Below, piece by piece: positions 1 through 43,433 of a stretch of 43,433 bases of DNA. The number at the start of each line of letters is the position of its first letter. Within the stretch, counting starts at the first letter, position 1. A program made the translations under genes and the position numbers. The DNA comes from a virus. Location of the stretch: positions 1 through 43,433 of IMG/VR virus record IMGVR_UViG_3300033981_000223; one strand, given 5' to 3'. The notes under the pieces were generated by a model. It did no database searches, had not been told where the DNA came from, and saw only the letters and a list, made by a program, of their open reading frames with translations.

Positions 1-841
1 CTGTTCGGGTAATTTGATACCGCACTGGCAGGATAGCGGTGGTCATGTAGACTTTGTTTAGGTCATTTGCGTTGTTAAACGTATGGCAAACAATATATTC
101 GCCGTTAATAATAAACCCGCAACGCACCGACCCTACGCCCAGCCATTCAAAATCCATCCATAAAATCTGTGCGTTGTTAGTGTTTAACGTAACGCCCGAC
201 GCCCCGGTGCCGTCTAACTTATCTCCGTTCCATTCACTTTGATCAATAGTTCTTACATCACTTGGAGTACCACTAGTATTAGTGCGGAGTACAAAAGACT
301 TAGTACCGCCAACCTGTTGGAAAAACACACCGTTACTAGCGTTGAAATAGCCCACCCGCGAAGTAACACCTGTTGCGCTGGGCATAACAAAAGTACACAT
401 CACTAGTAGCCCTTTACCCGGCTGATAGGGCATACAACGCAAAGATTGTCGTATTGCTTCGTCTCCGTTAGCTGTTACTTGCAAACTGACAGACGACTCG
501 TTTGGTAAATAAGTAGCTGAACCGGTGCCAGTAAGAGATTGACTAAATTGATTGTCCGCTTGAAATCTATTCTGGCTATCAAACAACGTGTAGGGGTTAG
601 ACACCCGCAAGCGACCAAAAGCATCAGCCCCCGTACCCGCGCCGTATACGCCTAAAATTCCCGATGAAGACGCCATAAATTGACCTAAAAAGTTATCTAG
701 CGTACTAAAGTACTGCCGGAGAATGTTGTTAAAAGTGTCTTGATACCCACGGTCATACTGAACAGGCGCAAAAGGTAGAGCAGGTGCTTTGGTCGCTACA
801 AACTGTGTAGACCCAGTAGTTACTATATTAGTAGTAGCCAT
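1..841 (-). CDS. Virion/tail-associated protein, 3'-truncated by window edge
   Basis: An open minus-strand frame starts with ATG at 839-841 and runs without a stop to base 1, giving about 280 residues with the C-terminus missing. It begins MATTNIVTTGSTQFVATKAP and contains the segment DAFGRLRVSNPYTLFDSQN near residues 73-91, a pattern I associate with virion proteins of uncultured tailed phages. The rest looks beta-rich, with a concanavalin-like or fibre-like character (inference). Its ATG shares one base with the stop of the upstream 846-aa gene, so the two are probably translationally coupled. It is the last gene visible in the late operon. No enzymatic motif was seen. Confidence 0.8.
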   Translation of the reverse strand, partial: MATTNIVTTGSTQFVATKAPALPFAPVQYDRGYQDTFNNILRQYFSTLDNFLGQFMASSSGILGVYGAGTGADAFGRLRVSNPYTLFDSQNRFQADNQFSQSLTGTGSATYLPNESSVSLQVTANGDEAIRQSLRCMPYQPGKGLLVMCTFVMPSATGVTSRVGYFNASNGVFFQQVGGTKSFVLRTNTSGTPSDVRTIDQSEWNGDKLDGTGASGVTLNTNNAQILWMDFEWLGVGSVRCGFIINGEYIVCHTFNNANDLNKVYMTTAILPVRYQITRT

Positions 842-3381
842 CAACGCCGCCCATCTGGTCTTACGTCAATATTCGGCACACCTAACTGCCATTGAGTGCC
901 TAATGAGTCGGACTCAATACGGAAAGCAATTTGTCTCCCACGTACACGGCTGTAAATTATTTCGGTGAACCGCTGCACGTTATAAGTTTGAGTGCCCGCA
1001 TAACTATCTTTAGAGGCAACTTCGGGCGATAAAACCCCAGCGTAATAGCCGGAACCGGGGTTCTGCCTAGGGCGTATCTTGAATTTAACGTATGGGTTTA
1101 CGTTTGTAAGGCCAGTAGTGTTTGACCCATCAAATGTGATGTCTGGGATTATCCGCCAAACAAAGCCGTAGTTATGCCCATCACTAATATCAAAATCCGA
1201 CGATTGGATGTAGGCTTGAATAGGAGCAGGCTCAGGGGTTGAATTATCATCAACCGACGCTTCATGAATTACAACTAAATTATTACCAGTAGCTGCTTGC
1301 GGGAACTGTCTTAACGGCGAGTCTAGCCACGCTGTTCTGTCTAGCTTGCCGTAGTACCAAACGCGGTCAAGATAGTTAAATATGACGTAACGGTCTACTA
1401 TGTTGTTTGGATTCTCTAATGTGCCTGTACCGTCAGGCCCAGATACAGAACAATAGAACCACCAAACTTCACTGTAACCTTCGTTAGTACCAGCAAAAAA
1501 TTGTGACTCTTGATCTCTGTTTATATCTGTAAACACGTACTGACGCACAGCGCAGGGAAGAGTTTCAACTCGACCTGAATAGATATAAAACTTATCCACG
1601 CCCATCCAATACACAACCCCCGCCGCAGTTGCCATAGCGTTGGGCGAGACGATTGATATATTGTCTGCAAGTAAAGTAAAACTAAAAACAGCGTCTGGTA
1701 CAAGCTGCATGGCGTACGCAGCAGCGTCAGTTAAAACAAATATTTCTTGTCGTGTCTGTATAGCCCCGACTATTTCAGACCCATGAGATAGCCGGGTAGA
1801 ACCAGCTAAACTTAATACTGATTCCGACCAACTAGTATAGTCTTCAGCATCAGACCATCGAACCAAAAGTGGGTCATATTCAGTTGTGTCATACAAACCT
1901 ATATCATTGCAACCAAAAGCTATAGTTATCCTAGTAATGTCAGACACCATAATCTGACCGATCTTACTAGGCACATCTAACCCGCTTACTAGTTGCCCGC
2001 GTTGTGAAAACGCTGGGGTAGCTCCAGCGCCGGGGTCCCAAACAAATAACGGCCCCTGACGTGGACTAAACAATAGGCGTTCACCAAAGTTAGTTTGACT
2101 CCATAAACGCAACTGTAAGCCGATACCAGTGGTATATCCAGAATTCCAAGTTCTAATACTATTAGCAACTACACTAGACGGGTAAAACACAGCAACAGTG
2201 CCACCTTGCGTCGAACTTGTTGCATTTGCCGTATATGTAATAACAGGCCCCGGCGCTTGACCTATGACTGTAGATATTGTGTAAGTATTTGAGCCGGTAA
2301 CAGTAACTTCAAAAGCTTTTTGCAGAACCGTATTTGTTATACCGCTTACGTCTGTGTCAGATATAGAATTAAAATAAACATACTGCCCAGTGGTTAGTCC
2401 ATGCCCAGCTTGTGTCACTGTAATAGTAGATGAACCACTAACAGTAGCAAATGGATCAGTCAGTGTTGTAGCTGAATATGGAACCCAAGGACCCGCGCCC
2501 CACCCAGTACCTTCTGTATAAATAGCTTGCCCAGTTTGCAACTGATAAGTAAGCGTGACCGCTGCCATCGTGCCACTAGAGGCAGTACGGTTAGACTCAA
2601 GAACAAAGTAAAACGCTTGCTGTCCTGTACCAACAGTAGTTATAGAAACAGGGCTACCGCCAGACGTTAACGACAGCTGAAAAGTGTTGCTAACAGCGTT
2701 AACTATGTAATAAGTTACCCCTGTATTTAACCCCGCTGGACTTGCGATTGTAGGCAGTAGCGTAATTATCTCGCCGTTATTGATAGCTACAGTAGGAGAA
2801 ACTGTTAAAACAGATGTTGTAGGGTTTACTGTAAAGTTAATCCCGGTTACAGAAGTATCAGCTGTACGTAGAGTAACTGTATATTTAGTGTTACTTATTA
2901 CGGATGTAATTTGATATTCTTGATTTAAAACCGCAGCAAGCACGTTTGTACCTGCTGTGCCTAAATCAATAGCACCGGCTATAGTTACGAAATCATTTAC
3001 TTGTAACGTGTCAGCGTTTAGGTCAGTAATAGTCAGTGTGCTAGAGCCATTTGTAATTTCAAGTGTTATGTCATTAAGAGGGCTGTTGTCGTTAACCTCT
3101 CTGATTGGCGTAATGTCGTAATAAGTTCCGCCATTCTCGACGTAGAACTTTAAATTTGTACCTACCCCCAGTATGTTGTAGTTCTTTAAGGTCACCCAAT
3201 TCCACAAAGACCGACACACGCCAAGAAATGTGTTGTAAGACAGTGCAGCCCACCCACCTATCTTTTCCGGGTAACCTGAACGAAATCGAACTTTATCGCA
3301 GTCATACCAACCACCTTCGTTGGCGAGCGTCGTACCCTCGCGGTTTACACCGGGGCGCAGTTGTAGTTTCTGTAGTGGCAT
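841..3381 (-). CDS. Large tail/DNA-stabilisation-like structural protein (P22 gp10-like candidate)
   Basis: This 846-residue protein starts with LRPGVNREGTTLANEGGWYD and continues KVRFRSGYPEKIGGW. That N-terminal signature is common in podovirus-type tail hub or packaged-DNA stabilisation proteins. Residues of roughly 95-400 are Thr/Ser/Val-rich with repeated ITV/TVT strands, suggesting Ig-like or fibre-like insertions. The C-terminal half returns to a compact composition with LLFSPRQGPLFVWD and YGKLDRTAW segments. It lies between the S74 fibre and the partial virion protein in the late operon, where a tail protein is expected. Assignment to the P22 gp10 family is from memory of the family; a tail tubular protein B analogue is the alternative. 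Confidence 0.75.
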   Translation of the reverse strand: MPLQKLQLRPGVNREGTTLANEGGWYDCDKVRFRSGYPEKIGGWAALSYNTFLGVCRSLWNWVTLKNYNILGVGTNLKFYVENGGTYYDITPIREVNDNSPLNDITLEITNGSSTLTITDLNADTLQVNDFVTIAGAIDLGTAGTNVLAAVLNQEYQITSVISNTKYTVTLRTADTSVTGINFTVNPTTSVLTVSPTVAINNGEIITLLPTIASPAGLNTGVTYYIVNAVSNTFQLSLTSGGSPVSITTVGTGQQAFYFVLESNRTASSGTMAAVTLTYQLQTGQAIYTEGTGWGAGPWVPYSATTLTDPFATVSGSSTITVTQAGHGLTTGQYVYFNSISDTDVSGITNTVLQKAFEVTVTGSNTYTISTVIGQAPGPVITYTANATSSTQGGTVAVFYPSSVVANSIRTWNSGYTTGIGLQLRLWSQTNFGERLLFSPRQGPLFVWDPGAGATPAFSQRGQLVSGLDVPSKIGQIMVSDITRITIAFGCNDIGLYDTTEYDPLLVRWSDAEDYTSWSESVLSLAGSTRLSHGSEIVGAIQTRQEIFVLTDAAAYAMQLVPDAVFSFTLLADNISIVSPNAMATAAGVVYWMGVDKFYIYSGRVETLPCAVRQYVFTDINRDQESQFFAGTNEGYSEVWWFYCSVSGPDGTGTLENPNNIVDRYVIFNYLDRVWYYGKLDRTAWLDSPLRQFPQAATGNNLVVIHEASVDDNSTPEPAPIQAYIQSSDFDISDGHNYGFVWRIIPDITFDGSNTTGLTNVNPYVKFKIRPRQNPGSGYYAGVLSPEVASKDSYAGTQTYNVQRFTEIIYSRVRGRQIAFRIESDSLGTQWQLGVPNIDVRPDGRR

Positions 3382-3390
3382 CTTAGCCCC

Positions 3391-5313
3391 TTACATAGCG
3401 GCAATAACAAACGCGAGAAGCTCGTCGTAGCGCACACCTAACTGAGTAACCTCAGTCGCACTTTCTACTGGGGTTTTGTGAATTACTTTCTTACGTACAG
3501 TGGTCCCGTTAAAGGGTTGATACACATCTTCTTCGCGCTCCCACCATGTATCCGAACAGAACATGCCGTAACGATCTGCATCAAGTCCTTCAGCAGTAAA
3601 CGCGTCTCGTACTTCTTGGGCAATTACTCCCACGTGAATACGCGCTGCATCCCCTTTAGTGGCTACGGCATCCTTAAAGCGAAATTTTTTAATCAGCCCT
3701 TTAATACGCGCCGCCACTCGTCTTTCGGCGTCGTCAAGATCAGCAATGTCTTGTTTGCTGTTGGCGTCAGAAGTCTGAATAGTTCCGTTTACTGCATACA
3801 CCGCAGTCCAGCGTTTACCAGAAGAACCCAACCCCATGTTGTTATCGCCGTCTGGTAGAAAATCAGAAATAGTTACGTCAATACGCGCAGAGCCACCAAC
3901 AGCAATAGAAACTAACCCAGTAGAACCAAAAATAGATTCGGCACTTGCAGTAAAGTTATATGCGCCGGTACTTGAGACGAACCCGTTACCTGTTATTGTG
4001 CTGCTGGCATTTAATGTAGTAAATCCTGTTGCTGCGCCCGTATCAGAGATAGTTACAACCGAGTTTTGAATTAACTTACCTGTAGTTGCGTCAAAGCGAA
4101 CAATCGCATTGTTAGTGGCAGAAGACGGGCCTACTACGTCCCCAGTGCCACCACCGCCTGTTGCTGCAATAGTTATAGACCCGGACGCAGGCGTAACAGT
4201 AATCCCTGTCCCTGCTGTAATTGTCGCCCAAGTCAAAACTCCAGAACCATCTGTTTGTAGTAATTGGCTAGCAGAGCCGTCTGTTGTAGGTAACGTCAGC
4301 GTGTAACTACTAGCAAGTGTGGCAGGAGGTTGAATAGTTATAGCGTCGGCGCCGCTGTCGGTATCTTCAAATAACTGAATTTGCGCGGGCCCCGCACTTG
4401 TTGCCCGGAACTGATACGTGCGCGCAGTGGTAATGGAAGTGCCTGAGGTGTCGTTAAATACTGTTACTTGCCCTTGGGCTACTGGGACGGTGCCTGTAAA
4501 AGTGACACTGCCTGCGCCTGAAGGAGTATAGGCCTCCCATGCTGTGCCGCCACTATTTAACTTTACTGATTGCCCTGCTGTTACCGTCACAGGGGTTAAA
4601 GTATTTAATGTATTTGCAACAAGAACAGATAACGCTGGAATGGTAGATTGACCTGTACCACCATTAGTCTCATCCAACACCCCAGTAACATGAGTAGTTA
4701 GCCCTACTTTTCCCCAAGCAGGGGCGGTATTTACTCCGCCAGAAATTAAAGCATTTCCCGTAGCAACGTCCGCCAATTTAGCTAATGATGTAGTTGTGTT
4801 TGCATAAAGCAGATCACCAACTGCATAAGTTTGGAATCCTGTACCCCCGCTGTTAGCTGGTAGTGCGCTGTTTAAATAGTTCATAGCGTCGTAGAACTGA
4901 ACGCCATCAGGGGAGTGAACAAGTACAGTTTTGTTTGCAGGAATAATGTAGCCGGAAGCGCCTATTGGGGCAGTAGTGCCGTTAATTGTAGTAGCGCACC
5001 ACAACGTAGCTTGAAACGAACACTCGTTTCGTATGACATAGATTTTAGTAACTGGGGGGGCAAAAATTTCAAAATCATCTGTAGCGCCGGTTAAAACAAG
5101 CGCCGAACAACGCGCCTGATCAATCGCGCCATTTGCGGCTAGTATTGCTTGCTGCACCCCAGTGCCGGGGTCGATTGTAATTACAACAGCGCCGGAAATA
5201 GCATCTTCAATTAAGTTGCCTAAGTTGTTGTTGGTTGTAGAGCCCCATGTACCGGATTGCTCACCGGCAGCAATTAGTTCAATACGTAGGTCTTGAGAAT
5301 ATGTACTTGGCAT
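3391..5313 (-). CDS. Tail fibre with C-terminal S74 intramolecular chaperone domain
   Basis: This 640-residue fibre has a short conserved N-terminus (STYSQDLRIELIAAGEQSGTW) that probably attaches to the tail. A long Thr/Gly/Ala-rich shaft follows. The final 125-130 residues resemble the Peptidase S74 domain. The self-cleavage dyad appears as S515 and K520 in SDANSK, the five-residue Ser-Lys spacing known for endosialidase-type chaperones, followed by HVGVIAQEVRDAF and a long helical tail. In that family the domain drives trimerisation and then cuts itself off, so the mature fibre would be about 515 residues. It lies directly downstream of the spanin genes. Confidence 0.9.
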   Translation of the reverse strand: MPSTYSQDLRIELIAAGEQSGTWGSTTNNNLGNLIEDAISGAVVITIDPGTGVQQAILAANGAIDQARCSALVLTGATDDFEIFAPPVTKIYVIRNECSFQATLWCATTINGTTAPIGASGYIIPANKTVLVHSPDGVQFYDAMNYLNSALPANSGGTGFQTYAVGDLLYANTTTSLAKLADVATGNALISGGVNTAPAWGKVGLTTHVTGVLDETNGGTGQSTIPALSVLVANTLNTLTPVTVTAGQSVKLNSGGTAWEAYTPSGAGSVTFTGTVPVAQGQVTVFNDTSGTSITTARTYQFRATSAGPAQIQLFEDTDSGADAITIQPPATLASSYTLTLPTTDGSASQLLQTDGSGVLTWATITAGTGITVTPASGSITIAATGGGGTGDVVGPSSATNNAIVRFDATTGKLIQNSVVTISDTGAATGFTTLNASSTITGNGFVSSTGAYNFTASAESIFGSTGLVSIAVGGSARIDVTISDFLPDGDNNMGLGSSGKRWTAVYAVNGTIQTSDANSKQDIADLDDAERRVAARIKGLIKKFRFKDAVATKGDAARIHVGVIAQEVRDAFTAEGLDADRYGMFCSDTWWEREEDVYQPFNGTTVRKKVIHKTPVESATEVTQLGVRYDELLAFVIAAM

Positions 5314-5315
5314 GG

Positions 5316-5567
5316 CTATTCCTTACTTTTGCCTTGCGGCGTTGTATTGTTTGATGCACTGGTCGAGGGCTGCTTGGAGGCGGGCTGCGTCGGCACTGTA
5401 CCCTGCAAGAAACTCTCCATCTCCTTTTGCCAGCTCCGCGCCGGAGGCTCCACTGCAAGATCGGGTAGAACCGGACACGGTATCTGTTTTGGCGGGGCGC
5501 TCCGGCCTGTCGCGCAAGCTGTTAACAAGAGCGGTATTGCGAGCATTAATATCCCTGATCTGCGCAT
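5316..5567 (-). CDS. Rz1: Outer-membrane spanin lipoprotein Rz1 (nested within Rz)
   Basis: The 83-aa frame MRRSGILMLAIPLLLTAC... lies almost wholly inside the Rz gene in another frame. It has a lipoprotein signal peptide with lipobox LTAC and lipidated Cys at residue 18. The mature part is short and Pro-rich (APPKQIPCPVLPDL), as expected for an o-spanin. A GAAGG sequence precedes the ATG at 5565-5567 by about 8 bases, so I chose this start rather than the longer open frame reaching 5747, whose extra N-terminus is basic and has no signal. With Rz it would fuse inner and outer membranes at the end of lysis. Confidence 0.88.
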   Translation of the reverse strand: MRRSGILMLAIPLLLTACATGRSAPPKQIPCPVLPDLAVEPPARSWQKEMESFLQGTVPTQPASKQPSTSASNNTTPQGKSKE

Positions 5568-5784
5568 CTTTTTCCCTTCGCAGTTTATCTGCTGCCGCCT
5601 GCAATTCCTGTTCTTTTTGCCGTGCTTCTTCTTGGCCTTTGGCGTAAGCGGCGTACTGGTCAGCCTTTTCTTTGTCCCACGCCTGCTGGACTTCAGATTT
5701 ACCCGCAGAATTGCCTTTATAATACCCGCCCCCAGCCGCCAAGCCAATGGCTAGAACACCACCGAGGATCAGGTAGGGGTTCAT
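5323..5784 (-). CDS. Rz: Inner-membrane spanin Rz
   Basis: This 153-residue protein has an N-terminal membrane anchor (LILGGVLAIGLAAGGGYY, residues 5-22). A long charged helix rich in Glu, Lys, Gln and Ala follows (about residues 25-95), the i-spanin layout. Cysteines occur near the C-terminal third (SCSG) and in DQCIKQYN, and could support dimerisation (inference). Its ATG overlaps the endolysin stop as ATGA at 5781-5784. It hosts the Rz1 frame internally, a known architecture of phage spanin pairs. Confidence 0.88.
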   Translation of the reverse strand: MNPYLILGGVLAIGLAAGGGYYKGNSAGKSEVQQAWDKEKADQYAAYAKGQEEARQKEQELQAAADKLRREKDAQIRDINARNTALVNSLRDRPERPAKTDTVSGSTRSCSGASGAELAKGDGEFLAGYSADAARLQAALDQCIKQYNAARQK

Positions 5785-6266
5785 TTTGGTTCCGCAAAAT
5801 ACAGGGCTATCTCGTCATTCCTGCGCTTGACCAGCCCCGGCAAGACCTTGCCGCCGCCCTTCGTGAACTTCAGAAACTCCTGCTTCGCACCTTCAAAATC
5901 TCCACGGTTGTGCTTCTGTCGCAGGGTTGATCTCTGGAGAGTGCCTAGCCCAACATTGAATGCAAAGCTGACCAACGCGCCCAAGCGATTTTCGTTAAGA
6001 TGGTCAGGGCAGTAACGAAGAACACCAGCGACAAAGCGCTGTAAGTCTTTCTCAAGGATCGAATCAACTTCTTCTTTGCTAAATACACGGAAGTCCTCTA
6101 TTTTGAGTGCGAACTTATCGCGTTGATCGACGGGCATCTTGCCCTGCTCGGGGTACAGCACATGCCCCACACCTATCGTCCACAACTTCGCTGGACACTT
6201 GTAAGGCTTATACCGCACCCCCTCGTGATGCTTAATCATTGCAATTGTGGCAAGTGGTAGTTTCAT
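5781..6266 (-). CDS. Endolysin, T4-type lysozyme (GH24)
   Basis: This 161-residue muramidase cleaves peptidoglycan during lysis. The active-site pattern is E15, then eight residues, C24, then five residues, T30, within HHEG...YKPYKC...LWTIGVGH. This is the Glu-(Asp/Cys)-Thr triad of T4-like endolysins, with Cys in the position that is Asp in T4 lysozyme. The C-terminal half keeps the family pattern NRLGALVSFAFNVG and PGLVKRRNDEIALY. No strong N-terminal signal or anchor is seen, so release probably depends on the upstream holin. It sits between holin and spanins in a complete lysis cassette. Confidence 0.93.
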   Translation of the reverse strand: MKLPLATIAMIKHHEGVRYKPYKCPAKLWTIGVGHVLYPEQGKMPVDQRDKFALKIEDFRVFSKEEVDSILEKDLQRFVAGVLRYCPDHLNENRLGALVSFAFNVGLGTLQRSTLRQKHNRGDFEGAKQEFLKFTKGGGKVLPGLVKRRNDEIALYFAEPK

Positions 6267-6333
6267 GGCAGATTACTTATCAAATAAGCACATAGCAACA
6301 CCGTTGCGGCTACCCGCGCATAGACAAGGTAAA

Positions 6334-6849
6334 TCACTTGCCAGCCTTCGAGTTACCACGGGAGCCAAACCACATAGCGATGATGGTACCGAGTAGCGCC
6401 ATCTCGTCGGCGTCAAACACGATCTCCATGATCTGGATCAGTTCGCCGATTGATGTCACCTTGTCGCCGTGCATAAATATCCACAGCATGGTCAGCAAGT
6501 TAATCAGCACAAGCTCGAACACAAAGATAAACGTCACGAACGGGCGGGTAGCCGCCGTCATATCCTTGACCCACTGGGAGGACGATTCCAATAGTTTTTC
6601 TTGATTGTTGTAGATGGCACCGATCTGAGCCATGTACTGCTGGTGATCCTGCTCGTCGTTCTCGCGGACTTCCTCAGTCTTATCTGATGGGGAATAGCCT
6701 TTGTCGGTCAGCGCCAACTGCTGGCGCATCTGCATGTGCAGGATGTCTAGCTCATGCTTTTTATCCGCACGGTCTTGGAGAAGATCAAACAGTCTTGGAA
6801 AGAGGGCGACTAGGTAGCCACCAAGGGTCGAAATAAGCGTCAGCATCAT
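6334..6849 (-). CDS. Holin candidate
   Basis: This 171-residue membrane protein has one hydrophobic stretch at the N-terminus (LISTLGGYLVALFPRLFDLL), a long charged helical middle (about 25-90) and two further hydrophobic segments (FVTFIFVFELVLINLLTMLW and ALLGTIIAMWFG). The TRP(F) motif before the second segment and the overall three-segment layout resemble 3TM holins of the gene-transfer-agent type; this family link is from memory. AAGGAG lies 5-6 bases before the ATG. Its position just upstream of the endolysin supports a holin role. Confidence 0.68.
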   Translation of the reverse strand: MMLTLISTLGGYLVALFPRLFDLLQDRADKKHELDILHMQMRQQLALTDKGYSPSDKTEEVRENDEQDHQQYMAQIGAIYNNQEKLLESSSQWVKDMTAATRPFVTFIFVFELVLINLLTMLWIFMHGDKVTSIGELIQIMEIVFDADEMALLGTIIAMWFGSRGNSKAGK

Positions 6850-6855
6850 TGCTCC

Positions 6856-7161
6856 TTATCTATCGTACATCCGTTCAAGTTGTATTTCTTTGCGCAGCTC
6901 ACGCATTTTGCGAACCTCATGCACTGCTGCCTGCGTCGCGTAGTACATGTCGTAGTACATAAAAGCTAAGATCGGCATAATGATGAAGAACATCAAAAGA
7001 ACCGCCATCACTACAACGATAAGTGACCAAGGTACATCCTCTGAATCGTGCTTCTTGTCGTTAGCCACATTAGTCCCACCGCCCACGCTATTACGAAAAC
7101 GACTGCTGAAATCCATGCCACTTTTGCCCTGAGTTCCGCTATTCTTCTTTTGCGTCGCCAT
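6856..7161 (-). CDS. Small single-pass membrane protein, unknown function
   Basis: This 101-residue frame has a polar Gly/Ser/Asn-rich N-terminus, one strong membrane segment (WSLIVVVMAVLLMFFIIMPILAF, about 45-67) and a charged C-terminal helix (VRKMRELRKEIQLERMYDR). It overlaps the upstream 231-aa gene by 151 bases in another frame. The start is uncertain: ATG at 7161 has no clear ribosome site, and ATG at 7116 (residue 16) is an alternative with less overlap. Its place in the lysis cluster suggests a second holin, antiholin or pinholin-like role, but this is inference only. Confidence 0.6.
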   Translation of the reverse strand: MATQKKNSGTQGKSGMDFSSRFRNSVGGGTNVANDKKHDSEDVPWSLIVVVMAVLLMFFIIMPILAFMYYDMYYATQAAVHEVRKMRELRKEIQLERMYDR

Positions 7162-7706
7162 CTTGCTATCTGAGCTAATCTAAGTTCTTCTGCGTGGGCC
7201 TCTTCCTGCTCGGCAACGATCCGCTGCCACATCTCTTCAAACTTACTCCAAAGTGCGCCCAACTCCGGCGGCGCTCGGTACGTCATCGTCTCTCGAATCT
7301 CTACCAGCATAGCGTCTAGTCTTGCCGTTATCAATATGCGCTTCAACGCCCGCCGCCCGATACTCTCTTCACCCTTGTAGACCTGCTTCGCGTCCAACTG
7401 CTCCTTCAGGAACAACTTGCTGATTGCGTCATAGCTGTCCATCAACGCACCCAACTGATTGCCAATGTCGGTGAAAACGTCATTAGGATCGGCTTTCGCT
7501 ATCTCCTGCACCCGCTGCACTTCCGCGTTGTACTGCTGCTTCTGTATCGGCGTTGGGTCGACGATCTTGTGGTACTGCTCCTTCAAGTCATCCAACACTT
7601 CCTTTACATCACCCGCTGTGCCCTTGATTTCTTTGTACAACTCGCAGCCCTTTCGGACTGCCGCGACCGCTGCATTTGCTGCTGCTAGAAGGGTGAGCGG
7701 GTCCAC
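7011..7706 (-). CDS. Helical protein with C-terminal membrane anchor, unknown function
   Basis: These 231 residues are mostly charged helix, with coiled-coil character around 30-60 and 150-190 (EEMWQRIVAEQEEAHAEELRLAQIARW). A hydrophobic segment near the C-terminus (VAWISAVVFVIAWAVGLMWL) follows a very basic RWRRKRR stretch. The last 151 bases are shared with the next gene in a different frame. It lies between the repeat-rich tail protein and the lysis genes. I do not recognise the family. A membrane-anchored accessory lysis or virion protein is possible. Confidence 0.7.
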   Translation of the reverse strand: MDPLTLLAAANAAVAAVRKGCELYKEIKGTAGDVKEVLDDLKEQYHKIVDPTPIQKQQYNAEVQRVQEIAKADPNDVFTDIGNQLGALMDSYDAISKLFLKEQLDAKQVYKGEESIGRRALKRILITARLDAMLVEIRETMTYRAPPELGALWSKFEEMWQRIVAEQEEAHAEELRLAQIARWRRKRRIAELRAKVAWISAVVFVIAWAVGLMWLTTRSTIQRMYLGHLSL

Positions 7707-7709
7707 AAT

Positions 7710-9026
7710 TTACTGATCTGGTATCTCTTGCCAGATCACATTATTACCATCATCAATAGTTTGCCAAGTGCCCCCTTGGGCATTATTTACGTCCTGCCAA
7801 TCAGGGGATTGGGCGTCATTTATTGCGGCCCATACCGCCCCTTGCGCATCATTTATGTTCTGCCAATCAGGGTTTTGGTTGTCATTGATCTGAGACCAAA
7901 TCATGACCTGACCAACGAAACCCGTCGCCTGTACCCCAACTACAAATACAGGGACTCCCGGCTCAACAATTACAGTGCCAACTGCGCCAGTAGCTTGTAC
8001 ACCAATTACCGGGACATTTGCATCGGCGGTTGTAGTAACAATCCCAAGCTGAGTTGTACCAAAAACCCCGGTTGGTGACACATCGGAATTCGCTTCCGTA
8101 GTTACTGTCCCAACTTCGCCAGTAGCAAATACCCCAGAGAGCGATACGTTTGCATCGCCCGTAGCATCTAATGTCCCAGTTTGCCCTGTACCAAATACCC
8201 CGACTACATAAACAGAGGCGCTACCAGAGGTGGCTTCGTCCCCAATCTGTCCCTGCGCAGAAACGCCGATGACAGGGACATTTGCATCTGCGGTGGTAGC
8301 AACAGTACCAACTGCGCCTGTAGCAAATACGCCTGTAACCGAAACATTTGCGTCACCTGACGCAAAGCTGTACCGCTCATAGGCATCGCCATATGGCGCA
8401 CTACCAATCGGGCCAAATCCAAAAAACTGTGTGCCGTCTTGGAGATTGTTTGCTGCAATCTGACCTTGGGCTTGAACCCCTGTCAGTGTTACATTGCCAT
8501 CCGAATTGGTAGTTACCGTGCCTGTTTGACCGGTACCCGTAACCCCTGTAACGGGCACATCCGCGTTCGCGGTAGTGGCAACCGAGTTTACAAAACCAGT
8601 AGCAAACACCCCGGTGACATCTACGGGAGCACTACCGGCTACTGTGGCAGTACCAGTTTGGCCTGTTCCTACTACTCCGGTAAGAGTTACGTTAGCTGTG
8701 CCGGTGGCATCAAGCGTTCCTGTCTGACCCGTACCTGTAACGCTAGTAACCGCAGCATCCGCATTTGCCGCAACCGTTACAGAGTTAACAAAGCCGGTAC
8801 CAAATACGCCTGTAACATCAACAGGCGCATCGCCCGTAGCGGCTAATGTGCCGGTTTGACCCGTGCCGACAACACCAGTAAGCGTGACATTTGCTGTGCC
8901 CGTCGCATCTAGTGTGCCTGTTTGCCCAGTACCGAATACGCCCGTGAGATTAACGGCGACATTAGTCCCTCCCGCCGCAGGTAGGCTGGATAACGGTATC
9001 TGCGAGAGGGGAGTAAAGCCAAGCAT
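7710..9026 (-). CDS. Repeat-rich tail fibre/virion protein
   Basis: This 438-residue protein is built of about 15 imperfect 20-23-residue repeats with consensus near VxVxGVxxTGxxGTV. A non-repeat insertion containing FFGFGPIGSAPYGDAYERY lies near the middle. The last 60 residues switch to five 11-residue repeats of the type INDAQSPDWQD, ending WQEIPDQ. The regular beta repeats suggest a fibrous shaft, with the Trp-rich repeats as a tip or attachment module (inference). It is the last of the fibre cluster before the membrane and lysis genes. The repeats are also visible in the DNA and may change copy number by recombination. Confidence 0.75.
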   Translation of the reverse strand: MLGFTPLSQIPLSSLPAAGGTNVAVNLTGVFGTGQTGTLDATGTANVTLTGVVGTGQTGTLAATGDAPVDVTGVFGTGFVNSVTVAANADAAVTSVTGTGQTGTLDATGTANVTLTGVVGTGQTGTATVAGSAPVDVTGVFATGFVNSVATTANADVPVTGVTGTGQTGTVTTNSDGNVTLTGVQAQGQIAANNLQDGTQFFGFGPIGSAPYGDAYERYSFASGDANVSVTGVFATGAVGTVATTADANVPVIGVSAQGQIGDEATSGSASVYVVGVFGTGQTGTLDATGDANVSLSGVFATGEVGTVTTEANSDVSPTGVFGTTQLGIVTTTADANVPVIGVQATGAVGTVIVEPGVPVFVVGVQATGFVGQVMIWSQINDNQNPDWQNINDAQGAVWAAINDAQSPDWQDVNNAQGGTWQTIDDGNNVIWQEIPDQ

Positions 9027-9029
9027 TTC

Positions 9030-9908
9030 TTACACATCGCCGGTATTAGTAGCAGGGAAAGAGCGCCCTGTACCCCATATAATACGCACTGCACCTACTG
9101 CGCCGGGGCCGTTTTCGTTTAAAAGTTCTGCGCCGCCACCGCCACCACCATACGCTCCACCTGTGGATGGGTTTGCCGTTGACCCCGGAGTAGGAGAACC
9201 ATTTGCCCCGCCAGAACCGCCGGTACCCGGTGCACCATCCGCACCGCTAAACGCCCCGCCTGTTCCTGACGTGCCTTCACCTAAAATACCAACACCGCCA
9301 CCAGCACCTGCGGCATCTGACGACCCGCCAGCAGAACCGCCACCGGCTCCACCTCCAGCGCCGTTTCCTCCGGCAAGACCTGTAGCAGCGCCTGCCCCGC
9401 CGTTACCGGAATACCCACCAGCACCGCCACCACCAGACGCAGAAGCTGTGGTCGAGGTTCCAGAACTACCACCGTTACCCCCACCATCACCTACAAATGT
9501 GCCCCCGGCCCCGCCCGCAAGTGCGCTAGTTGCTCCGCGTCCGCCTTGCCCATACACAGTTCCAGTACTAATAAAGTAGCTATCTCCACCATCACTAGCT
9601 ACGGTGTTGCCTCTAGCTCCTGCTACGCCAACAACAACCGTGTACGACTGTCTGGATACAACCGGAATATTGTTTTTCCAGCCAAGGCCACCCCCGCCAC
9701 CACCCGCCCCGCCACTACCAGCACCGTTGCTACCGCCACCGCCACCACCTATAGCAACAACAGAAACAGATGACACGTGTTCAGGCGCTACCCATGTGTA
9801 AGTGCCGGGGACGATATATGCATTCTGACCGGGGATCGCCGTGCCAAGACTAGCAAGTAATCCTTGAACAATGCCACTCACGTTAGCCCGGTCCCAGAAA
9901 TAAGCCAC
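9030..9908 (-). CDS. Gly-rich adhesin-like tail protein (copy B)
   Basis: These 292 residues consist of a short N-terminus, the segment TYTWVAPEHVSSVSVVAIGGG, then a very Gly-rich body with Ser, Ala and Thr. The C-terminus is VGAVRIIWGTGRSFPATNTG. The same plan occurs in the gene at 11404-12366. Gly-rich domains of this kind form polyglycine-helix receptor-binding tips in known T-even gp38-type adhesins; applying that here is inference. The longest frame begins with GTG at 9908. A second GTG at 9881 would overlap the upstream stop as GTGA and has a weak GGGA upstream, so the start is uncertain. Confidence 0.75.
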   Translation of the reverse strand: MAYFWDRANVSGIVQGLLASLGTAIPGQNAYIVPGTYTWVAPEHVSSVSVVAIGGGGGGSNGAGSGGAGGGGGGLGWKNNIPVVSRQSYTVVVGVAGARGNTVASDGGDSYFISTGTVYGQGGRGATSALAGGAGGTFVGDGGGNGGSSGTSTTASASGGGGAGGYSGNGGAGAATGLAGGNGAGGGAGGGSAGGSSDAAGAGGGVGILGEGTSGTGGAFSGADGAPGTGGSGGANGSPTPGSTANPSTGGAYGGGGGGAELLNENGPGAVGAVRIIWGTGRSFPATNTGDV

Positions 9909-11149
9909 TCAGTGCTAGTGACTTTTATGCATGTTGCAATACCATTAGCCGCCAAAGTCCGGCTACCCGTTGCCCCAGACCCCGCTAATCGCATTGTGTC
10001 GGAGGTGATTGCAATGGTTACTGCCCCTGCTCCGTTTTGATTGATAAAAGTAATTGTTGTGCCTATGGCGTATGGAACAGTGCCGTTTGCTGGAATTGTA
10101 AAAGTTCGTGGAGTGGTATCCGCAGAGGGATGGAAAATATGCTTTCCAGCATCGGACGCTACTAACGTGTAATCAGCCGATTCCGAATTCTGTGGGATGT
10201 TTAAATACCCAACGGTGACATTTTCGCCGGGGTCTGAAAACGTATACGTTCTATTCGCCGCTAATGTATCGGGGGTAAGCGTAATGGCAAAGCTTCCTGT
10301 GCCCCCTGCCCTACCCGCAACAACTAAAGCATCTTGCGTAGAAGCTGCTTCCGAACGAATAGCATTCGCCGCTCGGAATGTTTGAGCGGCAGTAAATGTT
10401 TGTGCAGTTCCAATCGTCGCTACAGTGTCAGTGACGTTGGGAAGTGTCAGAGTGCGACTGGCAGAAAGCGTAGTGGGGGTCAAAGTAACTGCAAAAGAAC
10501 CTGTACCTCCTGCGCGCCCTGCCAACACTACCGCGTCTTGTGTAGCTGCTGCTTCTGAACGAACTGCATTCGCTGCCCGGAAAGTCTGTGCTGCGGTAAA
10601 TGTCTGCGCCGTACCAAGGACTGCCGTTGTACCTGCGACTAATGTGGTATTCCCGTCTGCTAAAGTTAGCGTGCGGTTTGCAGACAGCGTAGTAGGAGTT
10701 ATAGTTACTGCATAAGACGATGTGCCGCCTGCCCGTCCAGCAAGTACAACAGCATCTTGTGTGGCTGCTGCTTCTGAACGAACCGCACTAGCTGCTCTAA
10801 ACGTCTGCGCAGCGGTAAAAATGTTTGATTGACTGGCAGTAAGCGTTTGTGACGAAGGTAGAGCTACAAAGACATTCTTAGTGCCAGCAGAAAAGTTAAC
10901 CGCTAAGTTACTGTTAGAACTACTGTATATCGTTGTGCGAGTAAGTTCTGTGGCTCCGGCATTCAATGTACCAAGACCTAATTCCCATTCATTAGCAACG
11001 GTGTTAAACGCTGCATAAAACGTGGTGTTGCTACCGCCAATACCTGACAAGAAAGATTGGTAGCCCGAAGGAGGGCCTCCCAAAACGAAAGGGACTGTTC
11101 CTGTTGTCGTCGATATTTCAAGTACCCTGTCGTTAAGAACAAACGGCAT
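9878..11149 (-). CDS. Tail fibre with three internal repeats (copy B)
   Basis: This 423-residue fibre starts MPFVLNDRVLEISTTTGT, the same N-terminal module as the fibre at 12747-14096. Residues of about 115-315 hold three copies of a 65-70-residue unit that begins FTAAQTFRAANAVRSEAA and continues TQDAVVLAGRAGGTGSFA. A C-terminal domain with FTIPANGTVPYAIGTTI follows, a pattern common in phage fibre tips. GGAGG precedes the start, and the upstream stop TAA directly abuts the ATG. The shared N-terminus probably docks both fibres to the same tail component (inference). Confidence 0.8.
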   Translation of the reverse strand: MPFVLNDRVLEISTTTGTVPFVLGGPPSGYQSFLSGIGGSNTTFYAAFNTVANEWELGLGTLNAGATELTRTTIYSSSNSNLAVNFSAGTKNVFVALPSSQTLTASQSNIFTAAQTFRAASAVRSEAAATQDAVVLAGRAGGTSSYAVTITPTTLSANRTLTLADGNTTLVAGTTAVLGTAQTFTAAQTFRAANAVRSEAAATQDAVVLAGRAGGTGSFAVTLTPTTLSASRTLTLPNVTDTVATIGTAQTFTAAQTFRAANAIRSEAASTQDALVVAGRAGGTGSFAITLTPDTLAANRTYTFSDPGENVTVGYLNIPQNSESADYTLVASDAGKHIFHPSADTTPRTFTIPANGTVPYAIGTTITFINQNGAGAVTIAITSDTMRLAGSGATGSRTLAANGIATCIKVTSTEWLISGTGLT

Positions 11150-11404
11150 TTAAGCCTCCGTTGGAATAGGCGCTTGCGTCAGTTGCCATACATCTTTAAC
11201 AATGCCATCAACCCACTGATAAGTGCATGTCGCTTCAACTAGGTACATACCTTCATCTGGGTTAGGGCAAGGTACTCGCTCAAATCGCGCAAACTCAGGT
11301 GGCAGGTTGTTTACGTCAACATGTGGAAACGCCTGCCGGAAGTTATCGCCCATAATCGGGTGCTCAAACGGTTGCCCGTCAACGATACGAATATACAGTT
11401 CCAT
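11150..11404 (-). CDS. Small protein between fibre cassettes, possible fibre chaperone
   Basis: This 84-residue protein (MELYIRIVDGQPFEHPIMGD...) has conserved-looking aromatics and Pro (FPHVDVNNLPPEFARF, CTYQWVDGIV). I chose ATG at 11404, which overlaps the upstream stop as TGATG; a GTG one codon earlier is possible. The IVDGQPFEHPI-type opening resembles small proteins encoded beside phage tail fibres, some of which assist fibre assembly. That role is inference from position. It separates the upstream Gly-rich gene from fibre copy B. Confidence 0.65.
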   Translation of the reverse strand: MELYIRIVDGQPFEHPIMGDNFRQAFPHVDVNNLPPEFARFERVPCPNPDEGMYLVEATCTYQWVDGIVKDVWQLTQAPIPTEA

Positions 11405-12366
11405 CACAGATTACCCGTGTTAGTAGAAGGAAACGCTCTATTTTTACCCCAGATAATACGCACCGCGCCTACTGCGCCGTTTGCCATCTCAAGCCCAGTG
11501 GAATCTGACCCCGCAGAACCTCCACCGGGGGCACCGGGGGTGGATAGTAGGTTTGTGGCGTAAAAGTTTGCACCAGTAAATTGCTGGGTTCCATTACCAC
11601 CACCAGAACCACCCCCTGCCCCAACACCGTCCCCGCCGGTAGCAGACCCACCAAACCCGCTTGTGCCCTCACCATAAATGCCAGTGCCGCCACCACCTCC
11701 ACCTGTATCTGCGCTGCCTCCCCCCGCGCCACCACCACCACCACCCCCGGTTCCGGGGCTGCCTGCTGCTGCGCCTGATGCGCTACCAGCACCGCCAGCG
11801 CCTGAATACCCGCCAGCACCCCCACCACCCCCGGCACTAGTAGTCCCCGCAGCAGAGCCCCCTGCTCCACCATTACCACCACCGTCTCCGGTAAAGGTTC
11901 CGCCCGTACCACCAACAAGGAAGGTAGAAGGGCCTGCCCCACCACCGCCCCTGACAGTCGAGGTGTTGATAAAGGAACTATCGCCTCCTGCGCCGGTAAC
12001 AGAAATGTTAGAAGTTGAAGAGCTGGTGCCGCCAACACCCACTATGACGGTATAAGAAGTGCCGGGAACAACTGCGATGTTATTTTTCCAACCTAATCCA
12101 CCACCGCCACCACCCGAACCACCGTTACCCGCAGTTGAGTAGTTACCGCCTGCACCCCCACCAATACAAACAGCGGATACGCTTGTGACGTTAAGTGGCG
12201 CTACCCAAGAGAAAGTACCTGCGGTGGTGTATTCCTGTTGACCGGCTGCTGGAATATCTGCTTCAGTTAATTGGTTAGGCGTAAAAATGCCTGATGGGAT
12301 TTTTATCCCAGACGTATTGGTATCAACACTACCAACAAGACGACCACCAATATAACGAAGACTCAT
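11404..12366 (-). CDS. Gly-rich adhesin-like tail protein (copy A)
   Basis: This 320-residue protein starts MSLRYIGGRLVGSVDTNTSG. It continues into FSWVAPLNVTSVSAVCIGGG, a long Gly-rich body and the C-terminus VGAVRIIWGKNRAFPSTNTG. It parallels the gene at 9030-9908 throughout, so the two are paralogues. ATG at 12366 is preferred over 12381 because GGGAAG lies about 7 bases upstream and the ATG overlaps the previous stop as ATGA. The Gly-rich part may form a receptor-binding tip (inference from known gp38-type adhesins). Confidence 0.78.
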   Translation of the reverse strand: MSLRYIGGRLVGSVDTNTSGIKIPSGIFTPNQLTEADIPAAGQQEYTTAGTFSWVAPLNVTSVSAVCIGGGAGGNYSTAGNGGSGGGGGGLGWKNNIAVVPGTSYTVIVGVGGTSSSTSNISVTGAGGDSSFINTSTVRGGGGAGPSTFLVGGTGGTFTGDGGGNGGAGGSAAGTTSAGGGGGAGGYSGAGGAGSASGAAAGSPGTGGGGGGGAGGGSADTGGGGGGTGIYGEGTSGFGGSATGGDGVGAGGGSGGGNGTQQFTGANFYATNLLSTPGAPGGGSAGSDSTGLEMANGAVGAVRIIWGKNRAFPSTNTGNL

Positions 12367-12737
12367 GTAATTTCTTCCCAAGAAGCCACTACAACAAGAT
12401 CGTTTGCGGTGCCTGCCGTAGCACCGATTGATTGGTTTTCTTTTACGTACAACCCTGTGGTTTTATCAACGACAATTACCGACGAATCCGCAGGGACAGA
12501 CAACGTAGAAACGATTGGGAACGCTGTTCCGCCTAGTGCCGCCGCGCTGTAGAAGTTGATCGTAATGTCCGCCGGAGTCGCACCGTCCACGTTAGAAACA
12601 ATAATGCTGTTTAGTTTGAACACCTTGTTGCTTGACGCAGCATTACTCAGAATGGACGTAGCCCCCGTCGTAGTAAGAGAAGTTAGCGAGTTCTCTCCTA
12701 TGATGGAAGTCGCGGAAAGAATACTTGGGTTTGCCAT
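12363..12737 (-). CDS. Small virion protein, unknown function
   Basis: This 124-residue protein (MANPSILSATSIIGENSLTS...) is rich in Ser, Thr, Ala and Val with predicted beta strands (NKVFKLNSIIVSNVDG, ITINFYSAA, TLSVPADSSVIVVDKTTGLYV). The fold looks like a small beta-sandwich used in tail or capsid decoration (inference). It lies between fibre copy A and Gly-rich copy A, and its stop overlaps the next start by four bases. No catalytic motif is visible. Confidence 0.7.
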   Translation of the reverse strand: MANPSILSATSIIGENSLTSLTTTGATSILSNAASSNKVFKLNSIIVSNVDGATPADITINFYSAAALGGTAFPIVSTLSVPADSSVIVVDKTTGLYVKENQSIGATAGTANDLVVVASWEEIT

Positions 12738-12746
12738 GACGCTTCC

Positions 12747-14096
12747 TTATAAACCAAATACAAGGGCAGAGATGATGCCGGGGTTAGACCATACGGGTGC
12801 AGCAGCCGAACCGCGAGAAGTTAGTGTTTGACCGGAGGTGCCGTAACTTGGTGAACCTGCTGCTCCTACGCCTACAGCACCATTAATGATGGTATTTCCA
12901 CCGAAGTAATTCGCCGCCGTACCATTCGCATAGAAGTTCCAACGACCTGTACCACTAGCGATGTCGGAGTAGAAGCCGTAGTTGTTAGTTGCGCCGGTTA
13001 ATGTGTTTTCAGCTAAAAAACCAATTTGCGAAGATATAGATGAACCAGCTCCAATAGATAATTGCGATGCTTGAAAGTGCCAGTAATTACCAAGTGCAAA
13101 ACTTGCAGCAGCAGTTCTAGTCTCAGACCTATAAGTAACAAATAAGTTTGTTACGTCACTCTGTACCGTGCCAGCCTGAATAAACCCAAATGAATTTCCA
13201 GAACCAGTTGTGCCTTGTGTGAAACTTCCTGCTAGTCGGACGCGCTGGTTAGAAACCGTACCGCCAGATGCTAATGACATATTCCCCGCATTATCAATCC
13301 GCATCCGTTCTGTCGGACTACTAGCACCATCAGCCGTGGTCAAGAACACCAAACGTCCGGGCATATCGTTAGTGCCGGGAGTACCGTCTACATCTGCCGC
13401 AATTCTTGCACTGTTAACGAAGCTTGTACCATCACTACCAAAGAAATTTAAAGCCCCATACTGATCTCCATCAGCAACTATTGCCTGCGTACCAATTGTG
13501 TCTGATTTGCTGCGACGAAGGGCTATGGTGCTTCCGGGCGTTCCGGTTCCTCTCCACGCATTAAAATTTACAGGATAAGTAACAGATGAATTAACTTGTA
13601 ATGGTGGCGCATCAGCAGTTGATGTAACACCAATCAGCAATTTACCATCAGCACCCACCACAAATGGCGTACTGTCAGGATTAGCACTATCCTCCACCAC
13701 CAACGCGTTACCTGTGCCTGTCTGTGTGATGCGGAGCGCATCGTTAGAAGAGTTGTCTGTGACTACAACGCCACCAGCGGCTTGGTAATACACCGCTCTA
13801 GCACCGGGATAGGTTACAAAGACGTTTTTGGTTCCAGAACCAAACGAAACAAGGCTCCCGGAATTAGAGGACGCTAAAACAGTGTCACGAGATAGCGTTG
13901 TACCTGACGCGGTGTAGGTACCGATACCTACTTCCCAATCAGTGCCGCCAGTTACAGCAATGGTGTAGTAAGTTGTATTGCCGTCACCAACTACGGAGAA
14001 AGACTGATACCCAATTTCAGCCCCGGCAAGTGTTATCGTGCCGGTGCCTGTAGTGGTTGTTGTCTCAAGGACTCTATCTGCAATGACAAGCGGCAT
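12747..14096 (-). CDS. Tail fibre (copy A)
   Basis: This 449-residue fibre begins MPLVIADRVLETTTTTGTGT, matching the N-terminal module of the fibre at 9878-11149, and carries TDWEVGIGTYTASGTTLSRD soon after. The middle part is a Gly/Thr/Ala-rich shaft with SNDALRITQTGTGNALVVED. That pattern, and RMRIDNAGNMSL further on, are typical of phage fibre shafts. The C-terminus has no S74 domain. AAGGTGGGG precedes the start. It is the first gene of a fibre plus Gly-rich cassette that appears twice in this region. Confidence 0.8.
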   Translation of the reverse strand: MPLVIADRVLETTTTTGTGTITLAGAEIGYQSFSVVGDGNTTYYTIAVTGGTDWEVGIGTYTASGTTLSRDTVLASSNSGSLVSFGSGTKNVFVTYPGARAVYYQAAGGVVVTDNSSNDALRITQTGTGNALVVEDSANPDSTPFVVGADGKLLIGVTSTADAPPLQVNSSVTYPVNFNAWRGTGTPGSTIALRRSKSDTIGTQAIVADGDQYGALNFFGSDGTSFVNSARIAADVDGTPGTNDMPGRLVFLTTADGASSPTERMRIDNAGNMSLASGGTVSNQRVRLAGSFTQGTTGSGNSFGFIQAGTVQSDVTNLFVTYRSETRTAAASFALGNYWHFQASQLSIGAGSSISSQIGFLAENTLTGATNNYGFYSDIASGTGRWNFYANGTAANYFGGNTIINGAVGVGAAGSPSYGTSGQTLTSRGSAAAPVWSNPGIISALVFGL

Positions 14097-14105
14097 AACC
14101 CCACC

Positions 14106-14534
14106 TTACGCAATACGAATGATTGCATCACTCGCGGTAGCTGCTGGGAAGATAATGGTGAACGTACCGGCGGTCGATGTTTTGTCGCCACCGAAATCAA
14201 GCACACAAACTGCACGATCACCGTTAGTGCTGTTGTAAATCAAAGCGCCACGCGCTGTGATTGTTGCTGATGTAAACGACAAGTCAGAAAAATCTGTGAA
14301 GCCCGTAGTGCCAGACACTGTCACACCCTGATTAGTTAGTGAGCCACCACCAGAAGAATACGAACCACTGTTTGGCACTTCATTAGTCGCGGAGTAAACA
14401 GTAGTAGACGCATCCAACGTAGCCGAACTTGTGTATAAGGCGAGCTTAAAAACGTTAGCACCAACATCAAAGTCGTGTAGTGCTTGCATAACCTCGCCTT
14501 TGAAAGACGAGCACATTGCCTGAGTAATAGCCAT
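14106..14534 (-). CDS. Small structural protein, tail-associated
   Basis: This 142-residue protein begins MAITQAMCSSFKGEVMQALH and continues FKLALYTSSATLDASTTVYS, a pattern familiar from hypothetical virion proteins of uncultured phages. The rest is beta-rich with a Ser/Gly loop (YSSGGGSL). Its ATG shares one base with the upstream stop (TAATG at 14532-14536). Its position between the neck proteins and the fibres suggests a tail component. Function is not established. Confidence 0.72.
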   Translation of the reverse strand: MAITQAMCSSFKGEVMQALHDFDVGANVFKLALYTSSATLDASTTVYSATNEVPNSGSYSSGGGSLTNQGVTVSGTTGFTDFSDLSFTSATITARGALIYNSTNGDRAVCVLDFGGDKTSTAGTFTIIFPAATASDAIIRIA

Positions 14535-14824
14535 TACATTCTCCTTACAATATCTGCGATTTGAGCCTGACCAGAGTCCTCAAGCTGGCGACACACGGTC
14601 AGACGGTCCTGCTCGACAGCTTTTTTCATATACCTAACAAGCACTTCATGTAGTTTTGCCTTGTACGCTTCTGCTTGCATTTTTATTTGTTCGGGCGCGG
14701 TGTCTGACACAGCAATAATATGTTCCATCGCCATGTCTGCTAGTTCTTCTGGTGAATGCCCACGATTTGATGTGGTGTACACCATGAACCGACCAACCGT
14801 TCCGACGCCTTGTGCGCTTGCCAT
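14534..14824 (-). CDS. Small helical protein, unknown function
   Basis: This 96-residue protein is mostly charged helix after a short N-terminus (GRFMVYTTSNRGHSPEELAD). It includes MAMEHIIAVSDTAPEQIKMQ and ends RQLEDSGQAQIADIVRRM. The HSPEELADMAMEHII segment suggests an assembly or chaperone-like protein, but no family is recognised with confidence. It lies between the neck/adaptor protein and a small virion protein. Confidence 0.68.
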   Translation of the reverse strand: MASAQGVGTVGRFMVYTTSNRGHSPEELADMAMEHIIAVSDTAPEQIKMQAEAYKAKLHEVLVRYMKKAVEQDRLTVCRQLEDSGQAQIADIVRRM

Positions 14825-14833
14825 AAATCCTCT

Positions 14834-15517
14834 TTAAGTTACTTGAACACGAGTTTGGCCTGAACGATACGCATCTTGACGGTCTAAACCATCTGACAAC
14901 CGTTTCAGTTGATTGAGCGCATCGTTATAGTTTGCTTGATACATTTGCAAAAGGTCTGCCTCACCTTTTAAAAATATATAAGCTTCTACTAGAGAGCCAT
15001 ATAAAAGGACAGTACTAAAATTACTTCCAAGCCATGAAGTGCCTATGTCTACAATAGACGCAGGGTAGGCGTTATAGTGCATCTCCATGGTATAGGCCGC
15101 ATCAGGCGTAGGACCTAATATATAAGTGTTTTGGTCAAAAACGGCGTAATACTGGGGTTTACCAGAAACTGCGGGGTAAGGAAAAGCTTGCCTAATAAAG
15201 TTTACGTCCTTATTTAGCAAGTATTCGTACTCTCCGGTAATTGGCGTAACTACGGCTATAGAATAATTTGATAGCCAATCTGCGGGGAGAGACAAATACT
15301 TGTTCCCCAAGGTAGTTGTACCAGTAACATTTTTTCGTTGGACAGGTAGCTGAACCGAGTTGTAAATGCGGGTTTCAGCCTGTCGAATAAACAGGTCTAT
15401 CTGCTCCGTGCCGTTAGATGTAGTCGTGCCGGTACCCGCGACATCCGTCCATATATTCGACGGAAAGTCGTTTTGCAAATAGTTTTTTATAGCAATAAAC
15501 AACTCGTTGTAGTTCAC
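14834..15517 (-). CDS. Head-tail adaptor/neck protein candidate
   Basis: This 227-residue protein opens with MNYNELFIAIKNYLQNDFPS and has FIRQAETRIYNSVQLPVQRK, then a beta-rich middle (LSLPADWL, YYAVFDQNTYILGP) and a C-terminal helix (ADLLQMYQANYNDALNQLKR). The pattern of a short helical start, an AE-R-Y helix and a beta middle is typical of phage adaptor proteins that bind the portal (family knowledge, SU10-type adaptor). Its location near a second candidate neck protein (16301-17041) supports this. Confidence is moderate because no search was possible. Confidence 0.68.
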   Translation of the reverse strand: MNYNELFIAIKNYLQNDFPSNIWTDVAGTGTTTSNGTEQIDLFIRQAETRIYNSVQLPVQRKNVTGTTTLGNKYLSLPADWLSNYSIAVVTPITGEYEYLLNKDVNFIRQAFPYPAVSGKPQYYAVFDQNTYILGPTPDAAYTMEMHYNAYPASIVDIGTSWLGSNFSTVLLYGSLVEAYIFLKGEADLLQMYQANYNDALNQLKRLSDGLDRQDAYRSGQTRVQVT

Positions 15518-15525
15518 GCTTCACC

Positions 15526-15717
15526 TCAACCCATTGGGCCTCGTGCCATTAAACCTTTAGTTGCTGCGCCTGTGCCACGAATTTTGATACCAGTGGTTTT
15601 TGGCTCTTTATAGTTACCCTTAGTAACTACACCAGCACCAATGTTCATCTCATTCATGCAGTCTTTACCAGAATAGGATTTAAGCACCGATGGCGGTGCG
15701 GATTTAATCTTTTCCAT
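15526..15717 (-). CDS. Small basic Gly/Lys-rich protein
   Basis: This 63-residue protein (MEKIKSAPPSVLKSYSGKDC...) is rich in Lys and Gly and ends KGLMARGPMG. Its ATG shares base 15717 with the stop of the next upstream gene (TAATG). It belongs to a run of small basic proteins between 15.5 and 19.7 kb. Such proteins are common in related phages and may be minor virion or DNA-binding proteins (inference). No domain is recognised. Confidence 0.65.
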   Translation of the reverse strand: MEKIKSAPPSVLKSYSGKDCMNEMNIGAGVVTKGNYKEPKTTGIKIRGTGAATKGLMARGPMG

Positions 15718-15878
15718 TATCGGCTCCTTGAAGACCCACGCTGATTCATAGCACGAGCCATGTTGCGGCCCATCTTCTTCATGGCTTCGCCGGTCACCCC
15801 GCCTTTAGCCATACCTTTGTGCATCCGCTTTTCGTGTGCTTTGACTTCCGCCTTAGCCACTTTCTTCATGCTGTCCAT
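15717..15878 (-). CDS. Short basic Met/Lys-rich protein (53 aa)
   Basis: A 53-codon frame runs from ATG at 15876-15878 to TAA at 15717-15719. The protein begins MDSMKKVAKAEVKAHEKRMH and ends MGRNMARAMNQRGSSRSR. AGGAG lies about 7 bases before the ATG, and the stop overlaps the next ATG, which supports a real coupled gene. It is strongly basic, with many Met and an AKGGV motif like its neighbours, and may be a minor virion or nucleic-acid-binding protein (inference). Confidence 0.72.
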   Translation of the reverse strand: MDSMKKVAKAEVKAHEKRMHKGMAKGGVTGEAMKKMGRNMARAMNQRGSSRSR

Positions 15879-15887
15879 AATCTACTC

Positions 15888-16301
15888 CTAAGTAATAGAT
15901 ACTGTTACTGTCCCTACCTGACCAAGACCTACAAGGTCATTAATAGCTAGTTGAAAATCCCCGCCGTTACCAAACCCTACTGGGTTCCACCCCCACTGAA
16001 TAATACGGCTACCCCCCGAAGGGTCGCCAAAATCAGTGTTCAACGTCAGCTGCAATCCGGTATAACCAGCTTGGCGGTAACTTAAATCCGGTCTTGGCTC
16101 CCGAACAGCTTGCGGGTCTTGCACTGGGTACATCCCTAACTGTAACTGCGGATGATCTTGTTCCCAACAGGTATGACATACTTTAATCGAAACCTGTTTG
16201 GTTTTAATCGTTAGCTTCTTCAGTTCTTTCAGCTTGTAACGAAATCCACAACGGTCACACTCCGCAATAGAATTCTTGCCACTAGCAAACCTGTTTCCCA
16301 T
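15888..16301 (-). CDS. Zinc-ribbon virion-region protein
   Basis: This 137-residue protein has an N-terminal zinc ribbon with C15-x2-C18 and C42-x2-C45 (ECDRCGFRYK and VCHTCWEQDH). A linker (PQAVREPRPDLSYRQAG) and a beta-rich C-terminus ending GTVTVSIT follow. The HTCWEQDHPQLQLG part is familiar from small head-region proteins of uncultured phages. The role is unknown; metal-stabilised structural protein is the simplest reading. It is coupled to the upstream neck gene by TAATG overlap at 16299-16303. Confidence 0.75.
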   Translation of the reverse strand: MGNRFASGKNSIAECDRCGFRYKLKELKKLTIKTKQVSIKVCHTCWEQDHPQLQLGMYPVQDPQAVREPRPDLSYRQAGYTGLQLTLNTDFGDPSGGSRIIQWGWNPVGFGNGGDFQLAINDLVGLGQVGTVTVSIT

Positions 16302-17041
16302 TAGAAAAACATCTCCCGTGGCACTAGACGGTCAGCCGCTTTTTCGCGGTCTTCGCCCGCCGCTAAATCCCACGCTTCATCATACATAGCCTTTAGAGCT
16401 TGGATGCGCATTGGGTCAACTTCCGGCTTTTTTACAGAAATCATATAAGCAAGGCCCGCTACTAAACAGTTCTGGAAACGGAACGGTATATCTACTACGT
16501 TAGTTCCATTACCTGCATCATAAATACGTTTTAACCGCCAGTAATAAAACACGTAATATGGGTTTAGTTGCGTGCCTTGGTCTGGTGCAGGCCATACATT
16601 AATTTGTGGATACTTTGGGGTTGCGCCCAATAAATCGGTCGTCTGCCCGCTCTGCCGATTAATCCAAACTTGAATAGGACGGCCTTGCGTTAGTTTATTT
16701 GGGATAGTTGAATACGTAGATACGCTGATTCGAGTTATATTTAGATCAGTCTGGTTAGGACCTTGTCCGGAATCAGTGCGAATAACATGTTCAATAAGAT
16801 CAACGGTATCATTAGGTAAATCATATGTAACCACCCCTTGTACTAAATTAATTGAGCCTTGCTCAATCGTCCACAAGTTGATACCTCGGTTAGCCCACTC
16901 ACCAATAAGAAAATTAAGGCTGCGCCGTGCCGTACGAAAGTCATAGCCGGTACGCAACTCAAGCCCGCAACGCTCAAACGCCTCTTCAAAAATTTCGTTA
17001 AGGTCGGGGTTGAAACTTGTGTTACTAGTTGTAAAGGCCAT
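16301..17041 (-). CDS. Neck/tail tube-type protein (P22 gp4 / T7 gp11 analogue candidate)
   Basis: This 246-residue protein has FNPDLNEIFEEAFERCGLEL followed by DFRTARRSLNFLIGEWANRG and WTIEQGSINL, then beta segments (YDLPNDTVDLIEHVI, YPQINVWPAPDQG) and the C-terminal helix PMRIQALKAMYDEAWDLAAG. This is typical of podovirus head-tail connector or tail tube A proteins (family knowledge). With the 227-aa protein it likely forms the neck below the portal. P22 gp4-like and T7 gp11-like labels cannot be separated by eye. Confidence 0.72.
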   Translation of the reverse strand: MAFTTSNTSFNPDLNEIFEEAFERCGLELRTGYDFRTARRSLNFLIGEWANRGINLWTIEQGSINLVQGVVTYDLPNDTVDLIEHVIRTDSGQGPNQTDLNITRISVSTYSTIPNKLTQGRPIQVWINRQSGQTTDLLGATPKYPQINVWPAPDQGTQLNPYYVFYYWRLKRIYDAGNGTNVVDIPFRFQNCLVAGLAYMISVKKPEVDPMRIQALKAMYDEAWDLAAGEDREKAADRLVPREMFF

Positions 17042-17052
17042 GATTATTTAAA

Positions 17053-17451
17053 TTAAAAATACATGCGACCAAGACCACCATACATCCCGCCATACGGGGA
17101 AAACGGTGGACGATATTCTTGCTGTTGTTTCTGGAACCCTTGCATCTGGGTTTGAAAATCCTTAAACCCCTGACTGTTTTCAAACTCTTCTTGCAACGCT
17201 TTTTGCTTGTTCATGTATTCCGTATAAGGACTACTCTGCTGAAACTTTTGTTGCGCTTCCTGCGCTTGCTGCATCCACCCCGGCATACTAGGAGGGGGGC
17301 TAGGAGAAAAGTTGGAATAGTTTTGAAACCCTTGGGTATAAGGATTACCGCCCCCATACGGATTAATTCTACGCATACTCTGCATAGAAGACGAGAGCAT
17401 ACTCTGTGCCCCCGGATTGCCTACTTGACCAACTGGACCGCCACCAGCCAT
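17053..17451 (-). CDS. Gln/Gly/Pro-rich low-complexity virion-region protein
   Basis: These 132 residues are dominated by Gly, Pro, Gln, Ser, Met and Tyr. The N-terminus is Gly-rich, the centre has SPSPPPSMPGWMQQAQEAQQ, and the C-terminus ends in Gly/Tyr repeats (YGGMYGGLGRMYF). The composition suggests a disordered, perhaps phase-separating or packing protein (inference). It lies in the run of small proteins between neck and capsid genes. No family is recognised. Confidence 0.65.
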   Translation of the reverse strand: MAGGGPVGQVGNPGAQSMLSSSMQSMRRINPYGGGNPYTQGFQNYSNFSPSPPPSMPGWMQQAQEAQQKFQQSSPYTEYMNKQKALQEEFENSQGFKDFQTQMQGFQKQQQEYRPPFSPYGGMYGGLGRMYF

Positions 17452-17453
17452 AA

Positions 17454-17702
17454 CTACCCCCTCGCTGCCCGCATGTTATCTATCAAATTAGGATAAGGTC
17501 TCCCGGCGGCTTTAGCCGCTGCTTTTGCAGCGGACTTTTTCTCAGGACTAAGCTTACTTGGCTTACCAAGACCTTTAGGGCGAGGCTTATCCCAGACCTC
17601 GCCACCCTTTTTATACACTTTCACAGGCTCATTACCATCACGCTTTTTGATGGTTTTGATCTTAGCTGGGCTTATATCGCCCATCCCGCGAGAAAGCATC
17701 AT
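17454..17702 (-). CDS. Small basic protein with KKGG motif
   Basis: This 82-residue protein is strongly basic, with IKTIKKRDG, VYKKGGEVWDKPRPKGLGKP and an Ala/Lys helix (SPEKKSAAKAAAKAAGRPYP). The KKGG(E/K/M)V motif recurs in neighbours at 17699-18049 and 18455-19240. Its ATG at 17702 overlaps the upstream stop as ATGA. It may bind DNA or coat internal head surfaces (inference); no catalytic motif is visible. Confidence 0.7.
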   Translation of the reverse strand: MMLSRGMGDISPAKIKTIKKRDGNEPVKVYKKGGEVWDKPRPKGLGKPSKLSPEKKSAAKAAAKAAGRPYPNLIDNMRAARG

Positions 17703-18049
17703 ATGATCTTACCCTTAGTTTTACCGCGTTGAGCGATACCATCTGCTCTCTTTGAAGCAGACGATTTGACCTTACCGCCCTTCTTCATGCCCATTCCCGG
17801 CGCAGCAGGTTTTACATTAGTCATGGGCATACTAGTAGGACGCGGCATTGGCATTGGCGCCGGATTTGCCGGACCACCCCCACCGATCATAGGAGCGCCG
17901 CCGGTCGGTTTATTAGGCAATACGTTCACAGCAGGGCCAACGGGCATACCGCCACCAGCAGGGCCACCCCTAGTAGGTAGTACGTTTACAGCGGGGCCCG
18001 GCATAGGACGACCACCGCCAGCAGGTCCTCTTGGTTTGATAGGTCTCAT
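17699..18049 (-). CDS. Pro/Gly-rich protein with C-terminal KKGG...DGIAQRGKTKG tail
   Basis: Of these 116 residues, about 80 form a Pro/Gly/Met low-complexity region with two GPAVNVLP repeats. The last 30 are basic and carry MKKGGKVKSSASK then RADGIAQRGKTKGKII. A very similar tail ends the 261-aa protein at 18455-19240, and a variant lies inside the 131-aa protein between them. The shared tail suggests a common binding partner such as a head, tail or DNA site (inference). Function is not established in any family I know. Confidence 0.72.
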   Translation of the reverse strand: MRPIKPRGPAGGGRPMPGPAVNVLPTRGGPAGGGMPVGPAVNVLPNKPTGGAPMIGGGGPANPAPMPMPRPTSMPMTNVKPAAPGMGMKKGGKVKSSASKRADGIAQRGKTKGKII

Positions 18050-18059
18050 CTCAATCTCC

Positions 18060-18455
18060 TTAGCAATACTTGCCGCCAGCCTTACCGCCGCTCTTCATCG
18101 TCACCTGTTTAGCTTTGGTCTTGCCTTTGTGGGCAACACCATCAGCCGACTTGTGACCAGCAGCCAGACCACCAGCGGCGTACTTTTTGACGCCGCCACC
18201 TTTATTCATACCAGCTTCAGCCATCTCATGTTTGATCATGGACTTAGGAGCACCCTTCTTTTTCATGAAGCCAATCTCTTCCTTAACCTTCTTCATTGAC
18301 TCTTTCATCTCACCGCCTCCTTTAAATTTCTTGCCTTTATCGGCTTCCATAAACTCTTTTCCCACAGACTGTGGAATCTTAGTTTTCTTTGCCACAGCTG
18401 GATTAGTTGCCACCGCAGCCATGAGACGGTGTTGTTTACCTGAGACGCTTGGCAT
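18060..18455 (-). CDS. Basic protein with conserved SGKQHRLMAAVA N-terminus
   Basis: This 131-residue protein starts MPSVSGKQHRLMAAVATNP followed by KKTKIPQSVGKEFMEADKGK. I associate that N-terminal module with small proteins of many uncultured phages. A Lys-rich helix (MKESMKKVKEEIGFMKKKGA) and a KSADGVAHKGKTKAK segment like the DGIAQRGKT tails of its neighbours follow. Its ATG shares one base with the upstream stop. Function is unknown; a minor virion role is likely from position. Confidence 0.75.
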   Translation of the reverse strand: MPSVSGKQHRLMAAVATNPAVAKKTKIPQSVGKEFMEADKGKKFKGGGEMKESMKKVKEEIGFMKKKGAPKSMIKHEMAEAGMNKGGGVKKYAAGGLAAGHKSADGVAHKGKTKAKQVTMKSGGKAGGKYC

Positions 18456-19240
18456 CAGACCATTCTCCCGCGAGTCTTGCCGCGCTGTGCAATGCCATCG
18501 CCTCGACTAGAAGCGGAGCCGCCGTTATACTTTTTAACCATACCGCCCTTCTTGAACGGAGTTGTATTACGCAGGTGTCGTGGCACAAACTTACTATCGC
18601 TGCCCTTTTCCTTGTCCTTAGAATACCTAGTAACAGGCGCAGTCTTAGGCTTAGCCGGTTTTGGTTTATCTTCGCTCTTAGCTTTATCCTCAAGATCATA
18701 CTTACTGCCAGTTGGATAAGGCTTAGACGGACGCTCACTAGATGGCAAAGGCATCTTAGTTTCTGGTTTTTTAGGCTGCGCCTTTGGAACCGACTTAGGT
18801 TTAAGGTCTGCGTTATCAGGCGGGGCCATTTTTACAGCAGTAGATGACGACACTGTTGGCTTTGATGTCGAAACTTTCTTAACAGGCGCAGGTGCGGGGG
18901 TGTTGTCTTTAACGTCAGTATCAGGTTCAGTTGTATCAGACCCAGAAAAAGTGCCGGTCTCTTTGATCGGCTTAACCTTCTTCGCAAGATACTCTTCACG
19001 AGTCTCTTCTTTTGGCGCAGCTTTAGTCTCAGGCTCTACTGACTTAGCACCGACTTGCTTATCTATCTGTTCCTGCGGCGAGCGGCCTTTACTGTCTACA
19101 GACTTCAAGCTCTGGAACTTGTCTTCCTTATCTTCTTTGTTCTTCATCAGCTTGTCGTATATAGCAGAGCCGACAAAGCCAGCACCTAAGCCGGTAAGGA
19201 TGGTGCCCCCAGTACCGAACTTTTTAGCCTTCTTTTTCAT
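18455..19240 (-). CDS. Disordered Lys/Pro-rich protein with N-terminal hydrophobic Gly segment and DGIAQRGKTRG tail
   Basis: This 261-residue protein begins with a basic, Gly-rich hydrophobic stretch (KFGTGGTILTGLGAGFVGSA). A long Pro/Lys/Glu/Ser/Thr-rich region with little fold (about 40-220) follows. It ends with FKKGGMVKKYNGG and RGDGIAQRGKTRGRMV. The tail matches that of the 116-aa protein. The extended charged linker between a possible membrane or hydrophobic anchor and a basic tail suggests a tether (inference). It is coupled to the upstream gene by an ATGA overlap. Confidence 0.7.
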   Translation of the reverse strand: MKKKAKKFGTGGTILTGLGAGFVGSAIYDKLMKNKEDKEDKFQSLKSVDSKGRSPQEQIDKQVGAKSVEPETKAAPKEETREEYLAKKVKPIKETGTFSGSDTTEPDTDVKDNTPAPAPVKKVSTSKPTVSSSTAVKMAPPDNADLKPKSVPKAQPKKPETKMPLPSSERPSKPYPTGSKYDLEDKAKSEDKPKPAKPKTAPVTRYSKDKEKGSDSKFVPRHLRNTTPFKKGGMVKKYNGGSASSRGDGIAQRGKTRGRMV

Positions 19241-19500
19241 AAAACTCTCCTTTGCGACTCAATTAGCTGGTCAATCTTATTCTCCAGCCTATTGAATCTC
19301 TGATCAATGTGATCAGTAATACGATCCACTTCCGCTTTTGTCACGTTATCCCGTGCAATTTCTTCACGCGTCTTATTCAAAAGAATAGTGATACGCGCAA
19401 GCTCAGAGAATTTTTCATGGGCAATATACGCAAACAAGCCCACAAACAGCGACAACGCGCCATTCCAAACGAATGCTAGGTCCACGGTTAACACTTCCAA
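19237..19500 (-). CDS. Small membrane-anchored coiled-coil protein
   Basis: This 87-residue protein has one N-terminal membrane segment (LAFVWNGALSLFVGLFAYIA) and a long charged coiled coil (TREEIARDNVTKAEVDRITD and HIDQRFNRLENKIDQLIES). The layout is common among phage proteins of unknown role and also resembles some holin- or spanin-like accessories. It is far from the lysis cassette, so a virion or assembly role is more likely (inference). Confidence 0.72.
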   Translation of the reverse strand: MEVLTVDLAFVWNGALSLFVGLFAYIAHEKFSELARITILLNKTREEIARDNVTKAEVDRITDHIDQRFNRLENKIDQLIESQRRVL

Positions 19501-19742
19501 GCTCGTAAAGATTTGTTAATACGACTATTAGGGTCGCTCGCTGTCTTGGAACTCGTAAGCTTCTTTTTCATTCCTTCCATACGGGCGCAGAATGATTTCT
19601 TACGAGGCCCACCCTCCGGTTGTGGCGCTTTCAATCCGGGTTTACCGGGGTTCGCCGCGTTATACGACGCCCGCCCCTTGGCGTTTAAACCGCCCTTGGG
19701 GTTCTTCCCTTCTTTTCTTTGCCACGCCGGAGACTTAGCCAT
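19488..19742 (-). CDS. DUF6321-like small basic protein
   Basis: This 84-residue protein begins MAKSPAWQRKEGKNPKGGLN, continues AKGRASYN and KAPQPEGGPRKKSFCARMEG, and ends INKSLRAWKC. This order of motifs (PAW-R-EGK-P-GGLN, RPQPEGGPRK-SFC-RM, L-RW-C) matches the DUF6321 family as I remember it, common in phages of aquatic bacteria. I chose ATG at 19742 because the family motif starts there and it overlaps the upstream stop by eight bases; the frame is open to 19784. Two Cys may bind metal, but this is unproven. Confidence 0.8.
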   Translation of the reverse strand: MAKSPAWQRKEGKNPKGGLNAKGRASYNAANPGKPGLKAPQPEGGPRKKSFCARMEGMKKKLTSSKTASDPNSRINKSLRAWKC

Positions 19743-20007
19743 AGAACACCACAATGGTTGCGCTAGACAGCGTGGCATGTACATCCGTGTTGAACTTGAT
19801 GCCTTCGCCGGGGAACAGAATGTGTACTGACCCCTTGGCCGCAGGAGCCGTAAAAGAAAACCTCGTCGTACCGCCGGAACCGCCGTCTTTTAGAACAACA
19901 GTTCCGCTTTCGTCGTAGCTGACCGTTACCGCTTTTACACGGGTTGGAGCGCCATACGCCGTATTGGTAGAGGTTACCTGCGCGGCTTTTACGTCTGTTT
20001 GCATCAT
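19735..20007 (-). CDS. Small beta-rich virion protein, unknown function
   Basis: This 90-residue protein (MMQTDVKAAQVTSTNTAYGA...) has predicted beta strands (RVKAVTVSYDESGTVVLKDG and SVHILFPGEGIKFNTDVHAT, then SSATIVVFYG). AAGGAGG lies about 9 bases before the ATG at 20007. It appears soon after the capsid terminator together with a related-looking 151-aa beta protein. A head decoration or tail role is possible (inference). Confidence 0.7.
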   Translation of the reverse strand: MMQTDVKAAQVTSTNTAYGAPTRVKAVTVSYDESGTVVLKDGGSGGTTRFSFTAPAAKGSVHILFPGEGIKFNTDVHATLSSATIVVFYG

Positions 20008-20022
20008 GGTGATGCCTCCTTA

Positions 20023-20478
20023 TCAGACGTTTTGCTGACCAACCAGCGGATCGGTGACGAAGTAAGTGATGATGCCAGCAACAGGGTTGTTGCCGCTTGT
20101 GTCACTACGGGAAGTCACGTAAGCCATCTCGGTAGAAGCTGTACCGGTCACAACAGTACCAATGCTGGTAGTCGCGGCAGTTGCCACAGACAAGTTGTTA
20201 GCGATAGCCGCAGGTGTTGCGGTGCCGCTGGTGTAGCCGGTTGTGCCAAGGTCAACAGAACCCGCGCCGGTAGTGATAACACTTACCGAAACGACAACTG
20301 CGCCAGCTGGGAGAATAAGTGCAGGTGCGCCAGAAACAGAAGAAACCAGCACGTTAGCGGTTTCAGATGCGTCAGGGATGTAGAACTGAGCAGCCATCAG
20401 ACCGGAACCGCAATACGCGGTACGAGTCGTGTCGCCGCCACCCGAACGCCAAATACTTTGGGTAGTAGAAAGAGCCAT
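20023..20478 (-). CDS. Beta-rich virion protein
   Basis: This 151-residue protein starts MALSTTQSIWRSGGGDTTRT. The body is Ala/Thr/Ser/Val-rich with beta strands (AAQFYIPDASETANVLVSSV). ATG at 20478 is chosen because GAGG lies about 6 bases upstream; the frame extends to 20544, but the extension runs through the structured leader. It is the first gene after the capsid terminator, so its leader may set expression of the downstream late genes. No family is recognised. Confidence 0.75.
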   Translation of the reverse strand: MALSTTQSIWRSGGGDTTRTAYCGSGLMAAQFYIPDASETANVLVSSVSGAPALILPAGAVVVSVSVITTGAGSVDLGTTGYTSGTATPAAIANNLSVATAATTSIGTVVTGTASTEMAYVTSRSDTSGNNPVAGIITYFVTDPLVGQQNV

Positions 20479-20497
20479 ATTTTTCCTCATGCGGTTA

Positions 20498-20558
20498 GGT
20501 GCGTCAATCTGCATGAAGTCAGGCCGGGTGCCTGTTTGACGCACCGGGTAAACCCGGT
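20498..20558 (-). promoter_or_regulatory. Structured leader with nested hairpins
   Basis: Between the capsid terminator and the next gene lie stacked perfect inverted repeats. GGTGCGTCAA (20498-20507) pairs with TTGACGCACC (20536-20545). Inside this, CAGGC (20520-20524) pairs with GCCTG (20530-20534). Next to it, ACCGGGT (20543-20549) pairs with ACCCGGT (20552-20558) and shares three bases with the outer stem. In the minus-strand transcript the structure ends about 8 bases before the GAGG ribosome site. A translation switch, RNA processing site or DNA-binding site are all possible; function is inference. Confidence 0.6.
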
Positions 20559-20578
20559 ATACCTACTTTATATACTAC

Positions 20579-20605
20579 AAAAAAGGGGGCGTAAAGCCCC
20601 CTTTT
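20579..20605 (-). terminator. Rho-independent terminator after the capsid gene
   Basis: A perfect 10-bp stem (20581-20590 with 20596-20605) surrounds a 5-base loop. On the minus strand AAAAGGGGGC is followed by the loop, GCCCCCTTTT and two more T. It starts 3 bases after the capsid stop and would limit or tune readthrough into the downstream late genes, giving more capsid mRNA. Confidence 0.9.
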
Positions 20606-20608
20606 CTA

Positions 20609-21517
20609 TTACGCGCCTTGCGAGCCGTACATGCCCAGCGGGTCAGACCAGCCGAACGAGTAACGCTCACGAGCCTTGTAACGCACGTTGCCGGTGTCAA
20701 AGTCACCGTCCATCGAGTTCGCCAGAGGCGTACGAACAAAGTGCTTCATGCCGTTTGGAACGTCAGTGGTCAGGAACCATGCGTTGTTGTCGGTCAAGAA
20801 GTGGTTGATCGTGTAGCCGCCGGGGATCGAACCGTTGTTCTTCAGTGCGTTCACGTCGTTATCGTTGGTACCGACACGGAGTTCGGTTTCCAACAGACGA
20901 GTAGCAACGAACTGGAGGGACGGTGGGATGATCAGCTTCTGTGGTTTCGCAGCAATCAGCAGACCACGTTCGTCAGTCCACGCAGCGATTTGAATCACAG
21001 CGTTTTCCAGCGAAGTTTCGTTCAAGTCAGCAGGAGTCGAAGGGATGTTCGAGTTAGTGCCGCCAGAGACGAGTGGGTGGTTGTTTGCAAACAGGGCTTT
21101 ACCGTCGCCACCCGGATAGGAAGCATTAAAGCCGTTGTTCAACACGTTTGCTGCTTTGACTTGCTTGGTATACGACATAGCACGAGCCAGAGCCTTGGTA
21201 TAACGAGCCGACAGGCTGTCATACAGGTTATCTTCAATGGCCTCTTCGGTCAGCGAGAAACCCAGAGCAATAGTTTCGTGGTTGTATCGTGCAGTCCATG
21301 CTTCTTGCGCATTGTCATACGCAATCGCAGAACCTTCGTTTTTCACCGGAGCTGCCGAGAAGCCGGACAGCTTGGTTTCTTCTTCGAACGAACGCTCGGA
21401 ACTCTCTGTTTCGTAGATTTCCTTGTGTTCCTCACCATAACGCGAGTACTCCATGCCGAACAAAGCGTTCAAGCCGGGGAGCAGCTCTTTCAGTAGTTGT
21501 GCGCGTGAAATAGCCAT
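20609..21517 (-). CDS. Major capsid protein
   Basis: This 302-residue protein shows the expected capsid pattern. A charged N-terminal part has YETESSERSFEEETKLSGF. Central segments include NHETIALGFSLTEEAIEDN and RYTKALARAMSYTKQVKAAN. FANNHPLVSGG and RGLLIAAKPQKLIIPPSLQF are typical of Mu gpT-like or HK97-fold capsids of uncultured phages (family knowledge, not searched). NVRYKARERYSFGWSDP ends the protein. GGGAG precedes the start. It follows the scaffold and two small head genes, and a strong terminator follows it directly. Confidence 0.87.
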   Translation of the reverse strand: MAISRAQLLKELLPGLNALFGMEYSRYGEEHKEIYETESSERSFEEETKLSGFSAAPVKNEGSAIAYDNAQEAWTARYNHETIALGFSLTEEAIEDNLYDSLSARYTKALARAMSYTKQVKAANVLNNGFNASYPGGDGKALFANNHPLVSGGTNSNIPSTPADLNETSLENAVIQIAAWTDERGLLIAAKPQKLIIPPSLQFVATRLLETELRVGTNDNDVNALKNNGSIPGGYTINHFLTDNNAWFLTTDVPNGMKHFVRTPLANSMDGDFDTGNVRYKARERYSFGWSDPLGMYGSQGA

Positions 21518-21529
21518 GATTTAACTCCC

Positions 21530-22210
21530 TTATACGCTATCTGGGCCGTTCGGGTTGAGATAAGAATGACCGCCAGCCAGAGTTACCGACGCGGTTTCAG
21601 CCGTGAAGTCGATAGTGATGGTTGGGTGCGGAGCATTCCACTTAACAATAACTTCGCTGTAGTTACCGCTGGAATCGGTAGTCTCTTCAACGAGGCCAAC
21701 GACACGGAACGGTAGCGTCTGCGCAGTATTGCTGCCCGAATCATAAGCACCAATGTTCGAGTTACCCGAAATAGTGGTGTTCGAGGCTGGCTGCGAAATA
21801 GCCATGTTGTTGCCCAAGATCGTGCCCGAAATTGGAGTGATGGTGGAGCTAGTAGCGCCGCCAGTCACAGCAACCTTGAACAGTTGATCAGGATCATCAG
21901 CGACATAAGCCACGATGTCCGAAGCAACAACACTGCCCGGATATGAGTTAGCGAACAGCTTTTGGCCGGTCGATGGATTGGTGTAGCTAACACCAAGGAA
22001 CACGCCAGTCACGCCATTGGCGTTAACAGTAGTCGTGCCGGTCTCTTTAACAATAGTGCCACCATCTAGGCGAACGATGTCGCCATTATAGATAGCAGTA
22101 CCGTAGTTACTTGCAATCGGGAGTTCACGAGTCTGGCCCGCAAACACCTGACCGCCGATCAGATTGATCGGTTTTAGCCCGTAAGGGGCATTTACAGTCG
22201 GATATGCCAT
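21530..22210 (-). CDS. Head decoration/virion protein candidate
   Basis: This 226-residue protein starts MAYPTVNAPYGLKPINLIGG and continues QVFAGQTRELPI, a pattern familiar from head-region proteins of phages with this type of capsid. The body is beta-rich with Gly/Thr/Ser loops (NGVTGVFLGVSYTNPSTGQK). ATG at 22210 is preferred to the open extension to 22222 (a TTG) because GGAG lies about 8 bases upstream. It lies between the scaffold region and the capsid gene, so a decoration protein or minor capsid protein is likely (inference). Confidence 0.75.
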   Translation of the reverse strand: MAYPTVNAPYGLKPINLIGGQVFAGQTRELPIASNYGTAIYNGDIVRLDGGTIVKETGTTTVNANGVTGVFLGVSYTNPSTGQKLFANSYPGSVVASDIVAYVADDPDQLFKVAVTGGATSSTITPISGTILGNNMAISQPASNTTISGNSNIGAYDSGSNTAQTLPFRVVGLVEETTDSSGNYSEVIVKWNAPHPTITIDFTAETASVTLAGGHSYLNPNGPDSV

Positions 22211-22231
22211 GTTTGACTCCAAAAATTGAGA

Positions 22232-22681
22232 TTAACCACCTTTGCCGAACGTGGTCGTAGACTTTCTCTCAGCAAAAAGAGGCATACGAACATCGTTCTC
22301 GCGCATGAAGCTGCTGTCAATCGCATTCGTCTGAGCTATGGTTTGGTTTGCGTAATACTGATTACGCTGTTGCACAAACTCTTCAGGCGTCTTGCATAAC
22401 AGTAGCCCATCGACCTCAATGTTGTCTTTAAAACGACTATTAGGGTCGACTAGCAGTCTAAATTTAGGTTGCTCCTCAATCCTTACTGGTTCCCAACCTT
22501 CTCGCAATTTAGCGGAGATGTTCTTGGGGTCAGCTTTGTTAAGCGTAGCAACGCGTACCCACCTATACGCAAACCCAGCCTGTTTATCAGGTTCTGGTAG
22601 TAGTTCAGCAGGAGCCCACTGCTTAGGGCGTTCCTGTTGCGCACGGGCTTCTAATTCTCTAGTAAGTCGGTTCTCGCTCAT
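22232..22681 (-). CDS. Small head-region protein, unknown function
   Basis: This 149-residue protein starts MSENRLTRELEARAQQERPK, has FAYRWVRVATLNKADPKNIS and REGWEPVR, then DGLLLCKTPEEFVQQRNQYY, and ends RKSTTTFGKGG. The sequence is familiar as a hypothetical protein beside phage capsid genes. GGGAG is 7 bases before the ATG at 22681. It may be a capsid assembly or head-completion factor (inference). Confidence 0.75.
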   Translation of the reverse strand: MSENRLTRELEARAQQERPKQWAPAELLPEPDKQAGFAYRWVRVATLNKADPKNISAKLREGWEPVRIEEQPKFRLLVDPNSRFKDNIEVDGLLLCKTPEEFVQQRNQYYANQTIAQTNAIDSSFMRENDVRMPLFAERKSTTTFGKGG

Positions 22682-22683
22682 AA

Positions 22684-23640
22684 TCAACTCCCTTGTAATT
22701 TAAGGACTTCGCGGGCGTATTGCTCCGGGGTCAGTTTGAATTTCTTTGCTAACGCTGCTTGTGTAGCTGTTAGCCTCACCTGTTTCGGAGCCGTGCTCCG
22801 CTTAGCTGATGCTACGACGGTACTCGGCTTACTTTTTTGCTGAGATTTTTGTGACTCAGCAGCATTTGGAAAGGCTTCTGGGAACCGCCTGCGCATAGTC
22901 TCGTCAATGCGCTTGTAGTAGTCGTCAGTACCAATATATTCAGGGCCGTACTCACGAAACAACTTTTTATGCAGTCCCATCGCTGCGTCCGTCATCTCCT
23001 CGTCCTTATTGAACCAGTTGGAGTTACGGCGCTGCCAATCAGCGAATTTCGGGTCGGCTGGTTTTTGTTCCTGCCGAGGTTGCGGGAGTTGTACCTCAGT
23101 TTCTGTATCTTGTAAAGTGGGCTTATATTGTTTTGTACGATCCAACTTTAAGGACGCATCCACTAGGGCTTGCTGTGCCTCAACTAACTTCTCAGCGTCG
23201 CCGGAGTCATACGCCTCCCGGTAGTTGCGCTTAGCAACCTCGACCTCAGTCTCGGCTGCTGACCGGGCAGTGGCTATATACTCTTGCTCTCCAGAAGACA
23301 GGGTCGTCTTGAGAAGTTTGTTCTCCTCAAGAAGGCTTTGGGCAATACGTAGGGCTTCCGCCTGTTCCCGTAATGCTGCTTCCTTCTCCCGGCGCTCATC
23401 GTGCCAAGCCTTCTTATACTGTTTAAACCGGCTGACTACCTCTTCGGGGTACTCCCCGCCATCCTCCGGTTTTTCCAAAGAGTTAACAATATCGGCAGGA
23501 AGTGGTTCCTTACCACGGTCTTCTTCAGGGGTATCGTCCTCGATCTCAACAAGAAGCTCGTCCTCATCTTCAGCTTCCGCTGTCGTAGTCTCGTTCTCAA
23601 GCTCGTCGGGGAACTTATACTCAGTTTGTTCCATAGGCAT
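22684..23640 (-). CDS. Scaffolding protein candidate
   Basis: These 318 residues begin with a very acidic N-terminal third (EAEDEDELLVEIEDDTPEED). A long helical coiled coil follows (about 70-165, KKAWHDERREKEAALREQAE), with a Gln/Pro linker and a basic C-terminus containing KRSTAPKQVRLTATQAALAK. The acidic-helical-basic layout directly upstream of the capsid genes is that of a phage scaffold, whose basic C-terminus contacts the capsid shell (family knowledge). AAGGAG lies about 7 bases before the start. Confidence 0.82.
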   Translation of the reverse strand: MPMEQTEYKFPDELENETTTAEAEDEDELLVEIEDDTPEEDRGKEPLPADIVNSLEKPEDGGEYPEEVVSRFKQYKKAWHDERREKEAALREQAEALRIAQSLLEENKLLKTTLSSGEQEYIATARSAAETEVEVAKRNYREAYDSGDAEKLVEAQQALVDASLKLDRTKQYKPTLQDTETEVQLPQPRQEQKPADPKFADWQRRNSNWFNKDEEMTDAAMGLHKKLFREYGPEYIGTDDYYKRIDETMRRRFPEAFPNAAESQKSQQKSKPSTVVASAKRSTAPKQVRLTATQAALAKKFKLTPEQYAREVLKLQGS

Positions 23641-23650
23641 GTCTGTCTCC

Positions 23651-24052
23651 TTATGCTCGTGAAATACCGCGTGGGTCTTGGACTACGGCCTCGACAGAGT
23701 CATCATTAATTAGACGGAACTCCCGTCCATGAATCTTCAGTCTGGTGCCGCTGTTTGGACGAGCCAAGACAAAGTCACCCTCTTTGCACCAAGGGCCACC
23801 GGGGAATCTCTTGTCGTCTTTATAACAGTCTGGTCCGAGTTTCACGACAAAGAAGACCGTGCTAAGGACTTCCTCGTAATGTACGGTCTGGCCTGCTTTA
23901 ATTAGGCCACTGTCATACTTCTCTTCTATTTCAGGAATGGCAACTAATATGTGGTACCCCGACGGGTCGGGGAGTTGAGTTGCCTTCTCTTCTGCGGTTT
24001 GTGGCAGTGTTGACACTTCACCGCTTTCTGTAGCGATGGCTAGTTCAGTCAT
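23651..24052 (-). CDS. GroES-like co-chaperonin
   Basis: This 133-residue protein has the Cpn10 layout. PSGYHILVAIPEIEEKYDSG opens it, with a mobile-loop-like GLI at 49-51. FFVVKLGPDCYKDD and the roof-like loop KRFPGGPWCKEGDFVLA follow, then GTRLKIHGREFRLINDDSVE and AVV. These correspond in order to the GroES strands (family knowledge). It lies between portal and scaffold genes, so it probably serves folding of the capsid protein with host GroEL, as T4 gp31 does (inference). It overlaps the upstream 62-aa gene by eight bases. Confidence 0.83.
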   Translation of the reverse strand: MTELAIATESGEVSTLPQTAEEKATQLPDPSGYHILVAIPEIEEKYDSGLIKAGQTVHYEEVLSTVFFVVKLGPDCYKDDKRFPGGPWCKEGDFVLARPNSGTRLKIHGREFRLINDDSVEAVVQDPRGISRA

Positions 24053-24233
24053 CTGAATACTCCAAGTGTTTTGCGAGGTCGATTATGTAAGCTTCAACTG
24101 CGGTGAGACCTCGAATTTCACCGCAGATAAACCGGTACTCCTCAAAGCTCTTGGCAGAACTGTTACCAAGCCCGTCAGATAGTTGTGCCCGACGCTCACG
24201 TAGTTCTTTAAGGATGGCTTCTATGACATTCAT
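24045..24233 (-). CDS. Small helical protein between portal and co-chaperonin
   Basis: This 62-residue protein contains ELRERRAQLSDGLGNSSAKS and EEYRFICGEIRGLTAVEAYI. I recognise it as a small protein often next to the portal gene of uncultured podoviruses. It overlaps the portal stop as ATGA at 24230-24233. The predicted fold is two helices; the function is unknown. Confidence 0.8.
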   Translation of the reverse strand: MNVIEAILKELRERRAQLSDGLGNSSAKSFEEYRFICGEIRGLTAVEAYIIDLAKHLEYSDD

Positions 24234-26707
24234 TTCTTACCTTTCTCTTTCTGTGGAGGAGGTTTATTCGCCTGTTGCTCACGATGTTTGTGCAGATCAA
24301 CTGCAACTCTGAAGCCTTCGGCTTCCTGTTGTTTGTTTAGCTTGTCTCTGTCTAGCTCATACTTAACTGCCATATTTGCCCCAGCGATTTCTTTCTGGGC
24401 GTCAATACGTTGCTTCTCAATCTCCAGTTGCGCCATGCGTGCAGCTGCATCAGACTGATCCTTGGCGATCTTCCGCTGGACTTCAGCCTGTTTAATCTGC
24501 AACTCTTGCATTTGCATCTGAATGATTGGGTCTTGCATCTGCTGTTCAGCTTGTTTCTGTTGAGCCTCTTGCTGATGCTGCTGCAATAGCTGTTGTGAAG
24601 CTTGTGCTGCGGCCTTAGAGATTTGCAGCTCCATCTCTTTCGGAATCTCGATGTCTTCATCTGCCTCGTAGTTCGGAAGCTGAAAGCCCATAGCTGCCTC
24701 AAGCTGTTTGCGGTACTCATACCCCACATGCTCGGTTATATGCGCCATCATTGCTGCTTGTAGCATCGGCGCTTGTGGGTTCTGTCCTATTACTTCTTGA
24801 ATCTTCGGGTCTTGTATCGCCGCCATGTGTACCGCGATATGTGCCTGATGGTCCTGATAGATAAACGCTTTAACAGGCTTGCCTCTCAAGATATTCTGAT
24901 TCTCAGTAATCGGATCACGCGGGCGCGTGTCGTCTTCCATCGGTACAAGCTTGGTGTAGTTCTTAATGCCCAACACATCCAACATCTGTCTGTGTAGTAG
25001 TGGCATGTCATAGAGCTGTGGTGCTGTTTGTGCCAGCTGTAGTACCGCCTGATACTGCACGACTTTCTGACTCATCGTCGCAGCGTTCGGATCACTGACC
25101 GGGATCACATCCACTTGATCGTAGTCGCTCTGCTTAGCTCTCCGATCACCGTCTACTGGGTCGTAGTCGTAGTCTGGTGGGGTAAAGTCTTTGATGATGT
25201 CCTTGAGTAACCTAAACTCCTCGTGCATCGAGTAGTGGATGCGTGCCTGCACAGCAGACATGATCTTTAGAGTTCTCTCAAGTATAGCCAGCGTGGTGCC
25301 TACCGGGGCTTGTGCCGACATGTCAGACACTTGCAATTCAGCTGCGTTAGCGAACCGTCGGCCTTCTTCAATGATCTTATCCATCAAACCAGCCAGTACT
25401 GCGCTAGGCTCTTTGTATGGCAACGGTAAGATATTGTCTTTAATAGCCCCGCTTGGTACGTCTACATCACGGAACTCACCGGGGGAAATCGGCGTGTCGT
25501 CGCCTTTAATACGCATCCCACGGGCTTTCAAACCGCCCGGCAGGTTAGACAAAGTGCCTGCGTCTACGAGCTGTCTTAGGATCGAAGTACCGCTCTTCGC
25601 GTACGCGCCGATTAAGTGAATAAACCCGAAGCAATAGAAGCCAAAGCCGGGGATGTAACCGTAGTGAACGAAGTGCGTACGCTTATGCTTTAGCTTGTCT
25701 GTAGGCTTCCAATTACGGCGAATAGCCAGAATTTTCTGACTATGTTTATCGATAGTAATGATGTAAGGCAGTTTAATGCCTGTCTCTTCACCATCTTCGT
25801 CCTCATCCTCATACCCCGGCAAGTCTAAATCTACCTGCATCTCAAGAAGCTTGTATCGGCTGTCCGTAGTAGCGCGGAAGCCCATCTTCTCTGCGATTTT
25901 CTTCTCTACTTCTTCAATAGTGTCTATCGGTTCGCCTAAATCAATATCACGATAGAACCCATCGACTTGCAGCTTTCTAATCTCATTCTCAGTCTTACGC
26001 ATCACATGTGTGACACGTTCTGCTGTTCTAAGACTTGATGTGCCGTACGGTACAACTACGTCTTCAGCGGGCACATAGATTGAAGTCTGTCGACCCAAGG
26101 ACGGGTCAAAATAAACCTTTTTAAACGCGTTACCTGACAGGCCCAAACCCCACAACATACGCTCATGTTCAGGGCGATATTCAGGCATTTCTTCTGTCAG
26201 ACGATAATTCATATCGTCTCTGACGCGTTCAGACGCCTCTTTCTTTTCAGGAGTCTCTTTACCGATAATTTTCGTCTTAACCGGCCCAGCAGCCGGGAAA
26301 GTTTCCATGATCGTTTCCGACTGGAATTTGACGAGTGCTTCTGCGAGAAGAGGGTGTGTAACTCCACAAGCACCCGCCCAAGGTTCTGTCCGTTCTTCAA
26401 GCTTCATCCCCAAAAGGTCAAGGCCATCAACGTACGTCTGTATCCAATCCTTACGGCTGGCTACGTCCTCTTCATAATCTTCAATCAAATCGCCCGCAAG
26501 CTGCGACAGAATTGACTCAGGTAACTCTTCAGCTAAGTTAGCTTCAAAGTCCTCGTCGTCCATTTCTTTCGGCTCAATGTCAATCTCTAGGCCTTCAGTT
26601 CGCAGTCTGACTGCTTCTGGGTCTTCAATCTCAATCTCTAAATCAGGCTCCATCACGGCCTGCCCTAACCCCTGCGGGGCTGCATACAATCCTTTTTCGA
26701 TGCTCAT
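24230..26707 (-). CDS. Portal protein (P22-like)
   Basis: This 825-residue protein has the size and layout of P22-type portals. An acidic N-terminus is followed by segments such as WAGACGVTHPLLAEALVKFQ and ETIMETFPAAGPV, then RMLWGLGLSGNAFKKVYFDP and IPGFGFYCFGFIHLIGAYAK. The C-terminal part (about 640-800) is a long Gln-rich coiled coil (QQLLQQHQQEAQQKQAEQQM) that may form the barrel, as in P22 (inference). It forms the dodecameric DNA channel and the start point for head assembly. Its ATG shares one base with the terL stop. Confidence 0.93.
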   Translation of the reverse strand: MSIEKGLYAAPQGLGQAVMEPDLEIEIEDPEAVRLRTEGLEIDIEPKEMDDEDFEANLAEELPESILSQLAGDLIEDYEEDVASRKDWIQTYVDGLDLLGMKLEERTEPWAGACGVTHPLLAEALVKFQSETIMETFPAAGPVKTKIIGKETPEKKEASERVRDDMNYRLTEEMPEYRPEHERMLWGLGLSGNAFKKVYFDPSLGRQTSIYVPAEDVVVPYGTSSLRTAERVTHVMRKTENEIRKLQVDGFYRDIDLGEPIDTIEEVEKKIAEKMGFRATTDSRYKLLEMQVDLDLPGYEDEDEDGEETGIKLPYIITIDKHSQKILAIRRNWKPTDKLKHKRTHFVHYGYIPGFGFYCFGFIHLIGAYAKSGTSILRQLVDAGTLSNLPGGLKARGMRIKGDDTPISPGEFRDVDVPSGAIKDNILPLPYKEPSAVLAGLMDKIIEEGRRFANAAELQVSDMSAQAPVGTTLAILERTLKIMSAVQARIHYSMHEEFRLLKDIIKDFTPPDYDYDPVDGDRRAKQSDYDQVDVIPVSDPNAATMSQKVVQYQAVLQLAQTAPQLYDMPLLHRQMLDVLGIKNYTKLVPMEDDTRPRDPITENQNILRGKPVKAFIYQDHQAHIAVHMAAIQDPKIQEVIGQNPQAPMLQAAMMAHITEHVGYEYRKQLEAAMGFQLPNYEADEDIEIPKEMELQISKAAAQASQQLLQQHQQEAQQKQAEQQMQDPIIQMQMQELQIKQAEVQRKIAKDQSDAAARMAQLEIEKQRIDAQKEIAGANMAVKYELDRDKLNKQQEAEGFRVAVDLHKHREQQANKPPPQKEKGKK

Positions 26708-28233
26708 CAGTAATATCCTCTATGCCTCTTCGACTTAAACAGCTGAATTTCTTCAGGTTCGTCGTTATGCAGTCGTATAAACCCACCTTGCCGGAAGCGG
26801 AGCAGAGCCAGCGTAGTCGAGTCCACCAAGTCGTCATTTATGCCAGACGGAAAGTCATTACACTCTTCAATAACCTCCATCGCCCAGCGTCGGTGCGGCG
26901 CCCACACCACACCACTGTGAAACAGTGAAGAAACAGCGTTAACGCGAGAAATCTTGTCTTGCCCCTTGCCCGGTGTGAACTCTTGTATCGGCACACCCAT
27001 ACGCCTCATCTCCTGATACAACACGGAACCAGAAGACTTCTTCTCCACGATGAATGAGTCGGGTTCCCATTCACGGTACTCATCCAACACCAACTGTTTT
27101 AACTCCGGGTACTCCATACGTCTCTTAATAGAGTTAAGCAAGATGATGTTGTAGTTGTTTACTTCCTCGTTGTAAAACACGCCCCACGTTGTTAAGGCGT
27201 TGTAGTCAGAGCGGTTGTTGGCTTCTTGTGCCGCATCCAAGCTCATGATCGTAAATTCACAGTGTGGCGGGTCGTCTTTGTCCCACATCTGCCACCACTC
27301 ACGTTTTATTAACGCTCCTTCTTCCGACGTTGGCTGCTGCATGTACTGAGCATTCCAGTATCGAATATCCAGTGATGCCTTTTTCGCCAGCAGCTCCTCA
27401 AGCGGCCAGAATTCGGGCCAGAGAGGTTGGTCGTTCTCATCGATTGCCGGGAACTCCACCACTTCCCAGCGATCCACATCCTCGCTACGCTCCATCTGCG
27501 TAATAATTTGCCCAGTGAGATCAAGTTTGCTCCATCTGGTCATCACTACAATAATCGCCCCACCCGGCATAAGTCGCTGGATTGGTCCTGACTGAAACCA
27601 TTCCCACGCTGGTAGAAACACTTCGGGTCGTCCCAGTTTTGCCTCTTGCTCAGAATGGGGGTCGTCAATAATAAATAGGTCAGCACCACGACCAGCAAGA
27701 GCACCGCCAACACCGATAGCAAAATACTCCCCGTTGAAATTGGTTCCCCACCTAGACGCACTCTTTGAGTCCGCCTGTAGCTCAATCTGCGGAAAAATGT
27801 CACGGTATGCCTCCGATCCAACCAAGTTTCGCACTCTTCGACCGAACTGCACCGCCAAATCAGCGGTATGTGAGGCCATAATGACCTTCTTTTGCGGGTA
27901 TTTGCCCAAAAACCACGCTGGAGCGAGGTATGAGATGAGTTCTGACTTGCCGTGGCGGGGGGCGATGTTCACAATCACCCGTTTTTTCGCCCCAGAAGCA
28001 ATTTCTTCGAAGATTTTTGCCAGTCTATAGTGGTGTGGGCCCACTTTATAGCCCGGATAGACGTGTTTTACGAAGTCTAAGAACGATTCTTTGCCTATTT
28101 CGCGGGTTACTTCTTCTCTGTACTTCTTTAATAGCTCGGCAGTACGCCGTTTTTGCTTCTCCGGCATGGTGGGAAGCCTAGCACGCAGCTTATTTATGTC
28201 TGCGGTAGATAGTCTTAGTGCATCAAGTGCCAA
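26707..28233 (-). CDS. terL: Terminase large subunit
   Basis: This 508-residue packaging motor has an N-terminal ATPase with Walker A APRHGKSE at 91-98 and Walker B LFIIDD at 186-191. The C-terminal RNase-H-like nuclease has candidate acidic residues D333 (IMSLDAAQ), E397 (FIVEKKSSG) and D468 (INDDLVDS). It cuts concatemers and pumps DNA through the portal. Its start overlaps terS by 11 bases. The gene order small subunit, large subunit, portal supports the assignment. Confidence 0.97.
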   Translation of the reverse strand: MALDALRLSTADINKLRARLPTMPEKQKRRTAELLKKYREEVTREIGKESFLDFVKHVYPGYKVGPHHYRLAKIFEEIASGAKKRVIVNIAPRHGKSELISYLAPAWFLGKYPQKKVIMASHTADLAVQFGRRVRNLVGSEAYRDIFPQIELQADSKSASRWGTNFNGEYFAIGVGGALAGRGADLFIIDDPHSEQEAKLGRPEVFLPAWEWFQSGPIQRLMPGGAIIVVMTRWSKLDLTGQIITQMERSEDVDRWEVVEFPAIDENDQPLWPEFWPLEELLAKKASLDIRYWNAQYMQQPTSEEGALIKREWWQMWDKDDPPHCEFTIMSLDAAQEANNRSDYNALTTWGVFYNEEVNNYNIILLNSIKRRMEYPELKQLVLDEYREWEPDSFIVEKKSSGSVLYQEMRRMGVPIQEFTPGKGQDKISRVNAVSSLFHSGVVWAPHRRWAMEVIEECNDFPSGINDDLVDSTTLALLRFRQGGFIRLHNDEPEEIQLFKSKRHRGYY

Positions 28234-28786
28234 GTCCCGCCCCCGTTTCGCGTACTTCCACGTCGATAACCTGATCTTCCAACGTATTTAGCGTCTCAAG
28301 CAGCTCTTTTTCGACCTCTTCAATACTCATTATCTTGTGAGTTACTTCAGAACGACGCTTAAACGCATCAACACCATCGACTTCGCCAAGCTTCGATAGC
28401 GCCGCAATCCTCGCTTTGGGGTCTTTGGCGTTCTCAATTTCAGCGACTAGCTTGTTAACTACATATAGTTTCAGATCAGACAGCTCTTCAACGATCATGC
28501 AGTTGCTCTGCGCCACCATGCCCGCCAGATAAGCCATGACCTCGTTTGGGTACTTAGCAAAGTCTGGGCGGTGCGCGGGGTTATGCACCATCTGATGTGC
28601 AAGCTCTCTTGCCTGATTAATATGCTCAGACGATGGCTCGATAGATTTGTTGTTTAGATCAGCGACTAACTTAATAGTACGCGCCCGCATCTCAATCTCT
28701 TCTTGCGGGGTGAGGTCAGGCATTGCCTCAGTAGCTGAGGCTGGGAGAGGAATGTCATCCTCGATGTCGGGTAGAAGTGTATTCAT
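28223..28786 (-). CDS. Terminase small subunit candidate
   Basis: This 187-residue helical protein is encoded directly upstream of and overlapping terL. An acidic N-terminus is followed by helices (EEIEMRARTIKLVADLNNKS, HINQARELAHQMVH). A central segment FAKYPNEVMAYLAGMVAQSN precedes a coiled coil, and the C-terminus DQVIDVEVRETGAGLGT could contact TerL. No clear helix-turn-helix was identified by eye. It is the first gene of the leftward late operon. The role is assigned mainly from position. Confidence 0.75.
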   Translation of the reverse strand: MNTLLPDIEDDIPLPASATEAMPDLTPQEEIEMRARTIKLVADLNNKSIEPSSEHINQARELAHQMVHNPAHRPDFAKYPNEVMAYLAGMVAQSNCMIVEELSDLKLYVVNKLVAEIENAKDPKARIAALSKLGEVDGVDAFKRRSEVTHKIMSIEEVEKELLETLNTLEDQVIDVEVRETGAGLGT

Positions 28787-28819
28787 ATCGGCTTTCTGTG
28801 GCCTAACAGAATAACGTGG

Positions 28820-28847
28820 AATATAGCAGGTATTGCTCAGTTGTAAA
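28820..28847 (-). promoter_or_regulatory. Candidate late promoter upstream of terminase genes
   Basis: On the minus strand TTTACA (28847-28842) and TATATT (28825-28820) are separated by 16 bases. TG two bases before the TATATT gives an extended -10 (TGCTATATT). The -10 lies about 34 bases before the small terminase start. A bacterial sigma70-type reading is inference from sequence alone. Confidence 0.55.
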
Positions 28848-29095
28848 TGCTTGTTAAATTAGCAACTAAGTTTTGGAAAATTTTTGTGAAATATTTTTTG
28901 TTTAGGCGAAAGAAATGTTAGATAGAAGGCTGTGACATGACGGGTGGGCTGTGTCATGGGGATGATTGAAAGGGGGGTTTGGATCAGTAATTTGGATTTG
29001 GTGGTGTCGTTTGTGCGTATCCGAGAGTATGGGCGCGCGATGGTACCTGCACGCATTCTGGGGGGTGGCGGTACGGTGGGGTCGCGGGCGGAAAC

Positions 29096-29125
29096 TTTAC
29101 ATATGGGGGATATGTCGGCTATAAG
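29096..29125 (+). promoter_or_regulatory. Candidate early promoter 1
   Basis: TTTACA (29096-29101), an 18-base spacer and TATAAG (29120-29125) lie about 50 bases before the first rightward gene. The bases around the -10, TGTCGGCTATAAGATAAT, closely match two later promoters at 30068-30096 and 30947-30976. The shared extended sequence supports a real promoter family. Confidence 0.65.
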
Positions 29126-29177
29126 ATAATCATGCGATGCGAACCCGTATCGTATAACCTGATCCGAAAGGTACATC

Positions 29178-29408
29178 ATGGCAAAGAAGCTGTTATTCAA
29201 ATTCACCAAAGCTAATCTCAATGCCCATCCAATACGGACATTGTGGTATCGCTTAACCTGCTACGTAGTAGTCGCGCGGTGGGAAAGCATCGAGTCAGTA
29301 CGGTTTGCTCGTGACTACGACGACGCACTTGGTTGGGCTAAGTGCTACCCGGTTGGTGCAACTGTACTGATCGGCAAACGCGGACGCTTACTCGGCGCAC
29401 GCTTCTAA
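29178..29408 (+). CDS. Small basic protein, first rightward gene
   Basis: This 76-residue protein starts MAKKLLFKFTKANLNAHPIR, has a central aromatic/hydrophobic part (TLWYRLTCYVVVARWESIES) and ends IGKRGRLLGARF. CGAAAGG lies about 8 bases before the ATG, a ribosome site shared by many genes of this arm. It is the first gene after the early promoter, so it may act early on the host (inference). No family is recognised. Confidence 0.75.
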   Translation: MAKKLLFKFTKANLNAHPIRTLWYRLTCYVVVARWESIESVRFARDYDDALGWAKCYPVGATVLIGKRGRLLGARF

Positions 29409-29413
29409 CTAAT

Positions 29414-29429
29414 GGGGGCTTCGGCCCCC
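29414..29429 (+). repeat. UUCG hairpin copy 1 (no U-run)
   Basis: GGGGGC-TTCG-GCCCCC forms a very stable 6-bp stem with a UUCG tetraloop, 5 bases after the upstream stop. The following bases are identical to copy 2 for a total of 32 bases (29414-29445 and 29741-29772). No T-run follows, so it is more likely an RNA stabiliser, a processing site or a weak terminator than a strong one. Confidence 0.8.
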
Positions 29430-29449
29430 TCACTTCGAAAGGAAAGACA

Positions 29450-29734
29450 ATGCGCTCTACACGCATTCTGAGAGGAAAGGCTATGCATTCTAAATGGACT
29501 CACGATTGTGAGGCTTGTGAATACATCGGCTCGATGCACAGTGATAGGGGTTTGCTTGATTGGTACACCTGCAACGACTCAGTAATAGCACGGCACGGTG
29601 ACGACGGCCCAGAGTATTGGTCGGCGCCACGCTACATCATAGATAGTGATGCTTACCTAATTGCTAATGATATGGATGGCAACAATGGTGTAGGTGCAAT
29701 GCTAGTACTCGCCCGCTTCATGCTGCAACGCTAA
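29450..29734 (+). CDS. Small Cys-containing protein, unknown function
   Basis: This 94-residue protein starts at ATG 29450, with AAAGGAAA just upstream. ATG at 29483 is an alternative start, also preceded by GAGAGGAAAGG. The core HDCEACEYIGSM, YTCNDSVIARHGDDGPEYW and SDAYLIANDMDGNNGVGA shows a CxxC pair (C20, C23) plus C41, suggesting a metal site. Patterns like VIARHGDDGPEY are familiar from small hypothetical phage proteins. Role unknown; early expression from the upstream promoter is likely. Confidence 0.72.
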   Translation: MRSTRILRGKAMHSKWTHDCEACEYIGSMHSDRGLLDWYTCNDSVIARHGDDGPEYWSAPRYIIDSDAYLIANDMDGNNGVGAMLVLARFMLQR

Positions 29735-29740
29735 ACCACC

Positions 29741-29756
29741 GGGGGCTTCGGCCCCC
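29741..29756 (+). repeat. UUCG hairpin copy 2 (no U-run)
   Basis: This is the same GGGGGC-TTCG-GCCCCC hairpin as copy 1. It is followed by the same ribosome-site segment ending CGAAAGGAAA ahead of the next ATG. The hairpin and ribosome site are repeated together as a 32-base unit, which suggests duplication of a gene-spacer cassette. Confidence 0.8.
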
Positions 29757-29776
29757 TCACTTCGAAAGGAAATACC

Positions 29777-29950
29777 ATGGACTACAAAGTTGCTATTCAA
29801 GAAACCGACGGCATCATCCGCAGCTTCTACTGCGATAAGTATCTTGACGCTGTCTCGCTGTTCCATCTGCTCACGCGCCACTATCTGTATGTGGAACTGT
29901 GGAAGGAAGGCCGGAAGGTGCATGAGTACGACAACATGTACAACGACTGA
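29777..29950 (+). CDS. Short early protein (57 aa), unknown function
   Basis: The frame from ATG 29777 to TGA 29948-29950 encodes 57 residues, starting MDYKVAIQETDGIIRSFYCD and ending YVELWKEGRKVHEYDNMYND. CGAAAGGAAA lies 6-8 bases upstream, as for its neighbours, and a terminator follows at 29955. The good ribosome site, the repeated gene-spacer layout and the balanced composition support a real gene. No family is recognised. Confidence 0.75.
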   Translation: MDYKVAIQETDGIIRSFYCDKYLDAVSLFHLLTRHYLYVELWKEGRKVHEYDNMYND

Positions 29951-29954
29951 TCGA

Positions 29955-29979
29955 GGGGGCTTCGGCCCCCTTCTTTTTG
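29955..29979 (+). terminator. UUCG hairpin copy 3, with U-run: terminator
   Basis: GGGGGC-TTCG-GCCCCC here is followed by TTCTTTTTG, so this copy has the T-run of a Rho-independent terminator. It closes the three-gene unit started by the promoter at 29096. Confidence 0.9.
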
Positions 29980-29982
29980 TTC

Positions 29983-30073
29983 GTTTGAAACCAGTTATGT
30001 GTCGTCGCGCGTGGGTCAGGGCGCGGGCGCAAGCGCGCACGCCAACGGTTCAGCCTATCCTGAAACGTTGATT
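29983..30073 (+). repeat. Intergenic repeat module, copy A
   Basis: The module begins GTTTGAAACCAGTTATGTGT, then a GC-rich stretch of alternating GCGCG (about 30005-30040), then the dyad GGTTCAG-N6-CTGAAAC (30047-30066), then TTGATT of the next promoter. Copies B (30861-30952) and C (31725-31800) have the same order. All three directly follow a terminator. Copies A and B each lead into a promoter. Confidence 0.85.
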
Positions 30074-30096
30074 TTATCTGTAGTGTCAGCTAAAAG
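30068..30096 (+). promoter_or_regulatory. Candidate early promoter 2
   Basis: TTGATT (30068-30073), 17 bases and TAAAAG (30091-30096) precede the 219-aa gene, with TGTCAGCTAAAAGATAAT matching the promoter at 29120 around the -10. The dyad of repeat copy A ends one base before the -35, a position suited to an activator or repressor (inference). Confidence 0.65.
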
Positions 30097-30151
30097 ATAA
30101 TTATGCCAGATAAATACTGGCCTTTTATCAACTACATAAAGGAGCAATATC

Positions 30152-30811
30152 ATGGCTAAGAAAACTGCCATTGCATTAGCAGTACAGGAAGTGTCGTACA
30201 AGTCCTACCGCGACTTTGGTTATAGCGTGGCTAAAAAGTCTGACGCATCACGCCTCGATGGGGCTTGGGCTTTGGATAACATTGCAAACTTTCTTACCGA
30301 ACCGGCTAAGGAAGCAATCAGCGAACTGAAAGAAGGTTTTCGTCAGCGTTACAGTGAAACTCACCCCGATGTTGCTTACGCTGTCGTTGACGGTAATTAC
30401 ATACCACGCGATCAACTACCGGCTGACGCTAAGGTACTGGAGAACGTCAACATTGGTGTGGCTTACGCCTTTTCGTTCACTCAGCAAGCATATGGTGCGC
30501 TGAAGGCTGAGGATTTGCCCAAGTATCAAATATTGCAAGACCTGCGTGACAAGGTAAACAAGTATTGCTTCAACTGCTTGTCAGACTTGAAAGCAGCAGC
30601 AAGGAAGGTAGAAAAGCAGCGCAATCCTGAATCAACCACACGCGCTGCTACGCTGGCTTTTGGTGAGTTCCTTGATAAGCAGTTTGATGCTTGGAATCAG
30701 CGCTGCAAGACAGCAGAGGCGAGAGGGAACGATCCTACCGCAGACAGCAAGGCCTTACGCGAAGCGATTATCGCTTTCAAGGTCAAGTATGAGATGTTAA
30801 ACAAGCAGTAA
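30152..30811 (+). CDS. Early protein of unknown function, paralogue 1
   Basis: This 219-residue protein begins MAKKTAIALAVQEVSYKSYR. It shares with the protein at 31032-31679 the blocks NFLTEPAKE, GNYIPxDQLPxDAK, NIGVAYAxSFTQQA, VNKYCxNCxxDL, TRAATLA, RCKTAExRGNDPTADSK. It is mostly helical, without membrane segments. It has its own promoter and a strong terminator, so it is probably made in quantity (inference). AAAGGAG lies about 8 bases before the ATG. No known family was recognised. The conserved Cys pair in CxNC could be structural. Confidence 0.85.
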   Translation: MAKKTAIALAVQEVSYKSYRDFGYSVAKKSDASRLDGAWALDNIANFLTEPAKEAISELKEGFRQRYSETHPDVAYAVVDGNYIPRDQLPADAKVLENVNIGVAYAFSFTQQAYGALKAEDLPKYQILQDLRDKVNKYCFNCLSDLKAAARKVEKQRNPESTTRAATLAFGEFLDKQFDAWNQRCKTAEARGNDPTADSKALREAIIAFKVKYEMLNKQ

Positions 30812-30816
30812 CACTC

Positions 30817-30852
30817 AACCCTGCCAGCCGAAAGGTTGGCAGGGTTTTTTTT
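30817..30852 (+). terminator. Rho-independent terminator
   Basis: AACCCTGCCAGCC pairs with GGTTGGCAGGGTT around a GAAA tetraloop (13 bp with one G-U pair). An eight-T run at 30845-30852 follows. It ends the transcription unit of the 219-aa gene. Confidence 0.95.
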
Positions 30853-30860
30853 CGCCCTGC

Positions 30861-30952
30861 GTTTGAAACCAGTTATTTGTCCTCGCGCGCGTGCCAGAGC
30901 GCGTGTGCGTCATGCGCTAATTAACGATTCACCCATGCCTGAAACATTGATT
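30861..30952 (+). repeat. Intergenic repeat module, copy B
   Basis: GTTTGAAACCAGTTATTTGT opens the module, followed by alternating GCGCG, then ATTCA-N8-TGAAAC within 30923-30945, then TTGATT. The first 29 bases match copy A at all but two positions. It links the terminator of paralogue 1 to the promoter of paralogue 2. Confidence 0.85.
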
Positions 30953-30976
30953 TTCTCGCTAGATATCAGCTATAAC
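30947..30976 (+). promoter_or_regulatory. Candidate early promoter 3
   Basis: TTGATT (30947-30952), an 18-base spacer and TATAAC (30971-30976) precede the 215-aa gene. TATCAGCTATAACATAAT matches the -10 surroundings of promoters 1 and 2. Copy B of the intergenic repeat lies immediately upstream. Confidence 0.65.
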
Positions 30977-31031
30977 ATAATTACCGGATGAAATTAGTGC
31001 CGGTTTAATCCTTACGCAAAGGGGCATTATC

Positions 31032-31679
31032 ATGGCAAAGAAAAGCCAAATCGCAGTAGCAGTAGAATCAACCTTCAAAGACCTTGAGGCTTTCGGCTAT
31101 TCAGTAGCTGGTAGCTCGGACATTCTCAAAAAGAATGGCGCGTATGCTTTAGATAACATTAAAAACTTTTTAACAGAGCCCGCTAAAGAGGACATTGACC
31201 AGCTTAAAGCTGGTTTTCGTAAGCGGTATGAGGCTAATAATCCAGCTACTGAATACGCAGTAATCGACGGGAATTACATTCCAGTAGACCAGCTGCCGCC
31301 GGATGCAAAGCCGCTAGAAGTAGTCAATATCGGCGTCGCATATGCGTATTCTTTCACACAGCAAGCTATCGGCGCGATGAAACGCGATGATCTTGCTAAG
31401 TACAATGTGATCTTTGCTTTACGTGATCTGGTCAACAAGTATTGCAAGAATTGCATGGATGATCTGATAGCTGCGGCAAAGCGAGAGTATGCTCGACGTA
31501 ATCCGAAAACGCAGACCAGAGCAGCTACTCTTGCGATGATTGAGTTTCTGGAAAAAGAGTTTGAGACATTCAAGACCCGATGCAAGACTGCCGAAGTAAG
31601 GGGAAATGATCCTACTGCCGATAGCAAGAAACTAGCAAGAGCTAGTGCGGCATTCTGGAAAGAGTATGATGTGAAGTAA
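31032..31679 (+). CDS. Early protein of unknown function, paralogue 2
   Basis: This 215-residue protein begins MAKKSQIAVAVESTFKDLEA and matches the 219-aa protein at 30152-30811 along its whole length (blocks listed there), so the pair arose by gene duplication. The promoter, leader and terminator are separate for each copy. AAAGGGG lies about 8 bases before the ATG. The two copies have diverged in charge and in the N-terminal 40 residues, which suggests different partners or relaxed constraint. No family is recognised. Confidence 0.85.
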   Translation: MAKKSQIAVAVESTFKDLEAFGYSVAGSSDILKKNGAYALDNIKNFLTEPAKEDIDQLKAGFRKRYEANNPATEYAVIDGNYIPVDQLPPDAKPLEVVNIGVAYAYSFTQQAIGAMKRDDLAKYNVIFALRDLVNKYCKNCMDDLIAAAKREYARRNPKTQTRAATLAMIEFLEKEFETFKTRCKTAEVRGNDPTADSKKLARASAAFWKEYDVK

Positions 31680-31683
31680 TTTT

Positions 31684-31716
31684 AGCCGACGCGTCGCAAG
31701 ACGCGTCGGCTTTTTT
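31684..31716 (+). terminator. Rho-independent terminator
   Basis: AGCCGACGCGTC pairs perfectly with GACGCGTCGGCT around a GCAA loop, followed by six T (31711-31716). It closes the transcription unit of the 215-aa gene. Confidence 0.95.
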
Positions 31717-31724
31717 GCGCCTGC

Positions 31725-31800
31725 GTTTTTGAAACCAGTTCTTTGTCCTCGCGCGTGCGCGGGCAAGCGCGTTAAATAAGAGTTCAGCTATGCCTGACTC
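31725..31800 (+). repeat. Intergenic repeat module, copy C (promoter lost)
   Basis: GTTTTTGAAACCAGTTCTTT opens the third copy, followed by alternating GCGCG and GTTCAG-N5-CCTGACTC (31781-31800 region). Where copies A and B continue into TTGATT and a -10, this copy runs into GTTAAATTAAC and no good promoter. No gene follows for over 600 bases, so it may be a relic of a third gene copy or a functional DNA site. Confidence 0.75.
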
Positions 31801-32313
31801 GTTAAATTAACTTTTACACCATGTTGATGGAAAAGGCTCGTTCGGCGGAAATTATTGTGAGTTGCATCATTTACCGTTTGCTTAAATGACGCTGAGTTGC
31901 CTTGTTCCGATAGCTTGTTCCAAAAAAGCCGGAACAAACAGGGTCAGGCAGAACAAGAAAAGCTAGGATTTATGCGGGTTTTCAGCGTTTGTTCCAATGT
32001 TCCGGTGTTTTTGGGGTAGGGGGAGGGAAACGCACGATTTTTTACGGATCGGTCGAGTCCTGTGGCAAGTGCAAAATTCACTCCGAAGGAAGCGTACTCA
32101 TATTTTTTCTAGAACAGAACAACTATATATAGTTTATGTTAAAAAATAAAATAAGAAATACAAACACTTACGCGTACTTTTTCTGTTCTGGCAACCATTT
32201 TCCTCAGAACACCCTCACGGAATAATGCGGGTTTTCAGCCCTTTTTTCGTTCCAAAACTCATCTCACCAGCCCAAAATCAGAACAAACCCCTGCCTAAAA
32301 AAGTCACCCAAAC
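31801..32313. other. Gene-free region with GTTCC repeats; candidate origin or regulatory site
   Basis: No credible gene was seen here. The region holds repeated CTTGTTCC (31901-31908 and 31914-31921), an inverted pair TTGTTCC (31915-31921) / GGAACAA (31931-31937) and further GTTCC at 31991 and 31999. ATGCGGGTTTTCAGC is duplicated at 31972-31986 and 32225-32239. The palindrome AACTATATATAGTT (32121-32134) lies in a strongly AT-rich stretch (32100-32170). Iteron-like repeats next to AT-rich DNA fit a replication origin or a multi-site regulator (inference). Confidence 0.5.
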
Positions 32314-32345
32314 AACTTGACTTATATGTTAAGTTATGCTATAAT
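32314..32345 (+). promoter_or_regulatory. Near-consensus promoter with overlapping palindrome (operator candidate 1)
   Basis: TTGACT (32317-32322), 17 bases and TATAAT (32340-32345) make a nearly perfect sigma70-type promoter. AACTTGAC (32314-32321) and GTTAAGTT (32328-32335) form an inverted repeat (7 of 8 positions) covering the -35 and part of the spacer. A second copy of the whole arrangement lies at 34937-34967. A repressor binding here would block RNA polymerase (inference). Confidence 0.8.
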
Positions 32346-32400
32346 TATACTGTTGGAGAGCAATGTAGCTAGATAGCATCCAACACCAGCATTTTTATTT

Positions 32401-32423
32401 AACAGTTCAGGGTCACCTGACTC
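32401..32423 (+). promoter_or_regulatory. Leader dyad TTCAGG...CCTGA
   Basis: In the leader of the promoter at 32317, AACAGTTCAGG, GTCA and CCTGACTC form a small hairpin, 23 bases before the ATG of the next gene. The same element lies in the leader of the promoter at 34939 (35005-35027). There is no T-run, so a regulatory RNA or protein site is more likely than a terminator. Confidence 0.6.
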
Positions 32424-32445
32424 ACTATTTACGAAAGGGTTCACC

Positions 32446-32643
32446 ATGTTTGATTTAGTCGATGAGATGGAGTGGGAAGACGTTGCGCGGGAGCGTGGCC
32501 TAATAGTTTCTCTGGAGGAAGCAGGGTTCGAAGAATACGTAGAAGAGCCGCTGCATGGGCAGTACTTCAGCAACGAGGGCAGTATCTACAGTTACACAGA
32601 CTGGTTCTACGACGGTGACGATCAAGCGTTCAGCGTGATCTGA
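32446..32643 (+). CDS. Small acidic protein, unknown function
   Basis: This 65-residue protein starts MFDLVDEMEWEDVARERGLI and is rich in Glu, Asp, Tyr and Trp (SIYSYTDWFYDGDDQAFSVI). CGAAAGGG lies about 8 bases before the ATG. Small, very acidic early phage proteins sometimes mimic DNA to block host proteins; that is only a possibility here. It is the first gene behind the promoter at 32317. Confidence 0.75.
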   Translation: MFDLVDEMEWEDVARERGLIVSLEEAGFEEYVEEPLHGQYFSNEGSIYSYTDWFYDGDDQAFSVI

Positions 32644-32676
32644 ACTGTTATTTAATTAATCGAAAGGAGCAACATC

Positions 32677-32877
32677 ATGGGACGTATCAAACAACTAATG
32701 ATCGAGATGCAAGAATGGCGCGAGAATATGCCTGACCTGATGGGTCAAGCGTTGGCAGATGCCGAGCAGGAGTTTCTAGCCACAGTAACCGAAGCCGACG
32801 ACATGCCGCTGTGGATTCAGCTGGAGTTAGACCTGTGGGAGAACATGCAGGGGTTGGGTGGAGACTGTGACCTATGA
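32677..32877 (+). CDS. Small acidic helical protein, unknown function
   Basis: This 66-residue protein starts MGRIKQLMIEMQEWRENMPD and has LADAEQEFLATVTEADDMPL. CGAAAGGAG lies about 8 bases before the ATG. Its stop overlaps the next start as ATGA, so the genes are coupled. No family is recognised. Confidence 0.75.
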   Translation: MGRIKQLMIEMQEWRENMPDLMGQALADAEQEFLATVTEADDMPLWIQLELDLWENMQGLGGDCDL

Positions 32878-33389
32878 GCATAAAACTTCTCAAGGCACAC
32901 GTTGCCTTTTACACATCGACTGCTGAGGTGGACAACCGTATCCTGAAGTACTACACCGAGGAGGACAAACAGTCTCAGGTGGCACGAGCCAGAGGCGAGT
33001 TTGCTGTTCTCAAGGGGTGGTGGGAAAAGCAGGGGTTCAACACGTCATACGGCGGGTGGTGTGACGTGATGGAGCCGCGTGGGATTATCGTGGGTGGAAC
33101 ATTTCATACATCACACGACTACGAGCAGTTAAACGCGTTGATCCATGACTACAAGGAGACGTTCCTGCCTGACTACGACGATGACAGCGTGTGGTGGGGC
33201 GAGGGTGACGAGCCGACCGAGGGCTATGCGCTAGAACATGTCTGGGTGAAGTTCAACGTGTACAGGACTATCGAAGACAGCGACGTGGTACGTCTGGGCG
33301 CATATCGGCGGTACTTGGACTTGAACATCGACGTGGCTATATCGAACAACTTCTATGCGAAGGGAGGGGAAGATGGGCTACCGTTCTGA
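32874..33389 (+). CDS. Unknown protein, 171 aa
   Basis: This protein starts MSIKLLKAHVAFYTSTAEVD and contains ILKYYTEEDKQSQVARARGE and TFLPDYDDDSVWWGEGDEPT. It is acidic and aromatic-rich, with no membrane segment. It overlaps the previous gene by four bases and the next by 17, within a tightly packed operon. No family is recognised. Confidence 0.75.
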   Translation: MSIKLLKAHVAFYTSTAEVDNRILKYYTEEDKQSQVARARGEFAVLKGWWEKQGFNTSYGGWCDVMEPRGIIVGGTFHTSHDYEQLNALIHDYKETFLPDYDDDSVWWGEGDEPTEGYALEHVWVKFNVYRTIEDSDVVRLGAYRRYLDLNIDVAISNNFYAKGGEDGLPF

Positions 33390-33741
33390 CGTGACGTGCA
33401 TCATGTACACCAGCAAACCCGATGACAAGGGCGCGGGCGCAATCATGACTACGTGGCTAAAGCAACACATACACGACGATGAGATAGATTACTTTGAGTT
33501 CCATGATACCGAGGTGGTGTTTACTGCGGAGCAATGGAAGTGGTATCCAGACTATCCATCCATACGTCGGCTAGAGAAACTCTTTACTGACTTTCAGGAG
33601 ACGTTCTGCGCGGAGCATCACGACAGCAAGTACGGCTACGAGTTTATGCGTGTGGGCGAGAGTTACGACGATGTGGAGCATTACGAGGCAGGGTTATGCG
33701 GCGGCAGACTCAGACTCAGTCGAAGCATACACATTGATTAA
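33373..33741 (+). CDS. Small protein with MGYRSDV start, unknown function
   Basis: This 122-residue protein starts MGYRSDVTCIMYTSKPDDKG and has DYFEFHDTEVVFTAEQWKWY and MRVGESYDDVEHY. The MGYRSDV opening and the later aromatic/acidic pattern are familiar from hypothetical phage and bacterial proteins. ATG 33373 is preferred over 33355 because GGGAGGGG lies directly upstream. The function is not known to me. Confidence 0.78.
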   Translation: MGYRSDVTCIMYTSKPDDKGAGAIMTTWLKQHIHDDEIDYFEFHDTEVVFTAEQWKWYPDYPSIRRLEKLFTDFQETFCAEHHDSKYGYEFMRVGESYDDVEHYEAGLCGGRLRLSRSIHID

Positions 33742-33760
33742 CAGTTCAGGGAGGGGTGAC

Positions 33761-33973
33761 ATGGAAGATTACGTTCCAGAGTGCATGTTGTGCGGGGCGG
33801 AGTACGCCCTAGCTAGGTGGGCTATCGGGGCAAAGACTTGTAAACCATGCGGAGAGCAAGCGGCACGGGGGATCAAGCGCACCATCGCACCGATGCACAA
33901 GAGCAATTACGTGTTGGTCACAGACTTGGCTGACTTGAAGGGGTTGAACAACAAGGGAGGGCTGGTGAAATGA
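33761..33973 (+). CDS. Zinc-ribbon small protein
   Basis: This 70-residue protein has C8-x2-C11 and C27-x2-C30 (ECMLCGAEYALARW, KTCKPCGEQ), followed by IAPMHKSNYVLVTDLADLKG. The CxxC pair plus APMHKSNYVLVT pattern is common in phages of aquatic bacteria as far as I recall. ATG 33761 follows GGGAGGGG, which lies within a TTCAGG dyad-like element (33740-33763). The frame is open upstream, but the extension overlaps the previous gene and lacks a ribosome site. It probably binds zinc; the role is unknown. Confidence 0.8.
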   Translation: MEDYVPECMLCGAEYALARWAIGAKTCKPCGEQAARGIKRTIAPMHKSNYVLVTDLADLKGLNNKGGLVK

Positions 33974-34137
33974 AACTAGAAGCTATTCAACTACGCAATG
34001 GCGAGTGGTGTGTTCGCCCACAAGGGCAACTAGGTACGTGCGGCTGGCATCCGAAGGCATGGACAGCGGCGTTCGTACGCGCAGCGTCGGCTGATGCAGC
34101 CGTGAGGAAAGTAACTCTTCAGGGAGGGCTGAAATGA
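33970..34137 (+). CDS. Short protein (55 aa), unknown function
   Basis: The frame runs from ATG 33970 (overlapping the previous stop as ATGA) to TGA 34135-34137. It encodes MKLEAIQLRNGEWCVRPQGQ and continues WHPKAWTAAFVRAASADAAV. A GGGAGGGC sequence upstream and couplings at both ends support it as a gene. The composition is balanced. No family is recognised. Confidence 0.7.
   Translation: MKLEAIQLRNGEWCVRPQGQLGTCGWHPKAWTAAFVRAASADAAVRKVTLQGGLK
34113..34136 (+). promoter_or_regulatory. Hairpin with ribosome site in its loop
   Basis: TTCAG (34118-34122) and CTGAA (34129-34133) form a short stem with GGAGGG between them, directly before the ATG of the 42-aa gene. The ribosome site is thus presented in a hairpin loop. 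The element matches the TTCAGG family found at promoters and leaders in this arm. Confidence 0.5.
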
Positions 34138-34262
34138 AACGATATAAGAAAGTAATACGCGATGCCAAGCGCGTTCTCCGGGGAATAGACCATGACCGTC
34201 AGGCGAGAGAATTCTGGCTGGCGTTGATCGTCAAGACCAAAGGGAGGATGGGATGGATATAA
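34134..34262 (+). CDS. Short basic protein (42 aa), unknown function
   Basis: The frame from ATG 34134 to TAA 34260-34262 encodes MKRYKKVIRDAKRVLRGIDH and continues DRQAREFWLALIVKTKG. It is coupled to the previous gene by ATGA overlap and overlaps the next start by 10 bases. The ribosome site GGAGGG lies directly upstream. Strongly basic; nucleic acid binding is possible but unproven. Confidence 0.65.
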   Translation: MKRYKKVIRDAKRVLRGIDHDRQAREFWLALIVKTKGRMGWI

Positions 34263-34603
34263 GACCTTACGACGTGGTGATCAAGCATGAGCCTACGTCT
34301 GTACAGAAACTTTACCGCTTCCCCAACGGGGCTGGTGCGTCTGTTGTCAGGGGTGAGTTTACCTACGGAGGCGACGAGGGTCTGTGGGAGCTAGGCGTTA
34401 TCCGGTTCGAGGGGGAGGGGGGTAACTACGTACTTATCTACCCGAAAGATGTCTGTTCAGAGGGTGACGTGATCGGCTGGCTGACCGACGAGCAGGTGGA
34501 GGAGAAGCTGGTGCAGATAGCCAACTTGACTGCGGATCAGGTAGCCGAGGGGGATACTGGAAGCGAAGCAACCACTTTTAAAGAAACGCATGGAGAACTA
34601 TGA
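34253..34603 (+). CDS. Small beta-rich acidic protein, unknown function
   Basis: This 116-residue protein begins MDIRPYDVVIKHEPTSVQKL and has beta-type segments (GASVVRGEFTYGGDEGLWEL and GVIRFEGEGGNYVLIYPKDV) and a helical acidic end. GGGAGG lies just upstream of the ATG. It is part of the operon of small early genes. No family is recognised. Confidence 0.73.
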   Translation: MDIRPYDVVIKHEPTSVQKLYRFPNGAGASVVRGEFTYGGDEGLWELGVIRFEGEGGNYVLIYPKDVCSEGDVIGWLTDEQVEEKLVQIANLTADQVAEGDTGSEATTFKETHGEL

Positions 34604-34604
34604 G

Positions 34605-34820
34605 ATGGATAACTTCTACGAGATAGCAACGATAGTACTTGGCTGTGTGGTAGTAGCACAACACGTCAGTAAAAAGATTTTTAGGCATAAGATTATGTAC
34701 ATGCTCGACCGCATAGCGCGTAGGGATTGGGCTATTGAGCTGACCGAAAGTGGCTATGCGGTGCTGGATGAGGATGGCGACAAAATCTTTAGCGTCAGGG
34801 GAGGCAAGCGCCGTGGGTAA
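34605..34820 (+). CDS. Small membrane protein, unknown function
   Basis: This 71-residue protein starts MDNFYEIATIVLGCVVVAQH, giving one probable membrane segment (residues 5-20). A basic region (SKKIFRHKIMYMLDRIARRD) and an acidic C-terminal part follow. I chose ATG 34605 because GGAG lies about 9 bases upstream; ATG 34590 in the same frame is possible. The role is unknown. Confidence 0.65.
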   Translation: MDNFYEIATIVLGCVVVAQHVSKKIFRHKIMYMLDRIARRDWAIELTESGYAVLDEDGDKIFSVRGGKRRG

Positions 34821-34920
34821 CTGGCTTCTGCTTGCTCTGGCGGCTGCGCCAGCTGCGCTTACGTGCTTGGGTGGTTGGGTTGCCTACACGTATCCGCAGT
34901 TATGGTTCTGGGTCATCTAA
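34813..34920 (+). CDS. Short hydrophobic peptide (35 aa)
   Basis: GTG 34813 to TAA 34918-34920 encodes 35 residues, beginning MGNWLLLALAAAPAALTCLG and ending YTYPQLWFWVI. It overlaps the end of the previous gene by eight bases, with GGGGAGG about 6 bases upstream. Nearly the whole peptide is hydrophobic, so it would insert in the membrane. It is the last gene before the second promoter. Confidence 0.5.
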   Translation: MGNWLLLALAAAPAALTCLGGWVAYTYPQLWFWVI

Positions 34921-34936
34921 AAAACACGAGTAAACT

Positions 34937-34967
34937 ACTTGACTAATATGTCAAGTTATAGTATAAT
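34937..34967 (+). promoter_or_regulatory. Near-consensus promoter with perfect palindrome (operator candidate 2)
   Basis: TTGACT (34939-34944), 17 bases and TATAAT (34962-34967) match the promoter at 32317. ACTTGAC (34937-34943) and GTCAAGT (34950-34956) form a perfect 7-bp inverted repeat over the -35 and spacer. The two promoters also share AAGTTAT before the -10 and TATAATTATA at it. It drives the DUF3150/AAA+/VWA cassette. Confidence 0.85.
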
Positions 34968-35004
34968 TATAGTGTGGTAAGGGAAAGTAGCACGCAACGC
35001 AGTT

Positions 35005-35027
35005 AACGGTTCAGGGTCACCTGAATC
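35005..35027 (+). promoter_or_regulatory. Leader dyad TTCAGG...CCTGAA
   Basis: In the leader of the promoter at 34939, AACGGTTCAGG, GTCA and CCTGAATC form a perfect 6-bp stem (TTCAGG/CCTGAA), 28 bases before the ATG. The element matches the one at 32401-32423 and the terminator at 40709-40742. Placement in two equivalent leaders suggests a shared post-transcriptional or DNA-level control (inference). Confidence 0.65.
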
Positions 35028-35055
35028 ACTCATCAACGAAACGAAAGGAAACATC

Positions 35056-35961
35056 ATGGAACTCAATAAACCACAGCACATCACGTCACTCGCAACCAGC
35101 GGCCTTCTGGTCGCAGTCGAGGTCAACGTCTGGTCAGCTACCAAGCAAGACCGAGCCATCAGCAATGAGGTTACTACCGCAAAGAAAGCCGATACGAATG
35201 CAGGCAGGTTCGTTAAAAACTTGCTGGCGAACAACGTCGACCACAAGGCGTTGCTGAACTATCGTCAGACGATCTACAACTGGATACAGCGTTCGACCTA
35301 TCCGTGGAACAAGTCGCAGGACTATCTGCCGTACGTAGCGTTGCCCAAGTTCATGCAGGAGTTTGACTGGCACGAGATTGAGTTCACGCGTCTTTTAGAC
35401 AACTTCTGTAACAACTACAACACAACGGTGTCGAACATGGCGTTCGCGCAGGGCGATATGTTTAACCGCGATGACTACCCGACGGTGGATCAGGTGCGTA
35501 ACAAGTTCGGGGTCACGCTGTACACCAGCGAGGTTCCGGTGGGCGACTATCGGTGCGCGATAGCGCAGGACTTGGCTAATGACTTGAATACACATTACAG
35601 TCGCCAAGCGGAAACAATAGTTCAGGGCATCCTGAACGATCAGGTAGAGAGGTTGGTTGATGTCATGGAGTCACTCGCGCATTGCTGCGGGTACGATGAG
35701 ACAACAACGACCGATGGCGAGACCAAGCAGAAGAAGCGCAAGATATACGAGGGTACGGTGGACAAGGCGAAAGAGTATTGTCGTCTCTTCAAAGACTTCA
35801 ACCTGACTAACGATTCAGCGTTGGATGAAGCAGTAACTAGGCTTGACCTAGCGTTGCGCGGCGTTGATGCAGAAGCGTTGCGTGATTCAGATGCAGTACG
35901 GTCACAAGTAAAAGACGAGATGGATGACATCCTGTCGAAGTTTGCACCACGTAGTATCTAA
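35056..35961 (+). CDS. DUF3150-like protein
   Basis: This 301-residue protein starts MELNKPQHITSLATSGLLVA and continues VEVNVWSATKQDRAISNEV. It contains RQTIYNWIQRSTYPWNKSQD, FMQEFDWHEIEFTRLLDNF and FNRDDYPTVDQVRNKFGVTL. The layout (GLLV-V-W-A-KQD, T-PW, DYP...V..KFG) matches the DUF3150 family as I recall it, which in phages lies beside a MoxR-like ATPase and a VWA protein, as here. CGAAAGGAAAC lies directly before the start. One TTCAGG dyad lies inside the coding region (35620-35637). Its biochemical role is unknown. Confidence 0.82.
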   Translation: MELNKPQHITSLATSGLLVAVEVNVWSATKQDRAISNEVTTAKKADTNAGRFVKNLLANNVDHKALLNYRQTIYNWIQRSTYPWNKSQDYLPYVALPKFMQEFDWHEIEFTRLLDNFCNNYNTTVSNMAFAQGDMFNRDDYPTVDQVRNKFGVTLYTSEVPVGDYRCAIAQDLANDLNTHYSRQAETIVQGILNDQVERLVDVMESLAHCCGYDETTTTDGETKQKKRKIYEGTVDKAKEYCRLFKDFNLTNDSALDEAVTRLDLALRGVDAEALRDSDAVRSQVKDEMDDILSKFAPRSI

Positions 35962-35990
35962 TTAACTCACAACCCGAAAGGAAACAAATC

Positions 35991-37127
35991 ATGGCTAAGA
36001 TTCATTTCACCGACACCGTCAACATCGAGCAGCTCGCTGCGATGATTCCTGTAATGTCAGAGACAACTGAAGAATCAGACGATCATGTCACGCCTGTCAT
36101 TATCAGCGAGCCCGGAGTAGGTAAGACATCTATTCTGAAACTCATTGCTCAGAACAATGGCGACAAGTGGCGTCGCCCTAAAGACGTTTGTCCTACAGAC
36201 AAGTATGACTACATCTACGTGGATTGCCCATCGAAGGACTACATGGACATCTCTGGCACTATCCCTAATCACGTTGAGAAGTCTCTTGAGCAATACATCG
36301 GCGCGCTGTTCAAGCTAGATTCGGACAAGCCTAAAGTAATCATGCTTGACGAGGTGTTCAAGGTTCCCAAGCTGATGGGTACGCTGTTTACTCGCCTGAA
36401 GTTAGAGCGCATGGTAGGTGATCGACCGCTGCCTATTGGGTCTATCGTCTTTGCTACATCTAATAACTCAAGCGATGGTGTGGGTGACGCGATGCAAGCG
36501 CATCAGGGCAACCGTATTTGTCTCATGCGTATGGAGAAGCCTGATGCTCGGCGTTGGATCAAGTGGGCTGGTGATAACGGTATCAGTTCGACGATTCGTG
36601 CGTTCGTTGCTATGAATCCTCGCGTGTTGAACTCTTACATGGATGGTGGGCAGGAGAACAACGAGTTCATCTTCAACCCGACTAAGCCTACGCAGACGGT
36701 ATCGTTCATCTCGCCACGTTCGTTGTCGAAGTGCAACCGTATCGTCAAGAACCGCAACGTGTGGGGCAAAGCGGCGGCTGATGTTGCGTTGGCTGGCACG
36801 ATTGGCCTGTCGGGTGCGAAGCTGTTGTCTGTGTTCATCGACATGGAGTCTCAAGTAACACCGGTCAGAGAAATTATCAAAGACCCAATGGGAATTATTC
36901 TTCCAGAGGACATTGCGGCTTTGTGCATGACGATGATCAATGCAGTCGATGAGATTCAAACGCAGGATGATTTGTCTAGCTTTATGCAGTTCATTCAGCG
37001 TATGAAGCAAGACGAGTTACAGAGTCTTTTCTTTACGATGCTGTTGGACAACAAGCGCACCACCAAGCTGGCTGCTGGCAATGAGACAGTCAAGCAATGG
37101 GCGATGACTAACTACAAGTATCTTTGA
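35991..37127 (+). CDS. MoxR/CobS-like AAA+ ATPase
   Basis: This 378-residue ATPase has Walker A SEPGVGKTS at 39-47, Walker B VIMLDE at 116-121 and sensor-1-like ATSN at 155-158, followed by a helical lid region. MoxR-type ATPases remodel partner complexes and are often paired with VWA proteins, as the next gene is. In phages the function of this pair is not established. CGAAAGGAAAC precedes the start. Expression is likely from the promoter at 34939 together with the DUF3150 gene. Confidence 0.92.
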   Translation: MAKIHFTDTVNIEQLAAMIPVMSETTEESDDHVTPVIISEPGVGKTSILKLIAQNNGDKWRRPKDVCPTDKYDYIYVDCPSKDYMDISGTIPNHVEKSLEQYIGALFKLDSDKPKVIMLDEVFKVPKLMGTLFTRLKLERMVGDRPLPIGSIVFATSNNSSDGVGDAMQAHQGNRICLMRMEKPDARRWIKWAGDNGISSTIRAFVAMNPRVLNSYMDGGQENNEFIFNPTKPTQTVSFISPRSLSKCNRIVKNRNVWGKAAADVALAGTIGLSGAKLLSVFIDMESQVTPVREIIKDPMGIILPEDIAALCMTMINAVDEIQTQDDLSSFMQFIQRMKQDELQSLFFTMLLDNKRTTKLAAGNETVKQWAMTNYKYL

Positions 37128-37129
37128 TT

Positions 37130-37152
37130 AACAGTTCAGGAAAGGGTGAACC
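37130..37152 (+). promoter_or_regulatory. Hairpin around the ribosome site of the VWA gene
   Basis: GTTCA (37133-37137) and TGAAC (37147-37151) form a stem with GGAAAGGG in the loop, two bases before the ATG at 37154. The surrounding AACAGTTCAGG matches the dyad family. The ribosome site in a loop could be opened or masked by a binding protein (inference). Confidence 0.55.
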
Positions 37153-37153
37153 G

Positions 37154-38401
37154 ATGATTAGCATCACACCAGAAGAGAGGATGAAAAAGAATCATATCGC
37201 ATTGATGCGACATCCAGAGACGGCGTTGTACTCAGGCGTGATCATGGCAGGTGAATCTCATGTATCAGACGAGATGTTTACTGCGTACACCGATGGGCTC
37301 AACAAGAAGTATTCAGCCAAGTTCATTGAGAAGCTGAGTGACGAAGAACTACGCGGGTTGATTCTGCATGAGAATTTACATGTAGCGTTGATGCACATTC
37401 CTCGACACAAGGATTTGATGGATGAGAACCGCTTGCTGGCTAACGTGGCAATGGACATCGTGGTCAACAACATCATCAACAGACTGAATGACAAGAAGCT
37501 ATGCAAGCTACCGGAGGGGGGCATCTTTGATCCTCACTACGATGGCTGGTCTGTGCGTGAGATATACAACGATCTCAAGAAGCAGAACCCACCACCGCCG
37601 GACAGTAGCGGACAAAGCCGGACACAGCCGGACGGTAGCGGACAATCTAACGGTTCAGGGAAGGGTGAAGTCGTAGTTAACGGTAAGACACATTCAACCG
37701 AAGGCTCCGACGAACATGACGCACAAGGTACGGAGGGTAAGACACCGGAAGAGATGAAAGAGTTAGAAGAGAAGATCGGCAAAGCGTTGCGCGAGGGCGG
37801 GATGCTTGCTGGTCGGCTTGGAACTAAGATGCCGCGAGAGCTAGAGGAGTCTCTGGTATCCCCTGTCGATTGGCGTAAGGAGTTGCAGGATTACGTCAAG
37901 ACATCGGTACGTGGCGCAGATGAACTAACGTGGCGTAGGTTCAATCGCAGTTTGCTTGCCAATGACATTCTTGCGCCAAGCGTTGAGTCTGAGACCATCA
38001 CAGAAGTGCTGTTCGCTGTGGATACTTCAGGCTCGATAGGTGACGCAGATTTGGCTGCGGTAGCAGTACAGATTGCTGCTGCGTGTGAGACTTGTAGGCC
38101 AGAGAAGGTACGTGTGCTGTGGTGGGATACGCATGTGCATGGGGAGCAAGTGTTTACTGATGACTACGACAACATCCGAAAGCTACTTAAGCCACAAGGC
38201 GGCGGTGGTACACGGGCTTCCTGTGTATCGGAGTACATCATCAAGAACAAACTCACACCAGACTGCGCGGTGATACTGACTGACGGTTACCTTGAGGACA
38301 ACATCCAATGGGCGGCGACAGTCGATACGCTGTGGCTTGTGAAAGGCAACAGCCGCTTTGTACCACCAAGCGGTAAGAAACTAATCATCGAAGGGGAATA
38401 A
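37154..38401 (+). CDS. Metallopeptidase-like / VWA (CobT-like) protein
   Basis: These 415 residues combine two parts. The N-terminal half has HENLHVALMH at 72-81, an HExxH zinc-binding pattern typical of putative metallopeptidases of the DUF2201 type. A disordered Pro/Gly/Ser linker follows (about 145-200). The C-terminal VWA-like domain has the MIDAS motif DTSGS at 290-294. Such proteins pair with MoxR-like ATPases, as with the gene just upstream. ATG 37154 follows AAGGG at good spacing; the open frame extends a further 10 codons to a TTG. Whether the peptidase is active is unknown. Confidence 0.88.
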   Translation: MISITPEERMKKNHIALMRHPETALYSGVIMAGESHVSDEMFTAYTDGLNKKYSAKFIEKLSDEELRGLILHENLHVALMHIPRHKDLMDENRLLANVAMDIVVNNIINRLNDKKLCKLPEGGIFDPHYDGWSVREIYNDLKKQNPPPPDSSGQSRTQPDGSGQSNGSGKGEVVVNGKTHSTEGSDEHDAQGTEGKTPEEMKELEEKIGKALREGGMLAGRLGTKMPRELEESLVSPVDWRKELQDYVKTSVRGADELTWRRFNRSLLANDILAPSVESETITEVLFAVDTSGSIGDADLAAVAVQIAAACETCRPEKVRVLWWDTHVHGEQVFTDDYDNIRKLLKPQGGGGTRASCVSEYIIKNKLTPDCAVILTDGYLEDNIQWAATVDTLWLVKGNSRFVPPSGKKLIIEGE

Positions 38402-38402
38402 C

Positions 38403-39356
38403 ATGATCCATCCAATTATGAGTTCACGTATAGCTGAATCGCAAATCATCATGACGAAAGCATACCCGCTGGTTCGTGAGATTGTTCATAAGTACAAGCT
38501 GCATGTGATAGGGATAAAACAATCCAACTGGTCTGTAGACGACGAGAACAACTGTTTCTACATAGCAAACAACGAGGGCATGGTATTGGGTATTGCTGGT
38601 TTTAATCGTGATGGGCAATACACTTTCCGCACAGTAATTACACCGAAGGAGCGCGGGCGTACGACAGAGGACAGGATGACCTATGCTGCCGCGAAAGTGT
38701 CTGTACTGATGCGTAACATAGAAAAGTATCACCTGTTGCCCAATGATTCGTTAGAGGTGTTTGTCAAACTTAATCACTTTTACGATCTAGTTAATATCGT
38801 GTTGGCAAAACAAAAGAATGTGGGTAAACATAATCCTCTGAACGGCGAGTCTCTGCATCGTTTGTTGAAGGTAGCTTTTGGCTATCAGCCTTTGGAGAAT
38901 CTATCGTTAGAATCAATGGAGAAATTTAAGAAAATTCTTGACGATTACGATAAGGTCGATAAGACTAGAGAGGAAAAACTAAATATAGTCAAAGAAGTGT
39001 TTGACAAACCAGTAAAGTTTCTCATGTACGACAGCACAGATACGTTCCTCAAAGGTGAGATAAACATTGGCATCAAACTTGATGAGGACTATCGTGTAGA
39101 CGATGCTAGACCTGTAGCAGTCAAGTGTGAGCGCGTTGATAGATTCATGGATGACCCAGACTTCGCCTCTCGCTTGGCTATGTACAAAGTACTTGGACAA
39201 AAGGATGACCCAGACATGAGGTTCGTTGGCGAGGAGCAGTTCTTTCCGTTAGGCCGTGATAGTTACAACGAGGAGTTAGGTCTCTACAGAGTAGATACTG
39301 ACGGATGGCGTCATGATTTCTTTCCGGCCAAGCCTAGATGGTTGTTCCTTGTATGA
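38403..39356 (+). CDS. Unknown protein following the VWA gene, 317 aa
   Basis: This protein starts MIHPIMSSRIAESQIIMTKA. It has a mixed alpha/beta core (YFRT-like segments such as GQYTFRTVITPKERGRTTED) and a Lys-rich helical middle (LESMEKFKKILDDYDKVDKT). It follows the VWA gene by one base and overlaps the next start by four. Constant linkage to the cassette would suggest a substrate or adaptor for it (inference). No domain is recognised. Confidence 0.78.
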   Translation: MIHPIMSSRIAESQIIMTKAYPLVREIVHKYKLHVIGIKQSNWSVDDENNCFYIANNEGMVLGIAGFNRDGQYTFRTVITPKERGRTTEDRMTYAAAKVSVLMRNIEKYHLLPNDSLEVFVKLNHFYDLVNIVLAKQKNVGKHNPLNGESLHRLLKVAFGYQPLENLSLESMEKFKKILDDYDKVDKTREEKLNIVKEVFDKPVKFLMYDSTDTFLKGEINIGIKLDEDYRVDDARPVAVKCERVDRFMDDPDFASRLAMYKVLGQKDDPDMRFVGEEQFFPLGRDSYNEELGLYRVDTDGWRHDFFPAKPRWLFLV

Positions 39357-39724
39357 TGTACTTATCGCCGCTTACAGCTAATGTAGAGGACGAGAGTCAG
39401 AAGTATTATCGCGTTCCTATTTATCAGGAAGGGGATATACATACCGTGTTCGTTGGAGATAATTTTGTACGAAAGTTTACGTCGGACACGTTGCCTGACT
39501 TTCTTGCGCTGAAGCTGTCGATGATTAAGGCTTCAGCCAAACCTGAACTGTTAATTGACGATACGTTGACTGAGCATGATAACCCATCGTTTGCAATCAT
39601 GTTGTATTCAATGCTTCCGTTCGAAGGGTTTGAGACTATCGGCTGGCAATTATCCAAGCGATACATGGTGGTAATTTTGACGGAAACACAACTGGAAGAG
39701 TTAAAAGGTGACACCCGAAGCTAA
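39353..39724 (+). CDS. Unknown protein, 123 aa
   Basis: This protein starts MMYLSPLTANVEDESQKYYR and has DTLPDFLALKLSMIKASAKP and FETIGWQLSKRYMVVILTET. I chose ATG 39353 because it overlaps the upstream stop as ATGA; the frame extends to 39338 without support. It overlaps the nuclease gene by 17 bases. No family is recognised. Confidence 0.72.
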   Translation: MMYLSPLTANVEDESQKYYRVPIYQEGDIHTVFVGDNFVRKFTSDTLPDFLALKLSMIKASAKPELLIDDTLTEHDNPSFAIMLYSMLPFEGFETIGWQLSKRYMVVILTETQLEELKGDTRS

Positions 39725-40010
39725 AGTTAAGAAGCAAGGCCGAGCCATACTTACCAAGATGGGGATGTATCACTTTCCTCCGTTCTCTGGTGGGTATGGT
39801 CGAAGCGGTGTACCTGATGACGTTGGTTGTTATCGTGGGTGGTTTGTCGCTGTTGAGTACAAAGCCAACGGCGGCAAGCCAACTGCGCTTCAACTAAAAA
39901 ACTTAGAGGACATACGCAAGTGCGGTGGCATTGCTTTGTTGATTAACGAGACTAACGTCTCACAACTAGAGGAGTTAATAAACCATGAAATTCAGAGTCG
40001 TGGGGGATGA
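39708..40010 (+). CDS. VRR-NUC domain nuclease
   Basis: This 100-residue protein has the compact VRR-NUC layout. TPEAKVKKQGR is followed by YHFPPFSGGYGRSGVPDDVG, with candidate D37, then CYRGWFVAVEYKANGGKPTA, with the E50-x-K52 pair, and Q62 in LQLKNL. These match the PD-(D/E)xK nuclease core as a single-domain phage version. GTG 39708 is the start, with GGAAGAG about 8 bases upstream. It likely acts on DNA junctions or recombination intermediates (family inference). Confidence 0.9.
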   Translation: MTPEAKVKKQGRAILTKMGMYHFPPFSGGYGRSGVPDDVGCYRGWFVAVEYKANGGKPTALQLKNLEDIRKCGGIALLINETNVSQLEELINHEIQSRGG

Positions 40011-40191
40011 CTACATGGTCGTACCCGAAGCAGGAATCTTTCGCTCTCAGCCAAAACATAGTCGTCTGATAGATGACTTTAAGTGGAAGCCGGGGGCGAA
40101 CGTGCAAGCAGTCTGGCGTAAGCATGGATGGACACCACCATCCGAGTATCGTGATGACTATTTATTTAAACACAACCGAGAGGGAAACTAA
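39985..40191 (+). CDS. Small protein (68 aa), unknown function
   Basis: This protein starts MKFRVVGDDYMVVPEAGIFR and continues SQPKHSRLIDDFKWKPGANV. It overlaps the nuclease end by 26 bases and ends one base before the HTH-DUF3310 gene. AGGAG lies about 10 bases before the ATG. No family is recognised. Confidence 0.65.
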   Translation: MKFRVVGDDYMVVPEAGIFRSQPKHSRLIDDFKWKPGANVQAVWRKHGWTPPSEYRDDYLFKHNREGN

Positions 40192-40192
40192 G

Positions 40193-40699
40193 ATGGCTAA
40201 AAGAACTGACGCAAAGCGTATTCGCGCATACATGAAGAAGCACCCAAACGCGATACCAAAAGATATTGCAACAGCTTTGGGCGTTAACATCGCTAATGTG
40301 TATTACGTGCGAAAGACGTTGAAGGATAAGGTAGTCGATCTAATCGCAGCGGGTTCGCCGTTGGCGAAGTATGTAGTACAGCCGAATCCGAGGTTGATCC
40401 CATCCTCATCAGTGGATACTACACCACGTTACAAGACGCGTATGCGGGGTTCGGGAGACGTGCCGCAAGTTACGCACTACGAGTTTTGTAATTCGAATGT
40501 GGACTTTGTTAACAACCCACCGCACTACACCACAGGAGGGATTGAGACGATTGACTTCATCGAGGCCAAGCAGCTCAACTATAACTTGGGCAACGTGGTG
40601 AAGTACATTACACGAGCCGACCACAAAGGTAATCGCGTAGAAGACCTACGTAAAGCGAAGTGGTACTTGGAGCGTGAGATTCTCGCGCAACACATTTAA
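40193..40699 (+). CDS. HTH plus DUF3310 fusion protein
   Basis: This 168-residue protein has an N-terminal helix-turn-helix candidate (AYMKKHPNAIPKDIATALGV followed by NIANVYYVRKTLKD, residues 12-44). A linker of about 60 residues follows. The C-terminal DUF3310 pattern is NPPHYTTGGIETIDFIEAKQ, YNLGNVVKYITRADHKGN and EDLRKAKWYLEREI. DUF3310 proteins include T7 gp1.7-like nucleotide kinases (family knowledge); catalysis here is unproven. ATG 40193 is chosen because GAGGGAAAC lies upstream and the HTH starts there. A terminator follows at 40709. Confidence 0.85.
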   Translation: MAKRTDAKRIRAYMKKHPNAIPKDIATALGVNIANVYYVRKTLKDKVVDLIAAGSPLAKYVVQPNPRLIPSSSVDTTPRYKTRMRGSGDVPQVTHYEFCNSNVDFVNNPPHYTTGGIETIDFIEAKQLNYNLGNVVKYITRADHKGNRVEDLRKAKWYLEREILAQHI

Positions 40700-40708
40700 C
40701 TTTTATAT

Positions 40709-40742
40709 AGCGGTTCAGGGTGACCTGAATCGCTATTTTTTT
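40709..40742 (+). terminator. Rho-independent terminator built on the TTCAGG dyad
   Basis: AGCGGTTCAGG (40709-40719) pairs with CCTGAATCGCT (40724-40734) around GTGA, followed by seven T. The stem is the same TTCAGG/CCTGAA dyad seen in leaders at 32401 and 35005, with an extra AGCG/CGCT base that closes it. It ends the cassette operon. Confidence 0.9.
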
Positions 40743-40763
40743 GTCTATTCAAGGTGCTTAATT

Positions 40764-41036
40764 ATGTTTTGCCAATGCGGTGATAAAAGATCATGTGTCG
40801 TCAATACAATAAAAACAGAAAAGGGGATACGAAGACAGCGCCGTTGTACAGGTTGCAAAGAAAGTTTTTATACGATGGAAGAACTCTATTTGAAACCAGT
40901 GACTGAAAAGATAAAGCCAGATGCGCGTGGGCTGTACACCAAACCCGATGTAGCAAAGATCAACAAAACAAAAGTTGAGATACGGCGTCGCATAGAAGAT
41001 CGCGTACCGAGTTATTTTATCGAGGACGACTATTGA
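40764..41036 (+). CDS. NrdR-like zinc-ribbon protein
   Basis: This 90-residue protein starts MFCQCGDKRSCVVNTIKTEK and continues GIRRQRRCTGCKESFYTMEE. C3, C5, C28 and C31 plus the segment IRRQRRC resemble the zinc ribbon of NrdR regulators, which bind DNA ahead of ribonucleotide reductase genes. The rest of NrdR (ATP-cone) is absent, so this is likely a small regulator or structural zinc protein (inference). ATG 40764 has AAGG about 10 bases upstream; the longer frame to 40674 overlaps the terminator and is rejected. Confidence 0.8.
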   Translation: MFCQCGDKRSCVVNTIKTEKGIRRQRRCTGCKESFYTMEELYLKPVTEKIKPDARGLYTKPDVAKINKTKVEIRRRIEDRVPSYFIEDDY

Positions 41037-41081
41037 TTTGTAAAGTTTGATTAATATTTATTTCTTGATCGGGAGAACAAA

Positions 41082-41300
41082 GTGCGCGAAGATTTGATCA
41101 GGATGGCACACGAGGCAGGATTTCAGTTTCACAGATACGAGGGCAACGTAAAAGAATCGGTCAACAGTTTGGAGGCGCTTGCGCGTCTTATCACTTCAGC
41201 AGACCGTGAAGCGATAGCTACGTTGGTTGAACAGATGGGCATAGAGGGCTATGGCACGTTGGCGATAGCCGCAGCGATAAGGGAGAGAGGTGCGCCATGA
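41082..41300 (+). CDS. Small helical protein, tandem copy 1
   Basis: This 72-residue protein starts with GTG at 41082 and has SVNSLEALARLITSADREAI and ends AIAAAIRERGAP. The next gene ends in the same AIRERGAP after a related helix, so the two are tandem paralogues. GGGAG lies about 8 bases upstream. The AxxREA...AIRERG pattern is common in phages with unknown function. Confidence 0.78.
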   Translation: MREDLIRMAHEAGFQFHRYEGNVKESVNSLEALARLITSADREAIATLVEQMGIEGYGTLAIAAAIRERGAP

Positions 41301-41503
41301 CTGATGAAGAATTGAGTAAATTGATAAGAGAGTTTTTGCCATATCCATCAAAAGATCAGCACTACGCTTTAAGAAGTTTCGCAAAATTAGTCGCAGCAGC
41401 AGAGCGCGAGGCGTGTGCGAAGGTGTGTGAGGCTGAAGGTGAACGAGTCGATGCGTCTTGGGTAAGTTGCGCGTTCGCTATCCGCGAGAGAGGTGCGCCA
41501 TGA
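41297..41503 (+). CDS. Small helical protein, tandem copy 2
   Basis: This 68-residue protein has SFAKLVAAAEREACAKVCEA and ends CAFAIRERGAP. It starts in ATGA overlap with copy 1 and ends in ATGA overlap with the next gene. The AAAEREACAKVCE segment is widely seen in small phage proteins as I recall; the function is unknown. Similarity to copy 1 at the C-terminus supports duplication. Confidence 0.8.
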   Translation: MTDEELSKLIREFLPYPSKDQHYALRSFAKLVAAAEREACAKVCEAEGERVDASWVSCAFAIRERGAP

Positions 41504-41730
41504 TTCTGAACAAAGACTGTTACGAGCGAGGCTGCGCTGCTTACGATGACAGAGTGGACGAAGGTGTTGTGGTCAAGAAAGAGTGGGTTGGGCTGACGAC
41601 TGAAGAAGTTGAGCAAGCGATGGAGCAGAGTAAAGGCGCAGAAGATCGGCTGAAAAGATTTTATGAGTTGCTGGACGATATGCTTTGGAAGAAAAATAAA
41701 TTGAGGCAGTACAAGGAGGAGAACACATGA
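41500..41730 (+). CDS. Small charged helical protein, unknown function
   Basis: This 76-residue protein starts MILNKDCYERGCAAYDDRVD and continues in a long charged helix (EEVEQAMEQSKGAEDRLKRF). I chose ATG 41500 because it overlaps the previous stop as ATGA. It overlaps the next gene by four bases. No family is recognised. Confidence 0.7.
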   Translation: MILNKDCYERGCAAYDDRVDEGVVVKKEWVGLTTEEVEQAMEQSKGAEDRLKRFYELLDDMLWKKNKLRQYKEENT

Positions 41731-41927
41731 CCAAAGAAGAAGCATGGCTTATGTGGATGCAAGAATCCAATCGCTACGTCGAATACGATTGGGATACGAT
41801 CAAGAAGTCCTCGCATTGGGAGGCGTTTTCGCGTGGTTGGGACGCGGCAACAGTCAATGTCAATGGCTGGGAAGACGCTTACAAGATGGGCGTGGAAGCA
41901 GGGAAAGAGATGGAGAAGAACGCGTGA
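41727..41927 (+). CDS. Small Trp-rich protein, unknown function
   Basis: This 66-residue protein starts MTKEEAWLMWMQESNRYVEY and has HWEAFSRGWDAA and GWEDAYKMGVEAGKEMEKNA. The pattern F-RGWDAA and a C-terminal helix resemble small phage proteins of unknown role. AAGGAGGAG lies about 8 bases before the start. Its stop overlaps the next GTG as GTGA. Confidence 0.75.
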   Translation: MTKEEAWLMWMQESNRYVEYDWDTIKKSSHWEAFSRGWDAATVNVNGWEDAYKMGVEAGKEMEKNA

Positions 41928-42220
41928 CTGAAGAAAGAAAAATTCGATACAGCAACGGCTGCATCAAAGAAGTTGATATGGCGTTTCTGATAAAGAAGCA
42001 CACGAAGAAAAATAAAATAATCGGTATCAAGAGGGTAGTTAGTAGTGATATCCTCGGAGACCTAGAGCGCGTATTTATACCGTTCGAGATCGAGGTATAC
42101 GACAGGGAAACATCTGTTACTTCTATACAGCACATACTTGTTGATTCGGTGACGGGCAGTATGTACGACAAGATGACAGGCGTGTGCTTGAGTTCAACGA
42201 GACTAAAACTAGGAGACTGA
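41924..42220 (+). CDS. Unknown protein, 98 aa
   Basis: This protein starts with GTG at 41924 and has KIRYSNGCIKEVDMAFLIKK and a beta-rich end (TSIQHILVDSVTGSMYDKMT). The GTGA coupling to the previous gene decides the start; an open frame reaches back to 41744 across that gene. No family is recognised. Confidence 0.72.
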   Translation: MTEERKIRYSNGCIKEVDMAFLIKKHTKKNKIIGIKRVVSSDILGDLERVFIPFEIEVYDRETSVTSIQHILVDSVTGSMYDKMTGVCLSSTRLKLGD

Positions 42221-42221
42221 G

Positions 42222-42449
42222 ATGCTAGAACAGAAGTATCGTGATTGTCTGGTTCGTGGTTACGAAAGATACGTGGCTACAAAAGATAGAACACACATAG
42301 ATGACGCTATCCGGCTAGTCAAGACAATGTCACCGAATAGTTTTTATCAAGGCGCTAAAGACTTGAGTCTGGAGAAGCGCGTGTTCCAACATGAACCGTT
42401 TAGTGTTTTCTGGTCAGGCAGGGCAATCAAGAGAATTGGTGAAAAATGA
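42222..42449 (+). CDS. Small protein (75 aa), unknown function
   Basis: This protein starts MLEQKYRDCLVRGYERYVAT and ends VFWSGRAIKRIGEK. It is basic and helical. The start is preceded by AGGAG at good spacing. It overlaps the next gene by four bases. No family is recognised. Confidence 0.72.
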   Translation: MLEQKYRDCLVRGYERYVATKDRTHIDDAIRLVKTMSPNSFYQGAKDLSLEKRVFQHEPFSVFWSGRAIKRIGEK

Positions 42450-42649
42450 TTATCGACACTATCAACTACAAAGCTGTCTGGGCGTGGCTTAACGCTGTCT
42501 GGGCTAAGTCATTCGTTGCAATCATGCTGTTTGTACTTGGTATGTGGATAGGAATTGTTCAGACTGAGGGGCGCATCGCTGGCGACTGCAAGTTCGCTAA
42601 TGCGTTTCGTGTTGACATACAGGCATTTGCTTGCCAAAGGAAACTGTGA
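42446..42649 (+). CDS. Small membrane protein
   Basis: This 67-residue protein has one membrane segment (SFVAIMLFVLGMWIGIV, about 22-38) and a Cys-containing C-terminus (GDCKFANAFRVDIQAFACQR). The layout of a short N-terminus, one segment and a soluble part with two Cys occurs in small phage membrane proteins of unknown role. ATGA overlap with the previous gene sets the start. Confidence 0.75.
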   Translation: MIIDTINYKAVWAWLNAVWAKSFVAIMLFVLGMWIGIVQTEGRIAGDCKFANAFRVDIQAFACQRKL

Positions 42650-42882
42650 TGATTACTGAAATATACGCTGACGATCAAAACAAAATACATTTAATCAAGT
42701 ACCGCCCAGTAGCAATCAAACCTTACCCCAACAGTACCGAGGGCGCATTCCCTTTACACCCAGAAGACTGCATATATAAAGGCGAAATATCTTGCTACAC
42801 GCGAAGCGGGGATTCTCTTTGTGGCGGGTACATGGGGGATATAGGGTATGCAGTTATTCGATGCGGCATGGAAGCGTCATGA
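42649..42882 (+). CDS. Small protein (77 aa), unknown function
   Basis: This protein starts MITEIYADDQNKIHLIKYRP and continues VAIKPYPNSTEGAFPLHPED, with three Cys further on (CIYKGEISC, SLCGGYMGD). ATG 42649 shares one base with the previous stop (TGATG). No family is recognised. Confidence 0.7.
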   Translation: MITEIYADDQNKIHLIKYRPVAIKPYPNSTEGAFPLHPEDCIYKGEISCYTRSGDSLCGGYMGDIGYAVIRCGMEAS

Positions 42883-43091
42883 AACTAGCCCGCCAAGCTG
42901 TCCGTCTAGCCAATAACTTTCAGGAGATGCCACGCGATGAGAACGACCTTGAAGCCGCCGCTGTACTGATTGGGCTTGCGCGTGTGTACGAAGCAGCGCA
43001 CGAAATGATGACAGCGAAAACCCACAAGCAAAGCGCAGACGCCTACGAAGAGATGAGAAAACTAATTAAAAATGAGTCTAATAACACTTGA
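42879..43091 (+). CDS. Small helical protein before DNA polymerase
   Basis: This 70-residue protein starts MKLARQAVRLANNFQEMPRD and has ENDLEAAAVLIGLARVYEAA. ATG 42879 overlaps the previous stop as ATGA; the frame is open further upstream but the extension lies across that gene. It overlaps the polymerase start by 20 bases. No family is recognised. Confidence 0.7.
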   Translation: MKLARQAVRLANNFQEMPRDENDLEAAAVLIGLARVYEAAHEMMTAKTHKQSADAYEEMRKLIKNESNNT

Positions 43092-43433
43092 TTTTGAGAC
43101 GTACTACGCCGAGGGGTTTGGGTTTAAAAACTTAACTACTGAGGAATACATACGCGACAAGCAGTTTGAAGAGATTGGGGTTGGCATCAAGATCGATGAC
43201 GCTACCGCGTATTGGTATTCTGGTTCACACGACGAACTAAAGAAACACTTAACTGACCTAACCGATTGGTCAGACTCCGCGCTTCTATGCCACAACACTC
43301 TTTTCGACGGGGCAATACTTGGTTGGCGGTTCGGTATTCGCCCCGCTTTTTATCTAGACACGCTGTGCATGGCAAGAGCATTACACGGTGTGGATGCTGG
43401 CGGTAGTCTCAGCGCGTTGGCTGAGCGATATAG
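43072..43433 (+). CDS. DNA polymerase, family A, N-terminal exonuclease part (truncated by window)
   Basis: The visible 120 residues carry the 3'-5' exonuclease start. Exo I is LDFETY with D7 and E9. Exo II-like CHNTLFDGAIL has N75 and D79, and LDTLCMARAL follows. The sequence runs off the window, so polymerase motifs are not visible; family A is inferred from the resemblance of this N-terminus to phage DNA polymerase I-like proteins. It would replicate the phage genome. The start is the ATG at 43072 inside the end of the previous gene. Confidence 0.82.
   Translation, partial: MSLITLDFETYYAEGFGFKNLTTEEYIRDKQFEEIGVGIKIDDATAYWYSGSHDELKKHLTDLTDWSDSALLCHNTLFDGAILGWRFGIRPAFYLDTLCMARALHGVDAGGSLSALAERY

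Follow-up and report, generated by a model that had tools for sequence, protein, structure and literature searches.

In phages lambda and P22, operators are few and are located at two promoters. Control in phage phi29 uses two DNA-reshaping proteins and is not known to involve dispersed palindromes. The early proteins p4 and p6 of this lytic phage switch off the early host-polymerase promoters A2c and A2b (PMC3100819). In the temperate mycobacteriophage L5 and other cluster A phages, repressor-type sites occur genome-wide, some at promoters and most elsewhere, and early lytic genes are silenced; the sites are asymmetric 13-mers oriented with transcription, the repressor is a 183-residue monomer, and the site motif diverges among related phages along with the DNA-binding protein (PMC9283540, PMC6550527). 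Here we compare with these systems the early region of an uncultivated water phage, using the whole 43,433-nucleotide stretch of IMG/VR record IMGVR_UViG_3300033981_000223 (the window) and approximately 80 related IMG/VR contigs. The window itself had no DNA relatives in the phage collection and no match in an Rfam search.

Two matched early promoters of this phage and its relatives, P1 (32317–32345, + strand) and P2 (34939–34967, + strand), are present where the first-pass annotation had placed them, each consisting of a −35 TTGACT, a 17-base spacer and a −10 TATAAT, which in P1 belongs to the extended −10 TGCTATAAT. Both match the sigma-70-type hexamers at 11 of 12 bases (spacings of 16–18 were accepted) and are the sole sites to do so between 26 and 43 kb; we infer that they are transcribed by the host sigma-70-type RNA polymerase. 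P1 precedes an operon whose first gene encodes a 65-aa protein of unknown function (32446–32643, + strand), and P2 precedes an operon that opens with the gene of a 301-aa protein (35056–35961, + strand; no match in the phage collection), followed by genes for an AAA ATPase and a VWA protein. P1 has a counterpart in relatives, and in most of them that of P2 precedes the 301-aa gene. The pair is also retained as such: in 17 of 21 long relatives the motif occurs exactly twice, on one strand and 0.9–2.8 kb apart, while a reversed-pattern control gave zero matches. Because the pair persists in relatives and each of its members carries the same elements there, common control of the two operons, as had been proposed, is very likely.

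The proposed means of this control was a dimeric repressor bound to an inverted repeat across each −35. These repeats exist and share the form ACTTGAC-N6-GTYAAGT, with identical spacing and position at P1 (32314–32335; AACTTGAC-N6-GTTAAGTT, one mismatched pair) and P2 (34937–34956; ACTTGAC-N6-GTCAAGT), and the suggested search for further ACTTGAC-N6-GTCAAGT sites across the whole window returned only these two below three mismatches. The promoters lie, however, within a duplicated 75-nt stretch with 76% identity between copies, so the two palindromes are not independent observations. Comparison with relatives produced the very outcome that the annotation had named as evidence against its model, as promoters are kept and the palindrome is lost: the left arm varies freely (TTGTAT, TTGATC, TATGTT, TAGGTG) while the promoter and right arm persist, and the arms do not covary. 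Across 71 non-redundant P1/P2 sites, the arms form 3.93 of 7 matched pairs, compared with 3.93 ± 0.06 for shuffled arms, and the 5-bp core is intact in just 18. Conservation is confined to the right half, which forms an asymmetric element, TATATGTMAAGTTA, located in the spacer from −35 to −10. This element lies on the − strand at 32323–32336 in P1 (TAACTTAACATATA; PWM score 18.5) and at 34945–34958 in P2 (TAACTTGACATATT; score 21.9), and an inverted second copy covers each −35 on the + strand (32313–32326, score 20.9, forming the left half of the P1 palindrome and absent in most relatives; 34935–34948, score 13.4). The −35 palindrome of this phage is thus the product of one asymmetric element present in both orientations. 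Two inverted copies would permit a dimer to bind in this phage and in near-identical contigs, but as a general account of P1 and P2 we consider the dimeric repressor quite improbable.

Conservation of the asymmetric element is extensive. In the 71 sites the spacer holds as much information as the −10, with G−24, T−23, A−21, A−20 and G−19 conserved to the same degree; part of this profile is inflated because sites were initially gathered by pattern, but spacer conservation persists in sites selected by hexamers alone. Conservation extends to TG at −15/−14 and to an A-rich stretch from −55 to −50, as in strong host-type promoters, and P1 and P2 resemble extended −10 sigma-70 promoters in their hexamers, their 17-base spacer and the TGn that precedes the −10 in most sites. 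These features could be taken to mean that the spacer is simply a polymerase optimum, made up of an extended −10, a favoured spacer shape and an UP-like A tract, with no phage factor involved. To our knowledge, ordinary sigma-70 promoters do not have a conserved 14-bp spacer element, whereas one is present here, and its key positions are as constrained as the −10 itself. Other early promoters, moreover, have the same 13-mer in reverse across their −35: the reversed element occurs 111 times in 40 loci, compared with a median of 3 for shuffled motifs, and approximately 45 copies outside P1 and P2 have a −10-like hexamer at the correct distance. In the window, one such copy (AAACTTTACATATG, 29092–29105, + strand; score 15.4) lies over a TTTACA −35, with TATAAG at 29120–29125, and marks a likely third early promoter whose arrangement is shared by relatives. 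The element also degenerates where a lineage retains the promoter but lacks a 215-aa orphan protein, and on these grounds a polymerase optimum appears rather unlikely. The contiguous conservation from −29 to −7 could alternatively be read as a 23-bp motif recognized by a phage-encoded, T7-like single-subunit RNA polymerase, but near-consensus sigma-70 hexamers are present and we regard this as extremely unlikely; the PF00940 profile had no match in 21 contigs, although its control was equally silent, such that this search does not establish absence. Copies of a 15-mer that are not followed by a −10, upstream of the 'MSQYV' gene in loci L071, L085, L096 and L104, were considered as additional operators and set aside, as they can be translated in a single open frame (DYMSSYN...).

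The 215-aa orphan protein ('MAKK'; about 215 aa in each copy) is encoded twice in the window (30152–30811 and 31032–31679, both + strand). It may bind the asymmetric element or act as a partner there; protein and element are lost together, an association that rests on approximately two lineages. Its predicted model is confident and helical, has no known relatives and does not correspond to a known DNA-binding fold, and the protein had no match in the phage collection.

A different motif has the properties expected of an operator. The annotation mentioned in passing a TTCAGG dyad in both leaders; the dyad is indeed there (GTTCAGGGTCACCTGA at 32405 and 35009), and it remains symmetric while its letters change between relatives. 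As a palindrome, TTCA-N8-TGAA, it is located at 32406–32421 in the P1 leader (TTCAGGGTCACCTGAC, 60 nt after the −10) and at 35010–35025 in the P2 leader (TTCAGGGTCACCTGAA, 42 nt after the −10). The window contains 14 exact copies where 0.5 are expected, a recurrence the annotation had not noted, and the enrichment is limited to the 8-base spacing. With up to one mismatch, 16 copies are found in an 11.7-kb early block compared with 2 in the remaining 31.7 kb, and the confinement to the early block also holds in relatives, where the arms are clade-specific yet still symmetric, as in the TCCAC class of G012 and G017. Among genomes with at least four exact palindrome copies, the genome's own version is present in 44 of 44 P1/P2 leaders tested (40 once two doubly entered contigs are removed) with 0–1 of 10 mismatches, 42–80 nt past the −10 and once at 131 nt. 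A clear palindrome class was found in some but not all of the loci examined, and a dispersed palindrome of this type was not found in DSL-LC04, the closest terminase relative. From this pattern, the operator-like dyad at P1 and P2 is likely the leader palindrome rather than the repeat over the −35, and a palindrome that changes its letters while keeping its positions points to a fast-evolving repressor system.

The remaining copies occupy varied contexts. Upstream of P1, they are found 3 nt 5′ of a −35-like TTGATT at the first (30049–30064) and second (30928–30943) 215-aa genes and, with one changed arm base, at 31783–31798. Further copies lie at the end of the first P1-operon gene (32629–32644), around ribosome-binding sites that are followed by ATG (33745–33760, with one changed arm base, and 34118–34133), at the start of the VWA gene (37135–37150) and within it (37654–37669), and within the 301-aa gene (35621–35636 and 35814–35829), a 317-aa gene (38423–38438), a 128-aa gene (39532–39547) and a small gene (41195–41210); one at 40714–40729 doubles as the stem of a terminator-like hairpin. 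Palindromes within coding sequence could stem from other causes. The copies that enclose ribosome-binding sites directly before ATG, the terminator-like stem and the P2 leader hairpin, which folds at −12 kcal/mol, would all suit a role of the palindromes as RNA hairpins in translation or RNA processing. Within a genome, nevertheless, the arm letters are the same from site to site, a uniformity that hairpin formation by itself would not require, and the copies at the 215-aa genes lie upstream of the likely −35 and so outside the transcript. Single-mismatch sites also show no bias toward G-U pairing (25 G-U-forming compared with 23 A-C-forming transitions), and we therefore read the palindrome as a DNA site and give the RNA-hairpin explanation a low probability.

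The likeliest candidate to bind this DNA site is HTH103, a conserved helix-turn-helix protein of 103 aa, putatively Cro-like, which is encoded outside the window. It is present in 26 of 30 contigs, the four misses being shorter contigs, and in 9 of 9 full contigs. Its predicted model is all-helical with one predicted HTH (pLDDT 83.5); weak PDB neighbours include P22 c2, lambda cI, KorA and DdrO (E 0.3–1, best 0.3), the score against Pfam HTH_3 is 17.7 bits, under the cut-off of 23, and other members match PHROG repressor families with E down to approximately 1e-5. A search of the phage collection gave no match. The recognition helix correlates with the class of palindrome (partial r 0.33; label-shuffle p < 0.0005; not tree-corrected), but one helix, TRMT, accompanies arms of two kinds, TTCA-type (G005) and TCCAC. 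Other candidates fared less well. The HTH-DUF3310 protein, which the annotation had suggested as a possible regulator, is a poor candidate since its HTH part is absent in three genomes with the dispersed palindrome, G010, G011 and G016, of which the first and last also retain the spacer element. The 215-aa orphan protein was rejected as palindrome binder, as it is absent in G011, L089 and L099, all with dispersed palindromes. A direct link between HTH103 and the asymmetric element was likewise not retained: an R-x-T motif in the helix is altered in all element-poor lineages, but the palindrome arms differ there too and equally explain the change. Against the choice of HTH103 stands a conserved zinc-finger protein of 70 aa, whose gene lies between P1 and P2 and which is just as widespread.

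On balance we lean toward a model in which P1 and P2 would be the two main early promoters, each equipped with a pair of phage-specific control sites: the asymmetric 14-bp element of the spacer, and a symmetric operator approximately 45–80 bp into the transcript, one of about 16 copies over the early block. HTH103, encoded with replication genes, would bind the dispersed palindromes and, as it accumulates, block initiation and elongation over the early block, giving a switch from early to later transcription. The asymmetric element would be bound by another factor, most likely involving the 215-aa orphan proteins. The sites, their placement, conservation and symmetry and the co-loss are observed, while binding, the identity of the binders, repression and timing are inferred.

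This arrangement resembles each of the described systems in part. With L5 and cluster A it shares many dispersed repressor-type sites whose motif changes between related phages; cluster A stoperators number 20–30 copies, mostly outside promoters, and the approximately 16 copies in the early block are fewer than in L5 and also lie within genes and at ribosome-binding sites. Site and candidate repressor both depart from the cluster A type, however, as the stoperator is an asymmetric 13-bp sequence and the site here a symmetric palindrome with clade-specific arms, and the cluster A repressor has approximately 183 aa and two DNA-binding domains, compared with 103 aa and one predicted HTH. The temperate life style of cluster A phages goes with integrase or partition genes; here the tyrosine integrase profile PF00589 had no match in 8 contigs that may be incomplete, while its control matched in 14. 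Symmetric operators and the Cro-like fold predicted for the candidate recall the HTH_3 proteins lambda CI/Cro and P22 c2, but here approximately 16 sites extend over an 11-kb block and the operator lies downstream of the start. As in phi29, paired early host-polymerase promoters are proposed to be shut off by an early phage protein, although there is no sequence relation.

Descriptions of dispersed repressor sites that stop elongation come mainly from cluster A mycobacteriophages; in that group, the rapid change of the motif is linked to the immunity of lysogens against superinfection. A broader interpretation, which we hold tentatively and at somewhat less than even belief, is that an apparently lytic aquatic phage family runs its whole early block by a dispersed symmetric operator, with the letters at all 10–16 sites and the DNA-contacting helix of one small Cro-like protein changing together from lineage to lineage; this would be a stoperator-like circuit outside temperate mycobacteriophages and under pressure to diversify specificity. 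If correct, it would represent a symmetric version in which the arms change in concert at every site, within a large family of uncultivated phages that has no detectable tyrosine integrase. It would also raise the question of why a phage that looks lytic should diversify the specificity of its repressor, for which the exclusion of co-infecting relatives is one possibility, and would provide many natural protein–operator pairs for studies of how recognition codes evolve.

Both TTGACT-17-TATAAT promoters, P1 (32317..32345) and P2 (34939..34967) on the plus strand, and the inverted repeats over their −35 hexamers (32314..32335 and 34937..34956) lie where the first-pass annotation had placed them. 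The 75-nt stretches holding each promoter and its repeat are 76% identical, which suggests that a single duplication gave rise to both. Two paralogous genes for proteins of ~215 aa lie upstream, and P2 is followed by genes encoding a protein of 301 aa, an AAA ATPase and a VWA protein. Between P1 and P2, a gene at 33761-33973 encodes a zinc-finger protein of 70 aa that bears the motif IAPMHKSNY and is conserved in 8/8 other full contigs. The window is a phage fragment; its terminase shares up to 53% identity with that of Phage DSL-LC04 and 47–51% with those of Pelagibacter phages, its ATPase is ~24% identical to N4-like phage ATPases, and the promoter region has no DNA match among described phages. 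A near-identical 65-kb contig, G001, adds more of the genome.

Relatives were gathered from IMG/VR using as queries the ATPase and the 301-aa protein, the latter also as an alignment, giving >100 loci (~80 once overlaps were removed), most with a P2 counterpart 5′ of the 301-aa gene. With up to three mismatches allowed, 17 of the 21 long contigs, including two that are near-identical to the window, have exactly two matches to TATATGTMAAGTTRTRNTATAMT, on the same strand and separated by 0.9–2.8 kb; three others have one match and contig G011 has none. The reversed sequence gave zero matches in these 21.

The inverted repeat had been proposed as the operator of a dimeric repressor, a role that its conservation does not bear out: in 71 non-redundant P1 and P2 sites, collected by pattern, its arms pair only as shuffled arms do. 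The informative positions are the −35 (TTG), the spacer (A-28, G-24, T-23, A-21, A-20, G-19, T-18 and T-17), TG at −15/−14 and the −10, and the bases completing the left arm (−32 and −31) hold ~0.25 bit each. Because these sites were pattern-collected, the profile was redone with P2 sites chosen by hexamers alone, and the spacer signal persists. Given the uninformative left arm, the pairing and the spacer signal, we read the palindrome in the window phage as a 14-bp asymmetric element between −35 and −10 plus a second, inverted copy, which by this comparison is not generally kept among relatives. At P1 of loci L083, L104 and L111, a second element with the same orientation precedes the first by 20 bp, forming a tandem direct repeat.

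The reversed element, TAACTTKACATATA, is strongly over-represented, and by a loose criterion ~45 additional copies overlap a −35 that is paired with a −10-like hexamer, chiefly at the 215-aa gene promoters and that of the first early gene; in the window such a copy is at 29092. The 215-aa protein is found in relatives with strong element sites and is missing from loci L067, L089, L099 and L103 and contig G011, all of which have a weak element or none. As this co-loss takes just two changes on the 301-aa protein tree, the association is suggestive only. The 215-aa family, duplicated at 30152-31679, has no sequence relatives, and its confident, all-helical model (pLDDT 90.8) has no structure match in PDB or BFVD. 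A non-coding block, TTTGAWACCAGTTATNTGTCGTCGCGCG, lies upstream of the 215-aa genes (about 29985-30030 and 30865-30910), between a terminator and the gene promoter, and is conserved in nearly all relatives.

A different palindrome, TTCA-N8-TGAA, occurs in 14 exact copies against 0.5 expected, with no enrichment of the same arms at other spacings. Counting symmetric outer bases (TA on either side), the palindrome spans ~28 bp, and with one arm mismatch allowed, the early block of 11.7 kb has 16 copies and the rest of the window 2. In relatives other arms replace the TTCA type (TTCAC, TCCAC/TTCCA, CCACG, TCGAC, TGACA, CTAGA and GTCTA), each at a fixed spacing with 4–16 copies in the early block; these classes are not uniformly secure, since some have few exact copies and do not exceed the top low-complexity-arm count in shuffled sequence. 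Among genomes with at least four exact copies, the genome's own palindrome is present in 44/44 P1 and P2 leaders (40/40 once two contigs entered twice are left out), 42–80 nt (once 131) 3′ of the −10 and with 0–1 mismatches of 10. Single-base departures show no G-U bias (25 vs 23), as would be expected of a DNA site rather than RNA pairing. Loci L007, L009 and L012, whose 301-aa protein is 90–94% identical to that of the window, are without the TTCA palindrome; they may have TCCTA or CTAGC arms, in copy numbers too low for certainty. At 40707-40736, one palindrome copy doubles as the stem of a terminator-like hairpin, with a T run after it.

A binder of this palindrome should occur wherever the palindromes occur and differ where they differ. 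Both patterns point to HTH103, a 103-aa, putatively Cro-like helix-turn-helix protein whose gene adjoins the replication genes, as the likely binder. It was detected in 26 of 30 contigs, the misses being shorter contigs, and in 9/9 full contigs; its recognition helix varies with palindrome class (for example, SRATVHN-WFRG-AILRG with TTCAG and TRMTVFS-WFRG-KPIR with TCCAC), with a partial correlation, not tree-corrected, of 0.33. The predicted structure of HTH103 consists entirely of helices and weakly matches small regulators, among them P22 c2 and lambda cI. The HTH-DUF3310 protein, earlier put forward as a possible regulator, does not follow the palindromes, since contigs G010, G011 and G016 have them but lack its HTH part; the 215-aa protein was likewise rejected, being missing from G011, L089 and L099 despite their dispersed palindromes. 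The conserved zinc-finger protein whose gene lies between P1 and P2 is a possible alternative binder, and an NrdR-like zinc-ribbon protein (40674-41036; Pfam PF22811, below cut-off) is another possible DNA-binding protein.

The closest described counterpart is found in cluster A mycobacteriophages, whose stoperator circuit has many dispersed sites with fast motif change (PMC9283540, PMC6550527). The window phage family shares both features but differs in its symmetric site and in the size of the candidate protein, and no tyrosine integrase (PF00589) was detected in the eight contigs searched, which also sets it apart. We infer the labels "early" and "repressor" from gene order and analogy. Given these differences we do not claim membership in the stoperator system; by analogy, the dispersed palindromes of this family may nevertheless work like cluster A stoperators.
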